From: Parvularcula mediterranea
GTDB taxonomy: Bacteria; Pseudomonadota; Alphaproteobacteria; Caulobacterales; Parvularculaceae
NCBI RefSeq assembly: GCF_013085255.1
Contig: NZ_JABFCX010000003.1
Location: forward strand, 1 to 64,000
Reading direction: 5' to 3'
Length of the DNA stretch: 64,000 bases
Shown here piece after piece: positions 1 to 64,000 of this stretch (positions within the stretch are counted from its first letter, which is position 1; every line of letters starts with the position of its first letter). The notes below the pieces were generated by a model. That model was not told the origin of the DNA. It did no database searches and saw only the letters and a program-made list of their open reading frames with translations. The position numbers and the translations under genes were made by a program.

Positions 1-2719
1 CGAACGGCCGTGACCTGACGGTTGAGGGCTTGGTTGTTGATGGTGAGTTTGTTGTTGCTGGGTCTAATTCGACGTCTGTTTTGGGTCTGCGTGGTACGCA
101 GGAGCTTTCGGGTTCTGGCCGGGTTCTTTTGTCTGGTGAGAACGCTGTTGGCGGTGTTGCCCGGAACGTTCTTCAGCTGACCTCGACGTCGAATGCGCGT
201 GAGGAGCTGACCATTGGCTCGGATATTGTTGTCGAGGGCTGGGGGTCTGTGTCGGCCAACGGCAATGACGACACGATCCGGTTCGAGGGTTTGGCCAAGG
301 GCTCTTCGGAAGGCCCGCTGACGCTGTTCGATATCGACAACACCCAAGGGGACGGCTCGGCGGGTGCCTTGCGTGTGGACAGCTCCGAAGGGGTTGTTGC
401 GGTTGGCCAGAGCGCCCGGATCATCGGTGCGGACTTTGTGGGTGAAGCGGGTACGGACGGTATCCTCGAGTTCTTCGCCAGCGCGGTCCTCGAAGAGGTC
501 TCGCTGTCGATGGACAGCCTTCTGGACGGCACCACCCAATCGAGGACGGTGTTCGTCCAGGAAGGGCTGGCGCTTGATGGCAGCCTCGAGATCAGGGGCA
601 CCCAGTCGCGGACCACGGAGTTCCGCTTCCAGGGCGAGCAGGAGATCTCAGGCACAGGCGAGATCGTCCTGACCGATGGCGGCGTGGGGGATGCTGATCC
701 CCTGAGCTACCTTGCGATCCAGGGGGTGACCGGTGCGTCGGAGATCCTGACCATCGGCGAGGACATCACGGTGAGGGGCGAGGGGTGGATCTTCTCGCGC
801 TCGACGAACGACCTCTTCGCCATTGATGGCAGGGTCGTGGCCGAAGGCGGCAGGCTGCGCATCGAGGACACGGCCTCGGTGAACGGCGAGGTGGGCGCGC
901 TTGCGGGCGGTCTCCTCGAGATGCGCCAGGCTGATCTTCTCACGGAGCAATCAAAGCTGGTGATCGGCCTTGATGGTGCAGGGGATGACGCTGCGGCGGG
1001 CCTTGTGACCATCCGTCAGGCGATCACCCTTGAGGGTATCTTAAAGCTCGAAGTGGGCGACGGGTTCGCAGCCGAGCTTGGCGACAGCTTTGTCATCGCA
1101 AGGGAGGACTTCAACGTCACCAATGGCGAGGCGTTCGCAGGAGCCTTTGACGGCTTTGAAGGCTTCGACCTTGAGGGCGACCTTGCCTTCCGGCTCGTGA
1201 GGAGCACGGATCCTGAGAACAGCTCGATCCAGACGCTGGTCCTCGAAGTGGTGGAAGACGCCACGGCCGAGGCTGGCGGCTTCATCGGAGCGGGCTCTGT
1301 CTTCACCCCGCCGGACCTGCCTGCAGAGGGCACGCGGGTGGAGATCACCCTTGATGAGATCGGCGGCCGGGTGGCTGACAGCGAGATCACGGGGACGACC
1401 ACGGATGGTCTTTCGAGGGTCGAGGTGACCAACACGCTGGCGGTGCTCGAGAACGTGGCCTTGGGCGTCGACCTTGGGGTGGATGCTGCGAACGGCACCC
1501 GGCGTGTGGACATCGAGCAGGGGCTGACCTTTGCGAACGGTGCCCAGATCATCCTCGAGGACAGCGAGAACGGTGTGGCGGAAGCGCGCTTCTTCGGTAC
1601 CCAGACGGTGGACGGCGAAGGCGGCATCTTCATGAGCCGGGTCAATGCCAACGTCCTTGGCATCGAGTCGGAGATCGAGTTCGTCAACACGCTGTCAGGC
1701 GCAAGGGAGCTTCTGACCTTCGGTGAGGATGTGACCATCTCTGGCGATGGCCGTGTCTTTGCCAATGGCTTCGAAGACCGGATCCGGATCCTCGGCGAGG
1801 TTGTGGGTACGCCTGAGAACCTTCTCGAGATCGAGGATCTCGACAATGGCGGTGCGACCTTGATGGTCGATGCCTCGGCTGGCCGTGTGGCTGTGGACGA
1901 TGTGGTGGAGAACACCCGCTTCGAGGGGACAGGGGAGCTTGAGCTCTTCGATGGCAGCTACCGGAACGTCAGCTTCGGCATGGATGCCCGCTTCGGCGGT
2001 GTGGCCTCAGGTGGCCAGACCCTGACGGTGGAGGAGGGCCTTGAGGTCGACAGTCTCCTCACCGTGGAGGCTCCGACCGGGGGCACCCGGTTCCTGACCG
2101 CGCTTGGCGAGCAGAGCCTTGTGGGGACGGGCGAGATCGTCCTCTCCGGCGATGAGACGTCGGAAGGCCAGGCGCAGAACTATCTCGACTTCAACGGCAC
2201 GCTGGTGCGGGCGGAGACCTTGGTGATCGGTCCTGACCTGACGGTGAGGGGCGAGGGCCATATCCGTGCGATCGATGCCGATGACCTGGTGGATATCCAG
2301 GGTACGCTGATCGTCGAGGGCCTCTTCGAGGTCGAGGACCTGGCGGACTTTGGCGGCACCCTGGAGATCGCAAGGACGGGCACCCTCGAGGTCGAGGACC
2401 GGTTCAACGAGCTTCGTGAGCTGACCCTGACGGGGGATGCCCAAGTGACGATCGCGCTCGGCGGCTCAGGGCTTGATGCCCGTGCCGGCCAGATCGTGAT
2501 CTTCGGCGAGGCCGCCCTTGCAGGCACCCTGACCCTCGACGTCGAGGCAGGCTTCACAGGCGAGATCGGCGACGAGTTCGTCATCGCCTCGGCAAGGGAC
2601 GGCTTCGCCTCCGTCTTCGACGCCATCGAAGGCTTCGACATAGACGGAGACGACAAAGCCCTAGCCCTCGTCCAGGACGATACAACACTGTCGGTGAGGA
2701 TCGTCAGCCAGGATGAGGC
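1..2719 (+). repeat. Long intragenic direct repeat, copy 1
   Basis: Positions 1-2719 match 3469-6187 at a constant offset of 3,468 bp. In the parts I compared the copies are identical up to about 2290. From 2291 on they differ by scattered single bases, all of which I read as synonymous, and similarity stops abruptly after the shared 'gatgaggc' ending at 2719. The unit continues upstream of the window. Confidence 0.92.
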
Positions 2720-5700
2720 AGGCTCGTTCTTCCTCAGGAGCCAACTGCCGCCGGACCCGGTCCTGCCGGAGCTTTCGGGCACCTTTACCGGCGTCATCGA
2801 CGATGCGCTGGCAGGTGGCCCGCTGGCGCAGGTGGACGACAGCGGCGCGACCTTCAACAGTGTCGATCTGCAAACGGATGTTCTCATCCAGACCGATGAT
2901 GACGGCTTCTTCCGGCAAGGGTTTCTTCAGGTCAGCGACGGCCTGACCCTCACGGGTGCCGACATCACGCTGGAGTCAACGCCTAGCGACCGTGCCTATC
3001 TTCTCTTCAATGGTCCGCAAACGGTTTCTGGTACTGGGGAGATCGTGCTCTCCGAGACGAATGGTACGCCATTCCGTCCAGTGACGAACTGGGTCGGCTT
3101 CTCCGGCTCTGACTTCAATGCGCCCGAAACGCTGACGTTCGATGTGGTCGTCCGCGGCGCGGGTTCGATCTTCACGAACAGCGCGCAGGACCGCTTCCAG
3201 TTCCTCGATGAAGTGATTGCGGAAGGCGGTAGGCTGACGATCTCCTACATCAACAATGGTGGAGAGACGCTGGTCGTCAGCGAGCAACTAGGTGGTGAGC
3301 TGATCATCCAGTCGGCAATTGAAGACACTGTTCTGTCACCGACAGCCGGAACCGTCGTCGAGATTGCTTCGGCGACCATCCGCGATCTTGAAGTGGCTGG
3401 TGAAGGTGCCGTCGATATCCGATCGAGCAGCGCCGAAGGCATTCTTGTCACGGGCAACGCCATCCTCACGAACGGCCGTGACCTGACGGTTGAGGGCTTG
3501 GTTGTTGATGGTGAGTTTGTTGTTGCTGGGTCTAATTCGACGTCTGTTTTGGGTCTGCGTGGTACGCAGGAGCTTTCGGGTTCTGGCCGGGTTCTTTTGT
3601 CTGGTGAGAACGCTGTTGGCGGTGTTGCCCGGAACGTTCTTCAGCTGACCTCGACGTCGAATGCGCGTGAGGAGCTGACCATTGGCTCGGATATTGTTGT
3701 CGAGGGCTGGGGGTCTGTGTCGGCCAACGGCAATGACGACACGATCCGGTTCGAGGGTTTGGCCAAGGGCTCTTCGGAAGGCCCGCTGACGCTGTTCGAT
3801 ATCGACAACACCCAAGGGGACGGCTCGGCGGGTGCCTTGCGTGTGGACAGCTCCGAAGGGGTTGTTGCGGTTGGCCAGAGCGCCCGGATCATCGGTGCGG
3901 ACTTTGTGGGTGAAGCGGGTACGGACGGTATCCTCGAGTTCTTCGCCAGCGCGGTCCTCGAAGAGGTCTCGCTGTCGATGGACAGCCTTCTGGACGGCAC
4001 CACCCAATCGAGGACGGTGTTCGTCCAGGAAGGGCTGGCGCTTGATGGCAGCCTCGAGATCAGGGGCACCCAGTCGCGGACCACGGAGTTCCGCTTCCAG
4101 GGCGAGCAGGAGATCTCAGGCACAGGCGAGATCGTCCTGACCGATGGCGGCGTGGGGGATGCTGATCCCCTGAGCTACCTTGCGATCCAGGGGGTGACCG
4201 GTGCGTCGGAGATCCTGACCATCGGCGAGGACATCACGGTGAGGGGCGAGGGGTGGATCTTCTCGCGCTCGACGAACGACCTCTTCGCCATTGATGGCAG
4301 GGTCGTGGCCGAAGGCGGCAGGCTGCGCATCGAGGACACGGCCTCGGTGAACGGCGAGGTGGGCGCGCTTGCGGGCGGTCTCCTCGAGATGCGCCAGGCT
4401 GATCTTCTCACGGAGCAATCAAAGCTGGTGATCGGCCTTGATGGTGCAGGGGATGACGCTGCGGCGGGCCTTGTGACCATCCGTCAGGCGATCACCCTTG
4501 AGGGTATCTTAAAGCTCGAAGTGGGCGACGGGTTCGCAGCCGAGCTTGGCGACAGCTTTGTCATCGCAAGGGAGGACTTCAACGTCACCAATGGCGAGGC
4601 GTTCGCAGGAGCCTTTGACGGCTTTGAAGGCTTCGACCTTGAGGGCGACCTTGCCTTCCGGCTCGTGAGGAGCACGGATCCTGAGAACAGCTCGATCCAG
4701 ACGCTGGTCCTCGAAGTGGTGGAAGACGCCACGGCCGAGGCTGGCGGCTTCATCGGAGCGGGCTCTGTCTTCACCCCGCCGGACCTGCCTGCAGAGGGCA
4801 CGCGGGTGGAGATCACCCTTGATGAGATCGGCGGCCGGGTGGCTGACAGCGAGATCACGGGGACGACCACGGATGGTCTTTCGAGGGTCGAGGTGACCAA
4901 CACGCTGGCGGTGCTCGAGAACGTGGCCTTGGGCGTCGACCTTGGGGTGGATGCTGCGAACGGCACCCGGCGTGTGGACATCGAGCAGGGGCTGACCTTT
5001 GCGAACGGTGCCCAGATCATCCTCGAGGACAGCGAGAACGGTGTGGCGGAAGCGCGCTTCTTCGGTACCCAGACGGTGGACGGCGAAGGCGGCATCTTCA
5101 TGAGCCGGGTCAATGCCAACGTCCTTGGCATCGAGTCGGAGATCGAGTTCGTCAACACGCTGTCAGGCGCAAGGGAGCTTCTGACCTTCGGTGAGGATGT
5201 GACCATCTCTGGCGATGGCCGTGTCTTTGCCAATGGCTTCGAAGACCGGATCCGGATCCTCGGCGAGGTTGTGGGTACGCCTGAGAACCTTCTCGAGATC
5301 GAGGATCTCGACAATGGCGGTGCGACCTTGATGGTCGATGCCTCGGCTGGCCGTGTGGCTGTGGACGATGTGGTGGAGAACACCCGCTTCGAGGGGACAG
5401 GGGAGCTTGAGCTCTTCGATGGCAGCTACCGGAACGTCAGCTTCGGCATGGATGCCCGCTTCGGCGGTGTGGCCTCAGGTGGCCAGACCCTGACGGTGGA
5501 GGAGGGCCTTGAGGTCGACAGTCTCCTCACCGTGGAGGCTCCGACCGGGGGCACCCGGTTCCTGACCGCGCTTGGCGAGCAGAGCCTTGTGGGGACGGGC
5601 GAGATCGTCCTCTCCGGCGATGAGACGTCGGAAGGCCAGGCGCAGAACTATCTCGACTTCAACGGCACGCTGGTGCGGGCGGAGACCTTGGTGATCGGTC

Positions 5701-8546
5701 CTGACCTGACGGTGAGGGGCGAGGGCCATATCCGTGCGATCGATGCCGATGACCTGGTCGATATCCAGGGTACGCTGATCGTCGAGGGCCTCTTCGAGGT
5801 CGAGGACCTGGCGGACTTTGGCGGCACCTTGGAGATTGCAAGGACGGGCACCCTCGAGGTCGAGGACCGGTTCAACGAGCTTCGTGAGCTGACCCTGACG
5901 GGGGATGCGCAAGTGACGATCGCGCTCGGGGGCTCAGGGCTTGATGCCCGGGCCGGCCAGATCGTGATCTTCGGCGAGGCCGCCCTTGCAGGCACCCTGA
6001 CCCTCGACGTCGAGGCAGGCTTCACAGGCGAGATCGGCGACGAGTTCGTCATCGCCTCAGCCAGGGACGGCTTCGCCTCCGTCTTCGACGCCATCGAAGG
6101 CTTCGACATAGACGGAGACGACAAAGCCCTAGCCCTCGTCCAAGACGATACAACTCTCTCCGTCAGAATCGTCAGCCAGGATGAGGCGAACACGATCATT
6201 CAGCGTGAAGATCTTCCTGCTGACCCGGTCCTCCCGGAAGTGAATGGGACGATCACCGGGGTCCTCAACGAAGCCGCTGCCGGTGGGCCGCTGGTTCGTG
6301 TGGATGATTCCACGGCTACGTTCGACGACGTCACGCTCGAGGTCGATGTGAATGTGACCGCCGCCGAAGATTCCTTCTTCCGGTCGGCGTTCCTTCAGGT
6401 CACCAACGGCCTGACGATCAATGACCAGACCATCTCGGCGGTCCCGGGAGAAGGTGACCGCTCCTGGGTCTACTTCATCGGAGAGCAGACTGTCGACGGA
6501 ACCGGGACGATTGTTCTCAACGATCGCCCGGACACGCCGTTCATCACGGAATCGGCGTTGCTGGAGTTCGATGGACAGGACTTCGGAACGGCCCAGACGC
6601 TGACCCTCGCAGCGGGTATCGATATCCGCGGCAGTGGTGATGTGTTCACGGACGAAGCCGAGGACCGCTTTGACATTGCGGGCGACGTGACCGCCGTTGG
6701 CGGCCGCCTCGATCTCTCCAACGTCGACAATGACGGCGGCATGCTCAACCTCTTCGAGGATGTCGGCGGCCAACTGGTGCTTGGCGGGACCATCGACAAC
6801 ACGGTCCTCAACCCCGCATCGGGCGTTGAGGTGGACGTGCAGGCGACCCTCAACGACGTGACGGTTGCGGGCGCTGGTTCGGTGGACTTCCAGACGGGCG
6901 CGGTCCACACCAACCTGAGTATCGATGGCAAAGCCACGATCGGCCAAGGGCGAGACCTCAATGTCGTCGGCCTTGACCTTGATGGCCTCCTGACGATCAG
7001 CGGTTCGAATTCGGTTTCTGCTCTCAACCTTCGCGGCGAGCAGACGTTCACTGGCACTGGCCGTGTGCTGATGACCACTGACGGTGCGGTGAACGGAACG
7101 GCGTTGAACTACATCCAGCTCGTATCTCTCTCGGGCGATGCCGAGGTGCTGACCATCGACAGCGGTCTCACGATCGAAGGGCCGGGCCTCGTCTTCGCCA
7201 ACAGCACAGGCGATAGCATTGTCTTCGATGCCCTCGCGAAGGGCGCGGCCGGTGGTGTGCTCAAGCTGGGTAACATCGACAACACCGATGGCGGCGGCGA
7301 TCGCGGAATCCTCCGCGTCGATGCTTCGGCGGGCGAAGTCGGAGCAGCCGAAAGCCGCTTCCTCCGCGGTGTCGATGTGACGAGCGAGGCCGGTGCGCCG
7401 GGCGTGTTCTCCCTCTTCTCGGGCGCCAACCTCGACTTCGTGGCGTTCACCATGGATGCCGAGCTCGACGCTCGCGAGGTGAGCAAGACCGTCTTTATAC
7501 AGAACGGCCTTGACGTTGCCTCGACCTTGACGGTGACCGGGACCAATATCCGGACCGGGGAGCTGCGCTTCCAAGGGGAGCAGGAGCTTGGCGGCGGCGG
7601 TGAGATCATCCTTGTAGACGGTGGTGTCTCGGTCAATCAGCCTGCGACATATCTCACCATACAGGGCCTGACCGCCGATGCAGAAGTGCTGACGCTGGCC
7701 GAAGGGACGACCGTTCGAGGCGTGGGTTGGCTCTTCTCGCGGTCGACGAACGATCTCTTCGCTTTCGATGGCAGAGTTGTCGCTGACGGCGGATTGCTCC
7801 GTGTCGAAGACACCACTTCTGTCGATGGCGAAGTCGGCGCTCTGGCAGGAAGCACGCTGGAGATCCGTCAGGGTAATCTCCTCACGGAGCAATCGAAGCT
7901 CGTCGTGGGCCTCGAAGGAGCGGGCGATGATGCGGAAGCGGGGCTCGTGACGATCACGCAGGTCCTGACGCTCGAAGGCATCCTCAAGCTGGAAGTCGGT
8001 GACGGGTTCTCGGCAGAGCTGGGCGATACATTCGTGATCGCGAGAGAGAACACGAACATCACCAACGGCGAAGCCTTTGTCGGCTCATTCGATGGCTACG
8101 AAGGCTTCGATCTCGAGGGTGATCTCGCGTTCCGCCTTGTTCAATCGACCGACCCCGAGAACTCCAGCATCGAGACGCTGGTCCTCGAGGTCGTCAATGA
8201 CGCAGCTGCAGAAGCAGAGGGCTTCATCGGTGATGATGCGGCTTTCATCCCGCCAGCAACGTCAGGCATCGAGAGCTCGTCCGTGCCGAGCGGTGACGCC
8301 GGCAAGGCCGTCAGCTCCTTCGCCGTCATCGACGATGTGCAGGACGCGATGGAGACGGGGCCGCTGTTCGAGAAACCGCTTCCGCAGTTCAACACTGGCG
8401 ATCCAACCGAACCGCCAGCGACGGAAGCTCTTGCGGACCTCGTGCGCGAGAATGACGCATTCCTGCATGACGACATTGCGATCGAGGCGGCAGAGCAGGC
8501 TCTCGTCCAACAGCTTCAGTTCCTTGAGGACCAACACGGCTTCTAG
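1..8546 (+). CDS. Giant acidic repetitive exoprotein, 5' end missing
   Basis: The reading frame is already open at the left edge: codons from position 3 give NGRDLTVEG, identical to an internal segment near 3471, so the true start is upstream. At least 2,847 residues are present, very rich in Gly, Asp, Glu, Val and Thr. Short motifs recur every 20-40 residues, such as 'GEQ-x-GTGEIVL' and 'LTIG-x-DITVRGEG', as expected for a right-handed beta-helix or filamentous-haemagglutinin-like stalk. A 1,156-residue unit (3,468 bp) occurs twice almost perfectly, followed by a diverged partial third copy. The last ~100 residues are a non-repetitive acidic tail. I see no C-terminal autotransporter barrel and no RTX nonapeptides, so the export route is unknown. 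An adhesin or surface-layer role is an inference from composition. Codon use differs between segments of the repeat. Confidence 0.8.
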   Translation, partial: NGRDLTVEGLVVDGEFVVAGSNSTSVLGLRGTQELSGSGRVLLSGENAVGGVARNVLQLTSTSNAREELTIGSDIVVEGWGSVSANGNDDTIRFEGLAKGSSEGPLTLFDIDNTQGDGSAGALRVDSSEGVVAVGQSARIIGADFVGEAGTDGILEFFASAVLEEVSLSMDSLLDGTTQSRTVFVQEGLALDGSLEIRGTQSRTTEFRFQGEQEISGTGEIVLTDGGVGDADPLSYLAIQGVTGASEILTIGEDITVRGEGWIFSRSTNDLFAIDGRVVAEGGRLRIEDTASVNGEVGALAGGLLEMRQADLLTEQSKLVIGLDGAGDDAAAGLVTIRQAITLEGILKLEVGDGFAAELGDSFVIAREDFNVTNGEAFAGAFDGFEGFDLEGDLAFRLVRSTDPENSSIQTLVLEVVEDATAEAGGFIGAGSVFTPPDLPAEGTRVEITLDEIGGRVADSEITGTTTDGLSRVEVTNTLAVLENVALGVDLGVDAANGTRRVDIEQGLTFANGAQIILEDSENGVAEARFFGTQTVDGEGGIFMSRVNANVLGIESEIEFVNTLSGARELLTFGEDVTISGDGRVFANGFEDRIRILGEVVGTPENLLEIEDLDNGGATLMVDASAGRVAVDDVVENTRFEGTGELELFDGSYRNVSFGMDARFGGVASGGQTLTVEEGLEVDSLLTVEAPTGGTRFLTALGEQSLVGTGEIVLSGDETSEGQAQNYLDFNGTLVRAETLVIGPDLTVRGEGHIRAIDADDLVDIQGTLIVEGLFEVEDLADFGGTLEIARTGTLEVEDRFNELRELTLTGDAQVTIALGGSGLDARAGQIVIFGEAALAGTLTLDVEAGFTGEIGDEFVIASARDGFASVFDAIEGFDIDGDDKALALVQDDTTLSVRIVSQDEAGSFFLRSQLPPDPVLPELSGTFTGVIDDALAGGPLAQVDDSGATFNSVDLQTDVLIQTDDDGFFRQGFLQVSDGLTLTGADITLESTPSDRAYLLFNGPQTVSGTGEIVLSETNGTPFRPVTNWVGFSGSDFNAPETLTFDVVVRGAGSIFTNSAQDRFQFLDEVIAEGGRLTISYINNGGETLVVSEQLGGELIIQSAIEDTVLSPTAGTVVEIASATIRDLEVAGEGAVDIRSSSAEGILVTGNAILTNGRDLTVEGLVVDGEFVVAGSNSTSVLGLRGTQELSGSGRVLLSGENAVGGVARNVLQLTSTSNAREELTIGSDIVVEGWGSVSANGNDDTIRFEGLAKGSSEGPLTLFDIDNTQGDGSAGALRVDSSEGVVAVGQSARIIGADFVGEAGTDGILEFFASAVLEEVSLSMDSLLDGTTQSRTVFVQEGLALDGSLEIRGTQSRTTEFRFQGEQEISGTGEIVLTDGGVGDADPLSYLAIQGVTGASEILTIGEDITVRGEGWIFSRSTNDLFAIDGRVVAEGGRLRIEDTASVNGEVGALAGGLLEMRQADLLTEQSKLVIGLDGAGDDAAAGLVTIRQAITLEGILKLEVGDGFAAELGDSFVIAREDFNVTNGEAFAGAFDGFEGFDLEGDLAFRLVRSTDPENSSIQTLVLEVVEDATAEAGGFIGAGSVFTPPDLPAEGTRVEITLDEIGGRVADSEITGTTTDGLSRVEVTNTLAVLENVALGVDLGVDAANGTRRVDIEQGLTFANGAQIILEDSENGVAEARFFGTQTVDGEGGIFMSRVNANVLGIESEIEFVNTLSGARELLTFGEDVTISGDGRVFANGFEDRIRILGEVVGTPENLLEIEDLDNGGATLMVDASAGRVAVDDVVENTRFEGTGELELFDGSYRNVSFGMDARFGGVASGGQTLTVEEGLEVDSLLTVEAPTGGTRFLTALGEQSLVGTGEIVLSGDETSEGQAQNYLDFNGTLVRAETLVIGPDLTVRGEGHIRAIDADDLVDIQGTLIVEGLFEVEDLADFGGTLEIARTGTLEVEDRFNELRELTLTGDAQVTIALGGSGLDARAGQIVIFGEAALAGTLTLDVEAGFTGEIGDEFVIASARDGFASVFDAIEGFDIDGDDKALALVQDDTTLSVRIVSQDEANTIIQREDLPADPVLPEVNGTITGVLNEAAAGGPLVRVDDSTATFDDVTLEVDVNVTAAEDSFFRSAFLQVTNGLTINDQTISAVPGEGDRSWVYFIGEQTVDGTGTIVLNDRPDTPFITESALLEFDGQDFGTAQTLTLAAGIDIRGSGDVFTDEAEDRFDIAGDVTAVGGRLDLSNVDNDGGMLNLFEDVGGQLVLGGTIDNTVLNPASGVEVDVQATLNDVTVAGAGSVDFQTGAVHTNLSIDGKATIGQGRDLNVVGLDLDGLLTISGSNSVSALNLRGEQTFTGTGRVLMTTDGAVNGTALNYIQLVSLSGDAEVLTIDSGLTIEGPGLVFANSTGDSIVFDALAKGAAGGVLKLGNIDNTDGGGDRGILRVDASAGEVGAAESRFLRGVDVTSEAGAPGVFSLFSGANLDFVAFTMDAELDAREVSKTVFIQNGLDVASTLTVTGTNIRTGELRFQGEQELGGGGEIILVDGGVSVNQPATYLTIQGLTADAEVLTLAEGTTVRGVGWLFSRSTNDLFAFDGRVVADGGLLRVEDTTSVDGEVGALAGSTLEIRQGNLLTEQSKLVVGLEGAGDDAEAGLVTITQVLTLEGILKLEVGDGFSAELGDTFVIARENTNITNGEAFVGSFDGYEGFDLEGDLAFRLVQSTDPENSSIETLVLEVVNDAAAEAEGFIGDDAAFIPPATSGIESSSVPSGDAGKAVSSFAVIDDVQDAMETGPLFEKPLPQFNTGDPTEPPATEALADLVRENDAFLHDDIAIEAAEQALVQQLQFLEDQHGF
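2720..3468 (+). repeat. Spacer module of the giant gene, diverged copy 1
   Basis: This segment separates the two near-identical blocks. Its protein (DPVLPE, then a region with AGGPL and VDDS) is clearly homologous to that encoded by about 6188-6935, but the two have diverged extensively at protein and DNA level. The spacer has therefore not been homogenised in the way its flanks have. Confidence 0.7.
3469..6187 (+). repeat. Long intragenic direct repeat, copy 2
   Basis: This is the second copy of the block at 1-2719. Differences from copy 1 cluster in its last ~430 bp, for example 5759 C against 2291 G (GTC/GTG), then changes such as ACC-TTG for ACC-CTG and TCA-GCC for TCG-GCA. All those I checked leave the protein unchanged. 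Confidence 0.92.
6936..8260 (+). repeat. Diverged third partial copy of the repeat unit
   Basis: The protein from about GRDLNVVGLDLDG to FIPP aligns with the first ~440 residues of the 1,156-residue unit. It shares LTEQSKLV, GLEGAGDDA and STDPENSSI blocks, but the DNA is much less similar and uses C-ending codons throughout. It ends the repetitive part; the acidic tail follows. Confidence 0.75.
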
Positions 8547-8556
8547 GCGCTTGCAT

Positions 8557-8583
8557 GAGGTGCAGTCCGCGGGGCTGCACCTC
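8557..8583 (+). terminator. Perfect 9-bp hairpin after the giant gene
   Basis: GAGGTGCAG and CTGCACCTC flank a 9-base loop starting 11 bases after the stop codon. The following bases are only CTTCATCT, so there is no proper U-tract. It may be an mRNA-stabilising hairpin or a weak terminator. Confidence 0.5.
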
Positions 8584-8670
8584 CTTCATCTGGGCGGCGT
8601 GTTCGTCTAGGAACCCTCGAAAGGCCGGGTGCTGGCAGGACGCCGCGCCCCTTCAGTCGAGGAGTACCCC

Positions 8671-11145
8671 ATGACCTTCCGCCTTCCCCCCTCCATGTCG
8701 ATCCGTTCCGCTGCGCTGCTCTTTGCGGCAACCGGCGCGCTTGGCACTGCATTCGCGCAGGACGTGCCGATCGTGCAGCCCGGTGCCCCAGGGCAGGATG
8801 CCCGCGAGCTGAGCGCCGATGAAGCGGTCAAGGTCGCCAGCAACAAATACTCCCCGGACGATGTTCGGTTCATGCAAGGCATGATCCCGCACCACGCGCA
8901 GGCCGTGGAGATGGCAGAGCTCGTTCCCGACCGCTCAAACAATGAAGAGATCGGCGACATCGCCGGACGCATCCTGAAAGCGCAAGCCGACGAGATTGCC
9001 TTCATGCGCCAGTGGCTGGCCGATCGCGGCGAGCCGATGATGGCCAAGAAAGGCCACATGCATCACGGCATGTCCCATGAGATGATGGGCATGGCGACGC
9101 CCAAGGAAATGCGCGCGCTCAAGCGTGCCAAGGGCACGGACTTTGACCGTATGTTCCTTGAGCTGATGATCGAGCACCATGAGGGCGCGATCAGGATGGT
9201 GCGAGACCTCCACGACCAGCCGGGCTCTGCGTACGATCCGGTGCTGTTCGATTTCTCCAACGATATCGTCAATGATCAGCGTGCTGAGATCACGCGCATG
9301 AACGCGATCCTTGCTGGCCTCTCGGAGGATCCGCGTGTCGGTCTTAACCCGGGTCTGGCGGATGCAGGTTCGGCGATCAGCAATCTCACACTCGTTGCGA
9401 GCCTGGAGAAGCCGAGGGGCTTCTTTGATCCTGAGAACCCGGCGGGCCTTCCCCCGGTGATCGAGCCCGATGAACCTGAAGCCTCCGAAGAAGAGGCCGA
9501 GGGCGAACAGAGTGACGAGGAAGCACCCGTCCGCACGGCAGAAGACAATGCCGATGCGAAGACGGAGTGGGGCGAGCGCTGGCCGCTGTTGAGCTTTTGG
9601 AACACCGACATGGCGTTCTCTGGCGACAAGATGATCGCCGGTAATTATCACGGCTTCAACGTCTACGAGCTCGATGGCGAGGGTATGCCCACCCTCTATT
9701 CGTCCGTGGTCTGCCCGGGTGGTCAGGGTGACGTTTCGATCGTCGGCGATCTCCTCGTGATGTCGGTCGAACAGACGCGCGGCCGTGTTGACTGCGGCCT
9801 CGAAGGCATTGCCGAGGACGTCAGCGAGGACCGCTTCCGGGGCTTGCGGATCTTCGACATCAGCGATCTCAAGCGTCCCCGCCAGGTCGGTATCGTCCAG
9901 ACTTGCCGCGGCTCGCACACCCACTCGATCGTATCGGCCGACGACGAGCGGATCGTTGTCTACAACTCGGGCACCTCGTCCATCCGTGATGGCGAAGAGC
10001 TTGAAGGCTGCGTCGGCGGCGTTCCCGGTGACGATCGCACGGCGCTCTTCCGCATTGATGTGATCGAGATCCCTGTGGCTGACCCCTCCAAGGCCCGCAT
10101 CGTGTCGAGCCCGGGCGTCTTCGCAGATGCTGAAACGGGCCGTCTTGCCGGTCTCTGGCAGGGCGGCGACCACGGCGATGATACCCAGTCGACGCGGCGT
10201 ACGGACCAATGCCATGACATCACGATCTTCCCGGAAGCGAAGATCGCTGCGGGCGCGTGCTCCGGCAACGGCATCATCCTCGATATTGCTGATCCGCTGA
10301 ACCCGGTGCGGATCGACGATGTGACGGACAAGGGCTTTGCCTACTGGCACTCGGCGACCTTCAACAATGACGGAACGAAAGTTCTCTTCACGGACGAGTG
10401 GGGCGGCGGAACGCAGCCGCGCTGCCGTGCTTCGGACCCCAAGACGTGGGGCGCCAACGCGATCTACGACATCGTCGATGGAAAGCTCGAGTTCGCGAGC
10501 TACTATAAAATCGACGCTCCGCAGGCTGACCAAGAGAACTGCGTCGCGCACAATGGCTCGGTGATCCCGGTTCCAGGCCGCGATATCTTCGCGCAAGCGT
10601 GGTACCAAGGCGGTCTTTCTGTGATCGACTTTACCGACTCAAGCGAGCCGCAGGAAATTGCGTTCTTCGACCGTGGTCCGATCCATGAGGAGCGGATGGT
10701 CGTTGGCGGTTACTGGTCGACCTACTGGTACAACGGCAAAATTTACGGGACTGAGATCGTCCGTGGTCTGGATGTTCTGTCGCTCGAGGCGAGCGAGCAC
10801 ATGACGGAGAACGAAATCGCAGCGGCCGCGATGGCGGACATGGGCGACACCTTCAATCCGCAGCAGCAATACACGGTCAGCTGGCCCAACCACCCGGTCG
10901 TGGCGAAGGCTTATCTTGACCAGCTGGAGCGCGATGGCGGCATGCGCAGAGACGCGATCTCGTCGATCCGTGCACTGCTTGACCAGTCAGAGTCCCTTCT
11001 CGATGCGGAGGGCGAGGACACGACCGTTGCGGACAGCCTCGTCAAAGCTGCTGAGGGCATCAAGATGACCCGCCGTAACGCGCAGGCCAATGCACGGCTG
11101 AACGCGCTTTCGGACCAGCTCCGCGGCATCGCAGAGCTGATCTGA
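8671..11145 (+). CDS. Exported DUF305 and LVIVD beta-propeller fusion protein
   Basis: The ATG at 8671 has AGGAG 6 bases upstream and opens a signal peptide (cleavage expected after AFA, about residue 29); the in-frame GTG at 8629 would spoil it. Residues ~50-220 form a DUF305 four-helix region with the family's paired histidines (IPHHAQ near 73, EHHEGA near 168) and a His/Met-rich loop (HMHHGMSHEMMGM). An acidic linker (~255-290) leads to a long beta-propeller of the LVIVD-repeat type (~300-720), then a helical tail. Propeller histidines fall at about 415, 417, 514, 560 and 627 in conserved-looking turns, suggesting a metal site, which is inference. DUF305 proteins are often found with copper-handling genes, and a blue-copper gene lies tail-to-tail downstream. 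The substrate is unknown. Confidence 0.8.
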   Translation: MTFRLPPSMSIRSAALLFAATGALGTAFAQDVPIVQPGAPGQDARELSADEAVKVASNKYSPDDVRFMQGMIPHHAQAVEMAELVPDRSNNEEIGDIAGRILKAQADEIAFMRQWLADRGEPMMAKKGHMHHGMSHEMMGMATPKEMRALKRAKGTDFDRMFLELMIEHHEGAIRMVRDLHDQPGSAYDPVLFDFSNDIVNDQRAEITRMNAILAGLSEDPRVGLNPGLADAGSAISNLTLVASLEKPRGFFDPENPAGLPPVIEPDEPEASEEEAEGEQSDEEAPVRTAEDNADAKTEWGERWPLLSFWNTDMAFSGDKMIAGNYHGFNVYELDGEGMPTLYSSVVCPGGQGDVSIVGDLLVMSVEQTRGRVDCGLEGIAEDVSEDRFRGLRIFDISDLKRPRQVGIVQTCRGSHTHSIVSADDERIVVYNSGTSSIRDGEELEGCVGGVPGDDRTALFRIDVIEIPVADPSKARIVSSPGVFADAETGRLAGLWQGGDHGDDTQSTRRTDQCHDITIFPEAKIAAGACSGNGIILDIADPLNPVRIDDVTDKGFAYWHSATFNNDGTKVLFTDEWGGGTQPRCRASDPKTWGANAIYDIVDGKLEFASYYKIDAPQADQENCVAHNGSVIPVPGRDIFAQAWYQGGLSVIDFTDSSEPQEIAFFDRGPIHEERMVVGGYWSTYWYNGKIYGTEIVRGLDVLSLEASEHMTENEIAAAAMADMGDTFNPQQQYTVSWPNHPVVAKAYLDQLERDGGMRRDAISSIRALLDQSESLLDAEGEDTTVADSLVKAAEGIKMTRRNAQANARLNALSDQLRGIAELI

Positions 11146-11175
11146 TCCACTTGCTCCGAGTGAGTTCCATTGAGG

Positions 11176-11202
11176 AAAGCCCCGCTCCGGCGGGGCTTTT
11201 TT
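11176..11202 (+). terminator. Rho-independent terminator between convergent genes
   Basis: AAAGCCCCGCTCCGGCGGGG followed by CTTTTTT forms a 7-bp GC stem with a six-T run. It follows the DUF305 fusion gene by 30 bases and abuts the stop codon of the convergent cupredoxin gene, so it may serve both strands. Confidence 0.9.
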
Positions 11203-11528
11203 CATTTGGGCTCGGCGACGGTCACCTTGAGCTTCATCTTTGGATGGATCGCACACTGAACATGATACTCACCCTCTTCGTCAAAGGTGATGTCCACGGC
11301 CCGGCCGGGCGGCTGCTCCCCTGAATCGAAGGTCTCGTCCTTCGCCTCATAGAAAATGTGGTGAGTGAAACGGTCGTCATTGAGGACATGCATAGGCATC
11401 GAGGGTGCAATCGTAACCTCCGCAGGATGAAAACGGCGGCCCTCCTGCGAAATCTTCACAGGGTCTTCTGCCCAGCCGAACGCAGGCAACGCAACGATCA
11501 ACCCAGTCATCAGCGCGTATTTCTTCAT
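11202..11528 (-). CDS. Exported small blue-copper protein (cupredoxin, amicyanin-like)
   Basis: The product has 108 residues: a signal peptide (cleavage after GWA, residue 20), then an ~88-residue plastocyanin/azurin-type domain. The type-1 copper ligands are visible: His56 (in FTHHIF), then Cys92, His95 and Met98 in the loop QCAIHPKM, the short C-x2-H-x2-M spacing seen in amicyanins. Upstream of the ATG, read on the minus strand, GAGGACAG gives a good ribosome site. It should be a periplasmic one-electron carrier. No methylamine dehydrogenase gene is visible, so its partner is unknown. Its neighbours are the DUF305/LVIVD fusion (convergent) and a hybrid sensor kinase (divergent). Confidence 0.88.
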   Translation of the reverse strand: MKKYALMTGLIVALPAFGWAEDPVKISQEGRRFHPAEVTIAPSMPMHVLNDDRFTHHIFYEAKDETFDSGEQPPGRAVDITFDEEGEYHVQCAIHPKMKLKVTVAEPK

Positions 11529-11637
11529 CGTCTGTCCTCGCTTTGCCTAAGAACAGCAGGATCAACTTCACGGCGATTTAAGCGAGATGGTAAAAATAGT
11601 GTCCGCGATACGATGGAAAGATTGAGCGTTAGAGCCG

Positions 11638-14337
11638 ATGCGGCGTTGGTTTCATTCAATTGCAGCGCGGATTTTCCTAGCGCTCGGCGTCCTCAGCCTC
11701 ATCCTTCTGGGCTATGGCGCTTGGAGTGTGCGTGCTGTCGGCGAAGCAGGCGAGATCGTCCGCGAGACCTATGACCGGCCATTCCAAGCGCTGAACTACA
11801 CCCTCAAGGCCAACGCGAACTTCAATCAAATCCGCGTCAAGCTGCGCGACGGAGACCCGATCGACGAGCTCCGCGAGATCTTCCACGAGGACCTCGACGT
11901 CGCCGAGGCGCGCGTTCTGAGCAACGCAGCCAAGCTGCAGATCGAAAAAGCCCGGGCCGAATTCGAGGCGTGGCTCGACGTGGCAGGCGAGGGTGCGACC
12001 GGAGACATCGAGCGGGAGAGAGCGGCGGCACTCACCACCCGCTTTGACCTTCTCACCGAGACCATGACTCTCGACAGCTTCCGGGAACGCCAACGCGCGC
12101 TCGAAGCGGTGAACACGTCGCGGAGCCTTGCGACCACAGCGATTACCTGCGCCATGCTGCTGGCTATCCTCATGTCGGTCGCGATGTCGCGCCAGATTGC
12201 ACGTCCACTGAAGATCGCAGCGGACGCTGCCCACCGCGTTGCGGAGGGAGATTTCAAGGCTTGGCTCCCTGAAGGCGGAAAGGGTGAGATCGGCGATCTC
12301 CTGCGTTCGATGAAGTCGATGCAGGCGAGCATCAGCGCGATGATCGCCCGCGAGGAAGAACGCTCCCGCTCCGCCGAAGTGCGGATGGCCGACGCCTTTG
12401 AAAGTGCGGGGCCGGCCATCATGATCGTCGGCGGCGATGGCGGCATCATCTACAAAAACTCACGGGTCAGCAGCCTTTTCCCTGAAGAGGACTTCGATAC
12501 CGGCGGACCTCTCGACCCGGCCTTCCTCGAAGCCCAACGGGATGGCGAGGAGATCGAGCTTGGCGAGGGGGGCTGGGTCAGCAGCTCCCGCTCGGAGACC
12601 CGCGACGGCGAGACCATCGTCATCTGGACAGACATCACCGCCATCAAAAATCGTGAAGTCGCTCTCCGCGACGCTTCTGAAAAGGCCCAGGCGGCGGCAG
12701 TGGCGAAGTCAAACTTCGTTGCCAATATGAGCCATGAAATCAGGACACCGATGAACGGTGTCCTCGGTCTGACGGAAGTACTTCAGTCTACAGAGCTGAC
12801 TGACGGCCAGTCAGAACTCGTCTCTCTTATCCTCTCGTCAGGCACCAACCTGATGAGCGTCATCAACGCGATCCTCGATTTCTCGAAGCTCGACGCTGGC
12901 AAGATGAAGCTGGCGTCCGAGCCGTTCAATCTGCGCCAGACCGTCACCGAGGTTGGCGCCATGATGCAGGCCTCGGCCCGGCAGAAGGGGATCGAGCTGA
13001 TCGTCCGCTATGCGCCGAGCGTGCCGGAGGGCGTCGAAGGAGATGAGGCACGCCTGCGCCAGGTGCTCGGGAACCTCTGCGGCAATGCGGTGAAGTTCAC
13101 GAGCGAAGGCCATGTGCTTCTGAACGTTGAGGGAGTGAGGATCGGTGACCATGCGCACCTCACCGTTGAGGTGCGGGACACGGGCATCGGGATCTCCCCT
13201 GAAGATCTGCCGCGCATGTTCCATAAGTTCGAGCAGGCCGACGACAGCAAGTCCCGCAGCTTCGAAGGCACCGGGCTTGGCCTCGCCATCTCTAAAGAGC
13301 TCGTGGACCTGATGGGTGGGGATATCTCCGCGACCAGCGAGGTTGGTGAGGGCTCCTGTTTCACGATCAAGCTGAAGCTTCCGGTCAACAAGAATGCCGA
13401 GCTCCGCAAGCACCAAAGCGGCCCGCAGTTCGATAATCTCCGGGTCCTCGCTGTCGATGATAACCCGGTGAACCGGCTGGTCGTCTCGGAGTTCCTGAAG
13501 AGCTGGGAGATCGAATGCCATCTGGCTTCCTCGGGGAAGGAAGCTGAGGAGCACCTCAGTGCTGCGCATGACTCAGGCGAGCCGATAGAGCTTATACTGA
13601 TGGACTTCCATATGCCCCAGGAAAGCGGCGATGAGTTCACTGGCCGGATCCAGAAAGATCCGCGTTTTGCCGCGATCCCGGTGATCATGCTTTCGTCCGT
13701 GGACACGACAATGGGACCGCCGGAAGACTATCTCGGTACTTACGCGGACTGGGTCTCGAAGCCGATCGGTGCTTCGCGACTTTTCAACGCGATGATGAAG
13801 GTCACGGGGTCCGACAAGGCGCCCGCTGAACGTGAAGCGGAGAAAGAGTTTGCGCCTGCCTGGGTGGCGCCACCCCCTGAAACTCCGAAGGCTGAGCAAA
13901 TTGAGGTCCAGCATCAAGAGGAGTTCCATATCCTTCTGGCCGAGGACAATGCGGTCAACCAGATGGTGATCAAGACCATGCTGGCAACCGAGGAAGTATC
14001 TCTGACGATCGCAGAGAACGGAGCGGTGGCGCTTGAGCTCTATCAGGCGAGGCGCCCCGATATCTTCCTGACCGACCTCTCCATGCCGGTGATGGATGGC
14101 CTGACCGCAGCGCGTGAAGTCAGGCGCCTCGAAGAAGAGAATGGCTGGCCTAGGGTTCCGATCATCGCTGCCACTGCGCACGTTCTGAACACGGACAGAG
14201 CCCTTGTTCGGGAAGCCGGCATCGACGACTTCATCCCGAAGCCAATCAAGAAGAACGCTCTCATCGAGATGATCGCCAAATGGAAGAGCGCCGTTGATGC
14301 CGAAGAGCGGTCCGACACCAGCCTCACAAAGACTTGA
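11638..14337 (+). CDS. Hybrid sensor histidine kinase with two receiver domains
   Basis: The product has 899 residues. Transmembrane segments at ~12-29 and ~164-185 bracket a ~135-residue periplasmic helical sensor, followed by HAMP (~186-238), a weak PAS-like region (~245-335), and HisKA with the phospho-accepting His near 366 (MSHEIRTPM). Next come the ATPase domain (N box GNLCGNAVKF, G boxes DTGIGIS and GTGLGLA) and two receivers. The first keeps the acidic pair DD and Asp in LMDFHMP (~655); the second has ED and TDLSMP (~815) with KPIKK. No Hpt domain or DNA-binding regulator is encoded nearby, so the phosphorelay partner is elsewhere. It is divergent from the cupredoxin gene across 109 bases, which suggests, without proving, that it senses an envelope redox or metal signal. 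The ribosome site is weak. Confidence 0.9.
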   Translation: MRRWFHSIAARIFLALGVLSLILLGYGAWSVRAVGEAGEIVRETYDRPFQALNYTLKANANFNQIRVKLRDGDPIDELREIFHEDLDVAEARVLSNAAKLQIEKARAEFEAWLDVAGEGATGDIERERAAALTTRFDLLTETMTLDSFRERQRALEAVNTSRSLATTAITCAMLLAILMSVAMSRQIARPLKIAADAAHRVAEGDFKAWLPEGGKGEIGDLLRSMKSMQASISAMIAREEERSRSAEVRMADAFESAGPAIMIVGGDGGIIYKNSRVSSLFPEEDFDTGGPLDPAFLEAQRDGEEIELGEGGWVSSSRSETRDGETIVIWTDITAIKNREVALRDASEKAQAAAVAKSNFVANMSHEIRTPMNGVLGLTEVLQSTELTDGQSELVSLILSSGTNLMSVINAILDFSKLDAGKMKLASEPFNLRQTVTEVGAMMQASARQKGIELIVRYAPSVPEGVEGDEARLRQVLGNLCGNAVKFTSEGHVLLNVEGVRIGDHAHLTVEVRDTGIGISPEDLPRMFHKFEQADDSKSRSFEGTGLGLAISKELVDLMGGDISATSEVGEGSCFTIKLKLPVNKNAELRKHQSGPQFDNLRVLAVDDNPVNRLVVSEFLKSWEIECHLASSGKEAEEHLSAAHDSGEPIELILMDFHMPQESGDEFTGRIQKDPRFAAIPVIMLSSVDTTMGPPEDYLGTYADWVSKPIGASRLFNAMMKVTGSDKAPAEREAEKEFAPAWVAPPPETPKAEQIEVQHQEEFHILLAEDNAVNQMVIKTMLATEEVSLTIAENGAVALELYQARRPDIFLTDLSMPVMDGLTAAREVRRLEEENGWPRVPIIAATAHVLNTDRALVREAGIDDFIPKPIKKNALIEMIAKWKSAVDAEERSDTSLTKT

Positions 14338-14409
14338 GCCTAGAGAGAGCCTTTTGTTGAGCATTCTCTGCGACCGCTCGAGCCTAGAACATAACGATAG
14401 AGGAACTCT

Positions 14410-15279
14410 GTGTTAAGACTAATGGTTGCTTTCCTCGCACTTTGGCCGAGTTTCGCGGGCGCTCAGCTCCTTCCCATTGGCGATTCTGCAAGGCTCCTTG
14501 CGACCGGCGGTGTCAGTCAGGTTGAGGGCGCTGGCGGCGGAGGGCTTGCGGCGTGGGCGCTGATCACCGGGTACGGATCCGATCGTTCCGTTGGTGGTAA
14601 TGTTCACTACACGCATATTCTTCTGCCGAACTTCGAGGTGCGATCAGCTGGCGTGGCTGTAGGCCTCTATGACCGCATCGAGCTATCCTACGCGCAAAGC
14701 GTCTTTGGCACAGGTGATACCGGGGCCGCCCTTGGCCTTGGCGAAGGCTTCGGTTTTGAGACCCAGACCGTGGGTGCCAAGGTTCGCCTGCTCGGTGACG
14801 CAATCTTCGATCAAGACAGCTTGGTGCCTCAGATCTCGCTCGGGGTGCAGCACAAGTCTACGAGCGATAGCGCTGTTCTCAGCGCCGTAGGAGCCGAGGA
14901 GAGCACGGGTACGGATTACTACATCGCAGCAAGCAAGCTGTTTCTTGGACAGGGGCTGCTCGTCAACGGCACGGTACGTATGACGCGGGCGAACCAGTTC
15001 GGCTTCCTCGGCTATGGCGGTGATCAGGAAGATGCGTGCACGCCTCAGTTCGAAGTGTCTCTCGTCAAGCTGCTAAGCCCAAAGCTGGCGGTAGGCGCGG
15101 AGTACCGCTCCAAACCGGACAACCTTGGCTTCGCCAAGGAAGAGCACGCTTACGACGTGTTCGGAGCCTATTTCTTCAATAAGAACGCCTCGCTGACCCT
15201 CGCCTACGTGCAGCTCGGCTCCATCGCACTGCAGGATGAGCAGGGCGGTACCTATCTCTCACTGCAACTGGGCTTCTAG
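14410..15279 (+). CDS. DUF3034 family outer-membrane protein
   Basis: The product has 289 residues with a signal peptide (cleavage after FAGA, ~19). The mature chain has alternating amphipathic beta-strands rich in Gly, Tyr and Ala and ends in Phe, the usual terminal residue of an outer-membrane barrel. I chose the GTG at 14410 because AGAGGAA lies 5 bases upstream; the in-frame ATG at 14422 has poorer spacing. The family is widespread in proteobacteria but functionally uncharacterised. The gene sits 8 bases ahead of an exported truncated globin and is almost certainly co-transcribed with it. Confidence 0.75.
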   Translation: MLRLMVAFLALWPSFAGAQLLPIGDSARLLATGGVSQVEGAGGGGLAAWALITGYGSDRSVGGNVHYTHILLPNFEVRSAGVAVGLYDRIELSYAQSVFGTGDTGAALGLGEGFGFETQTVGAKVRLLGDAIFDQDSLVPQISLGVQHKSTSDSAVLSAVGAEESTGTDYYIAASKLFLGQGLLVNGTVRMTRANQFGFLGYGGDQEDACTPQFEVSLVKLLSPKLAVGAEYRSKPDNLGFAKEEHAYDVFGAYFFNKNASLTLAYVQLGSIALQDEQGGTYLSLQLGF

Positions 15280-15287
15280 GAGGCATC

Positions 15288-15704
15288 ATGCGGTTTTTTA
15301 TCAGCACACTCTTCATCAGCCTGTCCCTTGTTGGCTACGCCGTCGCCAACGACCGTCTCTATACGGATCTTGGTGAGAAGGCCGGTATCCGAAAGATCGT
15401 CGAGGACTTCACAACTCTCTCCCTCGCAGATCCCCTGATTGCCCCGACCTTCGAAGAGACGAACATCGAGCGCTTCAAGGACAAGCTCACCCTGCAGCTT
15501 TGCGAAGTTTCCGGTGGTCCTTGCGTCTATGACGGGCTGAGCATGAAGGCCTCGCATGACCCGCTAGGTCTGACCCAGGCACACTTCATGGCCCTGGTCG
15601 AGGTCTTGCAGGAGGCGATGCGTCAGAACGACATCCCGTTCGGTGTTCAGAACAAGCTCCTGAGGCAGCTCGCTCCCATGAAAGGCGATGTCGTTTCGGA
15701 GTGA
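15288..15704 (+). CDS. Exported group 1 truncated haemoglobin
   Basis: The product has 138 residues with a clear signal peptide (h-region FFISTLFISLSLVGYAVA, cleavage about residue 20). The rest is a single truncated-globin domain: LYTDLGEKAGIRKIVEDF at the N-terminus, and the proximal His in SMKASHDPLGLTQAHF (~residue 90), the usual trHbN position. AGGAGG stands 4 bases before the ATG. Truncated globins bind haem and handle O2 or NO and are mostly cytoplasmic; this one should be periplasmic or envelope-associated. It follows the DUF3034 gene by 8 bases. Confidence 0.85.
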   Translation: MRFFISTLFISLSLVGYAVANDRLYTDLGEKAGIRKIVEDFTTLSLADPLIAPTFEETNIERFKDKLTLQLCEVSGGPCVYDGLSMKASHDPLGLTQAHFMALVEVLQEAMRQNDIPFGVQNKLLRQLAPMKGDVVSE

Positions 15705-15851
15705 CGCCGGGCCACCTTCCGGACCATCCAGCCGATAAGCCATTGTAAATGAACGCGCTGCCATTCTGGCGTGCGGCGCTGCTTCGCGGCCCTATAATTG
15801 GGCCATGGAACGAAATGCGACCGTCATCCGCAAACGCTTTGGCGCTGCCTT

Positions 15852-17738
15852 GTGAGCCAGGCCCGTCAGTATAAGGCGTTTATCTCCTACGCGCACAAGG
15901 ACAAGCGCGAGGCGCAGTCTCTTCACTTGCGTCTTGAAACCTTCCGTACGCCCAAGAACATCATTGGGACGGAGGGACGTTTCGGCCCGGTCGAGCGGCG
16001 GCTGACGCCAGTCTTTCGTGACCGGGATGAGCTATCCTCGTCGAGCGAACTCGCCCCTGCGTTGGAAGAAGCGCTCACCAACTCCGAGTTCCTGATCGTC
16101 CTCTGCTCCCCGGCCTCTGCGAACTCCGTCTGGGCCAATGAAGAGATCCGCCGGTATCGCTCAATCCATGGTGATGAGCGCGTGCTTGCTGCTATCGTCG
16201 GCGGTGATCCGGGTGCGGAGGTTGGTGAGGGCAAGCCAGGATGCTTCCCGCCAGCGCTGGTCGCGCCACCTGAGGGATCTGACAAGCCGAGAGAGCCCAT
16301 CGCCGCCGATTTCCGGCCTGAGGGCGACGGCCGTAAGCTGGCGTTCCAGAAGCTCGCTTCCGGGATGCTCGGCGTCGGCCTTGATCAGCTTACGCAGCGA
16401 ATGGCCCAGCGAAGGCAGCGCCGGATGGCACAGGCTGCGGGTCTCATGGGCGTCCTTTCCGTCGCTATGGGCGGGCTTGCGGTCTACGCTTTTCAGCAAG
16501 AGGCACTCGCTGAGGAGCAGCAGGCTATAGCCGAGCGAGAACGGGACATCGCCAACGCGTCGTCTGAATTCCTCGTTTCTATCTTCGAGGTCGCCAACCC
16601 GGCCACGGAGAACCCCAAAACGATCACTGCACTGACCGTCATCGAGAGAGGCTTTGCCAGAATAGACGAAGCTTTCGCGGAGCAACCAGAGGTCCAGGCA
16701 AAGCTCTTGGCGGACCTCGGGCGGGTCTACGCCAGTCTTGGCGAAATCGACACCGCCAAGGACGCTCTCAACCGGGCTATCGCGGCGCCTGGCGTATCCG
16801 TTCAGGACAGGCTCGCCGCATCGACGCGACTTGCCAACCTCCTCTATCTCACCAACAGCAACGAAGAGGCGTCGGCCCTTGCGGGCCGCGTTCTCGAGGA
16901 GCTTGACGGGTCAGGGTACGATGCCGACGACCGACATCTTATCGGCGGCGAGGCACTCGAAGTTCTCGCAAACATTGCTGCGTACAGAGATTATGACAAG
17001 CAGGCTGGCATCGACCGAATGCTTCAGGCAATCGACCACTACACGCTCTCAGGAGAGGGGGGAACCCGGCAGCTCGCAAGAGCGCAGACCCAGCTAGGTA
17101 CAATGTATTCGTATGCGGACGAAAGTGATCTAGCCATCGATTACCTCTCCCGAGCGATCACCAATCTTGAGCGCTTTCACGGTCCCAACCACATCAACGT
17201 CGCGAACGGCATTCAGAACCGCGGACTCGTCGAGTTTCGTGCAGGTCGTACAGAGCAGGCCGCCCGGAGCATTGAGGAGGCTTTGGTCACTTACAACCGG
17301 GTGCTTGAGCCATCCCACCCGAACCTCGCTCGGACACACTTGCTACACGGACGAATTCTCGCGGCCTCTGGCAACTTTGCAGGATCCGAGGAGGCCATGC
17401 GTAAGGCTATCGCGGGGTTCGAAGCTGCATACGGACCGAACCACGAGGAGATAGCGATAACGAGAATCTACCTAGGACAATTCCAGGCTAATGAAGGCCT
17501 CATCGAGGATGCTTTCGCCAGCTTTGATGAAGCCAAGAGCATATACGACACTCTCTTTCCTCCTGATCATGCCAATCATGGAGACCTTCTGGTTTACCGT
17601 GCCATTGCCATCAACGCATCCGGCGATAAGACTGCAGCGCTTGAAGCTTGTGATGCAGGTCTCGAAATCATGCGAGCAACTGTTCCCCAAGGTGATGCTT
17701 GGCTTGAGGAAAATGAGGCGATCTGCGAAGACTTTTAA
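15852..17738 (+). CDS. TIR domain protein with membrane anchor and TPR repeats
   Basis: I start at the GTG at 15852 (SQARQYKAFISYAHKD); the longer frame from TTG 15798 adds an unlikely leader, and neither start has a convincing ribosome site. Residues ~7-125 are a TIR domain: FISYAHKDK, the BB-loop region FRDRDELSSSSELAPALEEAL, then IVLCSPASANSVWANEEI, whose Glu after Trp is the candidate catalytic residue of TIR NADases. A basic stretch (MAQRRQRR) and one transmembrane segment (~194-213) follow. The C-terminal ~400 residues are helical repeats of the TPR type. The region after the membrane helix (EFLVSIFEVANP through QPEVQAKLLADLGRVY) resembles the TPR part of Ser/Thr-kinase-TPR receptors, with TIR taking the kinase's place. 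Function unknown: defence effector or envelope sensor. Confidence 0.8.
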   Translation: MSQARQYKAFISYAHKDKREAQSLHLRLETFRTPKNIIGTEGRFGPVERRLTPVFRDRDELSSSSELAPALEEALTNSEFLIVLCSPASANSVWANEEIRRYRSIHGDERVLAAIVGGDPGAEVGEGKPGCFPPALVAPPEGSDKPREPIAADFRPEGDGRKLAFQKLASGMLGVGLDQLTQRMAQRRQRRMAQAAGLMGVLSVAMGGLAVYAFQQEALAEEQQAIAERERDIANASSEFLVSIFEVANPATENPKTITALTVIERGFARIDEAFAEQPEVQAKLLADLGRVYASLGEIDTAKDALNRAIAAPGVSVQDRLAASTRLANLLYLTNSNEEASALAGRVLEELDGSGYDADDRHLIGGEALEVLANIAAYRDYDKQAGIDRMLQAIDHYTLSGEGGTRQLARAQTQLGTMYSYADESDLAIDYLSRAITNLERFHGPNHINVANGIQNRGLVEFRAGRTEQAARSIEEALVTYNRVLEPSHPNLARTHLLHGRILAASGNFAGSEEAMRKAIAGFEAAYGPNHEEIAITRIYLGQFQANEGLIEDAFASFDEAKSIYDTLFPPDHANHGDLLVYRAIAINASGDKTAALEACDAGLEIMRATVPQGDAWLEENEAICEDF

Positions 17739-17775
17739 CCATGAGGGTTTGCGTCAGCGCAGAGGGGTTAGGAAC

Positions 17776-18765
17776 ATGAAACTATTCAAGACATTACTCG
17801 CGAGTGCTGCGGGATCAGCACTTCTTGTTTCGGCTGCACAGGGGGCGACGATTTCGCCGACCTTCCAATTCTCCGGCTCAATTCAGGCCGGCGGCGGAGG
17901 CGTCGAAACGCTGGGGCCGGATTATCCAGTTGGAGGAACCGTTCGCCGTTCCAACGGAAACGCTTTCAGTGCCTTCGCAACCGTGACGGCCTCGGGCTTT
18001 GACGATCCGGTTGATGGCGTGACATTCGCGAACGGGGTGACAGCGTTCGGTGGGGCGTCAGCGACTTCCAACAACCGCGTGGTTGTGACTATCACGAACG
18101 AAAGCACAATCGCGGAAACACTTTTCTGGAACGGGACCATCTTTGGCGGTGGTGCAGGGATCGTCGAGCCGAACAGTTCGTGTAACCTTTCCACGCTTGA
18201 TATGTGTATCGACTACAGCGCGCCTGGAGGTGCACACGACGCTTCCGCACAGGTGGTCTTTGGGGCGACCCTCGACAGCACATCTCTCTTTGAGGGGGAG
18301 ATTTCCGTCAGTGATACTGTTCAGACCTCGTCATTCTCGGGCATAGAGCTCGAAAACTTCAGGCTCGCCGATGGCTCCAACGGCGACGTCGTCAACAGTC
18401 AGTACTACTGGTGGGACGAAACCAAGTTCGGGATTGACCTTGGCACCTTGGCTGCGGGTGAGAGCAAGACACTCGAATTCTTCGTCATGACGTCAGCGAT
18501 AGCCTCGAGCGCCGACGGCTGTGCGCCCTTTGAGGGCGGTCCTCTGGTCTGCATCGGTGCGCAAGCTGGGTTTGGCGATCCTGACTCTAACGGCGGCAAT
18601 CAGCTGTCATCGGGTCTGAGCTATCGCTCGCTCTCCTTCAGTTCGTCTACGGACAACGCCATGGCGATCAGCGCCGAAGCCGTCCCCATCCCCGGGGGCA
18701 TCTGGCTCTTCGCGCCAATGATCGCAGGCGGTCTAGGCTGGAAGCGGATCAAAAAGAAAGGCTAG
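17776..18765 (+). CDS. Exported protein with PEP-CTERM/VPLPA-type C-terminal sorting signal
   Basis: The ATG at 17776 starts a 329-residue protein with a standard signal peptide (AAGSALLVSAAQGA). The middle is Ser/Gly/Asn-rich beta-type sequence with several Cys and no recognised domain. The last 27 residues, VPIPGGIWLFAP plus a hydrophobic stretch and the basic end KRIKKKG, fit the tripartite PEP-CTERM (VPLPA variant) signal recognised by exosortase. No exosortase gene is in the window. TTAACCAT, a CtrA half-site-like octamer, lies at 17735-17742 and overlaps the TIR gene's stop codon. The gene begins 37 bases after the TIR-TPR gene. Confidence 0.8.
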   Translation: MKLFKTLLASAAGSALLVSAAQGATISPTFQFSGSIQAGGGGVETLGPDYPVGGTVRRSNGNAFSAFATVTASGFDDPVDGVTFANGVTAFGGASATSNNRVVVTITNESTIAETLFWNGTIFGGGAGIVEPNSSCNLSTLDMCIDYSAPGGAHDASAQVVFGATLDSTSLFEGEISVSDTVQTSSFSGIELENFRLADGSNGDVVNSQYYWWDETKFGIDLGTLAAGESKTLEFFVMTSAIASSADGCAPFEGGPLVCIGAQAGFGDPDSNGGNQLSSGLSYRSLSFSSSTDNAMAISAEAVPIPGGIWLFAPMIAGGLGWKRIKKKG

Positions 18766-18824
18766 GCCCAGCCTGTTCGGCTTTCATTGCGGTAGGATCT
18801 CGGCTCGGCTGGTTCAGCCGGAAA

Positions 18825-18914
18825 TGGCGGAGGAGGAGGGATTCGAACCCCCGGGACGCGTAAACGCCCAACGGTTTTCAAGACCGCCGCATTCGACCAC
18901 TCTGCCACTCCTCC
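18825..18914 (-). tRNA. tRNA-Ser(UGA)
   Basis: Read on the minus strand, the acceptor GGAGGAG pairs with CTCCTCC, followed by discriminator G and an encoded CCA. The anticodon loop CTTGAAA carries anticodon TGA, closed by the CGGT/ACCG part of its stem. The long variable arm and the T-loop GGTTCGAATCC are class II features expected of tRNA-Ser. Confidence 0.96.
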
Positions 18915-18971
18915 GGCCGAGAGCGCCGCTTAGCTGACCTTTCCGATGTTGGGTAGGGGCTTCGCGCCAAT

Positions 18972-20150
18972 TCAGCTTCTGAGGAGCCCCTGCACCGGCT
19001 GAAGGCTCCTCGACCCAGGGAATACGCGGCTTTCAAGGGCGGCCTCTGTCACGCCGAGATGGTCGTGAAGGAGCCCTTTGAGAAGCCCTTCGGTGGGGTT
19101 CGCAGGGTAGAGGTCTCGGTTCCTGAGGAGGTCGCTGTCCCGCGTTCCGGGCCAGTCGCCGATGATGCGGCCACCACGGACCGCGCCCCCGGCGAGGAAG
19201 CTCGTCCCTCCTGTGCCGTGATCGGTTCCCTTGCTGCCGTTTTCGCGGGCCGTCCTGCCAAACTCGGAAATCGTGACCACCACGGTCTTCTTCCAGCTCG
19301 GACCAAGTGCCTTCTTCAGTGCAAGGATCGAAGAATCAAGGTCACTGAAGAGTTTCCGAGAGCGGAAATTGATCCCGTCATGGGTGTCCCAGCCGTTCGA
19401 TTCCAGAACCGCGACCCGCGGTCCCTCCTTGCTTCTCAGAAGTGTGCCGATGATGTGCGCAGTGTGCGCCATATTCCGACCACGGTTGATGGACCGGGCT
19501 TCCTGCGGGTCGAGGGATACCATTCGGCTATCTTGGATGGCGCTTTCAAACGCTTCCGCGAGCACCGGGTCGCCGGAATAGGCCGTCTGCAGACGGGATA
19601 CGAAGTCTGAACTCAGCGGCGCGGTTTCACTGGGAGCGAAGGTCCGCGTCTTGGCAGGGCCTTGGAGCATGAGGGGTGCAGCCAGCCCGACATTCACCGC
19701 TGTGCGGTCGCCAGCCGATCCGAGCGAAGCGAGGGCGCGGTTGAGGAAGCCGGAACTCGCGCCGAAGGGTTCGCCGCTCCCGTTCTCGAGGAGGTTCTGG
19801 CCGTCGAAGTGGGAGCGGCTCCGGTACCGCGTTGCCACCGCCGGGGCGACGACGAGCTCGCCCTCCTCATAGAGTCTGTGCAGACCCGTGAGCGAAGGAT
19901 GCAGGCCGAACAAGCCATCAAGCTTGAGCGCTCCGCCTTCGGTGCCGGGCGGCGGCACGCCGATCTTTGGGCGTCCGTCGTAGTAGGACCGCTCCGCATA
20001 GGGAGGAAGTGCGTGGAGACCATCCTGGGCACCGCGCTGGATGATAAAGACCAACCTGCGATCAGTCTCGGCTCTTGCGACCGCAGCACCGGGCAGGAGC
20101 GCGACCGAAGCGGCTGCTGTCCCGGAAAGGAAACGCCTGCGGTTCAACAT
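18972..20150 (-). CDS. DUF1501 family protein, Tat-exported
   Basis: About 392 residues, starting with a twin-arginine signal (NRRRFLSG, then a hydrophobic stretch to ARA). The DUF1501 fold is related to sulfatases and alkaline phosphatases. Visible family blocks include VFIIQRGAQDGL, NGWDTHDG, SEFGRTARENGSKGTDHGTGG and GGRIIGDWPG. The start at 20150 has AGAGGAG 6 bases upstream; another ATG 6 bases earlier overlaps the preceding stop. It is translationally linked to the DUF1800 gene upstream. DUF1800/DUF1501 pairs are common in bacteria but have no established biochemical role. Confidence 0.88.
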   Translation of the reverse strand: MLNRRRFLSGTAAASVALLPGAAVARAETDRRLVFIIQRGAQDGLHALPPYAERSYYDGRPKIGVPPPGTEGGALKLDGLFGLHPSLTGLHRLYEEGELVVAPAVATRYRSRSHFDGQNLLENGSGEPFGASSGFLNRALASLGSAGDRTAVNVGLAAPLMLQGPAKTRTFAPSETAPLSSDFVSRLQTAYSGDPVLAEAFESAIQDSRMVSLDPQEARSINRGRNMAHTAHIIGTLLRSKEGPRVAVLESNGWDTHDGINFRSRKLFSDLDSSILALKKALGPSWKKTVVVTISEFGRTARENGSKGTDHGTGGTSFLAGGAVRGGRIIGDWPGTRDSDLLRNRDLYPANPTEGLLKGLLHDHLGVTEAALESRVFPGSRSLQPVQGLLRS

Positions 20151-20152
20151 GG

Positions 20153-21520
20153 TCATCTCCTCTGGAACTCGCGGGAGGCAAGGATGAAGGCAATGGCGTC
20201 GGCCCCCGAAGGTGCGCCGCGCACGACCCGCCTGATCTCGTCGCCAGCGACAGGGCCAATGGTCTGTTCAAGGAAGAGGTCGGGGTTGCGGTCGCGGCCA
20301 TAGCGTTTCGCCAGGAGCTGTGCGACCTCGACCCGCCTCAGGAGCCGCGCAGGAGCGAACCAGACATCCTCCGTGTCCGGCCATCCTTGGGGCGAGGGGG
20401 CCTTGTGGAGCTGCTGGCCCATCTGCATGAGCCCTTGGGAGATGTGCTTGTGATTGATCTCCCCCGGTCCCATCGCGCGCATTCCGGCGACGAGAAATTC
20501 GTAGGGAGACTTGGCCTTCGGGAGCGGCTCCTCCCATGCCTCGGGCAGCTCAATGAGTGCCGCCTGCAAGACCTTGAGGTCTCCGCCTGACTGAAGATAG
20601 ACGCTGGACAGCTTGGCGATGACGTTCTCGGAGGGAGTGTCGCTGACAAAATGCCTTGCGAGTTTCGTCGAAAGGAAACGCGCCGTAGACGGATGAGCTG
20701 CGAGGTCTTCCACGACCGCGCGCAGCTCCGAACCCGGTTCGCCGCGATAGGTCTTGCCAAGGACCGTCTTCGGTCCCGGCTCATGGATCAGGCGATAGAA
20801 GGCTGCGTGTCCCTCCCGCTTTTCGAACTCCATGTTCGGGAAGCGCTTTCTGAAGGTTTTCTCGGCCCGGAACACGTTGGGGCCGGGGAAGGACCAGCCG
20901 GTGAGGATCTTTGCAAGCTCGATGATATCCTGCTGCGTATATCCTCCGTTCACGCCCAAACTGTAAAGCTCGAGGGTTTCACGGGCGAGGTTTTCGTTGA
21001 TCTTGACAGGCCGCCTTTGGCCCACGGGCGAATTGGGGCCGAGGGAGTTGTTGTTGTCGAGATACTCGATCATCGCCGGATGAGTGAGGACCGCATACAG
21101 AAGGTCCGCGAACCGACCACTGACGTGAGGACGAATGGCTTCGCGCTCATAGCTTGGCTGGAGAGCGGTCGTGAGGCCCCGACTCGCGGAGACGTTGAAG
21201 TGGTTGATCCAGAACAGGACCATCCGTTCGGCGAAGGGGTTTTCGCTACCGATCCGGTGAGCGAGCATTGCGTTGACTTCGGACTGGGCCTGCTCCCGCA
21301 GGATCCGCCGGGTCTTCTGCCGGTCAGGTGATGCGGCGCCGGCGAGGGTGCGGGTGATTTTCTCAGAGGGCATCGACGCTTCGACGTCACCGGGAACGCC
21401 TGTCTTACCCACCTGTGCCGAAAGCCAGCCCTTGGGATCGGGGGCAATGCGCTCAAGCTCACCGGACTTAGGCCCAAGGCCAAAGCGGTGCGCGGCGATG
21501 AAGGCATCCCTACTGGTCAT
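20153..21520 (-). CDS. DUF1800 family protein
   Basis: The product has 455 residues matching DUF1800 throughout: the N-terminal AAHRFGLGPKSGEL, the central block MVLFWINHFNVS, NENLARETLELYSLGVNGGYTQQDI, and the C-terminal LLRRVEVAQLLAKRYG. No signal peptide is evident, in contrast to the exported DUF1501 partner. GGAGGAA stands upstream of the ATG. The stop codon overlaps the start region of the DUF1501 gene, so the two form an operon. Function unknown. Confidence 0.88.
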   Translation of the reverse strand: MTSRDAFIAAHRFGLGPKSGELERIAPDPKGWLSAQVGKTGVPGDVEASMPSEKITRTLAGAASPDRQKTRRILREQAQSEVNAMLAHRIGSENPFAERMVLFWINHFNVSASRGLTTALQPSYEREAIRPHVSGRFADLLYAVLTHPAMIEYLDNNNSLGPNSPVGQRRPVKINENLARETLELYSLGVNGGYTQQDIIELAKILTGWSFPGPNVFRAEKTFRKRFPNMEFEKREGHAAFYRLIHEPGPKTVLGKTYRGEPGSELRAVVEDLAAHPSTARFLSTKLARHFVSDTPSENVIAKLSSVYLQSGGDLKVLQAALIELPEAWEEPLPKAKSPYEFLVAGMRAMGPGEINHKHISQGLMQMGQQLHKAPSPQGWPDTEDVWFAPARLLRRVEVAQLLAKRYGRDRNPDLFLEQTIGPVAGDEIRRVVRGAPSGADAIAFILASREFQRR

Positions 21521-21628
21521 CTGGATTGTTCCTCCGCCATGAGTTCACCACAGCGGAGGAGGGGACCGCAAGCTTGCGGCCTGTAACGAAGTGTCCATGC
21601 CGCGCGGGGGCGGCATGGTTGGCTCGCG

Positions 21629-24600
21629 TCAGCCCTCGTCGGAAGCTTCCTCGACCTCCGTCACGTTGTTCTCCGGGCGGCGGTCGATCAGCTTGTTGTA
21701 AGGATCGGCGCCAGCAAATGAGGGCTTCTCGTCGACGGTGAGGACGATGGTCTGCTCTCCCGACACGATGGTCTGGCGCTCGAAGGCGATGATGTGGTCG
21801 TCGCCATCTTTCACGTCCTCGGGATGGGTCGAGAAGACACCGATATCGACGTCCATGCTGAGCGGCTCTTCGCTTTCGTTGCCCTCGCCATCAGCGACGA
21901 GCTTCTTGGCATCGACGACGAGGGTGACTTCCCAGCTTCCACCATCGAGTTCGACCATCTCTGCCGACGTCACATCGACATCGTAGAGAACGATCCGCTC
22001 GAAGAGGTCTTGGATGAGCTGCTCATGCTCCGCGCCTGCTTCCTCGCGGAGGATCGCAAGAAAGTCCGTGGTCCGAGGATAAGGCTTGGAGCGATAGCCC
22101 CACTCCTCGATCATCCGCTTCACGGCACTGTTGACGACCTCTTCGCCAAGCTGATCGCGCAGCAGGTACATCACGTGACCACCTTTTTGGTAGTGGATGT
22201 ATTGCTGGTTCTCGACACGGTAAAGCGGCATCTCCTCGATCGGCTCGTTCGCACGGCCTGAGAGATAGCGGTCGAGCTCATAGCGCAGGAACCGGCGCAT
22301 GTGCTCGCGTCCGAAGACTTCCTCCATGACGAGGAGAGCACCATACTGGGCGAAGCTCTCGATCAGCATGGTGGCGCCTTGCACGTTGGCAGCGGACAGT
22401 TGGTGTCCGAACCATTGGTGCGCGACCTCGTGAGCCGTGACGTAGGTCACAGGGTCGATCGAGTCAGGATCACGCTCTCCGCTGAGATCAGTGATGAAGC
22501 CGATATTCTCCGAGTACGGCACGGTATTCGGGAAGCTCTGGGCAAAGCTTGCCCACGGGAACTCCTGAATACGCATCTGCCGGTACTGGAAGGGCGTGAA
22601 GACCTCGGTGAAGACGTCAAAGCTCGACTTCATCGCCTCGATCATGCGCTCGACATTGTAGGGATGCTTCTCGTCATAGAAGACCTGCAGCTGCACGTCT
22701 TCCATGCCTTCAGGCGCGCGCCAGACATCTTCCTCGACCACGTACTCGGCCGACTGGACCGAGTAGAAGTTTTGGATCGGCACGTCCTGCTCGTAGACGA
22801 AGGTGCGACGGTCGCCATTCGTCTCTTCACTGACGAGGTAACCCGGCGCTATGGCGATCTGGTCGGCATCGGTCGTCACGGTCGCCTTGAAGTCGATCCA
22901 GTCCGCACCGCCGAGGATGCCGACATTGCGGTAGAACTCATCTTCGAGCTTAGGCAGGCGTGGGATCTCTTCGAGCTCCCGCTTCCTCCGCTCGGCACGG
23001 TCGGTAAGGATCTTGCCCGAGCCCCACTCGATCACGGGGAGCAGGCTCGAGTTCATGAACGTGCCGTTCTTGCGGATCGGACCGCCCTGGCTGCCGTTCC
23101 TGAACCCCTCATAGTCGTAGCGGACACTAGCCGTCATCGCCCGCTCTTCGCCCGGCTGGAGAGCTGGGTCGAAGGTGAAGATGTAGTGGGCGTTGTCCGC
23201 ATCTTCCGTCGTCAGCGTGGCGCCTTCGATGGACTGCTCAAGGACCTCAACCTGCCGCGAATAGTCGACATGGGCCGTCCCCATCGGCGCGTCGGTCTTG
23301 TTGGCAATAACGTAGTCAACGGAGAGGTCAGCACGCCGATCATCGGGGAAGAGTTCCGCCGTCAGCTCGACGTCGATGACGCTCGGCATTGGTGTGAACT
23401 CGTACTGGCGGTATGTCTCTTCATAGGCGACGGCGCGCTCTTCGAGCTGGTCTTCGGTCATGTAGGTGTTGATGACGTTCGTGTTGTAGAACACGAAGCC
23501 GCCAAGCCCCGCGAAGACAAGGACGCTGACCGCGAGTGCGACCAGAGAACCACCGCTGAACCGGTCGGGCATGCGCTTGAACCGTGACAGCATCGGATCG
23601 AGGCTTCCCCGGCTCCAGAGAGCAAAGGTGACCAGCCCGAGGATAACCGAGAAGGCGATCCAGTAGGCCGACATCACGAGGGTCGGGTACATAGTCGATC
23701 CGTACCCGTCCATATCCGAATAGTTGAGGTTGATGCCGCTGCCAAAGGTGTAGAGCCAGTGGTTGAAGCCCATCTCGCTGACGGCAATCGACAGGACGAA
23801 GTAGGCGAGAATTGCACCAATGCCCGCCCACTTGTTGTTGAGCAGCACCTGGAAGAACAGCGCCAGGACCGTCAGAAGGCCGAAATTGATCACCATGAAG
23901 AAGAACAGCCGCACCGCGTACTGATCGAGCTCGAGGATCGTGTAGCCGCGGACAAGCTGGCTGATGATCGCCGTTAGCGCAGCGAAGGTTGCGAGCAGCA
24001 CGAGGACGACGAGCGTCGAGAGGTACTTCGACCCGACGAAGACCCATGACGGCGTCGGCGTGGCATCGATGATCTCGTTGAACTTGACCGTCCGCTCACG
24101 CCAGATCAGCTCCGCGGTGTAGTAAACCGCGATGATCAGCGGCACGAAGACGAAAGTGCCCTCGATTGCATTGATCGTCAGCCTCGTCACAGGCAGCGCC
24201 TGCGCGCCGTACCAGCTTTGCAGGAAGGCGAGGGAGCCCACGGTGTTGAACACCGACAGCGCCAGCACGATCCAGAAGGCTACCGACCGGACGATGCCAA
24301 AGACCTCGAACCGCGTCCTCCGGGCGAACTGCTGGAGGTTGCTCGAATAGAGCGGTGCGGGTTCGACCCTCGGCAGGGTGACTTCGCGGAGCGCCGAGCC
24401 GAGCGGGCTCTTCGTCTCTTTCTTGAAACGGGCAAAGCTCGGGCCTCTGATGCCCTTGGGCAGGGCGATGTTGAGGGCGAGGAGCGCCAGCGCGATGCCG
24501 CCCCACAGGAGCCTGTTCTGAAGGAAGATCCCCGTCAGCGGCACGGCCTGCGTGTTCTGTTCGGCAGCGGTCCAGTACCGCGTGATCTCGCCATAGGCAG

Positions 24601-25237
24601 ATAGCCCGAAGGGATCCATGAGCGCAGCCGTTGTCCGCGCTTCAAGCTGGCCGGCAATCAGGTTCGCGATCACGTAGCCGATGAGAAGTGCCACCAGCGC
24701 CACCCACGTGGCGATGAGCGAGCGGGTCATGTTGGCGACGGTGAACAGCAGCGTGCCGATGATCAGCATGTTCAGGCCGCCGATGATCACCGCGATGTAG
24801 AGGATCAGATCCAGCCGGTGGGGACCGAGATTCTCAGGGTCCAGCCAAGGCATCAGCGTACCGAGGGTAAACCCGAGCGGGATGGCTGCAAAGCACATGA
24901 AGGTCGCAAAGAGGCCGCCGAAATAGCGCCCTGTCAGCATGGTCCTTGGAGAGACGGGCAGAGAGCCGAACATCTCGTCCGTCTTGAGACTTTTGTCCCT
25001 TGTCACGCCGGTGGCCATCATCACGACAGGGATGAACATGCCGAAGAGCGACATGATCCCGATGGTGACTGTCGCTGCACCCGGCGAGTTGATGTTCACG
25101 GCTTCGGAAGCGCCGATCTGGATCGAGTCCACCACGACGCTGCCGAAAACCAGCAGGAAGAAGATACCGAAAATGGCGAAGAAGCCGGCGCCCTTAGTCT
25201 GGTAGCCGAGCTCGAACCGGAAGATCGAGGAGAGCAT
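21629..25237 (-). CDS. ABC-2 permease fused to an M1-family aminopeptidase-like domain
   Basis: I start at ATG 25237 (MLSSIFRFELGYQTKG), one base after the ATPase gene's stop; the longer frame to 25333 runs into the ATPase gene and is spurious. The product has 1,202 residues. The first ~600 contain about twelve transmembrane helices in two ABC-2 permease-like halves. The remainder is a large extracytoplasmic M1 (gluzincin) domain with HEVAHQWFGHQ near residue 935 and the third zinc ligand Glu in TMLIESFAQY about 20 residues on, the spacing typical of these fusions rather than of classical M1 enzymes. It presumably exports and/or trims a peptide; the substrate is unknown. It forms an operon with the upstream ATPase gene. 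Confidence 0.88.
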   Translation of the reverse strand: MLSSIFRFELGYQTKGAGFFAIFGIFFLLVFGSVVVDSIQIGASEAVNINSPGAATVTIGIMSLFGMFIPVVMMATGVTRDKSLKTDEMFGSLPVSPRTMLTGRYFGGLFATFMCFAAIPLGFTLGTLMPWLDPENLGPHRLDLILYIAVIIGGLNMLIIGTLLFTVANMTRSLIATWVALVALLIGYVIANLIAGQLEARTTAALMDPFGLSAYGEITRYWTAAEQNTQAVPLTGIFLQNRLLWGGIALALLALNIALPKGIRGPSFARFKKETKSPLGSALREVTLPRVEPAPLYSSNLQQFARRTRFEVFGIVRSVAFWIVLALSVFNTVGSLAFLQSWYGAQALPVTRLTINAIEGTFVFVPLIIAVYYTAELIWRERTVKFNEIIDATPTPSWVFVGSKYLSTLVVLVLLATFAALTAIISQLVRGYTILELDQYAVRLFFFMVINFGLLTVLALFFQVLLNNKWAGIGAILAYFVLSIAVSEMGFNHWLYTFGSGINLNYSDMDGYGSTMYPTLVMSAYWIAFSVILGLVTFALWSRGSLDPMLSRFKRMPDRFSGGSLVALAVSVLVFAGLGGFVFYNTNVINTYMTEDQLEERAVAYEETYRQYEFTPMPSVIDVELTAELFPDDRRADLSVDYVIANKTDAPMGTAHVDYSRQVEVLEQSIEGATLTTEDADNAHYIFTFDPALQPGEERAMTASVRYDYEGFRNGSQGGPIRKNGTFMNSSLLPVIEWGSGKILTDRAERRKRELEEIPRLPKLEDEFYRNVGILGGADWIDFKATVTTDADQIAIAPGYLVSEETNGDRRTFVYEQDVPIQNFYSVQSAEYVVEEDVWRAPEGMEDVQLQVFYDEKHPYNVERMIEAMKSSFDVFTEVFTPFQYRQMRIQEFPWASFAQSFPNTVPYSENIGFITDLSGERDPDSIDPVTYVTAHEVAHQWFGHQLSAANVQGATMLIESFAQYGALLVMEEVFGREHMRRFLRYELDRYLSGRANEPIEEMPLYRVENQQYIHYQKGGHVMYLLRDQLGEEVVNSAVKRMIEEWGYRSKPYPRTTDFLAILREEAGAEHEQLIQDLFERIVLYDVDVTSAEMVELDGGSWEVTLVVDAKKLVADGEGNESEEPLSMDVDIGVFSTHPEDVKDGDDHIIAFERQTIVSGEQTIVLTVDEKPSFAGADPYNKLIDRRPENNVTEVEEASDEG

Positions 25238-25238
25238 C

Positions 25239-26135
25239 TTAGGCAGCCTTCGCCTGGTTCTGGCCGCCGATGGCGCCTCTGATGGTCGCGAAGTAGACGT
25301 CCTCGAGGTTCGGCTCGACCGGCTCGAAGCCATCGCCGGGGTCGCCGTCCGAGTAGGCGCGGATCACGGTCTGGCCCTGGACGAGGCGTGCACTGACGAC
25401 CTGGTGGCGGGCCTGGTGATCGTCGAGCTGCGATTTCTCGATGACCTTACGCCAGATCTTGCCCTGCACGATTTCGACGAGCTCCGAAGGCTTGCCCTTC
25501 ATGGCAATCCGGCCCTGGTTCATGATCGCCATGTCGCGGCAGAGGTCAGCAACGTCCTCAACGATGTGGGTCGACAGGATGACCACGACGTTTTCGCCGA
25601 TCTCCGACAGGAGGTTGTGGAAGCGGTTGCGCTCTTCCGGGTCGAGGCCAGCGGTTGGCTCGTCCACGATGATCAGCTTCGGGTCACCGAGCAGGGCCTG
25701 AGCGATGCCGAAGCGCTGACGCATACCGCCGGAATAGGTGGCAGGGGCTTTCTTGCGGACGTCCCAGAGGTTCGTCTGGCGGAGAAGTTCGTGGACGACC
25801 TCTTTTCGCTCCTTGGCATTCGACAGGCCCTTGAGGACCGCGATGTGATCGAGAAGCTTGATCGCGGAAATCCGGGGATAGACGCCGAAGTCTTGGGGCA
25901 GGTAGCCCAGCTGACGCCTCACCGGGTCAGGGGTCTTCAGGACATCGATATCGCCAAAGGTCACCTCGCCGCGATCTGCGTCCTGGAGCGTCGCAAGGGT
26001 CCGCATCAGGGAGGACTTGCCAGCGCCGTTTGGCCCCAGAAGGCCGAACATGCCCAGCCCCACATCAAGGTCGACTCCGTCGAGAGCCTTGACCCCATTG
26101 GGATACGTCTTGGTCAGTCCTTTGATCTTCAGCAT
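25239..26135 (-). CDS. ABC transporter ATP-binding protein, partner of the M1-fused permease
   Basis: The product has 298 residues with Walker A GPNGAGKSS (~37), the Q-loop region LGYLPQDFG, signature YSGGMRQRFGIAQAL, Walker B LIIVDEPTAGLDPE and the switch His in STHIVED. It belongs to the ABC-2 exporter ATPase group. AAGGGGCT precedes the ATG. The gene is immediately upstream of, and presumably translationally coupled to, the permease/peptidase fusion. Confidence 0.92.
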   Translation of the reverse strand: MLKIKGLTKTYPNGVKALDGVDLDVGLGMFGLLGPNGAGKSSLMRTLATLQDADRGEVTFGDIDVLKTPDPVRRQLGYLPQDFGVYPRISAIKLLDHIAVLKGLSNAKERKEVVHELLRQTNLWDVRKKAPATYSGGMRQRFGIAQALLGDPKLIIVDEPTAGLDPEERNRFHNLLSEIGENVVVILSTHIVEDVADLCRDMAIMNQGRIAMKGKPSELVEIVQGKIWRKVIEKSQLDDHQARHQVVSARLVQGQTVIRAYSDGDPGDGFEPVEPNLEDVYFATIRGAIGGQNQAKAA

Positions 26136-26240
26136 GATAGCCCCTTGATAGTCACGCGTCCTTGAACGCTACCACATATCGTTTTGCGGTAAAGAAAGAA
26201 CAAGAGCCCGCCCAAGGATTTCGTTGCCTGGTCGAGCGAT

Positions 26241-26262
26241 CAAAACGGCCCGGCGGGGCCTG
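26241..26262 (-). terminator. Terminator after the hexapeptide acetyltransferase gene
   Basis: On the minus strand GGCCC, the loop CGCC and GGGCC are followed by GTTTTG, just past the stop codon at 26268. The stem is short but GC-rich and the T-run has four bases. It separates the acetyltransferase from the downstream ABC operon. Confidence 0.65.
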
Positions 26263-26267
26263 CTTTT

Positions 26268-26927
26268 TCAAGCGAGTGCCGCGAGGGCCTCGACGTTGCC
26301 GCCGCAGATCTCAGCTTCGGCGCTGGCGATCTTCTCAGGTGGCCAGTCCCACCACGCAATCCTCAGGAGCTCCGCGATCACCTCGTCGGAGAAGCGCCTA
26401 CGGATGATCCGGGCCGGACTGCCAGCGACGATCGAGTAGGGCGGGATCGTTCCCCCCACCGTGGAGTTCGCACCGACGATTACCCCGTCGCCGAGCGTGG
26501 CTCCGGGAAGGATCGTGGCGCCGTCTCCGATCCAGACATCGTTCCCGATGATCGTATCGGGCCCCGGCCCCGGCATTGAAGGCCGCTCCGTTGGATCGTC
26601 CAGCGAGAACATCATGAATGGAAAGGACGAAATCCCGTCATAGCGATGGTTGGCCGATGCCGTGACGAAACGCACGCCATCCGCGATCTGACAGAATTTG
26701 CCGATCACCAGCTTCTCCGGCGAGACGTCGTAAAGGTAAGGCGCAAGCCTCGCTGCCCAGTCGTCCGGCGGATCGAAGGCGTTGGCGTAGGTATACTCGC
26801 CAACCTCGATACGCGGATGATCGATAACGGCTTTCAGGAATGCGGCACTCTTGTAGGTGCTGCCGTCAGGAAGGGTGATGGGATAGGCGGTATCTGGCGC
26901 GGGTAGCCGCGCGGTGTCGGTAGACAT
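26268..26927 (-). CDS. Vat/CatB-like hexapeptide-repeat acetyltransferase
   Basis: The product has 219 residues with an excellent ribosome site (AGGAGG, 7 bases). It has a left-handed beta-helix of hexapeptide repeats (IIGNDVWIGDGATILPGATLG, then VIVGANSTVGG), the loop with the catalytic-type His (ASANHRYDG, ~93) and the IPPYSIVAGSPARIIRRRF signature. These are features of the xenobiotic acyltransferase group that includes streptogramin (Vat) and chloramphenicol (CatB) acetyltransferases. Many chromosomal members have unknown natural substrates, so antibiotic resistance is possible but unproven. Confidence 0.85.
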   Translation of the reverse strand: MSTDTARLPAPDTAYPITLPDGSTYKSAAFLKAVIDHPRIEVGEYTYANAFDPPDDWAARLAPYLYDVSPEKLVIGKFCQIADGVRFVTASANHRYDGISSFPFMMFSLDDPTERPSMPGPGPDTIIGNDVWIGDGATILPGATLGDGVIVGANSTVGGTIPPYSIVAGSPARIIRRRFSDEVIAELLRIAWWDWPPEKIASAEAEICGGNVEALAALA

Positions 26928-27034
26928 GACAAGCCTCCTGCAAGGTTCTGATCGTTCAGTTGGTCAGATTGCAGACTTGTTCATCGTCCCCTCCATCGGC
27001 TCGGTCTTCGATATGGATACTCAGCGCTAAGCTG

Positions 27035-28090
27035 TCAATGATCGTTCTTCAGCGGGACCGTCACGTCCACGGCGAAGCCTTCAGCATCAGTACGCTGATC
27101 GACTATGGCATCGAGCTGGGAAGTCAGGTTCGTGATCAGCGCCTGACCGATCCCGCGCCGTTTCTTCTGGGTCTTTTCCGGGTCTAGGCCGCATCCATTG
27201 TCAGCGTACCGCACCACGAGCTTTTCAGGCTTGGCTTCGATACGAACCGAAATCTCGGGATGCTCGACTTCATCAAACGCGTGCTTGATGGAGTTCAGCG
27301 TGAATTCATTGATGGCGAGGCTCAGGGGAACGGCCTGATCGATGGTGAGCTTTTCCGCGCCCTCATGCTCGATGCGCAGCGCCACCTCTTCGTCCGCGAG
27401 CGAGGCAATCGTATCCTGCAGGATGGTCGTCAGAAAGCTGACGACTTCGATCTCATTGTGCCCTCCGGTCTGGTAGAGGCGGCCGTGAACATCGGCCAGG
27501 ACGTTGACGCGGCCGGAGATGTCGCGAAGTGCCTCCTGACCCGGACCATCGAGCCCCTTGGCCTGAAGCCTGAGCATCGCGGAGATGAGGGCGAGATTGT
27601 TCTTTACACGGTGGTTGACCTCGTAAAGGAGCGTTTCCTTCATCTCGAGGGCTGCCGCGAGATTTTTCTCGGCAGCCAGCTCGGCAGTCTTGTCCGTCAG
27701 GGTAAGGACGGATGCAACTTGCGTTCCTTCACTGTCCAGCACAGGCCGCGCTGTGCCCACCGCATCAACGATCGTGCCGTCGGGCCTTTTGATCTTCCAG
27801 TGCGCATCCTCAACTGTCTCGCCATGCATCACCGCGCGGGCCAGCGGCAGGTCCTCGAACGGATAGGGTTCTTCATCCACGGTGAGGAGCTGGTAGGTCT
27901 CGGTGTATTCCTCGGGCGCAACGTCCAGCGCCTTCACCCCGTGGATGGCGTGGGCGGCGGTGTTGACGAAGACGAGCTTGCCTTGCTCATCCGCCACGAT
28001 CACCCCTTCAGCCAGCTGATCGAGCGCAGCCAGCAGGAGGGGCTGACGCGTCAGGCCAAGCGTTTTGACGAGCTCATCGACAAGGGTCAT
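27035..28090 (-). CDS. Cytoplasmic PAS sensor kinase of the HisKA_2 class
   Basis: About 351 residues with no transmembrane segment. A PAS domain (~15-135, LDQLAEGVIVADEQGKLVFVN) leads to a HisKA_2 dimerisation helix with the phospho-accepting His in YEVNHRVKNNLALISAML (~160). The ATPase domain has INEFTLNSIKHAF and YADNGCGLD. Such kinases are frequent in alphaproteobacteria, often in general stress or light responses. I prefer ATG 28090 (MTLVDEL), which has GGAGG 10 bases upstream; ATG 28117 lacks one. The gene stands alone, without an adjacent response regulator. Confidence 0.88.
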   Translation of the reverse strand: MTLVDELVKTLGLTRQPLLLAALDQLAEGVIVADEQGKLVFVNTAAHAIHGVKALDVAPEEYTETYQLLTVDEEPYPFEDLPLARAVMHGETVEDAHWKIKRPDGTIVDAVGTARPVLDSEGTQVASVLTLTDKTAELAAEKNLAAALEMKETLLYEVNHRVKNNLALISAMLRLQAKGLDGPGQEALRDISGRVNVLADVHGRLYQTGGHNEIEVVSFLTTILQDTIASLADEEVALRIEHEGAEKLTIDQAVPLSLAINEFTLNSIKHAFDEVEHPEISVRIEAKPEKLVVRYADNGCGLDPEKTQKKRRGIGQALITNLTSQLDAIVDQRTDAEGFAVDVTVPLKNDH

Positions 28091-28177
28091 GGGCGAAGCG
28101 CCTCCGTCAGACAGCATGCAATTCTAAGCTGCGGCCTCTGGCTACAGGAATACAAGAAACGGTGAACCTTCAGCCGC

Positions 28178-30064
28178 CTACTCTCCTGGCTCGAACTGCT
28201 TCGCTCCGTCGATCAGGGCGTCCACGACCTGCGGCTCGGCAAGGGTCGAGGTATCGCCCAGTTGGTCGGGGTGACCCTCGGCAATCTTGCGGAGGATCCT
28301 CCGCATGATCTTGCCGGAGCGCGTCTTCGGCAGGCCGGGAGCGAGCTGCACCCGGTCGGGCGTTGCCACAGGGCCGATCTCCTCGCGCACATGGCCGCGT
28401 AGTGTCTTCGCCAACGCGTCCGTAGGCTCAGTGCCCTGGTTCAGGATGACGTAGCAATGGACGCCCTGTCCCTTGATGTCGTGGGGGTAGCCAACGACCG
28501 CAGCCTCCGCGACCGAAGGATGAGCGACAAGGGCACTCTCGATTTCCGCTGTGCCCATGCGGTGGCCCGAGACGTTGAGCACATCATCGACCCGCCCGGT
28601 GATCCAGTAGTCTCCGCCCTCGTCACGTCTTGCCCCGTCGCCGGTGAAATAGCGGCCCGGATAGGTCGAGAAGTAGGTCTGGATGAACCGCTCCTGATCG
28701 CCCCAGACGCCGCGCGCCTGACCGGGCCAGCTCTCGGTCAGGATCAGGTTGCCTTCCGCCGCGCCGTCGAGCGGGTTCCCGTCATTGTCGACAAGCGCAG
28801 GCATGATCCCCGGCATCGGCTTGGTCGCAGCGCCGGGCTTCGTCATCGGGTCGGAGGGGAGGGGCGTGATCAGTACGCCGCCTGTCTCCGTCTGCCACCA
28901 GGTGTCAACGATGGGGCAGCGGCCTTCGCCAACCACCTCGTGATACCAGCGCCATGCCTCCGGATTGATCGGTTCACCGACGGTTCCAAGTAGCTTGAGC
29001 GAAGCCCGGCTCGTCTTTTTAACAGGGCCGTCGCCCTCGCGCATCAGGGCACGAATGGCCGTGGGCGCAGTGTAGATCTGCGCGACCTTGTGCTTGTCCA
29101 CCACTTCCCACATGCGGCTCGCATCAGGGTAGGTTGGCACGCCCTCGAACATCAAGGTGGTGACGCCGTTCGCTAGCGGTCCGTAGACGATATAGCTATG
29201 ACCCGTGATCCAGCCGACGTCCGCGGTGCACCAGTAGACATCATCCTCCGCGACCTCGAAGATCTTCTCATGGGTATAGCTGGCATAGACCATGTACCCA
29301 CCGGTCGTATGAACCACGCCCTTGGGCTTGCCTGTCGAACCTGACGTATAGAGAATAAAGAGGGGGTCCTCGGCCGCCATCGGCTCGGAAGGGCATTCCT
29401 TCGTCACGTCGTCGCGGCTCGTGTGCCACCAGAGGTCCCGGCCGTCCTCGAAGCCGACCTTCGCTCCGGTGACCCGCACCGTCAGGACGAGGTGGACGGC
29501 GTCGCCAGCCTTCCCGGCCCGCTCGATCGCGCGGTCAACATTCTCCTTGAGCGGAACAGTTTTGCCGCCCCTCCGGGCTTCGTCGGCAGTGATTACGGCC
29601 ACCGCGCCGCAATCCTCGATCCGGCTAGCCAGCGCTTCAGGCGAGAAGCCGCCAAAGACCACCGAATGCACCGCACCGATCCGCGCGCAAGCGAGCATGG
29701 CGTAGGCCGCTTCAGGCGTCATCGGCATGTAGAGGATGACCCGGTCGCCTTTGCCGACGCCCCGCGCCTTGAGGACATTCGCCATCCGGCAGACCTCTTC
29801 ATGGGCCTCGCGGTAGGTGATCGCCTCGCTGACGGAGGGATCATCGCCCTCCCAGAGGATCGCCGTTTTCTCGCCGCGCGTTTCAAGATGCCGGTCGAGG
29901 CACTGATAACTCGCGTTCAGGACACCATCCTCGTACCAGCGGATATGGAAGTCTTCGGCATCCCAGCTCACGTCCGAAGCAACCATCGGTTCCTTGAACC
30001 AGTGAAGGCGTCCTGCCTCCTCAAGCCAGAACTTGTCGCGGTTCTCGACGTGGCGGCTGGTCAT
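28178..30064 (-). CDS. acs: Acetyl-CoA synthetase (AMP-forming)
   Basis: The product has 628 residues from ATG 30064 (GAGAGGAA upstream); the longer frame to 30130 is an unsupported extension. It converts acetate, ATP and CoA to acetyl-CoA through acetyl-AMP. The N-terminal ACAS region ([14 protein letters not shown]), P-loop [43 protein letters not shown] and the C-terminal catalytic and acetylation Lys in [12 protein letters not shown] are all present. The length is close to the usual ~650. It is divergent from the UbiB-like gene across about 150 bases. Confidence 0.95.
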
Positions 30065-30216
30065 GGCGTTCCTCTCTCGCATCTCGTTTCCGGGGAGCTT
30101 ACGCTCCTGGCCCGCAAGGCCAAATGGCAAGCGCAGTCTCTCTCGCGGCCTTCGGTCCGGGTGACGAGCCCCACCTCGCGCACCATATGAGGGTCACGCT
30201 TCGCGAAGGAGGCCTC

Positions 30217-31539
30217 ATGGCCCGCAAGGAGAGAGACGAGAGCGGCATGGCCGTGCCGAGCAAAAGGCTTGGACGTCTTGCCCGTTTCACCGGTCTCGGC
30301 ACCAGCATCGCCGGAAACGTCCTCGTGGAGGGCGCAAAGACCCTTGCCCGCGGCGAGGCGCTTGACGGTGAGAAGCTGCTCTTCACCCCCCGCAATGCTG
30401 AGAAGGTGACCGAGCAGCTCGCCCAGCTCCGCGGCGCAGCGATGAAGGTCGGCCAGCTCATGTCCATGGGCGGTGACGATATGCTGCCTCCGGAGCTCGC
30501 GGAGATCCTCGCAAGGCTTCGTGAGCAGGCGGTGCACATGCCTCCGCCTCAGCTCCGCCGTGTGCTGAACGAAGCCTGGGGCAATGGCTGGATGTCGAAG
30601 TTCGCCAAGTTCGATCCGCGCCCCATTGCGGCCGCTTCCATCGGTCAGGTCCATAGGGGCAACACCAAGGACGGGCGCGAGCTCGCCATCAAGGTGCAGT
30701 ATCCGGGCGTCCGGGACTCCATCGACAGCGATGTCGATAACGTCCTGACGCTGATCAAGCTGTCTGGTCAGATGCCGAAGGGTGTCGACTACAAGCCGGT
30801 CTTCGCCGAGGCGAAGTCCCAGCTGCACGAAGAGGCCGATTACCTCCGGGAAGGCGCGATGATGCAGCGCTTCCATGAGATCCTGACGGACGATGACCGG
30901 TTTGTCGTTCCTGAGTGGCACGAAGACCTGACGACTACGGACGTTCTCGCCATGTCCTTCGAGCGCGGTGCGCCGATCGACGAGCTTGAGAAGGCGGATC
31001 AGGAGATGCGCAACACGGTGATCACGAGGCTTTTCGAGCTGGTGATCCGTGAGCTCTTCGAATTTCACCTCATCCAGACCGATCCGAACTTCGCCAACTA
31101 CCGTTTTCGTCAGGATACGGGGCAGGTGGTGCTGCTCGACTTCGGCGCAACCCGCGAGATCACCGAAGAGACATCCCAAGGCTACCGCCGCCTGGTCGAG
31201 GCCGATCTCACCGGCGACTGGAAGCAGATCGAAGCGGCTTCACGCGCGCTCGGCATTATCAGCGGTGATCTCCAGCCCCAGCACGAAGAGCCCCTCAAGG
31301 GCATGTTCCTCGCGGCCATCGAACCGATGCGGTTTGAAGGCGATTACGACTTCAAGGCGTCTAACATCACGAGCCGGATGCAGGCATTCGGGATACAGCT
31401 ACGCGAAGCCAAGTTCGATCATACGCCACGCGCTGACCTGATGTTCCTGCACCGCAAGATCGGCGGGACGTATCTGCTCGCCCAGCGCCTCGGCGCGAAG
31501 GTGAATGTGCGTTCTCTTCTGGCCCAGCACGGTTTCTAG
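30217..31539 (+). CDS. ABC1/UbiB (AarF) family atypical kinase
   Basis: About 440 residues. I start at ATG 30217, preceded by AAGGAGG at 5 bases; the frame continues upstream without such a site. Family signatures are present: the KxGQ motif (AAMKVGQLMSM), the Ala-rich loop PIAAASIGQVHRG, the nucleotide-binding Lys in LAIKVQYPG, the catalytic region IQTDPNFANYRF and the DFG-like LLDFGATREI. Bacterial members support ubiquinone biosynthesis or lipid handling, but this shorter soluble form is closer to the generic AarF/COQ8 group than to canonical UbiB, since no C-terminal transmembrane pair is seen. Confidence 0.88.
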   Translation: MARKERDESGMAVPSKRLGRLARFTGLGTSIAGNVLVEGAKTLARGEALDGEKLLFTPRNAEKVTEQLAQLRGAAMKVGQLMSMGGDDMLPPELAEILARLREQAVHMPPPQLRRVLNEAWGNGWMSKFAKFDPRPIAAASIGQVHRGNTKDGRELAIKVQYPGVRDSIDSDVDNVLTLIKLSGQMPKGVDYKPVFAEAKSQLHEEADYLREGAMMQRFHEILTDDDRFVVPEWHEDLTTTDVLAMSFERGAPIDELEKADQEMRNTVITRLFELVIRELFEFHLIQTDPNFANYRFRQDTGQVVLLDFGATREITEETSQGYRRLVEADLTGDWKQIEAASRALGIISGDLQPQHEEPLKGMFLAAIEPMRFEGDYDFKASNITSRMQAFGIQLREAKFDHTPRADLMFLHRKIGGTYLLAQRLGAKVNVRSLLAQHGF

Positions 31540-31583
31540 CGACTTCGCTTGCGTCCTGAGGAGAGCTTGGCGCAAAGAACGGC

Positions 31584-32957
31584 ATGCTCTCCGTTCTCGA
31601 TCTTTTCCGCGTCGGCATTGGCCCCTCGAGTTCGCACACGGTCGGACCCATGCGCATCGCCCGCAGGTTCCTCGCTCAGATGGATGCAGACACGCGCGGG
31701 CAGATCACTGAGGTCTTCGTGGAGCTTCAGGGCTCTCTCGCCTTGACCGGCGAAGGTCACGGCACTGTCACAGCGACCGCTCTGGGCCTGCTGGGTCATG
31801 ACCCTGAGACCTACGACCCCGAGGCAGGTGAAGCAGGGCTCAAGCGGATCGAGGATGAAGGGAAACTCTGCCTTTTCGGTGAGCACGACGTTACATTCAC
31901 CTTCAAGCGCAACATCGACCTTGCCGGTCACGTGCTCCCGGACCTTCACCCGAACGGGATGAAAATCCGTGCACTGGATAAGAGCGGCGCTCCTCTTCGG
32001 GAGGGGCAGTTCTACTCAACAGGTGGCGGGTTCATTGCTTCGGAGGCACAGCTCCTCAAGCCTGCAGAGGATGATATCATCCCGACACGGATCGATGTTC
32101 CACATCCCTTCACGTCGGGTGCAGAGCTCCTCGAGGTCTGCCGTGAGCGCCAGAAGTCGATCACTGAGATCATCCTCCTGAACGAGGATGCCCACCGGCC
32201 TCGCAACGAAACCGAAGCCAAGCTTGATGGTATCATCGAAGTGATGTTCGCCTGCATCGACCGTGGCCTTGCCACCCGGGGCGAGCTGCCCGGTGGCCTG
32301 AAAGTGCGCCGGCGTGCGCCCGAGCTCCATGCCAAGGTCGTTGGTACACCGCTCGCTAATGAGCCAGAGCGCCTTTTTGATATCCTCAACCTCTACGCCA
32401 TGGCGGTGAACGAGGAGAACGCCGCTGGAGGCAAGGTCGTCACTGCACCGACGAACGGTGCAGCGGGGATTATCCCCTCGGTCCTCCGCAAGTACTGCCC
32501 CCTCGACGAAGCGTCAGATGCCGCACGCAGGACGTTCCTCCTGACTGCTGGCGGTATCGGCCTTCTTTACAAGCAGCGGGCCTCGATCTCCGGTGCTGAG
32601 ATGGGCTGCCAGGGTGAGGTGGGCGTCGCCTGCTCCATGGCCGCGGCCGGCCTCGCTGCAGTTTGGGGCGGAACGCCGCAGCAATGTACCAACGCAGCCG
32701 AGATCGGCATGGAGCACAATCTCGGCCTGACCTGCGATCCGGTCGGCGGGCTCGTGCAGATCCCCTGCATTGAGCGCAACGCCATCGGTGCCGTGAAAGC
32801 CGTCAACGCTGCGCGCCTCGCGCTGCAGAGCGACATGCCCGGCCGCGTTAGCCTTGATCAGGTGATCGAGACGATGCGCCAGACCGGCCTCGACATGTCC
32901 AACAAGTACAAGGAAACGAGCCAGGGCGGCCTCGCCGTCAACGTCATCGAGTGTTGA
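31584..32957 (+). CDS. sdaA: L-serine ammonia-lyase, iron-sulfur type
   Basis: The product has 457 residues, a single-chain L-serine dehydratase converting L-serine to pyruvate and ammonia. The N-terminal domain begins [21 protein letters not shown]. The C-terminal domain carries cysteines for the catalytic [4Fe-4S] cluster ([18 protein letters not shown] and [19 protein letters not shown]). The family length is ~455. The gene follows the UbiB-family gene by 44 bases. With kbl about 2.5 kb downstream on the other strand it fits serine/glycine catabolism. No good ribosome site is visible at the ATG. Confidence 0.95.
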
Positions 32958-33074
32958 CGCGGCTTTACCTTAATAGTCGGTAGTCGAACGATCCCATTCG
33001 CGGCTCCGCAACGGACGGCCTTTATCCTCTTGCGCATCATCGGTTTGCCTTGAGGATTGAGGGGAGCGGCTAGG

Positions 33075-33281
33075 ATGGTTGGTCGGAGAGAAGCACAGGG
33101 TACAGTGGACAAGTTCCAAAGGCTTGCCTGTCTTGAAGCGGTCAAACGACAGAAGATCGTCACACCAGAAGATGTCGCCCGCTGGTGCACCCTGCCCATG
33201 GCCGACGTCCTGCGCCATCTCGGCGCCCTCAAGCATGAGGGCAAGGTCGAAGAGAAGGCTGGGGTCTTCTCCGCCCGCTGA
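33075..33281 (+). CDS. Small winged-helix-like hypothetical protein
   Basis: The product has 68 residues from ATG 33075, with GAGGGGAG 8 bases upstream. The sequence VTPEDVARWCTLPMADVLRHLGALKHEGKVEEK has the pattern of a DNA-binding helix-turn-helix followed by a short wing. It is not recognised as a named family. It stops 3 bases before the convergent PPK2 gene's end. Coding status rests on the ribosome site, the codon bias and the plausible fold. Confidence 0.6.
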   Translation: MVGRREAQGTVDKFQRLACLEAVKRQKIVTPEDVARWCTLPMADVLRHLGALKHEGKVEEKAGVFSAR

Positions 33282-33284
33282 TGA

Positions 33285-34118
33285 TCAGCTGATCTCGAAA
33301 TCCTCTGGCAGATATCCCGGATCGGGGTGCTGCGGATTCATGTCCTCAAGCGCACCGCGCACCAGCCGCGCAATGATAGCGTTCCTGCGCGACTTGGAGT
33401 CGGACGGGACGATGTACCAGGGCGCATGGGTGGTAGAGCACCGCTCCACGGCCTTCTCGTAAGCCTTCATGAAGTCAGGCCACAGGGCACGGTCCTCAAG
33501 ATCACCCGGGTTGAACTTCCACCGCTTGTGGGGTTTCTCCAGACGGGCCTTGAGGCGCTCTGCCTGCTCATCCTTTGAAACGTTCAGCATACACTTCACG
33601 ATCGTGGTCCCGGTCTCGACCAGCAGCTTCTCGAAAGCGTTGATCTGCTCGTAGCGCTCAGCAATCGCATCTTTGGGTGCGAGCTTCCTGACCCTGGCAA
33701 CGAGGACGTCCTCGTAATGCGATCGGTCGAAGATCCCGATGAATCCCTTCGGCGGCACCGCGTCATGCACGCGCCAGAGATAGTCTCGCGCCAGCTCGCT
33801 CGAGCTTGGCTTCTTGAAGGCTTTCACCGTCATGCCCATGGGCGAGGTTGCGCGGAAGACGGACTTGATGGTCCCGCTCTTGCCCGCAGTGTCCATGCCT
33901 TGAAGGACAACGAGCAGCGCGCGCTTTCCTTCCGCATAAAGACGGTCCTGCAGCTCATCGATAGCAAAGGCGTCTGCTTCTGCGCTGGCGACTGCGTCCT
34001 CTTTCAACTCGAAGAGAGTCTCGTCGCGGGCGGGGTGGTCACGCAGGTCGAAATCATCGCCGGGGACGGCCATGATGCGTTTTCGGACCTGTTTGAAGCT
34101 CGGTTGTTCGGTTCCCAT
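33285..34118 (-). CDS. Polyphosphate kinase 2 family protein
   Basis: The product has 277 residues. Walker A VVLQGMDTAGKSGTIKSV (~70), the Walker B-type FDRSHYEDVL (~135) and the lid arginine region HKRWKFNPGDLEDR (~205) are the PPK2 hallmarks. PPK2 enzymes transfer phosphate between polyphosphate and nucleotides (NDP or NMP). The MGMTVKAFKKPSSSELARDYLWRVH block resembles the PPK2 groups that phosphorylate AMP and/or ADP; the subgroup cannot be fixed by eye. It lies 9 bases downstream of the GFA gene and is probably co-transcribed. Confidence 0.92.
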   Translation of the reverse strand: MGTEQPSFKQVRKRIMAVPGDDFDLRDHPARDETLFELKEDAVASAEADAFAIDELQDRLYAEGKRALLVVLQGMDTAGKSGTIKSVFRATSPMGMTVKAFKKPSSSELARDYLWRVHDAVPPKGFIGIFDRSHYEDVLVARVRKLAPKDAIAERYEQINAFEKLLVETGTTIVKCMLNVSKDEQAERLKARLEKPHKRWKFNPGDLEDRALWPDFMKAYEKAVERCSTTHAPWYIVPSDSKSRRNAIIARLVRGALEDMNPQHPDPGYLPEDFEIS

Positions 34119-34127
34119 CCGCCAACC

Positions 34128-34619
34128 TTAGGTCGAGGAGGGCTCCGGGTCCATTGGGTCTGAGGATTCCGTTAACGCTGCGGGCAGCTCCCGCTCCGCG
34201 AACTCCGGTTTGAAGGCGAGGGTGCCGACAAGAGAAGCAACGGCGCCATCTGAGATGTCACGCGGATGGTTTTGCCCATCGATCACGGGCACCACTTCAA
34301 AGTCGAATGGCGACAGCCCCTCAAGGCAGGCCGCGTTGACGCCGACATGCTTGGGGTTCGAACGCCGGATATGGTGGGTGTAGATCCCGCAAACCCCGCA
34401 GAAATAGTGCTGTGCCGTATGGGTCCCGAAGCTGTAGACCCCCAAGGACTCAAAGCCTTTGTAGACCTTCATCGCCGACTTCTCGGCGGTCAGCGCGACC
34501 GCGCCGCGCATTGAACAGAAAGAGCAGTTGCAGCGCGTCGCCGTCTCCAGCCCGCCCAGCAGCTCCACCTCGAACCTGACCGCGCCGCAATGGCAGCGCC
34601 CCTCGAAATGCGTTCCCAT
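34128..34619 (-). CDS. GFA (CENP-V) family zinc protein
   Basis: The product has 163 residues with the zinc-binding cysteine sets of the GFA fold: CHCGAV (~9-13), CNCSFC (~30-35) and CGVCG (~74-78). The family was named for glutathione-dependent formaldehyde-activating enzyme, but most members have no proven activity. The C-terminal ~60 residues are an extension without a known motif. The start lies 7 bases beyond the stop of the AT-rich membrane protein gene, giving a packed minus-strand run kbl - AT-rich gene - GFA - PPK2. Confidence 0.9.
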   Translation of the reverse strand: MGTHFEGRCHCGAVRFEVELLGGLETATRCNCSFCSMRGAVALTAEKSAMKVYKGFESLGVYSFGTHTAQHYFCGVCGIYTHHIRRSNPKHVGVNAACLEGLSPFDFEVVPVIDGQNHPRDISDGAVASLVGTLAFKPEFAERELPAALTESSDPMDPEPSST

Positions 34620-34626
34620 AATGAAG

Positions 34627-35403
34627 TCAGTAGACGGGTTCGGTTATTGGGAGAAGTCTCTCGGACACCTCAGACGCTTCGGTGGCGTCACAGGAGTTTT
34701 GGCCTGCTCGCGTACAGAAATCCGACCTGATGAAGCTCCCATAAACAAGGCTTATAAACAAAGTTATCGTTGCAAAAACAACAACAAGCCACCTGTCAAA
34801 AATCCTCTTCTTGAAATCGTCTATTCGAATCCGAGAATCTACTATACTTTCCAATGCTCTCGAAGCACTCCCTATATATTCTTCACTTTCAGACAATGTG
34901 CTCTGTAGGTTGCCAAAATCTTCTATTATGGTCTTTTCTAAATCTTCTGTGAGTAATATATATTCGTTTATCGACTTATATACTTCTTCAGACGTTTTAT
35001 GGTCTAGATAACCCTCAAAATTCGTTATTTTCACTAGCCTTTGAAGGTCTTTCCGAATTTTTGGTGTGGACTTATTACCGAAAGACGAAACGGATTTTTC
35101 GAAGGATTTCATACGGACTAGAGACGCAACTGAATCGTCTCGTGCTTCTCGGAGAGAATTTATCGCGATTTGTTTACGGACTTCGACCGGGTGAGCAAGT
35201 ATAGATATAACAAAAGAGATCAAGAAATACGTAGATGTCGCGAAAAGAATCCAAAATAGAATATATTCTGGCAAAAAGAAGCTATTTCCCGGAAGGTCAA
35301 ATCGCCCATCTGTTTGACCAAAGAAACTATAAAGGAATAAGGCGGAGGAGCTTACGCCAAGAGCAGTTCTAGTTTGATATAGCTGATTTTCGAACTCCGA
35401 CAT
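34627..35403 (-). CDS. AT-rich orphan membrane protein of unknown function
   Basis: The product has 258 residues. The gene is visibly AT-rich (many TAT, ATA, AAA, TTT codons), unlike every neighbour. Predicted membrane segments are a weaker one at ~14-30, a strong one at ~42-70 (YILFWILFATSTYFLISFVI) and one at ~206-228. Between them is a charged helical region (~75-200, SLREARDDS through SALESIVDSRI-like heptads) that should be cytoplasmic. A Cys pair lies near the C-terminus. I recognise no family. It starts 4 bases after kbl's stop and ends 7 bases before the GFA start, so it is fitted between operon genes without spare sequence. Recent horizontal acquisition is the simplest reading. Confidence 0.7.
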   Translation of the reverse strand: MSEFENQLYQTRTALGVSSSALFLYSFFGQTDGRFDLPGNSFFLPEYILFWILFATSTYFLISFVISILAHPVEVRKQIAINSLREARDDSVASLVRMKSFEKSVSSFGNKSTPKIRKDLQRLVKITNFEGYLDHKTSEEVYKSINEYILLTEDLEKTIIEDFGNLQSTLSESEEYIGSASRALESIVDSRIRIDDFKKRIFDRWLVVVFATITLFISLVYGSFIRSDFCTRAGQNSCDATEASEVSERLLPITEPVY

Positions 35404-35407
35404 CTAC

Positions 35408-36610
35408 TTAAATCACACCAAGCTCACGCCCGACCTTGCTGAAGGCATCCACCGTTCGCCGGACCTGCTCTTCGGTGTGCGCAGCGTTCATCTGGGTCCT
35501 GATCCGGGCCTTGCCGCGGGGGACGACCGGGAAGCTGAAGCCTGTGACGAAGACACCTTCATCCAGAAGCTTTGCTGCCATCTCTTGCGCGACTTTCGCG
35601 TCGTAGAGCATCACCGGGATGATGGGGTGCTCGCCTTCGAGGAGGTCGAAGCCAGCCTCGGTCATCAGGGTACGGAAGAGCTTTGCATTGGCAAAGAGCT
35701 GCGCGCGCAGGTCATCGCCTTCGCGAACCAGCTTCAGGGCCCGGCGCGAGCCCTCGACAAGGGCAGGGGCTAGCGCGTTGGAGAAGAGGTAGGGCCGTGC
35801 CCGTTGACGCAGCAGGTCCACGACCTCCTGCCGTGCACAGATGAAACCGCCCATGCCCCCGCCAAGCGCCTTGCCGAGCGTGCCGGTGAGGATGTCGACC
35901 TTGCCCATCACCCCGCAATGCTCGTGCGTACCGCGTCCGCCTTCGCCCATGAAGCCCGTGGCATGGCAGTCATCGACCATCACCAGCGCGCCATATTGCT
36001 CCGCCAACGCACAAACTTTGTCAAGCTGCGCTATATAGCCGTCCATCGAGAAAACGCCGTCGGTGACGACCAGCTTCGTCCGCGCGCCCGCTTCATCAGC
36101 AGCCTTCAGCTGCTCTTCCAGCGAGGCCATGTCGTTATTGTCGTAGCGGAACCGTTGCGCCTTACACAGACGAACCCCGTCGATGATCGAAGCATGGTTG
36201 AGGCTATCCGAAATGATTGCATCTTCCTTGCCAAGCAGTGGCTCAAACACCGCGCCATTGGCATCGAAGCAGGCGGCAAAGGTGATCGAGTCCTCAAACC
36301 CCAGCCACTCGGCGATCTCCCGCTCGAGGAGACGGTGATTCTCCTGCGTCCCGCAGATGAAGCGCACCGACGCCATGCCGTAACCGTTCATCTCCGCGCC
36401 GACCTGCGCCGCTTTGATCAGCTCGGGATGGTCCGCGAGGCCGAGATAGTTGTTCGCGCAGAAGTTCAGCGCCCTGATCTCGCGGCCCTCATGGCTGATC
36501 GTCACCTCCGGCGCCTGGCGTGAGGTGATGAGGCGCTCGGGCTTCGTCAGGCCCTCCTCGTCGATCTCCTGAAGGGTGTCACGGATGCGGGCATAGAAGG
36601 TCTCGGTCAT
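35408..36610 (-). CDS. kbl: Glycine C-acetyltransferase (2-amino-3-ketobutyrate CoA ligase)
   Basis: The product has 400 residues, a PLP enzyme of the alpha-oxoamine synthase family that cleaves 2-amino-3-oxobutyrate with CoA to glycine and acetyl-CoA. Visible are [14 protein letters not shown], the His stacking region [33 protein letters not shown] and the PLP Lys in [11 protein letters not shown] (~245). I start at ATG 36610 (MTETFYARI), which matches family N-termini better than 36640. Its usual partner, threonine dehydrogenase (tdh), is not in the window. Confidence 0.93.
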
Positions 36611-36717
36611 GGCCCGCTTCTGCCGGAGCGGCGGCGGCAAGGCCAGTGCTGACTGCTGATGCCTGTGACGCAGCAGGGTTCCTTGCGCTAGGTCACCCCT
36701 CCCCGACGGAGACGACC

Positions 36718-37197
36718 ATGCAGCAGCCTTCAGGAACGCACCTCGCCCAGATCAACATCGCTCGCGGTTTCGCGGCCGTGGATAGCCCGGAGATGAAGGG
36801 CTTTGCCGAGCGCATCGACGCTGTGAACGCGATCGCAGAGCGCTCAGAAGGTTTTGTCTGGCGCTTCACCGGAGAGACGGGGCAGGCGACAGACGTTCGC
36901 TTTACCAATGACCCCAGGGACCTCCTGAATATCTCCGTCTGGGAAACGCCGAAGCACCTTGCGGACTTCGTCTTCAACACCGCGCACCGGAAGGTCTACG
37001 CGCGCAAGGCCGAATGGTTCGAAGCGCCTAAGGGGCCGACCTTCGCCATGTGGTGGATCAAGGCTGGCGAAATCCCCACGCCGGGTGAAGCCCTGGACCG
37101 GCTGGAGCACCTCCGTGCCCACGGATCATCACCAGAAGCCTTCACATGGGCAGACCTGCCCGAGGCAAAAGCGATCCTCGAGCGACGCTGCGCTTAA
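36718..37197 (+). CDS. DUF3291 family protein
   Basis: The product has 159 residues from ATG 36718 (GGAGACG upstream). It carries the ferredoxin-like dimeric alpha/beta-barrel pattern of DUF3291: [48 protein letters not shown], and [21 protein letters not shown] near the end. The related fold includes haem-degrading and antibiotic-biosynthesis monooxygenases, but no activity is known for this family. It is transcribed away from kbl. Confidence 0.85.
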
Positions 37198-37254
37198 GTC
37201 AGTGCGCGCGCCGCTGACGGAAAACCGGATCCCACTTTTCCTGCGTCGCTGCGC

Positions 37255-38784
37255 CTAGCGCGCAGAGTCTTCCTTCGAGGCGCGGGCGGCGTCGAGCATG
37301 CCCTTCCACGTCGCCTTGCCACCGGACTGCAGGATGCCTGCACGGTAGATCCGGCCCATGAACCCGATGAGGAGAAGGGCCGAGCCTGCAAGGATCGTGG
37401 TCCCAGCGATGATCTCCCACATGGGCGGGTTCGAGGAGAGCCGCAGCATCATGGTGACGTGGCTGTAGAGTGGAATGAAGGTCAGCACCTTGGCGATCAC
37501 ACCGTTCGGATCATCGACGATGATCCCGGCAAACGCGAAGGTCGGCAGCAGAACAAGAAACGTCAGCGGCGTCGACAGGTTTTGCGCGTCCTGAATCGTC
37601 TCGCAGAGCGCCCCGATACCAAGATAAACCGCGCCGATCAGCATGTAGCCGAGCACGAAGTAGAGGAAGAAGAACGGCACCAGCGGACTGCCGAGAAGCA
37701 CGTCACGGACGAGGCCGAAGAACTCATCCCCTGCGCCAAAGAAAGTCAGAACTGCGATCCCCACCGCGCCGAAGAACACCATCGGGGTCAGGCCGACGAG
37801 CGCCAGCGCCACGAGCTTGCCGACCATGAGCTGTCCTGCGGACACGGACGAAAGGAGCATCTCGACGATCTTGTTCGACTTTTCCTCGATCGTGTTCGTG
37901 AGCAGCATCGAGCCGACGGAGAAGGCGCCGAAGAAGAGGATGTAAGCGAGGCCGAAGGGCAGCAGCGTCTCGATCCGGTCGCGGCGGCGTTGCTCGACGT
38001 CCTCGGCCTGGGTCCCGGCTTTCACCGTCCGAAGGCTAGCGTTGAGGCCGGTGATCCGCACCACGTCCTCTTCGCTCAGGCCCTCCGCCAGAAACGCCTT
38101 ACGCTGAAGATCATCGCTGATCGCGCGCCTGACGAAGGTGGCGATGGATTCGTCATTGAGATTGTCGGTGAGGTAAACCGCCTCGGCGTCCTCCTCCTGC
38201 CCGAAGGCTTCGGGGATCAGCACGACACCGGTGAGGCGGCCACCTCCCGGGACGTCCTCGTCGCCGCGCATGTAGGGCGCATAGGCCTCGCCGATGACGT
38301 CAGCGCTAGCGTCCGCGGGCAGCTCAAGCTCCAGATCCACGATCCGGTAGCGCTCCCGCGGCGCTTCGATCGGCGGCAGATCGGTCGCCACCAGCTCTTT
38401 CAGCTGGCGCGAGCCTTCCTCAAGCCCCCCCTGTTCAAAGAAGGCTTCCCGGCGCGCATCCGTCCTGTCGTCAGGGCGGAATGGCGGCTTAAGGTCCTGT
38501 CCATCAACAAGCCCGGTGCTTTCGAGGCCGAGGACGAATTCGTCATAGCGCTGAAGAATGCGCCGCTCGCGGTTGGTATCGACCGCGTCTTGAATGATCT
38601 CTTCATACTGACCGGTCCGGTCGATCACCGTGAAGGTCTTGGCGGACTCAGTCGCCTCCTGAAGCATCACCACGCCGACGCCGAACACCATCGCGAAAGG
38701 GATCAGCAGCAGGAAGGCGATGAAGCCCTTGGTGAAGACGTACTTCCGGTACTCGTGGCTGATAATCTCGAAGAGCGCGCTCAT
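37255..38784 (-). CDS. ABC-2 type permease, NatB-like
   Basis: The product has 509 residues. The N-terminal helix (FIAFLLLIPFAMVFGVGVV, ~18-38) is followed by a ~230-residue extracytoplasmic domain and then five or six C-terminal helices with the ABC-2 motif EEKSNKIVEMLLSSVSAGQLMVGKLVA (~300). This organisation is that of NatB-type Na+ or drug-efflux permeases; the actual substrate is not evident. The start codon overlaps the stop codon of its ATPase partner (ATGA). Confidence 0.9.
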   Translation of the reverse strand: MSALFEIISHEYRKYVFTKGFIAFLLLIPFAMVFGVGVVMLQEATESAKTFTVIDRTGQYEEIIQDAVDTNRERRILQRYDEFVLGLESTGLVDGQDLKPPFRPDDRTDARREAFFEQGGLEEGSRQLKELVATDLPPIEAPRERYRIVDLELELPADASADVIGEAYAPYMRGDEDVPGGGRLTGVVLIPEAFGQEEDAEAVYLTDNLNDESIATFVRRAISDDLQRKAFLAEGLSEEDVVRITGLNASLRTVKAGTQAEDVEQRRRDRIETLLPFGLAYILFFGAFSVGSMLLTNTIEEKSNKIVEMLLSSVSAGQLMVGKLVALALVGLTPMVFFGAVGIAVLTFFGAGDEFFGLVRDVLLGSPLVPFFFLYFVLGYMLIGAVYLGIGALCETIQDAQNLSTPLTFLVLLPTFAFAGIIVDDPNGVIAKVLTFIPLYSHVTMMLRLSSNPPMWEIIAGTTILAGSALLLIGFMGRIYRAGILQSGGKATWKGMLDAARASKEDSAR

Positions 38785-39692
38785 GCTGTGGCCTCCTGAC
38801 TGGCGCCTGCGAGGCGGAAGAAGATGTCGTGGAGGGAGACCTCCTCGCGGCCAAAGCCGATGACGGTGATGCCAAGCTGCAGCGCTGCGGCGAGGATCGC
38901 CTGCGTGTCCGCGCCATCGCTCGTCTGGAGTGCGAAGCGGTTCCGGCCGAGAGGCTGGACTCCCGTAACGCCAGCCTTGCCCACGAGCGCAGACGGATCA
39001 TCCGTAGTCGTCAGGATCAGTCGGCGCTCATAGGCCTCGCGGGCTTCGTCGATCGTTCCTTCAAAGACTTTCTCACCGTTCTTCACCATCACGAAGCGGT
39101 CGCACAGTCGCTCGGCATGCTCCATCGTGTGGGTCGAAAAGAGGACCGTCGCGCCTTCCTGACGGAGGCTGTGGATCAGGTCTTCGAGCAATTTCTGGTT
39201 CACCGGGTCGAGGCCAGAGAAGGGCTCGTCGAGGATCAGGAACTCGGGCTCATGGGTGAGCACGGACAGAAGCTGGATCTTCTGGGCATTGCCCTTCGAC
39301 AGCGTCTCGATCTTGTTCTGGGCGTACTGCTCCATGCCGAAGCGTTCGAGCAGTTCATTCGCCTTCTTCTTCGCCTTCCCGCCGGGCACGCCCTTGAGGC
39401 GGCCGAAATAGGCGATCGTGTCGACGGCCTTCATCTTGCGGTAGAGGCCGCGCTCCTCAGGCAGGAAGCCGACCCGCAGGCGGCCCTTGCGAAGGTCCTC
39501 GCTACCGAAGAGGGAAATCTTGCCCCCCGTGACGGGAAGGATGTCCATGACCATGCGGAGGGTCGTGGTCTTCCCCGCGCCGTTCTGGCCGAGGAAGCCG
39601 ACGATCTCGCCCTTCGACACCGAAAAGGAGACGTCGGAGACGGCGGTGAAATCGCCAAAGCGCTTGGTCACGCCTTCAAGATTGAGAACCAT
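38781..39692 (-). CDS. ABC transporter ATP-binding protein, NatA-like
   Basis: The product has 303 residues with Walker A GQNGAGKTTT (~36), the Q-loop area VGFLPEERGLYRKM, signature LSKGNAQKIQLL, Walker B FLILDEPFSGLDPVN and the switch His in STHTMEHAE. The 'EERGLYRKMK' block and the KGN signature are typical of ATPases paired with NatB-like permeases. The C-terminal ~90 residues form an extra domain. It overlaps the downstream permease gene by 4 bases. Confidence 0.92.
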   Translation of the reverse strand: MVLNLEGVTKRFGDFTAVSDVSFSVSKGEIVGFLGQNGAGKTTTLRMVMDILPVTGGKISLFGSEDLRKGRLRVGFLPEERGLYRKMKAVDTIAYFGRLKGVPGGKAKKKANELLERFGMEQYAQNKIETLSKGNAQKIQLLSVLTHEPEFLILDEPFSGLDPVNQKLLEDLIHSLRQEGATVLFSTHTMEHAERLCDRFVMVKNGEKVFEGTIDEAREAYERRLILTTTDDPSALVGKAGVTGVQPLGRNRFALQTSDGADTQAILAAALQLGITVIGFGREEVSLHDIFFRLAGASQEATA

Positions 39693-39790
39693 GGGACCCC
39701 CGGGACACGCCCTCTAGTCAAAGGCGAACTCGCATCGACAATCAATGCGGCAGTCGGCGCTAGCCTGTTCTTTTTACAAAAATCCGAACG

Positions 39791-40216
39791 TCAGCCGGGG
39801 ATGAGCCCGCAGAGCGCTTCGAGGATCTCCGCCTCCCGCGCTGGCTTGGCGAGGGCAGGGGCGTCCGGAAACGTCTTCTGAAGCCACGGCGATTCGGCGG
39901 CATGGCCTGAGTGGAAGACGAAAGGAATCGCCATCTGGCGCATGGCGAGGGCGAGAGGTGTCACTTCGGTGCTGCCGACCATCACATCCAGAAGAGCCAT
40001 CGAAAAGCGCCCCTCGCTTGGGTCGAGAGCCGCAAAGCCATCGGAAACGCTGCCGGCGATCTCCACGTCCGCGCCGTGGCGTTCGAGGAGATCCGAAAGG
40101 TCGATGGCGATGAGAAATTCGTCTTCGACAATCAGGATTCGCTGGTCCTCGAGGCAGTTATCCCACCCCTTCTGGCCCTTCAAAAGTGGGCGCTGACGCT
40201 GAAATCCTGACGACAT
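39791..40216 (-). CDS. Single-domain response regulator
   Basis: The product has 141 residues: a short leader, then one receiver domain with the acidic pocket VEDE (~30-33), the phospho-accepting Asp in MALLDVMVGS (~76), the Thr/Ser position FHSGH and Lys in LAKPAR. There is no output domain, as in CheY/DivK-like proteins and the stand-alone receivers paired with HWE/HisKA_2 kinases in alphaproteobacteria. No kinase gene is adjacent; the HisKA_2 kinase at 27-28 kb is the nearest candidate, which is inference only. Confidence 0.85.
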   Translation of the reverse strand: MSSGFQRQRPLLKGQKGWDNCLEDQRILIVEDEFLIAIDLSDLLERHGADVEIAGSVSDGFAALDPSEGRFSMALLDVMVGSTEVTPLALAMRQMAIPFVFHSGHAAESPWLQKTFPDAPALAKPAREAEILEALCGLIPG

Positions 40217-40372
40217 CGGTCTGAGACTGATCCTGTTCGTAACTGCCCGCAGCTCAAAAAAGACTGCAGATTCGGGGCCTTGAAGGAGAAGCGGTTTGTC
40301 CGAGCGCCACCGCTGAAGGCGCGTCTTTCCTGCCCAATTTTCTTTTACCCGATCCGCCCTTAGGATCGCGTT

Positions 40373-41323
40373 ATGGACCTACATACACTTCCCGACGTCT
40401 CTGTCTGGGCCGCTCCCGTCTATTTGATCCTGATTGCGGTCGAGGTCTGGTTCCTCTCGCGACTCGGGCGGGGAGAGGAAGTCCGGCGCGATCTCTGGAC
40501 CAACCTCGCCATGGGGACCGGCAACGCGATTGGAGGACTGTTCCTCTTCATGGGCGCTGCGGCGTTCTTCTTCTGGATGTGGGAGTTCAGGGTCGCCGAC
40601 TGGGGCTTCACCTGGTGGAGCTTCCTCGCCGCGATGGTGGCGAAGGACTTCACCTATTACTGGGTCCACCGCTTCCAACACCGCATAAGATGGGGCTGGG
40701 CGAGCCATGTTATCCATCACTCGAGCCAGGGCTACAACCTCTCAACCGCGCTCAGGCAGCCCTGGTTCAGCGTTCTGACCGGGACCTATCTCTTGGGTCT
40801 TCCTTGGGTAATCCTCGGGGTGCATCCGGCGCTCTGGGCGTTCTGCGGAGGTCTGAACCTCTTCTACCAATTCTTTATCCACACTCAGGCCGTGAAGAAG
40901 ATGCCGGGCTGGTTCGAAGCGGTCTTCAACACGCCGAGCCACCACCGGGTGCACCACGCGACCAACCCGAAATATCTCGACACCAACTACGCGGGCATCC
41001 TGATCATCTGGGACAAGATATTCGGCACCTTCGAGGCCGAGGACGAAGCGGAGCCCTGCGATTTCGGGCTGGTCAGCAATATCGAGAGCCAGAACCCGCT
41101 CTTCGTCGCGACCCACGAATATGTCGCCATCGCCAAGGATGTGACCAAGCCTGGCCTCAAGCCGATCGAGCGCTTCCGCTATGCCTTCGCGCCGCCAGGC
41201 TACAGCCATGACGGCTCGCGGCTTTCGACCGCAGAGATCAAGGCTCAGGCGGGAGCACGGTTGTCGGGCGGACAGACCACCTCTATGTGCGGCGCTCACG
41301 AAACAGAAGCGAGCGCGCCTTGA
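40373..41323 (+). CDS. Sterol desaturase / fatty acid hydroxylase family membrane protein
   Basis: The product has 316 residues with several transmembrane helices and the di-iron histidine clusters of the superfamily: HRFQHR (~102), HVIHHSSQGYN (~112) and HRVHHATN (~192). The enzymes hydroxylate or desaturate lipids such as sterols, carotenoids or fatty acyl chains; the substrate here is unclear. TAGGA stands before the ATG. The gene runs into yggT with overlapping codons. Confidence 0.9.
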   Translation: MDLHTLPDVSVWAAPVYLILIAVEVWFLSRLGRGEEVRRDLWTNLAMGTGNAIGGLFLFMGAAAFFFWMWEFRVADWGFTWWSFLAAMVAKDFTYYWVHRFQHRIRWGWASHVIHHSSQGYNLSTALRQPWFSVLTGTYLLGLPWVILGVHPALWAFCGGLNLFYQFFIHTQAVKKMPGWFEAVFNTPSHHRVHHATNPKYLDTNYAGILIIWDKIFGTFEAEDEAEPCDFGLVSNIESQNPLFVATHEYVAIAKDVTKPGLKPIERFRYAFAPPGYSHDGSRLSTAEIKAQAGARLSGGQTTSMCGAHETEASAP

Positions 41324-41610
41324 ACGCCCTATTCGATCTGATCCTCGCCATCCTCGGTCTCTACCGGCTCGTCCTGATCATCACGATCGTCATGAGCTGG
41401 CTGTTCACGTTCGGGGTGATCAACCAGTACAATCAGGTGGTCTCGGCCATCTGGCAGGTCTGCACCAAGCTGACCGAGCCGATACTACGGCCCATCCGGA
41501 ACGTGCTTCCGTCGATGGGCGGGCTCGACCTGTCGCCGCTGATCGTCTTCTTCGGTATCCTCTTCCTCGAGTCGCTGATCCGCAAGGACATCGCGCCTGC
41601 GCTGACCTAA
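41320..41610 (+). CDS. YggT family membrane protein
   Basis: About 96 residues with two hydrophobic helices (LFDLILAILGLYRLVLIITIV, and LSPLIVFFGILFLESLI) separated by the family motif KLTEPILRPIRNVLP. I start at TTG 41320, which overlaps the stop codon of the preceding gene (TTGA); a GTG at 41287 is possible but would overlap by 37 bases. YggT proteins are linked to envelope integrity or osmotic stress in other bacteria. folD follows after 12 bases. Confidence 0.88.
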   Translation: MNALFDLILAILGLYRLVLIITIVMSWLFTFGVINQYNQVVSAIWQVCTKLTEPILRPIRNVLPSMGGLDLSPLIVFFGILFLESLIRKDIAPALT

Positions 41611-41622
41611 CGGAGGCTCCTG

Positions 41623-42489
41623 ATGAGCGGTGCACTGATTGACGGCAAGGCGGCAGCTGCGGCGCTCCGCGCTGACGTGGCCGAAGCGGCCCTGACCCTT
41701 CCGCGCAAGCCCGGCCTCGCCGTGGTCCTCGTGGGGGATGACGCGGCGAGCCAGGTCTATGTCGGCTCGAAGGAGAAGGCCGCGGGCAAGGCCAACATCA
41801 ACGGCCAGGTCCACCGCATGCCGGGTTCTTCAACGCAGGCCGAGGTGCTCGCGCAGGTGAAGGCGTTGGCCGAAGACGATGCCGTGGATGGCATCCTCGT
41901 CCAGCTGCCGCTTCCGGGTCATCTCGACGCTGACGAAGTCATCGCGACGATCCCGCCGGAGAAGGACGTGGACGGACTGACCGAGGCGAGCGCCGGCGCG
42001 TTGGTCCTCGGCCGGGAAGGGCTCACCCCTTGTACCCCGCAGGGCTCGATGCGCCTGATCCGGCAGGTCATGCCCGATCTCTCCGGCAAGCACGCTGTAG
42101 TCGTTGGCCGGTCGATCCTAGTCGGCAAGCCGCTGGCGCTGATGCTGCTCGCAGCCAATGCCACTGTGACGATGGCTCACTCCCGGACGAAGGACCTCGG
42201 AGCCGTCTGCCGCGAGGCTGACATCCTGTGCGTTGCCGTGGGCAGGCCAGAAATGGTCACCGCGGACATGGTGAAACCCGGCGCAATCGTTATCGACGTC
42301 GGCATCAACCGCGTGGCGGAGAAAAAGCTCGTCGGAGACGTGGCCTTCGAGGGCGCGAAAGAGGTCGCGGGTCACATCACGCCTGTCCCCGGCGGCGTCG
42401 GTCCCATGACCATTGCCTGCCTCCTCGCCAACACCGTCGCGGCATCCGCGCGGCGTCAGGGCGTTCCCGTTCCGGAGAAGCTGCGCTAG
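41623..42489 (+). CDS. folD: Bifunctional methylenetetrahydrofolate dehydrogenase / cyclohydrolase
   Basis: The product has 288 residues with GGAGG before the ATG. It interconverts 5,10-methylene-, methenyl- and 10-formyl-tetrahydrofolate using NADP. Both catalytic signatures are present: the Tyr/Lys motif SQVYVGSKEKAAGKANI (Lys ~54), VQLPLPGHLD, PEKDVDGLTEAS, the NADP loop VVGRSILVGKPLALMLL, and the C-terminal HITPVPGGVGPMTIACL. It ends tail-to-tail with the convergent egtD gene, the last 4 bases overlapping. Confidence 0.96.
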   Translation: MSGALIDGKAAAAALRADVAEAALTLPRKPGLAVVLVGDDAASQVYVGSKEKAAGKANINGQVHRMPGSSTQAEVLAQVKALAEDDAVDGILVQLPLPGHLDADEVIATIPPEKDVDGLTEASAGALVLGREGLTPCTPQGSMRLIRQVMPDLSGKHAVVVGRSILVGKPLALMLLAANATVTMAHSRTKDLGAVCREADILCVAVGRPEMVTADMVKPGAIVIDVGINRVAEKKLVGDVAFEGAKEVAGHITPVPGGVGPMTIACLLANTVAASARRQGVPVPEKLR

Positions 42490-43409
42490 TCGGCCTCGAG
42501 GAGGAACACGCCAAACCACTGGCGCGGATCCGTCCACATCTTCGCGATCTTCCAGCCCGACGCTTCAGCGATCCGCGTGAAGCTCGCCTCGGTGAACTTA
42601 TGCGAGTTCTCCGTATGGAGAAGATCGCCCTTCGCGAACTGGAACCGCTCGCCGCCAACGGCGATCTCGGTGTCGCTCATCGCCAGGTTCCCCAGCTCGA
42701 TCCGCTCGGCATCACTGTTCCAAAGGGCGATCGCCTCAAAGGCATCAAGATCGATCTCGGCGTCGAGTTCCGTCTTCATACGGACAAGGACATTCTTCGT
42801 GAAACGCCGGGTGACGCCCTCGTCGTCATCATAGGCTGCGAGGAGCACGTCCTCGTCCTTAACGAGATCAACCCCGACAAGAAACCGCGAGCGATCGCCC
42901 AAGGTCTCACGGGACTTGGACAGGAAATCCTGCGCGCCACCTTCCTCGAAGTTTCCGATGGTGGAGCCCGGGAAAAAACCGAGCCGGCACGTCGCGCCTT
43001 CGAAGGATTGCGGCAGCTTCACCGCGTTGTGGAAGTCGCCCACCACACCGGTCACTTGCACGGCAGGAAAATCAGCCCTCAGGCGCTTCTCGCTATCGCG
43101 TAGAAAATCCTCCGCCACGTCGATCATAACGTAGGCTGAAGGTTTCATCTCTTCGATCAGCCGCCGCGACTTGATCCCGGCACCTGACCCGAACTCGGCA
43201 ATCGCCGCATCCTCGCCGCAGATGGCCCGAAGCTCAGGATAGACTTCTTCCATCACCTCTGCCTCGGTGCGTGTGACGTAGTAATCGTCCGTCTGCGTGA
43301 TCTCTTCGAAAAGCTCCGACCCCGTCTGGTCGTAGAGCCATTTCGCGGGGAGGGAAGGTTGAGGGCGCTTCAGCCCTTCAAGGACGTCGCGGAGGAAGTC
43401 TTCATTCAC
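42486..43409 (-). CDS. egtD: L-histidine N-alpha-methyltransferase (EgtD family)
   Basis: The product has 307 residues, a SAM-dependent methyltransferase of the EgtD/DUF2260 family making hercynine from histidine, a step of ergothioneine synthesis. Family blocks are LPAKWLYDQTGSELFEEITQTDDYY at the start, AEFGSGAGIKSRRLIEE (SAM site), FFPGSTIGNFE, GVDLVKD and the C-terminal NSHKFTEASF. EgtD is usually next to egtB; that gene is not in the window, so either egtB is elsewhere or the product is another methylated amine. Confidence 0.88.
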   Translation of the reverse strand: MNEDFLRDVLEGLKRPQPSLPAKWLYDQTGSELFEEITQTDDYYVTRTEAEVMEEVYPELRAICGEDAAIAEFGSGAGIKSRRLIEEMKPSAYVMIDVAEDFLRDSEKRLRADFPAVQVTGVVGDFHNAVKLPQSFEGATCRLGFFPGSTIGNFEEGGAQDFLSKSRETLGDRSRFLVGVDLVKDEDVLLAAYDDDEGVTRRFTKNVLVRMKTELDAEIDLDAFEAIALWNSDAERIELGNLAMSDTEIAVGGERFQFAKGDLLHTENSHKFTEASFTRIAEASGWKIAKMWTDPRQWFGVFLLEAD

Positions 43410-43491
43410 GGCGGGCCTTTGTAAATACGCCGCGCCGGATGCGGCGCAGGAGGGACCTAGGTCGCAAGCCAGCCTTCATCAACCTTTGTCG

Positions 43492-44454
43492 TCAGTTGGC
43501 AGTATATTCCTTGTACCAATCAACAAAGCTTGCCAGCCCTTCGCCGAGCGAGGTCTTCGGGTCATAGCCAAGCTTTGCGCGGGCCTTGTCAATATTGGCC
43601 CAGGTCCGGCGAACATCACCCGGCTGCATCGGCATTAGGTTACGTTTGGCTTGCTTGCCGAGGTGTCGTTCGAGCGTCGCGATGAAATCGCCGAGGGTTT
43701 CGGGGCTGTCATTGCCGAGATTGTAGACCTCATGGGGCACATCGCCCGTCGGCGCATTGTCGAGCGCCCCGATGATCCCCGCGACGCAATCGTCGATGAA
43801 GGTGAAATCGCGAGCCATCTCGCCCTCACCGAAGACATCGATGCTCTCGCCAGCCATGATCTTCCGGGCAAAGATCATATACGCCATGTCCGGCCTGCCA
43901 TAGGGGCCATAGACCGTGAAGAACCTCAAGCCAGTCAACGGCAGGGCGTAAAGCGAAGCGTAGCTCTCCGACATCACCTCACAGGACTTCTTGGTCGCGC
44001 CGTAAAAGCTCACCGGGTGGTCCGTTCGGTGCTCCTCGGAGAAGGGCACTTCTGCGTTCCTGCCGTAGACGGAGGAAGACGAGGCGTAGACCGTGTGCTT
44101 CGCGCCGATGGCGCGGGCAAGCTCCAGGATCTCGGTCTGCCCGGCGAGATTGCTCGCGGTGTAAGCTCTTGGCGCCTCGATCGAATACCGAACCCCGGCT
44201 TGCGCTGCGAGGTGGATGATCCGGTCGATACCCTTGTCCTTCAGGGTCTCGGCAAAGCCGTCCTCACCGATATCCGCCCCGATGAAAGTGAACCGCTCGT
44301 CCGCCTTGAGGAGATCCAGCCGAGTTTCCTTCAGACGCCGGTCATAGTAGCTGTTGAGATTATCGACACCGACGATGCGTTCCCCGCGGGCCATCAGGGC
44401 CCGGGCGGTGTGAAAGCCGATAAAGCCTGCAGCGCCGGTGATAAGAAGCGTCAT
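43492..44454 (-). CDS. NAD-dependent sugar epimerase (UDP-glucuronate 4-epimerase-like)
   Basis: The product has 320 residues, an extended short-chain dehydrogenase. GAAGFIGFHTARAL binds NAD; DNLNSYYDRRLKETRLDLL is characteristic of the CapI / UDP-glucuronate epimerase group; the catalytic SSSSVYG and YGATKKSCE motifs follow, then GPYGRPDMA. Expected role: nucleotide-sugar supply for capsule or LPS. No glycosyltransferase gene is adjacent, so the exact sugar cannot be decided. Confidence 0.88.
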   Translation of the reverse strand: MTLLITGAAGFIGFHTARALMARGERIVGVDNLNSYYDRRLKETRLDLLKADERFTFIGADIGEDGFAETLKDKGIDRIIHLAAQAGVRYSIEAPRAYTASNLAGQTEILELARAIGAKHTVYASSSSVYGRNAEVPFSEEHRTDHPVSFYGATKKSCEVMSESYASLYALPLTGLRFFTVYGPYGRPDMAYMIFARKIMAGESIDVFGEGEMARDFTFIDDCVAGIIGALDNAPTGDVPHEVYNLGNDSPETLGDFIATLERHLGKQAKRNLMPMQPGDVRRTWANIDKARAKLGYDPKTSLGEGLASFVDWYKEYTAN

Positions 44455-44493
44455 AAGATGCCGTTCAGTGCGTCCTGAGGGAGGACCGTAATC

Positions 44494-45063
44494 ATGAGCA
44501 AGGCCGCAATAGGGATCCTAGGCGGGTCGTTCAATCCGCCCCATGAAGGTCATAGGAAGCTGGTGCAACATGCAATGCGCAAGCTGTCACTCGGAGGAAT
44601 GCGCGTCCTCGTCACGGCGCAGAACCCGCTCAAGAAAGCTTCCGACTACGCCCCGCTGTCCGAGAGGATCGCCCAGACCAACGAAACCATGCGCGGCATG
44701 GTCAATGTCCGCGTAGCGCCAGAAGCTGACGTGGGCCCGGTCTACGCCGTCGATTCGCTCAAGCGGCTCCTGACGCGCGAGCCGGGGACGCCTTTCATTT
44801 ATGTCATGGGCGCAGACAGCTTCGCCGAGTTCCACCGCTGGCATCGCTGGCGGGACATTATGGCGATGGTCCCAATCGCGGTCATTTCGCGCCCCGGATA
44901 CCGTGTGCAGGCCATGCATTCCGTGGCTGCCAGGGCGTTTGCGCGGGGCAGGGTGCAGGAGCGCGACGCGGTGACGCTGAGCATGCGAGACGCCCCCGCA
45001 TGGTGCTATATCCACGGCCTCGCCCGGACCGAAAGCTCAACAGCGTTAAGGCAAGCGGGCTGA
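44494..45063 (+). CDS. nadD: Nicotinate-nucleotide adenylyltransferase
   Basis: The product has 189 residues that convert nicotinate mononucleotide and ATP to nicotinate adenine dinucleotide. The nucleotidyltransferase signature GGSFNPPHEGHRKL, the substrate loop NPLKKASDYAPLSERIA, the VMGADSFAEFHRWHRW block and the C-terminal ESSTALR are present. GGGAGGA precedes the ATG. It heads the alphaproteobacterial block nadD-rsfS-rlmH-EnvC-like-ctpA. Confidence 0.95.
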   Translation: MSKAAIGILGGSFNPPHEGHRKLVQHAMRKLSLGGMRVLVTAQNPLKKASDYAPLSERIAQTNETMRGMVNVRVAPEADVGPVYAVDSLKRLLTREPGTPFIYVMGADSFAEFHRWHRWRDIMAMVPIAVISRPGYRVQAMHSVAARAFARGRVQERDAVTLSMRDAPAWCYIHGLARTESSTALRQAG

Positions 45064-45126
45064 CCCCTAACAAAAGGGGTCAAACGGTGCTATCTTGGTG
45101 AGGCTCCCGGCAGAGGGAGTGCTGAC

Positions 45127-45141
45127 AGGAGAAATAGGCTG
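45127..45141 (+). promoter_or_regulatory. Ribosome binding site ahead of a CTG codon (rsfS start)
   Basis: AGGAGA (45127-45132) lies 6 bases before CTG at 45139, in frame with rsfS. No ATG, GTG or TTG exists in that frame between nadD's stop (45061) and GTG 45214, and no Shine-Dalgarno-like sequence precedes the GTG. A short inverted repeat, CTCCC/GGGAG (about 45104-45119), sits just upstream. Confidence 0.5.
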
Positions 45142-45213
45142 AACATTCAGCAATTTGAAAGCGGCGCTGCCGCTCCGAACGCCGCAGAACTGGACAAGAC
45201 GGGCAATCTGCCT

Positions 45214-45561
45214 GTGGGTCCCGATGCCGCCGAGCTCGTCAAGCTGGTCATGGACCGCCTCGACGAAGAGAAAGCCGAAGAGATCGTCGAGATCGATCTT
45301 GCTGGCAAATCGGACGTGGCTGATTCCCTCATCATCGCTTCGGGTCGCTCGCAGAGGCACGTCGGTGCCCTCGCGGACAAGATCGCCCGTGCGCTGAAGG
45401 AAGTCGGCATCGGTCAAGTGAAGACCGAGGGCCTTCCGGCCTGTGACTGGGTGCTGCTCGATGCAGGGGACATCATCGTCCACCTCTTCCGGCCCGAAGT
45501 GCGCGACTTCTACAATCTCGAGCGGATCTGGGCGCCTGAGCGCTTCAAGCCGGCGGAGTAA
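45214..45561 (+). CDS. rsfS: Ribosome silencing factor RsfS
   Basis: From the conventional GTG the product has 115 residues and covers the whole RsfS/Iojap domain: ELVKLVMDRLDEEKAEEIVEIDL, KSDVADSLIIASGRSQRHV, CDWVLLDAGDIIVHLF and YNLERIW. The protein binds ribosomal protein L14 and blocks subunit joining when nutrients are scarce. A start at CTG 45139 would add 25 residues (N-terminus NIQQFESGAAAPN) and has a far better ribosome site. Its position between nadD and rlmH is canonical. Confidence 0.93.
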   Translation: MGPDAAELVKLVMDRLDEEKAEEIVEIDLAGKSDVADSLIIASGRSQRHVGALADKIARALKEVGIGQVKTEGLPACDWVLLDAGDIIVHLFRPEVRDFYNLERIWAPERFKPAE

Positions 45562-45567
45562 TCCCCG

Positions 45568-46050
45568 GTGCGGCTCGAGCTCCTCGCCGTCGCGAGGGAG
45601 CCGAAGAATGATCCCCTCGGTGAGGCTGCGGACGACTACCTGAAGCGGGCGCGCGGCGTTGCGCCCTCGCTCGGGCTCAAGGGTCCTGACAGCCGCTTTC
45701 TTCCTCCTGCGAAGGGCAGCGATCCGCTGCGCGAGGCGCAGCTCTTGCGCGACGCTATCAAGGGGCAGGCGGTCCTCCTCGATGAGCGCGGCACGCAGAT
45801 GACCTCGCCGGAGATCGCCCAGCTCATCGCCGCCAAGCGCGACAGCGGTGTCCCTGCGCTCAGCTTCTGTATCGGCGGAGCGGATGGCTTCGACAAAGCC
45901 TTCCGCGAAGACGTGCGGGCAGGGGGAGGCAAGCTCTTAGCCTTCGGCAAGGCTGTTTGGCCCCATGCGCTCTGCCGCGTGATGCTAGCCGAACAGATCT
46001 ACAGAAGCCTCGCGATCCTTTCGAACCATCCCTATCATCGCGGCGGATGA
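45568..46050 (+). CDS. rlmH: 23S rRNA pseudouridine(1915) N3-methyltransferase
   Basis: The product has 160 residues starting with GTG 6 bases after rsfS's stop. It is a SPOUT-class methyltransferase with AVLLDERGTQMTSPEIAQLI, the SAM-binding knot FCIGGADGFDKAFRED, and the C-terminal LAEQIYRSLAILSNHPYHRGG that closes the family almost invariantly. Its stop overlaps the next gene's ATG (ATGA), indicating translational coupling. Confidence 0.96.
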   Translation: MRLELLAVAREPKNDPLGEAADDYLKRARGVAPSLGLKGPDSRFLPPAKGSDPLREAQLLRDAIKGQAVLLDERGTQMTSPEIAQLIAAKRDSGVPALSFCIGGADGFDKAFREDVRAGGGKLLAFGKAVWPHALCRVMLAEQIYRSLAILSNHPYHRGG

Positions 46051-47189
46051 TGATTCTCACCCTCGCCCTCTCTTTAGCCCTCGCCCAGCAGCCGCCTGCC
46101 GAACAGGAGCGGCTGGAGGATCTTGAGCGCCGTATCGAAGAGCGCGAGCGTTCTGCCGAGGAGATCCGCGACCGGACCGAAGACCTCGAAGGCGTCCTCG
46201 AACGCCTGAAAGGGCAGGTGGTCTCTACTGCTTCCGCCATCCAAACCGCCGAAGCGCGGGCCACGGCGCTGGAGCAGGACCTCCAGAACATCGAAGCCCG
46301 CGAGGCCATCGCCCTCGAAGAGCGCGACGCGCGGGCGTTGGAGCTGAGCCAAGTGCTCGCCGCGCTGCAGAACCTCGAGCGCTCCAAACCGCCTGCGCTG
46401 GTCGTCTCGCCGGACGATGCCCAGAAGGCGGCGCTGGCAGCGATCACCCTCTCGAACCTCATGCCCAGGCTCCAGGCCATCGTCGAAGCCCGCAAGACCG
46501 AGATCGTCGAACTCGCCCGCCTGCGCGAGGAAAAGCGCCAGGCGCGGGCCGACCTCGACAACACGAACGCGGCCCTGCTTGAGCGCCGCCGCCTCCTTGA
46601 GGGCCTCCTCGAAGAACGCCAGCAGGTCTACGATCAGGACCGGGCTGCCCTCCGCCGGGTGGAGCAGGAAGCCCGCCGCCTCGCCGCCGAGGCCTCCGAC
46701 ATCCGCGAGCTGCTGCGGCGCCTCCGCGACCTGCCGTCGAGCGAAGAGATCCTCAGCCGCTACCAGCAGAGCAGGCGCGACCGGGACCTTCCGAGCCGCT
46801 TTACCGAAGCCAAGGGCCTCCTCGAGCCTCCCGTTGCGGGCGTGGCGACCGGCGCATTCGGAGAGCGCGATGATCAAGGCGAACGGCGCAATGCGTGGGA
46901 GCTCAGGACCCGTCCCGGTGCGGTCGTCACGGCGCCCTTCTCGGGTGTCGTCCAATGGGCCTCGACCCTCGGCACGGTCGGCAACGTCCTCATCGTCGAC
47001 GTCGGCAACGGATATACCAATATCTTCATAGGCATAGACCGCTTCATCGTCCGCGAAGGGCAGCGCGTGAGCTCAGGCGAACCGATCGGCGTCATGTCGC
47101 CCCGACAGAATGGGCCGATCCTGCAGTTCCAGGTTCGCCGCGACCGCCAGCCTATTGATCCCGCCCCGTGGTTTGAGGGCGGCGGCTGA
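46047..47189 (+). CDS. EnvC-like murein hydrolase activator with degenerate LytM domain
   Basis: The product has 380 residues from ATG 46047. A short signal sequence (MMILTLALSLALAQQ) is followed by ~230 residues of coiled coil (EERERSAEEIRDRTEDLEG and similar), then a C-terminal M23/LytM domain (~270-378). The zinc-binding His of active M23 peptidases is absent where expected (NAWELRTRPGAVVTAPFSG), and the final HxH is ILQFQVRR. This matches EnvC-type proteins that activate amidases during cell separation rather than cut peptidoglycan. It is coupled to rlmH and followed by ctpA. Confidence 0.88.
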   Translation: MMILTLALSLALAQQPPAEQERLEDLERRIEERERSAEEIRDRTEDLEGVLERLKGQVVSTASAIQTAEARATALEQDLQNIEAREAIALEERDARALELSQVLAALQNLERSKPPALVVSPDDAQKAALAAITLSNLMPRLQAIVEARKTEIVELARLREEKRQARADLDNTNAALLERRRLLEGLLEERQQVYDQDRAALRRVEQEARRLAAEASDIRELLRRLRDLPSSEEILSRYQQSRRDRDLPSRFTEAKGLLEPPVAGVATGAFGERDDQGERRNAWELRTRPGAVVTAPFSGVVQWASTLGTVGNVLIVDVGNGYTNIFIGIDRFIVREGQRVSSGEPIGVMSPRQNGPILQFQVRRDRQPIDPAPWFEGGG

Positions 47190-47314
47190 TTGTTTGTCCA
47201 TATTCCGGCCAAACCGGCCCTTGGCCTTGGACATGAAAACGACAAAGTGACAGGTTTCTGTCAAAGGGCTGCCTCTATAAGGCAGATGAGAGCCCGCAAC
47301 CGGAGCGAGAAGCG

Positions 47315-48775
47315 ATGACCAAGGCGACCCGTAACGCTTTCAAGACCAGCCGTGGCCATGCCTCCTCGCTGGCCATCGGCGCCATGCTCGGCGGCGCGAT
47401 CACCGCAGGGCTCCTGACCGCAGGCTTTGCCAAGTCGGCCTTCGACGCAGAGACCTTCCGCCAGCTCGACCTCTTCGGTGAGGCCTTCGAGACCGTGCAC
47501 CGCAACTATGTGGAAGAGCCTGACGACAAGGACCTGATGGAAGGCGCCATCGACGGCATGCTCGGCAGCCTGGATCCGCATTCGAGCTACCTGCCGCCCC
47601 GCGACCTCACCCGGATGCAGGAGCAGACCCGTGGTGAGTTTGGCGGCCTCGGCATCCAGATCACCCAAGAGCGCGAAGGCGTCGGCCGTGGCCTTGTGAA
47701 GGTCATCTCGCCGATCGACGACACGCCTGCTGCGCGCGCTGGCATCGAGCCCGGCGACCTGATCTTCGAAATCGACGGCGAGAGCATCTTTGGCAAATCC
47801 CTCGACGAGGCGATGACCCTGATGAAGGGCGAACCCGGCACCAAGGTGACCATCCGTGTGGCCCGCGAAGGTGTCTCCGAGCCGCTGACGTTCGAGCTCA
47901 CCCGCGCCATCATCGAAGTGAACCCCGTCCGTGCACGTCTCGAACGCGACCGCTTCGCTTACGTTCGCCTCGCAAGCTTCACGGCGAAGACCGAAAGCAA
48001 GATGCTCGAGGCCCTCAAGGATCTCGAGAAAGAAGCAGGCGGCATCGACGGCGTCGTCCTTGACCTGCGCTCGAACCCCGGCGGTCTCCTCGATCAGGCT
48101 GTTGCCGTGTCCGACGCTTTTCTTGACGGCGGCGAGATCGTCTCGACCCGCGGCCGTCGCCAGAAGGATTCGATGCGCGAGCTCGGCAAGAAAGGCGATG
48201 TCCTGAACGGCAAGCCGATCATCGTGCTCGTCAATGGCGGCTCCGCCTCGGCTTCCGAGATCGTCGCCGGCGCTCTTCAGGACAGGAACCGCGGCCTGGT
48301 CCTCGGTACAAAGACGTTCGGCAAGGGCTCGGTCCAGACGATCCTGCCGCTCAACCGAGGTGACAGCGGCGCACTTCGTCTGACCACGGCGCGTTACTAC
48401 ACGCCGTCAGGCCGCTCGATTCAGGCGATGGGCATTGTCCCCGACATCGTCATGCCGATCACCCGTCCGGGTCAGGAAGAGCCTTCCAAGCGTCGTTCCG
48501 AAGCCGACCTCGATGGCGCGCTCGACGTCAACGAAGCTGAGGAAGAAGCAACGACCTCCACGAGCGACAGCTCCAGCGTCCAGGAAATCCTGATGGAAGG
48601 TCAGGAAGCCCTGCGCGAGAAAGAGCGCGAAGAGGAAAACGCCACCGCGCTCTTTATCGAGCCAGTCGAGTGCCCGACCGAGGAAGACTGCCAGCTTGAA
48701 AAGGCCCTGGACCTCCTCGCTGACCGTTCCGAGTTCGGTCAGCTCCTCGCCGATGCCGGCGCCATTCAGCGCTAA
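47315..48775 (+). CDS. ctpA: C-terminal processing peptidase (S41 family)
   Basis: The product has 486 residues with an N-terminal membrane anchor or signal (SLAIGAMLGGAITAGLLTAGFA, ~20-42). A PDZ domain (~100-185, FGGLGIQITQE through VARE) and the S41 catalytic core follow: VLDLRSNPGGLLDQAV, VNGGSASASEIVAGALQD (nucleophile Ser) and LGTKTFGKGSVQTI (general base Lys). The C-terminus is an acidic, Ser-rich extension. It acts in the periplasm on protein C-termini. GGAG stands 9 bases before the ATG, and the preceding 125 bases probably carry a promoter. Confidence 0.94.
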   Translation: MTKATRNAFKTSRGHASSLAIGAMLGGAITAGLLTAGFAKSAFDAETFRQLDLFGEAFETVHRNYVEEPDDKDLMEGAIDGMLGSLDPHSSYLPPRDLTRMQEQTRGEFGGLGIQITQEREGVGRGLVKVISPIDDTPAARAGIEPGDLIFEIDGESIFGKSLDEAMTLMKGEPGTKVTIRVAREGVSEPLTFELTRAIIEVNPVRARLERDRFAYVRLASFTAKTESKMLEALKDLEKEAGGIDGVVLDLRSNPGGLLDQAVAVSDAFLDGGEIVSTRGRRQKDSMRELGKKGDVLNGKPIIVLVNGGSASASEIVAGALQDRNRGLVLGTKTFGKGSVQTILPLNRGDSGALRLTTARYYTPSGRSIQAMGIVPDIVMPITRPGQEEPSKRRSEADLDGALDVNEAEEEATTSTSDSSSVQEILMEGQEALREKEREEENATALFIEPVECPTEEDCQLEKALDLLADRSEFGQLLADAGAIQR

Positions 48776-49931
48776 GGTGGACGGACGAATTCCGCGGCGG
48801 GCCATCCTCGCCGCGGGCTTTGCAGGACAAGCGGTAGAGCTGTCTGCCCCGCGGGACATCTTCTCCTGCAGGTATGAAGACTTGCGTCATGTCGATGTCT
48901 GCGGTGTTCTCAGGGAAGCTGAAGGTGCGCTCGAAGATGGCGAAACGCTGGCCGGGTTCCTGAGCTACGAATGCGCCATGGCGGTCGAGCCGGGACTTGA
49001 CCTACCGGCACCTCCGCTCGACCTTCCAGCAGCATGGTTTGCAACATTCCGTAAGCAGAGCGGTTGGTCAGAGGATGGCCCACAGCCTAACCCTCCGGGA
49101 GCCGCGATCGACCATGGCGACAGCGCGGCACTCTACGCAGCAAAGGCCGAAGACGTCCGCAGGCGGATCGGTGCTGGGGATGTCTTTCAGGTCAATGTCA
49201 GCCACCTGCAAAGCGCTCGCTATGAAGCGACAGGCGGCGATCTCATCGACTCGCTACCGTGGGAGAAGGCCATATCTGCCCGCTTCGGAGCGCTCTTCGA
49301 CCTTGGCGAATGGGCGGTCCTCAGCGCTTCTCCCGAACTCTTTCTCTCAGTTGAGCGGCGGACGATCGTCAGTGAGCCCATCAAAGGCACACGCCCTCGC
49401 GGCCTGACCCAAGCCGAAGACGAAGCGCTTGCCCGGGAGCTCGAAGCTGACCCCAAAGACCGCGCCGAGAACATCATGATCGCGGACCTGATGCGCAACG
49501 ACCTGGCCAAGGTCTGCCGCGATGGATCGATCCGCGAGCCCGTCATCTGCGGGCTGAGGACCTTGCCTGCCGTCCACCACCTCTACTCCCGTATCGAAGG
49601 TAAACTCCGCGAAGGCCAGCTCTTCGCCGACGCCCTGCGCACTGCGTTTCCTTGCGGCTCGGTGACCGGAGCGCCGAAGCTTGCAGCGATGGACGCGATC
49701 GCCGGGATCGAGGGGGAAGGGCGCGGGCCCTATTGCGGCACTGTGTTCGCCATCACCAAAGACCGCGCGGTCGCCAGTGTCGCCATCCGCACAGCTGCCA
49801 TCGACCTCGCAGCAGGACGCGTCGATGTGCGCTCAGGGGGAGGGGTGACCATCCTCTCCGATCCGCAGGCAGAGTATCAGGAAGCGCTCGACAAGGGCTA
49901 TCTCTTCCGTCTGCTGACGGAGGGCGCATGA
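48753..49931 (+). CDS. pabB: Aminodeoxychorismate synthase component I
   Basis: About 392 residues. The chorismate-binding fold has FLSYECAMAVEPG, GDVFQVNVSHLQSA, SPELFLSVERRTIVSEPIKGTRPRG, PKDRAENIMIADLMRNDLAKVC and TAFPCGSVTGAPKLAAM. It aminates chorismate with ammonia delivered by PabA. I place the start at ATG 48753, 23 bases inside ctpA; GTG 48777, just after ctpA's stop, is equally possible and neither has a strong ribosome site. The PIKGTRPRG region is typical of PabB; the order pabB-pabA-pabC supports folate synthesis rather than tryptophan. Confidence 0.92.
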   Translation: MPAPFSAKVDGRIPRRAILAAGFAGQAVELSAPRDIFSCRYEDLRHVDVCGVLREAEGALEDGETLAGFLSYECAMAVEPGLDLPAPPLDLPAAWFATFRKQSGWSEDGPQPNPPGAAIDHGDSAALYAAKAEDVRRRIGAGDVFQVNVSHLQSARYEATGGDLIDSLPWEKAISARFGALFDLGEWAVLSASPELFLSVERRTIVSEPIKGTRPRGLTQAEDEALARELEADPKDRAENIMIADLMRNDLAKVCRDGSIREPVICGLRTLPAVHHLYSRIEGKLREGQLFADALRTAFPCGSVTGAPKLAAMDAIAGIEGEGRGPYCGTVFAITKDRAVASVAIRTAAIDLAAGRVDVRSGGGVTILSDPQAEYQEALDKGYLFRLLTEGA

Positions 49932-50494
49932 TCCTCGTCATCGACAATTACGACAGTTTCGTGGAGACCCTTGCGCGCTACGTTCGCGAGGCGGGGCACG
50001 AGACTGAAGTCGTGCGCAATGACCGCATGGCGGTCGAAGCCATCGCTCAGGAGATGAAGCCCGGTGCGGTCATCCTCTCGCCGGGCCCCTACGCCCCCGA
50101 CCGCGCAGGCGTCTCCCGCGAGTTGCCCCAAGCCTTGCCCGAGACGCCAATCCTCGGCGTCTGCCTCGGCCATCTCGCCATTGCGGAAGCCTATGGTGGC
50201 AAGACCGTCCGTGCACGCATTCCCATGCATGGCCGCGCGTCGGGCATCCGCCACGAAGGCGATGCGCTTTTCAAAGACGTGCCATGCCCCTTCGAGGCCG
50301 GTCGCTACCACGCCCTTGTCGCCGCGATCAGGGGCACGGAGCTCGTTCCCACCGCATGGTCCGATGACGGAGAGCTGATGGCTTTCCGCCACCCCGACCG
50401 GCCCCATGTCGGCGTGCAGTTCCATCCGGAGTCGCTTCTGACCCCCGAAGGCCGGACCATCCTCGGCAATTTCCTTCAGGGGGCGGAGCAGTGA
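49928..50494 (+). CDS. pabA: Aminodeoxychorismate synthase glutamine amidotransferase component
   Basis: The product has 188 residues, a class I glutamine amidotransferase. ILVIDNYDSFVETLARY opens the domain; SPGPYAPDRAG, the nucleophile Cys in ILGVCLGHLAIAEAYGG (~78) and the His-Glu pair in GVQFHPESLLTPEG (~170) complete the triad. It supplies ammonia to PabB. The start overlaps pabB's stop (ATGA) and its own stop overlaps pabC's GTG, so the three genes are translationally coupled. Confidence 0.93.
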   Translation: MILVIDNYDSFVETLARYVREAGHETEVVRNDRMAVEAIAQEMKPGAVILSPGPYAPDRAGVSRELPQALPETPILGVCLGHLAIAEAYGGKTVRARIPMHGRASGIRHEGDALFKDVPCPFEAGRYHALVAAIRGTELVPTAWSDDGELMAFRHPDRPHVGVQFHPESLLTPEGRTILGNFLQGAEQ

Positions 50495-51252
50495 TCCCAC
50501 TTGATGACCGCGGCTTTTTCCTAGGCGACGGCTTCTTCGATACGATGCGGGTCGAGGAGGGCAGGCGGCTGCTTGATGACCTGCACTTGGAGAGGCTTCT
50601 CCGCACCGCGAGCCATCTCGGACTTCCGCTTGTGGAAGACGCTATCCTCACCCACTGGGATCAGGTGGCAGCCGATCACCCCGGCGCAACCGGCAGCCTC
50701 CGCACCACCGTGACCGCGGGCTCCGCCCCGCGGGGGCTCCTGAGGCCTGAAAAGCCTGAACCCCGCATTATCACCACCTTCGCAGCCGCTGGTCCCCGAG
50801 CACCGAAGACGATCCGTGTGAAGATTGCGACTGTCCGCAAGAACGAGCAGGGCGCGGCTCCCAATGCCAAGACCCTCGGCTATCTCGACAACATCATGGC
50901 CCGCCGCGAGGCAGACCCCTCAGTCTACGGAGATGCCATCATGCTCAACACGAAGGGTGAGGCCTGCTCCACGACCATGGCCAACCTCTATTTCTTCGAC
51001 GGCGAGCGCTGGCGCACCCCGCCGCTCAGCTCAGGCCCGATGGCCGGGGTCATCCGCCGCGTGCTGATCGAGGGCGGAGCCGCGACCGACGACCGCCCGA
51101 TCAGCGCCGAGGAGCTCACCTCGGGGCCCCTCGCGAGGACCAACAGCCTCGTCGGCGCTGAACCTCTCCACCTCGATGGCGGCGCGGAACCCGATCCCGC
51201 GGCGATCCAAATCTTGACGGATGCCCTCGGCGAGGCCGAGAGCAGGAGCTGA
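50491..51252 (+). CDS. pabC: Class IV aminotransferase, probable aminodeoxychorismate lyase
   Basis: The product has 253 residues starting with GTG overlapping pabA's stop (GTGA). The class IV PLP fold shows DRGFFLGDGFFDTMRVEEGR at the N-terminus, the PLP Lys in NAKTLGYLDNIMARREA (~130), GEACSTTMANLYFFDG and SGPMAGVIRRVLI. Branched-chain and D-amino-acid aminotransferases share the fold, but the operon makes aminodeoxychorismate lyase, which releases p-aminobenzoate and pyruvate, the best assignment. Confidence 0.87.
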   Translation: MIPLDDRGFFLGDGFFDTMRVEEGRRLLDDLHLERLLRTASHLGLPLVEDAILTHWDQVAADHPGATGSLRTTVTAGSAPRGLLRPEKPEPRIITTFAAAGPRAPKTIRVKIATVRKNEQGAAPNAKTLGYLDNIMARREADPSVYGDAIMLNTKGEACSTTMANLYFFDGERWRTPPLSSGPMAGVIRRVLIEGGAATDDRPISAEELTSGPLARTNSLVGAEPLHLDGGAEPDPAAIQILTDALGEAESRS

Positions 51253-52412
51253 TGCAAAGCTTCTCGTTCTCCAAGGACCAGCTGGTCACGATCCTCACCG
51301 CCATGATCGCGGATGAGCTCGCGCGTCGTCACCAGCGTTATCTTGAATCCCTCGTCCACTCCGGCTGGGGCGCCGACACCAAGCTCGGCACGGGCGGGGT
51401 CGAGATGACCGAGGAGCAGCGCGGCGACTGCGCCGCCCGGGCGCGGGAGTTCTTTGGCCACGACCAGGCCTCCCTGCCGACCGAACCGGACAGCACCATC
51501 GGTGACTGGGCCGACGCGCTCCTTGAGATGACCCGGGACGAACTTGTCCAGTTCAGCTTCTATCCCACGACCCAGACCGGCGAAGCGGCCACCAGCCACG
51601 CAGCCGACGACATCTTCCAGGATGCAGCAGGCGTCGCCTCGCTCTTGGCGGGACGCAGGCGGACCATCTCGATGGTCCCGCCGCACTCGCTCTTGGGTCT
51701 CGTGAGCGTCGTCCTCGCGCCGAACCTACAGCGCATCCCCGTGATCGATGCGCGGACCAAAACGCCGGAGGAGGTCTCGGACCTCCTGACCTTCGGCGAC
51801 CTCGTCGTCGCGACGCCGACCCTCTGGCGCTACCTCGCAGCGACGCTGCCGGAGATCCCGGGTAATGTCGTTGCGCTCAGCTATGGCGAAGCCCTGACGA
51901 TGGACCTCGCCCAAAAGCTCCGCCAGCGCGGCCTCGGTGCCCTGCGTGAGCTTTACGGTTCGACGGAGTCGGGCGTCGTCGGCTGGCGCGATAGCCAGTC
52001 CGAGCCCTTCACGCTCTTTGACCATTGGGACCGCGATGGCGAAGCCATCGTCAGGCAGCGCCCCGGCGGCCGCTCGCTCAGGCTCATCCCGATGGATGAG
52101 GTGGAGTGGGAGGGCAAACGCGCGTTCCGCCTCGGGGAGCGCCGTGACGGAGCCGTCCAAATCGGCGCGGTCAACGTCTTCCCGAGCCAGATCGCGGAGA
52201 TCATCACCGAGCAACCTGCCGTGCAGAAATGCGAAGTGCGCCTCAGCCGCAGGCCGGGAGCCCTCGACCGCCTGATCGCGGACATCATCGTCATGCCGGG
52301 CCTTGAGCCTGACCAGGACCTCGCCTGGTCGATCGATGAATGGTGCCGCGAGCGTCTCAGACCCGCCGAACGGCCACGCATCTACCATTTCGTCCCGGCG
52401 TCCGAGGCCTGA
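51252..52412 (+). CDS. Compact adenylate-forming enzyme-like protein, possibly inactive
   Basis: The product has 386 residues; its ATG shares a base with pabC's stop (TGATG). It resembles a group of short 4-coumarate/aryl-CoA-ligase-like proteins: MVPPHSLLGLVSVVLAP, PVIDARTKTPEEV, LVVATPTLWRYLA, the A5-like ELYGSTESGVVGWRD and GRRDG-type ERRDGAVQIGAVNVFPSQI. Where active members have the Ser/Thr/Gly P-loop, this one reads FYPTTQTGEAATSH, which is degraded. The C-terminal catalytic Lys motif is not evident. A role on an aromatic acid (p-aminobenzoate or 4-hydroxybenzoate) is suggested only by its operon. Confidence 0.75.
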   Translation: MQSFSFSKDQLVTILTAMIADELARRHQRYLESLVHSGWGADTKLGTGGVEMTEEQRGDCAARAREFFGHDQASLPTEPDSTIGDWADALLEMTRDELVQFSFYPTTQTGEAATSHAADDIFQDAAGVASLLAGRRRTISMVPPHSLLGLVSVVLAPNLQRIPVIDARTKTPEEVSDLLTFGDLVVATPTLWRYLAATLPEIPGNVVALSYGEALTMDLAQKLRQRGLGALRELYGSTESGVVGWRDSQSEPFTLFDHWDRDGEAIVRQRPGGRSLRLIPMDEVEWEGKRAFRLGERRDGAVQIGAVNVFPSQIAEIITEQPAVQKCEVRLSRRPGALDRLIADIIVMPGLEPDQDLAWSIDEWCRERLRPAERPRIYHFVPASEA

Positions 52413-52466
52413 ACCCTTCCTTAGCCGCAAGCTGGTAGCGTCCCCTGAGCTGCAAGGATGGGGACC

Positions 52467-52583
52467 ATGCCGCGCAAAGGGGTCATGCATTCAAAACCGC
52501 GCCACTGGCTGTCGGCTGCCGACTGGGCGCTGCTGGTTGTCTTTCTTGTGACCGCCTGCGCGGTTCTCGCCACGCAGGTTTAA
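52467..52583 (+). CDS. Possible 38-residue single-span membrane peptide
   Basis: ATG 52467 is preceded by AAGGATGGGG. The peptide has a basic N-terminus (MPRKGVMHSKPRHW) and one hydrophobic span (WALLVVFLVTACAVLA), ending ATQV. It occupies most of the otherwise empty 225 bases between the adenylate-forming gene and the CpaB-like gene. There is no family match, and it could be chance. Confidence 0.35.
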   Translation: MPRKGVMHSKPRHWLSAADWALLVVFLVTACAVLATQV

Positions 52584-52637
52584 CCCGGTTTTTGCCATAT
52601 TTGCGTAGGTCTTCCGGGCTGAAACGAAGGAAGTGCC

Positions 52638-53168
52638 GTGCCGCGCCGTCTTGCCATCCTGCTGGTCGACGCCCTTGTGTTTGCGATCATCGCAGGCGTG
52701 GTCATGCTTATCTTCCGCCTCGACACACGCACCTCCGAAGCCGCGGAGCCGACAGCGGAGCCAGCCTTCAGCGCCCAAGCACAAACTGATCTCGGCACGC
52801 TCCCCCCCGGAACCCTCGCCGTCAGTGCCCGCGTGGTGGCGGAATCGTCGCGTCATCTCATTATGCCAGGCGACACCGTCGATGTGACCCGCAGGGCAGG
52901 GGGCGAACCCCTTCTCAAGAATGCCAGCGTCTTGAGGATCGATCCGCCGCTCATGGCGGGCGATGACCGTCTTCACATCACGTTCGCTCTCGAGCCGACC
53001 AAGGCCGCGCGCCTCAGGAACCTTCGCGAAGAAGAGCTGCTTTTCGTCCGGCTTGCAGGCGTTCACGTCCCAGAGGCACGCCAAGGCTTCGAGCCGCCAC
53101 GGCCTGCAGAAGTCATCGTCCTCCGTTTCGAGGATGAACGCTGGGCCCGCCGCCTCACGGCCCAATGA
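52638..53168 (+). CDS. CpaB/RcpC-like single-span protein
   Basis: The product has 176 residues from GTG 52638, with GAAGGAA upstream. An N-terminal transmembrane helix (LAILLVDALVFAIIAGVVMLIF) is followed by a Flp-pilus CpaB-like beta domain: PPGTLAVSARVVAESSRHLIMPGDTVDV, then NASVLRID, HITFALEPTKAARLRNL and LLFVRLAG. No other cpa or tad genes are nearby and it is shorter than CpaB (~270). It may be a degenerate or specialised relative; function unknown. Confidence 0.65.
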   Translation: MPRRLAILLVDALVFAIIAGVVMLIFRLDTRTSEAAEPTAEPAFSAQAQTDLGTLPPGTLAVSARVVAESSRHLIMPGDTVDVTRRAGGEPLLKNASVLRIDPPLMAGDDRLHITFALEPTKAARLRNLREEELLFVRLAGVHVPEARQGFEPPRPAEVIVLRFEDERWARRLTAQ

Positions 53169-53227
53169 CTTGCCGATAGCGCCCGGCGGCTTCTATTCGT
53201 GAGGGTCAGTCCTTGCGAAAGAGCCCG

Positions 53228-54568
53228 ATGAGCGCACCCATCCTGTCCGACAGCTCCCGCCTGAAAGAGGCGACCCCGATCTATCTCCTCACCCGGAGCG
53301 ACCCGCTTCCCGAGGGAGCAGAACGGCCGGCGCAGCTCTCAAACTTTAAGGGTGAGCCGGAGCAGGTCGCGATCTTCGATGGCGGTGTCCTTTTGGGTGC
53401 AGGCGACGGTCGCGATCCGATGGTGCTGGGCACTGCGTCAATGAAGCTGCCGTCTGGCGACTACCGGCTGGCACGTAGCCCGGACGGTATGGATCTCGGC
53501 GCGGCGGTTCTCGCTTTCGCCCTCGGTGCCTACCGCTTCACCCGCTATCGCGCTGCGCCAGAGGCAGCCAAGCTGATCGTGGATGACCAATCGCTCGCGC
53601 AGTCTGCCACGCGCGAAGCTGCGACGGCGGCGTTTGGCCGCGACCTCATCAACACGCCTGCCGAAGAGATGGGCCCTGACAATCTCGAAGCTGCTGCAAG
53701 GGCTCTCGCCAAGGAGCACGGCGCGGAGATCAAGGTCCATAAAGGCGACGGCTTCGCCGAGGACTTCCCGCTCATCAACGCTGTCGGCCGCGCCGCCGAC
53801 ATCGAACCGCGCCTCATCGAGCTCAACTGGATGGGCGGCGGCCCGCACAGGCTGGCGCTGGTCGGCAAGGGTGTCTGCTTCGATTCAGGGGGCCTCAACA
53901 TCAAGCCCGGCAAGTCGATGGGCCTGATGAAGAAGGATATGGGCGGCGCAGCCACCTCGCTCGCGCTGGCCCGCCGGATCATGGAGGAGCGCCTGCCGAT
54001 CCACCTCCGGCTCCTGATCCCCGCCGTGGAGAACGCCATCTCCGGCAATGCCTTCCGCCCGGGCGATGTCTTTCGCAGCCGCCACGGCCAGACCGTGGAG
54101 ATCTCCAACACAGACGCAGAAGGCCGACTGATCCTCGCTGACGCGATGACCCTCGCGCTCGAGAGCAAGCCCGATCGCCTCATAACCCTCGCGACCCTCA
54201 CTGGCGCGGCGCGGGTGGCCCTCGGCCCGGACCTGCCGCCGGTCTATTCGACCGAGCCCGCATTCCAGGACAGGGTGCTCCGTGCAGGGAAGGAGCTTGG
54301 CGATCCTCTCTGGCCGATGCCGTTCTGGGACCGCTACAATGGCTACCTCGACAGCGACATTGCCGACGTGAACCACGCAGCTTCGACGCCCTTCGCAGGC
54401 TCGATCACCGCGGCATTGTTCCTGAAGCGCTTCGCAGGCCAGGTGCCCTACACCCACATCGACACCTTCGCATGGACCCCTGTGCCTCTGCCGGGTCGGC
54501 CGAAGGGCGGTGAGGTCCTGACCATGCGCGCGCTCTTCCGCGCCATGCGGGACGAATTCGCCAGCTAG
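53228..54568 (+). CDS. M17 leucyl aminopeptidase family protein
   Basis: About 446 residues. The C-terminal catalytic domain is complete: the metal site GVCFDSGGLNIKPGKSMGLMKKDMGGA (Lys/Asp ligands), HLRLLIPAVENAISGNAFRPGDV, the signature NTDAEGRLILADA and the bicarbonate/Arg region LATLTGAARVALG. The N-terminal domain is shorter than in PepA. The ATG at 53228 fits better than the upstream TTG at 53213. Cytoplasmic peptide turnover is expected. After the stop an imperfect hairpin (GAAGCGC / GCGCTTTC) may act as a terminator. Confidence 0.92.
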   Translation: MSAPILSDSSRLKEATPIYLLTRSDPLPEGAERPAQLSNFKGEPEQVAIFDGGVLLGAGDGRDPMVLGTASMKLPSGDYRLARSPDGMDLGAAVLAFALGAYRFTRYRAAPEAAKLIVDDQSLAQSATREAATAAFGRDLINTPAEEMGPDNLEAAARALAKEHGAEIKVHKGDGFAEDFPLINAVGRAADIEPRLIELNWMGGGPHRLALVGKGVCFDSGGLNIKPGKSMGLMKKDMGGAATSLALARRIMEERLPIHLRLLIPAVENAISGNAFRPGDVFRSRHGQTVEISNTDAEGRLILADAMTLALESKPDRLITLATLTGAARVALGPDLPPVYSTEPAFQDRVLRAGKELGDPLWPMPFWDRYNGYLDSDIADVNHAASTPFAGSITAALFLKRFAGQVPYTHIDTFAWTPVPLPGRPKGGEVLTMRALFRAMRDEFAS

Positions 54569-54647
54569 GAACTTCGCGCTGAGGGCGAAGCGCAATTGGC
54601 GCTTTCCCCTCAGGGGCGAACACCTCTAAACAGGTTATTCATAGAGC

Positions 54648-54662
54648 TTAACACGTTGTTAG
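54648..54662 (+). promoter_or_regulatory. Candidate CtrA-binding site upstream of divL
   Basis: TTAA, seven bases, TTAG matches the CtrA consensus TTAA-N7-TTAA at seven of eight positions. It lies 63 bases before the divL start codon in a locally AT-richer stretch. CtrA is itself controlled by DivL in Caulobacter, so feedback control would make sense. The match alone is not proof. Confidence 0.4.
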
Positions 54663-54724
54663 CCATTTCAGTGGTGAGACAGCGTGGAGTCTGAGGCGGG
54701 CTCGGTTCAGGGACAGGTACGCGC

Positions 54725-57292
54725 ATGAAAGCCGTGATCAAAGCCAGCATCATTGCCATCTTGGCAGCCGTTCTGGTCAGCGTGGCCGTCTTCCTCATGC
54801 AGGATGGCAGCGCACGGATCGTTCAGGAGCAAGTGCAGGGCCTTGATCCGAATGTTGCGGTGACCATCGGTTCCATCGCCTTTGCTCTTGGTATGCTGTT
54901 CTGGGGACTGAGGGTCTCTGCCGCCAACCAGAACGTGACCCGCGACTGGTCGAAAAGCCTCGCGCGCATGGAAGCCGATCTCGAGAAGACCGACTCGATC
55001 CTCGCCAGCCATCCCGGCCTCGTCCTCGTCTGGGCAGAAAGCGAAGACGAGCTGACCGAGGGGTGGGGCTCCCCCCGCGTCCTCGGCGGCCCGGCAGCGC
55101 TTGCCAGCCTCATCACCTTCGCCTCGAAGGACCCCGACGCCTTCCGCCGTCCCGCAGAGAGCCTTCTTGATGCGTTCGGCGACCTTCAGCTCACGGAAGA
55201 CGCTGCGGGCACCCGCACCGCCACCTTGCGCGAAAAGGTCAATCTCCTGCGCTCCGAAGGGCTCAGCTTCTCAGGCACCCTCCGCACCGAAGAGGGCCGC
55301 TCCATCGAATGCGATGGTCGTGTTGCTGGTGATCAGGTCACCCTCTGGCTCACCGACCCCGCTGTCCGCCTCGCCGAGGAAACCGGCGTTGTCGGGCAGG
55401 CGAGGGACCGCGCATCGGACCTTCACGGCGCCTTCAACCATCTCGACCGCGCGCCGCTCGCAGCATGGCGCCGCTCCCCGGACCTGAAGCTCGAATGGGT
55501 CAACCGCGCCTATGTGGAGATGGTCGAAGCCATCAACATGGAAGAGGTGATCGCTGAACAGCGCGAGATCGACCCCGGCTGCGTCAAGGTTGCCGAGAAG
55601 GCCAAGACCGAGCACGCCCGCTCGGGCCGTAAGGCTTCCGACGACCTGATCCGCGTCAACATCCGCGGCCAGCGCCGTGTGCTGAGGATCATTGAGCAGC
55701 CGATGCACGCTTCGGGCGACCGCGTCTCCATGGCTGGTCTCGCCATCGACGTCACCCGCCAGGACAAGGCACAGGAAGAGCTGCGCCGCCATCAGGAAGC
55801 TCACCGGCAGACCATCGACCAGCTCGGCACGGCCGTCGCTGTTTTCTCCGCCAACCAGCAGCTCGAATACTACAACCAGAGCTTCGTCGAGCTCTGGGGC
55901 CTGGAGGAGGCTGAACTCCTCCACAAGCCTTCGCATGCGGAAATTCTCGACCGTCTGCGTCACCTCGACAAGCTCCCTGCACAGAGCGATTTCGGCAAGT
56001 GGAAACGCGAGCAGCTTGAGATTTACACCGAAGACGACGGCCAGAAGCCTGACGAGACCTGGCACCTGCCTTCAGGCCGGACCCTGCGCATCGCCGCAGG
56101 TCGCCATGCCCTCGGCGGTGTCGCGGTGGTGTTTGAGGACATCACCCAGACCGTAGAGCTTCAGACCCTCTACCAGACCCAGATCAAGGTCCAGCGCGCC
56201 ACCCTCAACAACCTTGCAGAAGGCGTCGTCGTCTTCGGCGCCGATGGCCGCCTCGCGCTCTATAACCAGGCGTTCGAGGAGATGTGGGACCTCTCGGACG
56301 ACCAGCTCCAGGACGCGCCGCACTTCGACCGTCTGCAGACGGAGTTCATGACGTTCGCTCCGCGTGCGGAAGAAGACTTCAAGGCGATGAAGCGCCGGAT
56401 CGTCAGCTTCTCGCCCCAGGACCGCCAGACCCATGCGGGCGGCCCCTTCAAGCTCAAGGACGGCCGCTGGATGGGCTACGCGACTTCGCCGCTGCCGGAT
56501 GGCGCGACGCTGGTCAGCTTCATCGACGTCACCGACAGCCAGGAACGCCAGCGCGAGCTCGAGGTCCGGAACCAGATCCTCGAAGACGCCGACCGCATCA
56601 AGACGCGCTTCACCAACCACATCTCCTACCAGCTCCGTGACCCGCTCAACGTCATCAAGGGCTTTGCCGAGGTGCTAGAGAACGAGTTCGCGGGCCCACT
56701 GTCGGACCGCCAGAAGGACTATACCGCCGCGATCGTGGCCAGCTCCCTCAAGCTGCTCGACCTCGTCGACGACATTATCGACCTCGCAGCCGTCGACGCA
56801 GGCCAGCTCAACCTCGAGATGGAATGGGTGGACGTCCGTGAGCTGATGGAAAACGCCAAGACCTATGCGGCGCTGAAAGCTGAGGACAGCCAGATCAAGC
56901 TGATCGTCGACTGCGACAGCGCGATCGGTCAGATCCGCGGCGATGGCCGTCGCCTCAAGCAGGTGATCTTCAACCTCCTCTCCAACGCCTTCCAGTTCAC
57001 CGAACCCGGCGGCGAAGTCACTCTGGGTGCGGAACGCGAGGGCGAGATGATCCGCCTCTGGGTCTCCGACACGGGCCGCGGCGTGACCGCTGCAGACCAG
57101 GCCAAGGTGTTCGAGCGCTACGAGGCCGCAGGTCCGGGCGCCGGGGCAGGGGTCGGCCTCGCGCTGGTCAACAGCTTCGTCAGCCTCCACGGCGGCTTCG
57201 TGAAGCTCTCGAGCCGCGAAGACGAGGGCACCACGGTGACCTGCCACCTGCCCATGGAAGGCCTCACCACCCCGGCTCTCGCTGCTGAATAA
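54725..57292 (+). CDS. divL: DivL-type tyrosine pseudo-kinase controlling the CtrA pathway
   Basis: The product has 855 residues. Two N-terminal membrane helices (~5-23 and ~42-60) precede several PAS-like domains (~80-610; clear ones begin QTIDQLGTAVAVFSANQQLEYYN and TLNNLAEGVVVFGADGRLALYN). Then comes a HisKA domain whose box reads NHISYQLRDPLNVIKGF: Tyr635 replaces the phospho-accepting His, the defining DivL trait. The ATPase domain follows (VIFNLLSNAFQFTEPGG, DTGRGVTAAD, GAGVGLALVNS). In Caulobacter DivL binds CckA and DivK to steer CtrA phosphorylation at the cell pole. A CtrA-like site lies upstream and a strong terminator follows. Confidence 0.92.
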   Translation: MKAVIKASIIAILAAVLVSVAVFLMQDGSARIVQEQVQGLDPNVAVTIGSIAFALGMLFWGLRVSAANQNVTRDWSKSLARMEADLEKTDSILASHPGLVLVWAESEDELTEGWGSPRVLGGPAALASLITFASKDPDAFRRPAESLLDAFGDLQLTEDAAGTRTATLREKVNLLRSEGLSFSGTLRTEEGRSIECDGRVAGDQVTLWLTDPAVRLAEETGVVGQARDRASDLHGAFNHLDRAPLAAWRRSPDLKLEWVNRAYVEMVEAINMEEVIAEQREIDPGCVKVAEKAKTEHARSGRKASDDLIRVNIRGQRRVLRIIEQPMHASGDRVSMAGLAIDVTRQDKAQEELRRHQEAHRQTIDQLGTAVAVFSANQQLEYYNQSFVELWGLEEAELLHKPSHAEILDRLRHLDKLPAQSDFGKWKREQLEIYTEDDGQKPDETWHLPSGRTLRIAAGRHALGGVAVVFEDITQTVELQTLYQTQIKVQRATLNNLAEGVVVFGADGRLALYNQAFEEMWDLSDDQLQDAPHFDRLQTEFMTFAPRAEEDFKAMKRRIVSFSPQDRQTHAGGPFKLKDGRWMGYATSPLPDGATLVSFIDVTDSQERQRELEVRNQILEDADRIKTRFTNHISYQLRDPLNVIKGFAEVLENEFAGPLSDRQKDYTAAIVASSLKLLDLVDDIIDLAAVDAGQLNLEMEWVDVRELMENAKTYAALKAEDSQIKLIVDCDSAIGQIRGDGRRLKQVIFNLLSNAFQFTEPGGEVTLGAEREGEMIRLWVSDTGRGVTAADQAKVFERYEAAGPGAGAGVGLALVNSFVSLHGGFVKLSSREDEGTTVTCHLPMEGLTTPALAAE

Positions 57293-57343
57293 CGCTGATC
57301 CCGGACGCTCAGGGCGGTCCGGGAGCCATCATCGAAACCAACG

Positions 57344-57372
57344 GAGCCGCTGCCCCGCAGCGGCTTTTTATT
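57344..57372 (+). terminator. Rho-independent terminator after divL
   Basis: AGCCGCTG and CAGCGGCT form a GC-rich stem around CCCCG, followed by TTTTTATT, 51 bases after the divL stop. Confidence 0.92.
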
Positions 57373-57469
57373 CTCCCGGGCACCGCGACACACCCGCCCT
57401 CAACAGCCGCGCGAACTCCTGCTAGCGTCTCGTCAAAATGCGGCCATCAGAGCCGCCAGAGGAAACGCC

Positions 57470-59554
57470 ATGAAGAAGATCGCCGCGGCTCTCGCCGCCT
57501 TCGTCGCCGTGTTTGCAGCCGTGGTGCTGGTCGGCGGCCAGCTCAAAAAACAGGCCACGGTCAGGGAGCTCCGCGCCGTCACCGAACCCGCGCCGTTCCT
57601 GATCGAGCGCGACGATTTCGGTGTTCCCTCCATCTACGGTGCCACCGATCCCGCCGTCGCGTTCGGCCTCGCCTATGCCCATGCCGAGGACGACTTCCAG
57701 ACGCTACAGGAGCGCCTTGCGCCGATCCGCAGCCAGCTCGGCGCGGTCCAAGGCAAGGACGGCGCGGTCCTCGATGTCATCAACAAGATGCTCCAGAGCC
57801 AGCGCATCGCCGCCCGCGAGTTCGGCACTCTTACGCCCGAGGCCCAGGCCATGGCGCAGGCGTATGCGGACGGTATCAACAAGTACGCAGGCGAAAACCC
57901 CGGCGAGATGCTCCGTCATGAGCTCTTCCCCGTGACCGCCCAGGACATCATCGCAGGCTTCGTCCTTGTGCAGCCTTTCTTCCACAAGTTCGATGACGTC
58001 CTGAAGCGCATCAACAACGGCACCATCGAGACAGGCGGCGGCGTGGTTGGCAGCGCAGCCGAAGCGCGCGGTTCCAACGCCTTCGCCGTGGCGCCCAGCC
58101 GCATGGCAGACGGCACAACGCTACTGATCTCCAATTCGCACCAGCCATGGACAGGCCCCCTCGCATGGTATGAGGCACGCCTCGCCAGCGGAGAGGGCTG
58201 GTCGATGGCCGGGCCACTCTTCCCCGGCGTGCCGTTCATCCTCATGGGGTATAATGAGCATCTCGGCTGGACGAACACGGTCAACATCCCTGATCTCGTG
58301 GACGTCTACCGGCTGGAGATGGACGACAGCGGCAAGCGCTACCGGTTCGACGGCGAATGGCGTGATCTCGAAAGCGAGAGCTTCTGGATCAAAGTCCGCT
58401 TCGGCCCGGTGCTCGTGCCCATCCGCCAGACGGTCCACCGCTCCGTCCACGGACCGGTCCTGAAAAACGATGACGGTGCCTACGCCATCCGTTATGCCGG
58501 CATGGGCGAGATCCAGCATTTCGAACAGTACTACCGCCTCAACCGCGCGAAGAGCTTCGAGGACTGGCAGGAGGCCATGCGGATGCAGGCCATTCCGTCC
58601 ACGAACTTTGTCTATGCCGACCGCGAAGGCAATATCGCCTATCTCTACAATGCGAAGTTCCCGAAGCGCTCCCCCGATATCGATTGGGAGGGCGTGCTGC
58701 CGGGCAATAGCTCTGAGTTTCTCTGGGAAGAATACGAGCCCTTCGAGGCACAGCCCTACTACGTGAACCCGGATAGCGGCTGGCTCGTGAACGCGAACAA
58801 CACGCCGTTCCTTGCCACCGATGCTGCGAACAATATGCGGCGCGAGGACTTCCCCGTGGTCGGGATCGAGACGATCACCACGAACCGCATCGCAAGGTCG
58901 ATCGCGCTCATGTCTGCCCATGAAGGGGCGTTCACGGACGAAGATATCGACCGGATCAAGTATGACACGGGCTATGACTTCTCCTCGCCGCTTGGGAAAC
59001 TGTTCGCCGATCTCGTCGCTGATCCGGCCCTCGCAGGCGTTGATGACGAAGCGCTCAGCCTCCTCAGGACCTGGGACCAGACGCTCGACAATCAGGGTGC
59101 AGCTGATGCGCTTGCGGCGCTTGTCGTCTACGACCTCTACCTCGGGATGCGCGGCTGGCACGAGATGCCGAGCCATGAGCATGCCCTGACCGAGGCGGCC
59201 AAGCATCTGCGTGAGACCTTCGGCAGGATCGACCCGACGTTCACGGAGCTCTCGCGCCTTCGCCGCGGCGAGCATGACCTGCCGCTGACCGGGGGACCCG
59301 ACGCGCTGAAGGCGCTTTATTGGGGCTTCGACGAAGATGGCCGTCTCTACGGCCTCAATGGCGATGGCTATATCGGCTACTACAAGTGGGACGAAAACGG
59401 CCTCGTCCGTGCCGAGAGCATATATCCCTTGGGCGCTGCGATGACCCGCCCGGACTCACCGCACTATGACGATCAGGCCCCGCTCTTCGCCGAAGAGGCC
59501 ATGAAGCCTGCCCCGGTCCCTGACTGGAGAAAAGCCGCAGCACTCGCCCAATAA
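57470..59554 (+). CDS. Penicillin acylase / AHL acylase family amidohydrolase
   Basis: The product has 694 residues with an N-terminal signal or anchor (AAALAAFVAVFAAVVLVGG). It is an Ntn-hydrolase precursor: the alpha-chain (ERDDFGVPSIYGATDPAVAFGLAYAHAEDDF), then the autocatalytic cleavage site Gly-Ser202 in ARGSNAFAVAP, where Ser becomes the N-terminal nucleophile of the beta-chain. NSHQPWTGPLAWYEARL and the oxyanion/Asn regions (NNTPFLA, GIETITTNRIA) follow. Family members cleave acyl side chains of beta-lactams, N-acyl-homoserine lactones or other amides. The length is a little below PvdQ/QuiP (~760-860). Terminators on both sides suggest a single-gene unit. Confidence 0.9.
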   Translation: MKKIAAALAAFVAVFAAVVLVGGQLKKQATVRELRAVTEPAPFLIERDDFGVPSIYGATDPAVAFGLAYAHAEDDFQTLQERLAPIRSQLGAVQGKDGAVLDVINKMLQSQRIAAREFGTLTPEAQAMAQAYADGINKYAGENPGEMLRHELFPVTAQDIIAGFVLVQPFFHKFDDVLKRINNGTIETGGGVVGSAAEARGSNAFAVAPSRMADGTTLLISNSHQPWTGPLAWYEARLASGEGWSMAGPLFPGVPFILMGYNEHLGWTNTVNIPDLVDVYRLEMDDSGKRYRFDGEWRDLESESFWIKVRFGPVLVPIRQTVHRSVHGPVLKNDDGAYAIRYAGMGEIQHFEQYYRLNRAKSFEDWQEAMRMQAIPSTNFVYADREGNIAYLYNAKFPKRSPDIDWEGVLPGNSSEFLWEEYEPFEAQPYYVNPDSGWLVNANNTPFLATDAANNMRREDFPVVGIETITTNRIARSIALMSAHEGAFTDEDIDRIKYDTGYDFSSPLGKLFADLVADPALAGVDDEALSLLRTWDQTLDNQGAADALAALVVYDLYLGMRGWHEMPSHEHALTEAAKHLRETFGRIDPTFTELSRLRRGEHDLPLTGGPDALKALYWGFDEDGRLYGLNGDGYIGYYKWDENGLVRAESIYPLGAAMTRPDSPHYDDQAPLFAEEAMKPAPVPDWRKAAALAQ

Positions 59555-59582
59555 AAAAAGCGCCCCGCGAGGGGCGCTTTTC
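59553..59582 (+). terminator. Bidirectional terminator between acylase and gcrA
   Basis: AAAAAAAGCGCCCC, loop GCGA, GGGGCGCTTTT: an 8-bp stem flanked by A-run and T-run, so it can terminate both the plus-strand acylase and the minus-strand gcrA transcript. It begins inside the acylase stop codon. Confidence 0.93.
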
Positions 59583-59602
59583 CGTTCAAGCTTTGCTGGA
59601 GA

Positions 59603-60100
59603 TCAGCTGACTGCCCGGATCGGCCTTGGCAAGGCAGGGGCCGTGCGCTCCTTCCGTGCACTGCGCGAGGTCGAGGGCTGGAAGGCTAGTTGCGCGTGAT
59701 AGGCGCAGTAGGGTTTCCCTCCGCCTGCGGACTGGCCGCAGAAATGGAAGTCTTCCGACGCCGGATCGCCGATCGGCCATTTGCACTGGTCGGTGCCGAT
59801 AGAGCTGACCGTCAGGCGGTCGCTGCCAAAGTCGCCGATGGGGGGCAGGTCGCGCAGGACGCTGCGCACCGGTGCCCGTCTCTCCCGCTCGGGCGCAGCG
59901 GTCGCCACGGCCTCACGCACTTCCGTGGTCACGGTCTTCGGCTTGGCAGGGGCAGCTCTGCCCGACAGGCCAAGGCGATGGACCTTGCCGATGACGGCAT
60001 TGCGGGTCACCCCGCCCATACGCGCCGCGATCTGGCTGGCCGAGTGGCCTTCCGACCAAAGTTTCTTCAACTCCTCAACACGCTCTTCCGTCCACGCCAT
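59603..60100 (-). CDS. gcrA: Cell-cycle regulator GcrA
   Basis: The product has 165 residues from ATG 60100, with GGGAGGAAACG upstream; the longer frame to 60172 is not needed. The N-terminal helix-turn-helix MAWTEERVEELKKLWSEG and SASQIAARMGGVTRNAVIGKVHRLGLSGR is the GcrA hallmark. A variable Pro/Ala linker leads to the C-terminal CKWPIGDP, FHFCG and GKPYCAYH segment, the sigma-70-binding domain with its conserved Cys/His. GcrA activates promoters carrying CcrM-methylated GANTC sites in Caulobacter and relatives. Confidence 0.95.
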   Translation of the reverse strand: MAWTEERVEELKKLWSEGHSASQIAARMGGVTRNAVIGKVHRLGLSGRAAPAKPKTVTTEVREAVATAAPERERRAPVRSVLRDLPPIGDFGSDRLTVSSIGTDQCKWPIGDPASEDFHFCGQSAGGGKPYCAYHAQLAFQPSTSRSARKERTAPALPRPIRAVS

Positions 60101-60331
60101 CGTTTCCTCCCGGATCAGTTTCGGCCTGGGGGCGAACCCCACATCTGGTGAAGCGTCTGCCTCCGCTCCCATATTTTGTGACTGTTCTAGATCGAAAGCA
60201 CAAGATAAAGGTTCACTGAGTTATTAACGTCTAGATGTTGATAGCGCGGTTTTTGTCCACAAGGGCGGCTGTATCCTGCTTTCGGACCCTGATAGACCGC
60301 GGCTCATCAACCCTTTCGAAGGATGTCTCCT

Positions 60332-61192
60332 ATGGCGCGCGATTCGCACCCCACAGCCAAGGTCGAAGCTCCCGCTTTTGGTGAGCGCAGGTTCGGGCCG
60401 GTGAACTGGCTTGGTCTCTGGACGCTCTTCAAGAAGGAAGTGATGCGTTATCTGAAGGTCGCTGCGCAGACTGTCTTTGCGCCGATCATCACCACGATGC
60501 TCTACCTCACGGTGTTCCTCGTTGCCTTCGGGGCAGGGCGAGAGACCGAGATGGAAGGCCAGCTGATCGCTTTTGCCGCCTTCCTGCCGCCGGGGCTTAT
60601 TATGATGGCGGTCCTCTCGAACGCCTTCCAGAACGCATCCTCCAGCCTGATCATCGGCAAGGTGCAGGGCTCGGTGGTCGATGTCCTCATGCCGCCGCTG
60701 TCGGCTGCCGAGCTGACCGTGGCCTTTGTCATGGGTGCAGCGGTCAGGGGCCTGATGGTCGGCCTTGTGACCGCCTTCACGATCGGCATCTTCATGGCGC
60801 TGACAGGCGGCCCGATCCCGATCCACAACGTAGCAGCGATCCTCTATTTCGCTCTCTGCGCCTCGATCATGCTCGGCGCTATCGGCGCGATCGCGGGCAT
60901 GTGGGCGGAGAAGTTCGACCAGCTGGCGCTGATCACCAACTTCGTCATCACGCCTTTGACCTTCCTGTCGGGCACGTTCTACTCGGTGAAGCGCGAGGGT
61001 ATCCCTGCTTGGGTCGCAGACATCTCTGCCTTTAACCCGCTCTTCTATCTGATCGACGGGTTCCGCTACGGCTTTATCGGGGTCAGCGACGCGCCCGTTT
61101 CTAGAGGAGCTGTCATCTCTCTGGCCTTGTCAGCGGCGGCCTGCGGGGTCACCTACGTCCTCTTCAAACGCGGATACAAACTGAAAGCCTGA
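60332..61192 (+). CDS. ABC-2 type transporter permease without adjacent ATPase
   Basis: About 286 residues; ATG 60332 has GAAGGA 8 bases upstream and is preferred to ATG 60323. Six transmembrane helices are visible, with the family blocks NWLGLWTLFKKEVMRYL, KVQGSVVDVLMPPLSAAELTVAF and ITPLTFLSGTFYSVKREGIP through FNPLFYLIDGFRYGFIG. Such permeases need a separate ATPase, and none is adjacent. The 231 bases upstream (60101-60331) hold the divergent gcrA/permease promoters; I see no gene there. hslO follows after 5 bases. Confidence 0.88.
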   Translation: MARDSHPTAKVEAPAFGERRFGPVNWLGLWTLFKKEVMRYLKVAAQTVFAPIITTMLYLTVFLVAFGAGRETEMEGQLIAFAAFLPPGLIMMAVLSNAFQNASSSLIIGKVQGSVVDVLMPPLSAAELTVAFVMGAAVRGLMVGLVTAFTIGIFMALTGGPIPIHNVAAILYFALCASIMLGAIGAIAGMWAEKFDQLALITNFVITPLTFLSGTFYSVKREGIPAWVADISAFNPLFYLIDGFRYGFIGVSDAPVSRGAVISLALSAAACGVTYVLFKRGYKLKA

Positions 61193-61197
61193 CCCCT

Positions 61198-62154
61198 ATG
61201 TTCGACGAAGCGCCCAAGAGCGGTGGCCCCACCGACGACGTCGTGATCCCCTTTCAGGTGGGCGAGACGGCCGTCCGCGGCCGGCTCGTGCGCCTTGGCC
61301 CGGCGATCGACGACCTCCTGCGCCGTCACACCTTCCCGAAGCCCGTCAAGGAGCTGGTCGGCCAGACCGCCGCGCTCGTCGCGATGCTTGGTGCGTCCCT
61401 CAAGTTCGAGGGCAAGCTGATCCTTCAGGTGCAGGGCGATGGCCCTGTCTCGATGATCGTCGCTGACTACACCGTCGGCGGTGCCCTGCGCGCGACAGCG
61501 AAGCTGCAGGATGGTCACGATGAGATCGCAGGCAAGGCCGAGGGGCCAGAGCTCCACTTCCTCCTGCGCAAGGGTCACATGGTCATGACCATCGACCAAG
61601 GCGCAGACATGGAGCGGTACCAGGGCGTCGTGCCTCTCGAAGGGCCGACCATCGCCAAGGCGACGGTCAACTACTTCGCCCAATCCGAGCAGATCCCCAC
61701 CGCCATCGAACTCGCCGTCGGTCAGATCACGGACGAGCATGGCCGCGAGACCTGGCGTGCTGGCGGTATCATGGCTCAGTTTATGGCAGGCGAGGGCGGC
61801 AGCCGTGAGCGCGGCGAAGATGTCCTCATGGAAGATGACGACCGCGAAGCGTGGAACCGCGCCGCGATCCTCCTCGAGACGGTGAAGCCTGACGAGCTTC
61901 TCGACCCGACCGTGTCGCCGGAGCAGCTTCTCTACCGCCTCTATCACGAGGATGGAGTGCGCGTCTTCGATCCGTCTACGGCGCATTTCGAGTGCACCTG
62001 CAATCGTGAGAAAATCGCCAACGTCCTCTCGCAATACACCCGCGAGGACATTGACGACATGATCGAGGACGGCGCGCTCGAGGTCACCTGCGACTTCTGC
62101 CGTCAGGTCTATCGCTTCGAACTCGACGAAAGCGGCGAGCGGTTTACTGAATAG
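61198..62154 (+). CDS. hslO: Redox-activated chaperone Hsp33
   Basis: The product has 318 residues. It has the substrate-binding N-terminal domain (LVGQTAALVAMLGASLKFEGKL, MVADYTVGG-like region) and the zinc-binding redox switch at the C-terminus: CTC at ~265 and CDFC about 35 residues later. Oxidation of these cysteines releases zinc and activates the cytoplasmic holdase. No Shine-Dalgarno-like site is seen, and the ATG is 5 bases past the permease stop, so translation is probably coupled. Alphaproteobacterial Hsp33 proteins have this length. Confidence 0.94.
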   Translation: MFDEAPKSGGPTDDVVIPFQVGETAVRGRLVRLGPAIDDLLRRHTFPKPVKELVGQTAALVAMLGASLKFEGKLILQVQGDGPVSMIVADYTVGGALRATAKLQDGHDEIAGKAEGPELHFLLRKGHMVMTIDQGADMERYQGVVPLEGPTIAKATVNYFAQSEQIPTAIELAVGQITDEHGRETWRAGGIMAQFMAGEGGSRERGEDVLMEDDDREAWNRAAILLETVKPDELLDPTVSPEQLLYRLYHEDGVRVFDPSTAHFECTCNREKIANVLSQYTREDIDDMIEDGALEVTCDFCRQVYRFELDESGERFTE

Positions 62155-62161
62155 TGGAGCG

Positions 62162-62175
62162 CTCTCGCGCGAGAG
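62162..62175 (+). terminator. Perfect palindrome after hslO
   Basis: CTCTCGCGCGAGAG is fully self-complementary and is followed by TTCTTC, 8 bases after the hslO stop. It is probably a weak terminator or the edge of the adjacent repeat cluster. Confidence 0.5.
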
Positions 62176-62184
62176 TTCTTCAGA

Positions 62185-62212
62185 TGGATCCTGAATCAAG
62201 TTCAGGATGACG
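62185..62212 (+). repeat. Extragenic palindrome, left element
   Basis: TGGAT, then CCTGAA-x5-TTCAGG, then ATGACG: a stem-loop with fixed flanks. The same flanks appear inverted 25 bases further on. Elements of this form (a 'TTCAGGATGAC' core) are recurrent in intergenic spaces of several alphaproteobacteria, as I recall. Confidence 0.7.
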
Positions 62213-62237
62213 GGTGGAGAGACCACCTCCCCAATTT

Positions 62238-62265
62238 CGTCATCCTGGACCCGATCCAGGATCCA
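62238..62265 (-). repeat. Extragenic palindrome, right element (inverted)
   Basis: CGTCAT, then CCTGGA-CCCGA-TCCAGG, then ATCCA. The outer bases are the reverse complement of the left element's outer bases. Between the two is a smaller hairpin, GGTGG-AGAGA-CCACC, so the whole 62185-62265 segment can fold into a nested cruciform. Confidence 0.7.
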
Positions 62266-62346
62266 TCACAAAAAGAGAACGAAGCTCCGCCCACAAACCC
62301 TCTCCCTCGGGAGAGGTCCAAATCTGCAGGCTTGGAGAAACCGCCC

Positions 62347-63261
62347 TTAGCTCACCAGCCACATCCAGAACGGCAGGCTGACGAACGCCAGCATCGTCGT
62401 CACCGTCACGTGCCCCGCCATCAGCTCTGCGTCCCCGCCCAGCTCCTTCGCCAGCACGTAGGCCGACGCCGCGCCGGGCGCCCCGCCAATCGCGGCGAGC
62501 ACCACCAGTGCTTCGGGCGGTAGGGAGAACGCTACCCCGATCCCGAGGAATACGGCAGGCGCTATGAGCAGCTTGAGCACCACGGAGGCCGACAAAAGCC
62601 CCGGCTTTGCTCCGATAGCGGAGAAATCGAGCCCCGCACCGATGGCCAGCAGGATGAGAGGCAACGCAGCCCTGCCGATCAGCTCTCCCGTTGCCACCAC
62701 GAGGGGCGGCTGAAGCCACGGGAGAGCGATCGCAGCAGCACCCGCGGCGCATCCGATGATCAGGGGGTTGGTCACGATCCGCAACGCCACGCGGGAGACA
62801 CTTACGTCCCCCTCGTGTGCTCCCCATACGGAGAGAACCGCAACGCAAAGGATATTGATGAGCGGCACCGTCGGCCCGAAGATGATCGCGACCAGCGCCG
62901 CCTGATCGACCGAAAGGCTGACCTGCGCGAGCGCCAGGATGACAAACCCGTTCCAGCGCAATCCGCCTTGGAAGACGCTTGTGAAGCTTGGTCCATCGGT
63001 GCGTAGGAGTGGCTTCAGCATGACGATCAGCGCCGCCATCGCAAGGAAGCCAAGGACAGCCGAAACCACGACGCCGCCGGCAGCGATGCCTTCAAGGCTG
63101 GCCTGCCCGATCGTCACGAACAGGAGCGCAGGCAACAGCACGAGATATCCGAGCTTGTTGATCCCTGCCCAGAGGTCTAGGCGCACCAGCCCCGTGCGCC
63201 TGACCACCCAGCCAAGCGCGATGGTCGCCGCGATGGGGATCAGGCCGGAGAAGACGTCCAA
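62347..63261 (-). CDS. AEC family transporter (auxin efflux carrier type)
   Basis: The product has 304 residues with about ten transmembrane helices in the AEC/BART arrangement: PIAATIALGWVVRRTGLV, LLPALLFVTIGQASL, GGLRWNGFVILALAQ, FGPTVPLINILCV, and the C-terminal GGAPGAASAYVLAKELGGDAELM that is typical of the family. Bacterial members carry malate, malonate or other organic anions; the substrate here is unknown. It lies 27 bases downstream of the dehydrogenase gene's stop on the same strand. Confidence 0.9.
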   Translation of the reverse strand: MDVFSGLIPIAATIALGWVVRRTGLVRLDLWAGINKLGYLVLLPALLFVTIGQASLEGIAAGGVVVSAVLGFLAMAALIVMLKPLLRTDGPSFTSVFQGGLRWNGFVILALAQVSLSVDQAALVAIIFGPTVPLINILCVAVLSVWGAHEGDVSVSRVALRIVTNPLIIGCAAGAAAIALPWLQPPLVVATGELIGRAALPLILLAIGAGLDFSAIGAKPGLLSASVVLKLLIAPAVFLGIGVAFSLPPEALVVLAAIGGAPGAASAYVLAKELGGDAELMAGHVTVTTMLAFVSLPFWMWLVS

Positions 63262-63288
63262 GTCACACCTCCTCCGGGTGCTGAGGGC

Positions 63289-64000
63289 TTAGAGGCCCAA
63301 GGAGCGGTAGCTCTCTGCGACGTCCTTAAGCGAGGTGTAGTAGGCGGCCGTCCGCATATCCTCGATGGCGTCCACCTCACGCCAATAGTGGCGCATCTGC
63401 TGGTAGGCGTTGCGCATCGTATCATCGAGACCTGAGCGAACGAGGTCGATTTCGTCAGCACCCCGACCGAACTTTTCGACGAACTCCGGCGCGAATTTCT
63501 GCCCGGTCATCTTCTCGAGCTCTTCGACAAGCAGCAGCTTCTGCTTCTCGTCCTCACGGCGCTGCATCCGGCCGAAGCGGATGTGGCTGAGGTTCTTGAC
63601 CCACTCGAAGTAGGAGACGGTCACGCCGCCTGCGTTGGCGTACATGTCTGGGATGATGATCACGCCTTTTTCGCGGAGGATCGTGTCAGCATTCGCCGTG
63701 ATCGGACCGTTTGCGGCTTCGATGATCAGCTTGGCCTTCACGTTCGGTGCGTTGCCGCGCCAGATGGCACCTTCGACCGCAGCCGGGATGAGGATGTCGC
63801 AATCCTCTTCGAGCAGCTTCGAGCCATCGGAGATGCAGGTGCCGTGGTGATAGCCCTTCACGCCGCCGGTCTTGGCGATGAAGTTCTTCAGCTGGTCGAT
63901 GTTGATGCCATTCTCGTCCCAGATGCCGCCATCACGCTCGGCCACGCCGATGATCTTGCAGCCGTCTTCTTCGGCGAGGAACTTCGCGGCGTGGTAGCCC
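63289..64000 (-). CDS. Glu/Leu/Phe/Val-type dehydrogenase, N-terminal part outside window
   Basis: The reading frame remains open at the right edge (upstream residues YHAAKFLAEEDGCKIIGVAERDGG), so only the C-terminal ~236 residues are seen. They form the NAD-binding domain: IGVAERDGGIWDENGI, DILIPAAVEGAI, AKLIIEAANGPITANADTIL, VIIIPDMYANAGGVTVSYFEW. These are the standard blocks of glutamate dehydrogenase and relatives. The C-terminus AAYYTSLKDVAESYRSLGL is common in proteobacterial NAD-dependent members. Glutamate versus branched-chain specificity cannot be judged without the N-terminal domain. Confidence 0.92.
   Translation of the reverse strand, partial: GYHAAKFLAEEDGCKIIGVAERDGGIWDENGINIDQLKNFIAKTGGVKGYHHGTCISDGSKLLEEDCDILIPAAVEGAIWRGNAPNVKAKLIIEAANGPITANADTILREKGVIIIPDMYANAGGVTVSYFEWVKNLSHIRFGRMQRREDEKQKLLLVEELEKMTGQKFAPEFVEKFGRGADEIDLVRSGLDDTMRNAYQQMRHYWREVDAIEDMRTAAYYTSLKDVAESYRSLGL

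Follow-up and report, generated by a model that had tools for sequence, protein, structure and literature searches.

The window, by which we mean the whole stretch of 64,000 nucleotides analysed, comprises bases 1-64000 of contig C2 (1,367,241 b) of the Parvularcula mediterranea assembly, and window base 1 is base 1 of that contig. It opens inside a giant gene whose upstream part is found at the far end of contig C2. Window 1-5756 recurs without a difference as the final 5,756 b of the contig, and the frame read across this overlap is open from L006:6584 to window position 8546, encoding 5,382 aa; the start codon of this frame was chosen, and the open frame extends 150 b further upstream. Blastp self-comparison of the protein in chunks, from aa 2,200 on, gave the module order C0-A1-B1-C1-A2-B2-C2-A3, with module names assigned in this analysis and one of the comparisons taking matches longer than 60 aa. 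There was no third B after A3. C1 and C2 denote modules below unless the word contig precedes them. The features are as follows.

L006:6584-14186 (contig C2:1353883-1361485), at the far end of contig C2: 5' part of the giant frame, from the upstream frame and the exact overlap
3-8546, + strand: 3' part of the giant frame, open throughout, 2,847 codons
1-2290, + strand: block R copy 1 (A1 and most of B1), from contig base 1, 0 differences to 3469-5758
2291-2720, + strand: shoulder copy 1 (end of B1), 15 silent differences, 0 replacement
2721-3463, + strand: diverged module C1 between the blocks, aa identity 43% to C2 (dS 1.36) and 37% to C0 (dS 2.25)
3464-5758, + strand: block R copy 2 (A2 and most of B2), 5 extra identical bases on the left
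5759-6188, + strand: shoulder copy 2, from comparison with shoulder copy 1
6189-6931, + strand: diverged module C2, from the module comparison
6932-8255, + strand: diverged third copy of module A (A3), from self-comparison, 49% then 80% aa identity to A1
8256-8546, + strand: C-terminal tail, following A3

Matches to cadherin, Big_5, LVIVD, Big_7 and other domains were seen in the N-terminal half, with scores above cut-off for Cadherin (70.2 bits), Big_5 (88.8 bits) and Big_7 (35.3 bits); this half therefore carries Ig-like and cadherin-like extender domains of the kind that mark giant adhesins. At E 0.01, neither Pfam nor NCBIfam families were matched in the window part (3-8546), and the C-terminal beta-barrel translocator of type V autotransporters had no match there. 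RTX nonapeptide repeats did not appear above cut-off: a HemolysinCabind match at aa 356-380 reached 17.6 bits against 23, and none fell in the window part. Since the search for RTX repeats gave none above cut-off, the protein was not filed as an RTX adhesin. No anchor or secretion signal was identified on the giant protein.

Divergently upstream of the giant gene lie genes for TolC-like, HlyD-type and PrtD-like ABC proteins, so that linked type I secretion genes (ABC, HlyD, TolC-like), a second mark of giant adhesins, are present. OEP, HlyD_3, ABC_tran and ABC_membrane matches in these neighbours exceeded Pfam cut-offs. The HlyD-type adaptor was the sole one of three NCBIfam secretion models above its cut-off (328.7 vs 208.65 bits); the TolC-like and PrtD-like proteins scored below theirs (135.9 vs 225.15 and 454.7 vs 510.15). 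The giant protein is probably secreted, and surface-exposed or in the matrix.

AlphaFold2 predicted module B (window 1278-2714, three-row alignment) as all-beta, with a mean pLDDT of 76.7 and a pTM of 0.80. The best PDB matches were beta-helices: a gut-metagenome beta-helix domain (E 1.1e-4) and pertactin (E 1.7e-4), then Ssp and antigen 43 (E 1.7e-3). TM-scores were 0.24-0.32 for the first three and rmsd was >13; agreement with beta-helices therefore holds only at the level of fold class. From this one modelled module, the C-terminal half is probably a stalk of beta-solenoid-like modules.

Directly downstream of the giant gene, window 8629-11145 matched DUF305 (159 bits) and, below cut-off, choice-of-anchor B (50.4 vs 100); its product is likely also exported. 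An open frame at 15798-17738 matched TIR_2 and ThsB_TIR ahead of TPR repeats, and possibly encodes a defence or signalling protein.

Relatives of the block protein were found in its own genome only (1 of 61 genomes), as were matches to a module profile (1 of 299 genomes in the order). A peptide scan of genome contigs, which perhaps left out near records, gave 98 pattern matches and 0 relatives. The N-terminal half had matches in 2 of 4 other genomes, of just 239 and 81 aa at 38 and 34% identity. Of the genomes searched, that of P. mediterranea alone has the array. Among the best 80 of 564 LexA matches to named records, a set that perhaps lacked near records, the top ones (71 and 70%) were MAGs of Parvularculaceae, which points to an alphaproteobacterium, perhaps from this family.

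Blocks, shoulder and module history

Base-by-base alignment of window 1-2290 with 3469-5758 found 0 differences at an offset of 3468, as the preliminary description had read from the letters. Between 1-2720 and 3469-6188 there were 15 single-base differences, all in 2291-2720 and all silent (copy 1 positions 2291, 2361, 2369, 2441, 2462, 2483, 2591, 2594, 2675, 2687, 2690, 2693, 2696, 2699 and 2720). That description also had the tract ending sharply at 2719/6187; the end is sharp, but the run stops at 2720/6188. Beyond 2721 identity dropped to 66, 54, 59 and 52% in successive 100-b bins, and lower after that. Both edges of the identical block were sharp. Set against the copy from the far end of the contig, copy 2 gains 5 b of identity on its left (3464-3468).

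Silent and replacement changes were counted separately. In the block (3-2288), no change was counted among 588 synonymous or 1,698 replacement sites. The shoulder (2289-2720) had 15 changes on 110 synonymous sites and none on 322 replacement sites, for a dS of 0.15, rising from 0.11 in its first half to 0.19 in its second. Were all sites equally liable to change, the chance that all 15 would be silent is ~1e-9, and the chance that all would fall within the last 144 of 906 codons is near 1e-12. The absence of replacement changes among the 15 agrees with the purifying selection proposed earlier for the tract edge, and the silent-only shoulder fits ordinary purifying selection with no special cause needed: zero replacement change has a chance of ~0.4 at an omega of 0.02, ~0.06 at 0.06 and ~0.01 at 0.1. 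Such a shoulder is unremarkable because strong constraint is normal at module ends, as the A1/A3 end illustrates. There (798-1313 vs 7740-8255) the last 172 aa are 80% identical, with a dN of 0.15 and saturated silent sites (pS 0.76); this module end is old and strongly constrained, whereas the start of A3 has kept far less identity (49%). Five successive codons in the shoulder are silently changed (P ~0.001, 100,000 random placements), a run that simple drift does not explain.

A shift in codon usage was seen at the left of the blocks. The first 70 codons of each (3-212 and 3471-3680) are 46% T-ending, above the maximum of 41% in 864 windows from 20 window genes and above that of 44% in 9,375 overlapping windows from 232 ORFs of 20 sampled stretches, a set picked with GC3 >0.65, which biases its T3 background low. 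The shift starts at the left edge of the block and fades within ~200 b, and it may stem from a foreign donor or an old junction.

The spacers following the blocks were strongly diverged, again as first described. C0, C1 and C2 have pairwise protein identities of 36-43% and dS values of 1.36-2.25, near silent-site saturation; the A-B-C unit was therefore duplicated long ago. Recent duplication of a whole unit was not seen, because no two of the three C modules are alike. Within a single gene, dS steps from 0 in the block to 0.15 in the shoulder and >1.3 in the C modules, a tidy record of layered homogenisation. The preliminary description had proposed gene conversion or unequal crossing-over acting on an older duplicate. 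Recent homogenisation of an old duplicate holds, given spacer dS of 1.36-2.25 against 0 in the block, but unequal crossing-over as the sole process, on a two-copy reading, does not: it would copy the spacer, and the three spacers are diverged.

These results suggest that the blocks are old duplicates recently homogenised, most simply by gene conversion. Under the mechanism we propose, the A-B-C unit (1,156 aa) would have been duplicated long ago and the A-B blocks homogenised later through intragenic recombination, with conversion limited to a 2.7-kb homology island between the diverged C modules. At least two rounds would be required, an older one across the whole ~2.7-kb island and a newer one across the left 2.3 kb.

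Contig break and repeat number

Contig C2 starts with the modules R-C1-R-C2 and ends with C0-R-C1-R. Since the contig end repeats window 1-5756, the locus is a contig break. The first base of the contig falls 5 b within the left edge of the identical block, and its last one 2 b short of the first difference. An end/start overlap of 5,756 b gives two copies of the block, and one of 2,288 b gives three. Module C1 adjoins the block at either side, so there must be at least two copies, and three or more fit as well; for the same reason a single true copy, the case that the preliminary description set against itself, is unlikely. Both copy number and perfect identity are provisional, because the contig breaks at the block edges.

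A second contig behaved alike. Contig C1 (1,726,715 b) has both its start and its end inside a TPR-coding array of 48-aa (144-bp) repeats, in one coding frame (L018:13237-15000 and L017:2-868). Its exact end/start overlaps are 88 and 232 b, and it ends 1-2 bases inside the branch points where copies of the 88-b string part. For each contig, the longer of its two possible overlaps exceeds the shorter by a single repeat period (144 and 3,468). An end overlap of this kind was looked for in the third contig and none was seen. The contigs look as if cut at repeat nodes of the assembly graph, and the number of TPR repeats in contig C1 is as provisional as the count of block R. Assembly collapse at repeats has been treated before (PMC6868369). 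The assembler may have removed isolated differences inside the block, and the perfect identity of the blocks may be partly owed to it; within the block, the trace of conversion looks no different from that of collapse.

The end of contig C1 overlaps its own start, as does that of contig C2, as if they were circles of 1.73 and 1.36 Mb. Two genomes of the same genus (G004 and G006) each consist of one contig, 3.1 and 2.9 Mb long. The contigs are either two replicons or one chromosome misresolved at another repeat. GC skew of 20 sampled stretches was without clear switch points marking replicons. The SSU rRNA family search was dropped as a clue to assembly type: it was blank in 10 of 10 genus genomes (G000-G009), single-contig ones included, and positive in 9 of 14 controls, so that the blank reflects a blind spot either of the search or of the data. 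Synteny was of no help as a test of contig closure. The genes lexA and trpC are common to the loci of G005, G003 and G001, and queries with the secretion genes and the giant gene had no match near them in G005 or G003 at E 1e-5; beyond lexA the stretch runs for ~36 kb (G005), 17 kb (G003) and just 3.4 kb (G001, to the contig end), so this absence holds for two genomes. The gene adjoining lexA in G005 had its best match on contig C1 of the source genome.

Weighing of the explanations

The reading we consider probable is that of a giant, probably type-I-secreted protein with a solenoid-like stalk, in which the A-B parts of old A-B-C duplicates were homogenised by intragenic recombination. That assembly collapse alone made the pattern is unlikely. 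The copies would then differ at isolated sites, overwritten by the assembler's consensus, and the shoulder would hold those differences that could be chained to unique flank. The ends of the contig, 2 and 5 b inside the block edges, fit such a collapse, as do the ends of the other large contig beside repeat branch points and the spacing of the 15 surviving differences, which never exceeds 108 b. If differences further left were as dense as in the shoulder (15 in 430 b), however, they too would have been chained to the edge and so remained visible, which argues for a block less diverged than its shoulder, and the spacers are far more diverged than either. The array might also be longer, with at least three DNA-identical A-B-C1 units made by unequal crossing-over and left unsplit by the assembler. 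This is possible, if somewhat doubtful, and it is compatible with homogenised old duplicates as preferred here. Three copies are as consistent with the 2,288-b overlap as two are with the 5,756-b overlap, high identity favours unequal exchange, and MpAFP provides a precedent (PMC3492233); no observation demands more than two copies, though, and C0, C1 and C2 as assembled all differ. Copy-number change at the array is a plausible candidate process. The stronger proposal of a length-variable array of at least three DNA-identical A-B-C solenoid units, in which cells of one strain would differ by 1,156-aa steps and the contig break would be the trace, we hold to be rather doubtful.

It is very improbable that the ends of contig C2 come from two different genes sharing R-C1-R. 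The single contigs of G004 and G006, against two self-overlapping contigs here, would suit two loci, yet the 5,756 b shared are identical with C1 included, the frame is coherent across the join, and a DNA search of the genome found the block elsewhere only as the diverged A3 and one 42-b match. We give similarly little credence to selection for differing codons between like modules, which would hinder recombination and leave a silent-only edge. The five successive silently changed codons are in its favour, as is the 80% protein identity of the A1 and A3 ends at a pS of 0.76. Shared codons at those ends nevertheless numbered 56 of 137 against 59.3 expected by random pairing, and the lowest P for a deficit among eight overlapping module comparisons was 0.15. 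Codon repulsion between repeats was rejected, as none of the eight gave evidence of it.

Comparison with known systems

The repeat is a real one in a real gene, and is of a familiar kind. The type I secreted RTX giant adhesins LapA and BapA were grouped with MpAFP for comparison. MpAFP is an ice-binding giant RTX adhesin of Marinomonas primoryensis with ~120 Ig-like units of 104 aa and type I (RTX) export; its tandem units are DNA-identical, are flanked by copies of only 41-63% identity and are ascribed to duplication and unequal recombination, and their number was of necessity an estimate by pulsed-field gel (PMC3492233). MpAFP is the nearest precedent. The present locus resembles it in having identical units beside diverged ones and type I secretion-like genes beside the giant gene. 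It differs in that the array has at least two blocks of ~906 aa in a 1,156-aa unit, appears solenoid-like, keeps its spacer unhomogenised and has no RTX match above cut-off. If a longer variable array were true, the 1,156-aa step would be ~10x that of MpAFP-type arrays, and a solenoid-type stalk beside type I secretion genes would have an unusually large length step.

Giant1-5 of Apilactobacillus kunkeei are very large extracellular beta-solenoid proteins with kilobase recombination tracts and local dS peaks (PMC12863079). The organism is Gram-positive and its tracts are inferred between strains, whereas those proposed here lie between modules of one gene. Beta-helical autotransporter passengers such as pertactin and antigen 43 share a fold class with the modelled module B; the low TM-scores, the lack of a translocator domain match and the type I secretion-like neighbours set the present protein apart from them.

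Periscope Proteins are surface proteins with long near-identical stalk repeats that fold individually and form a rod; intragenic recombination has been proposed for them, and between-strain length variation is central to the class; they include ShdA with its beta-helical PATR repeats (PMC8201768, PMC9704523). Short reads fail to resolve repeats of this type, according to one of these sources (PMC9704523). Copies 1 and 2 form a repeat of ~906 aa with 100% identical protein, and so a high-identity tandem repeat of >50 residues as in that class, subject to the caveat that the contig ends inside the block. The likeness extends to a probable surface-type protein with long identical stalk repeats, although the repeat here is very large and alternates with diverged modules. 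We stop short of a firm assignment to the Periscope Proteins, but the protein may well work like one. The locus clearly exemplifies a recognised difficulty: near-identical stalk repeats end contigs, so the repeat number and identity of giant surface proteins in draft genomes need checks against reads. The protein is probably a stalk like that of MpAFP or the Periscope Proteins.
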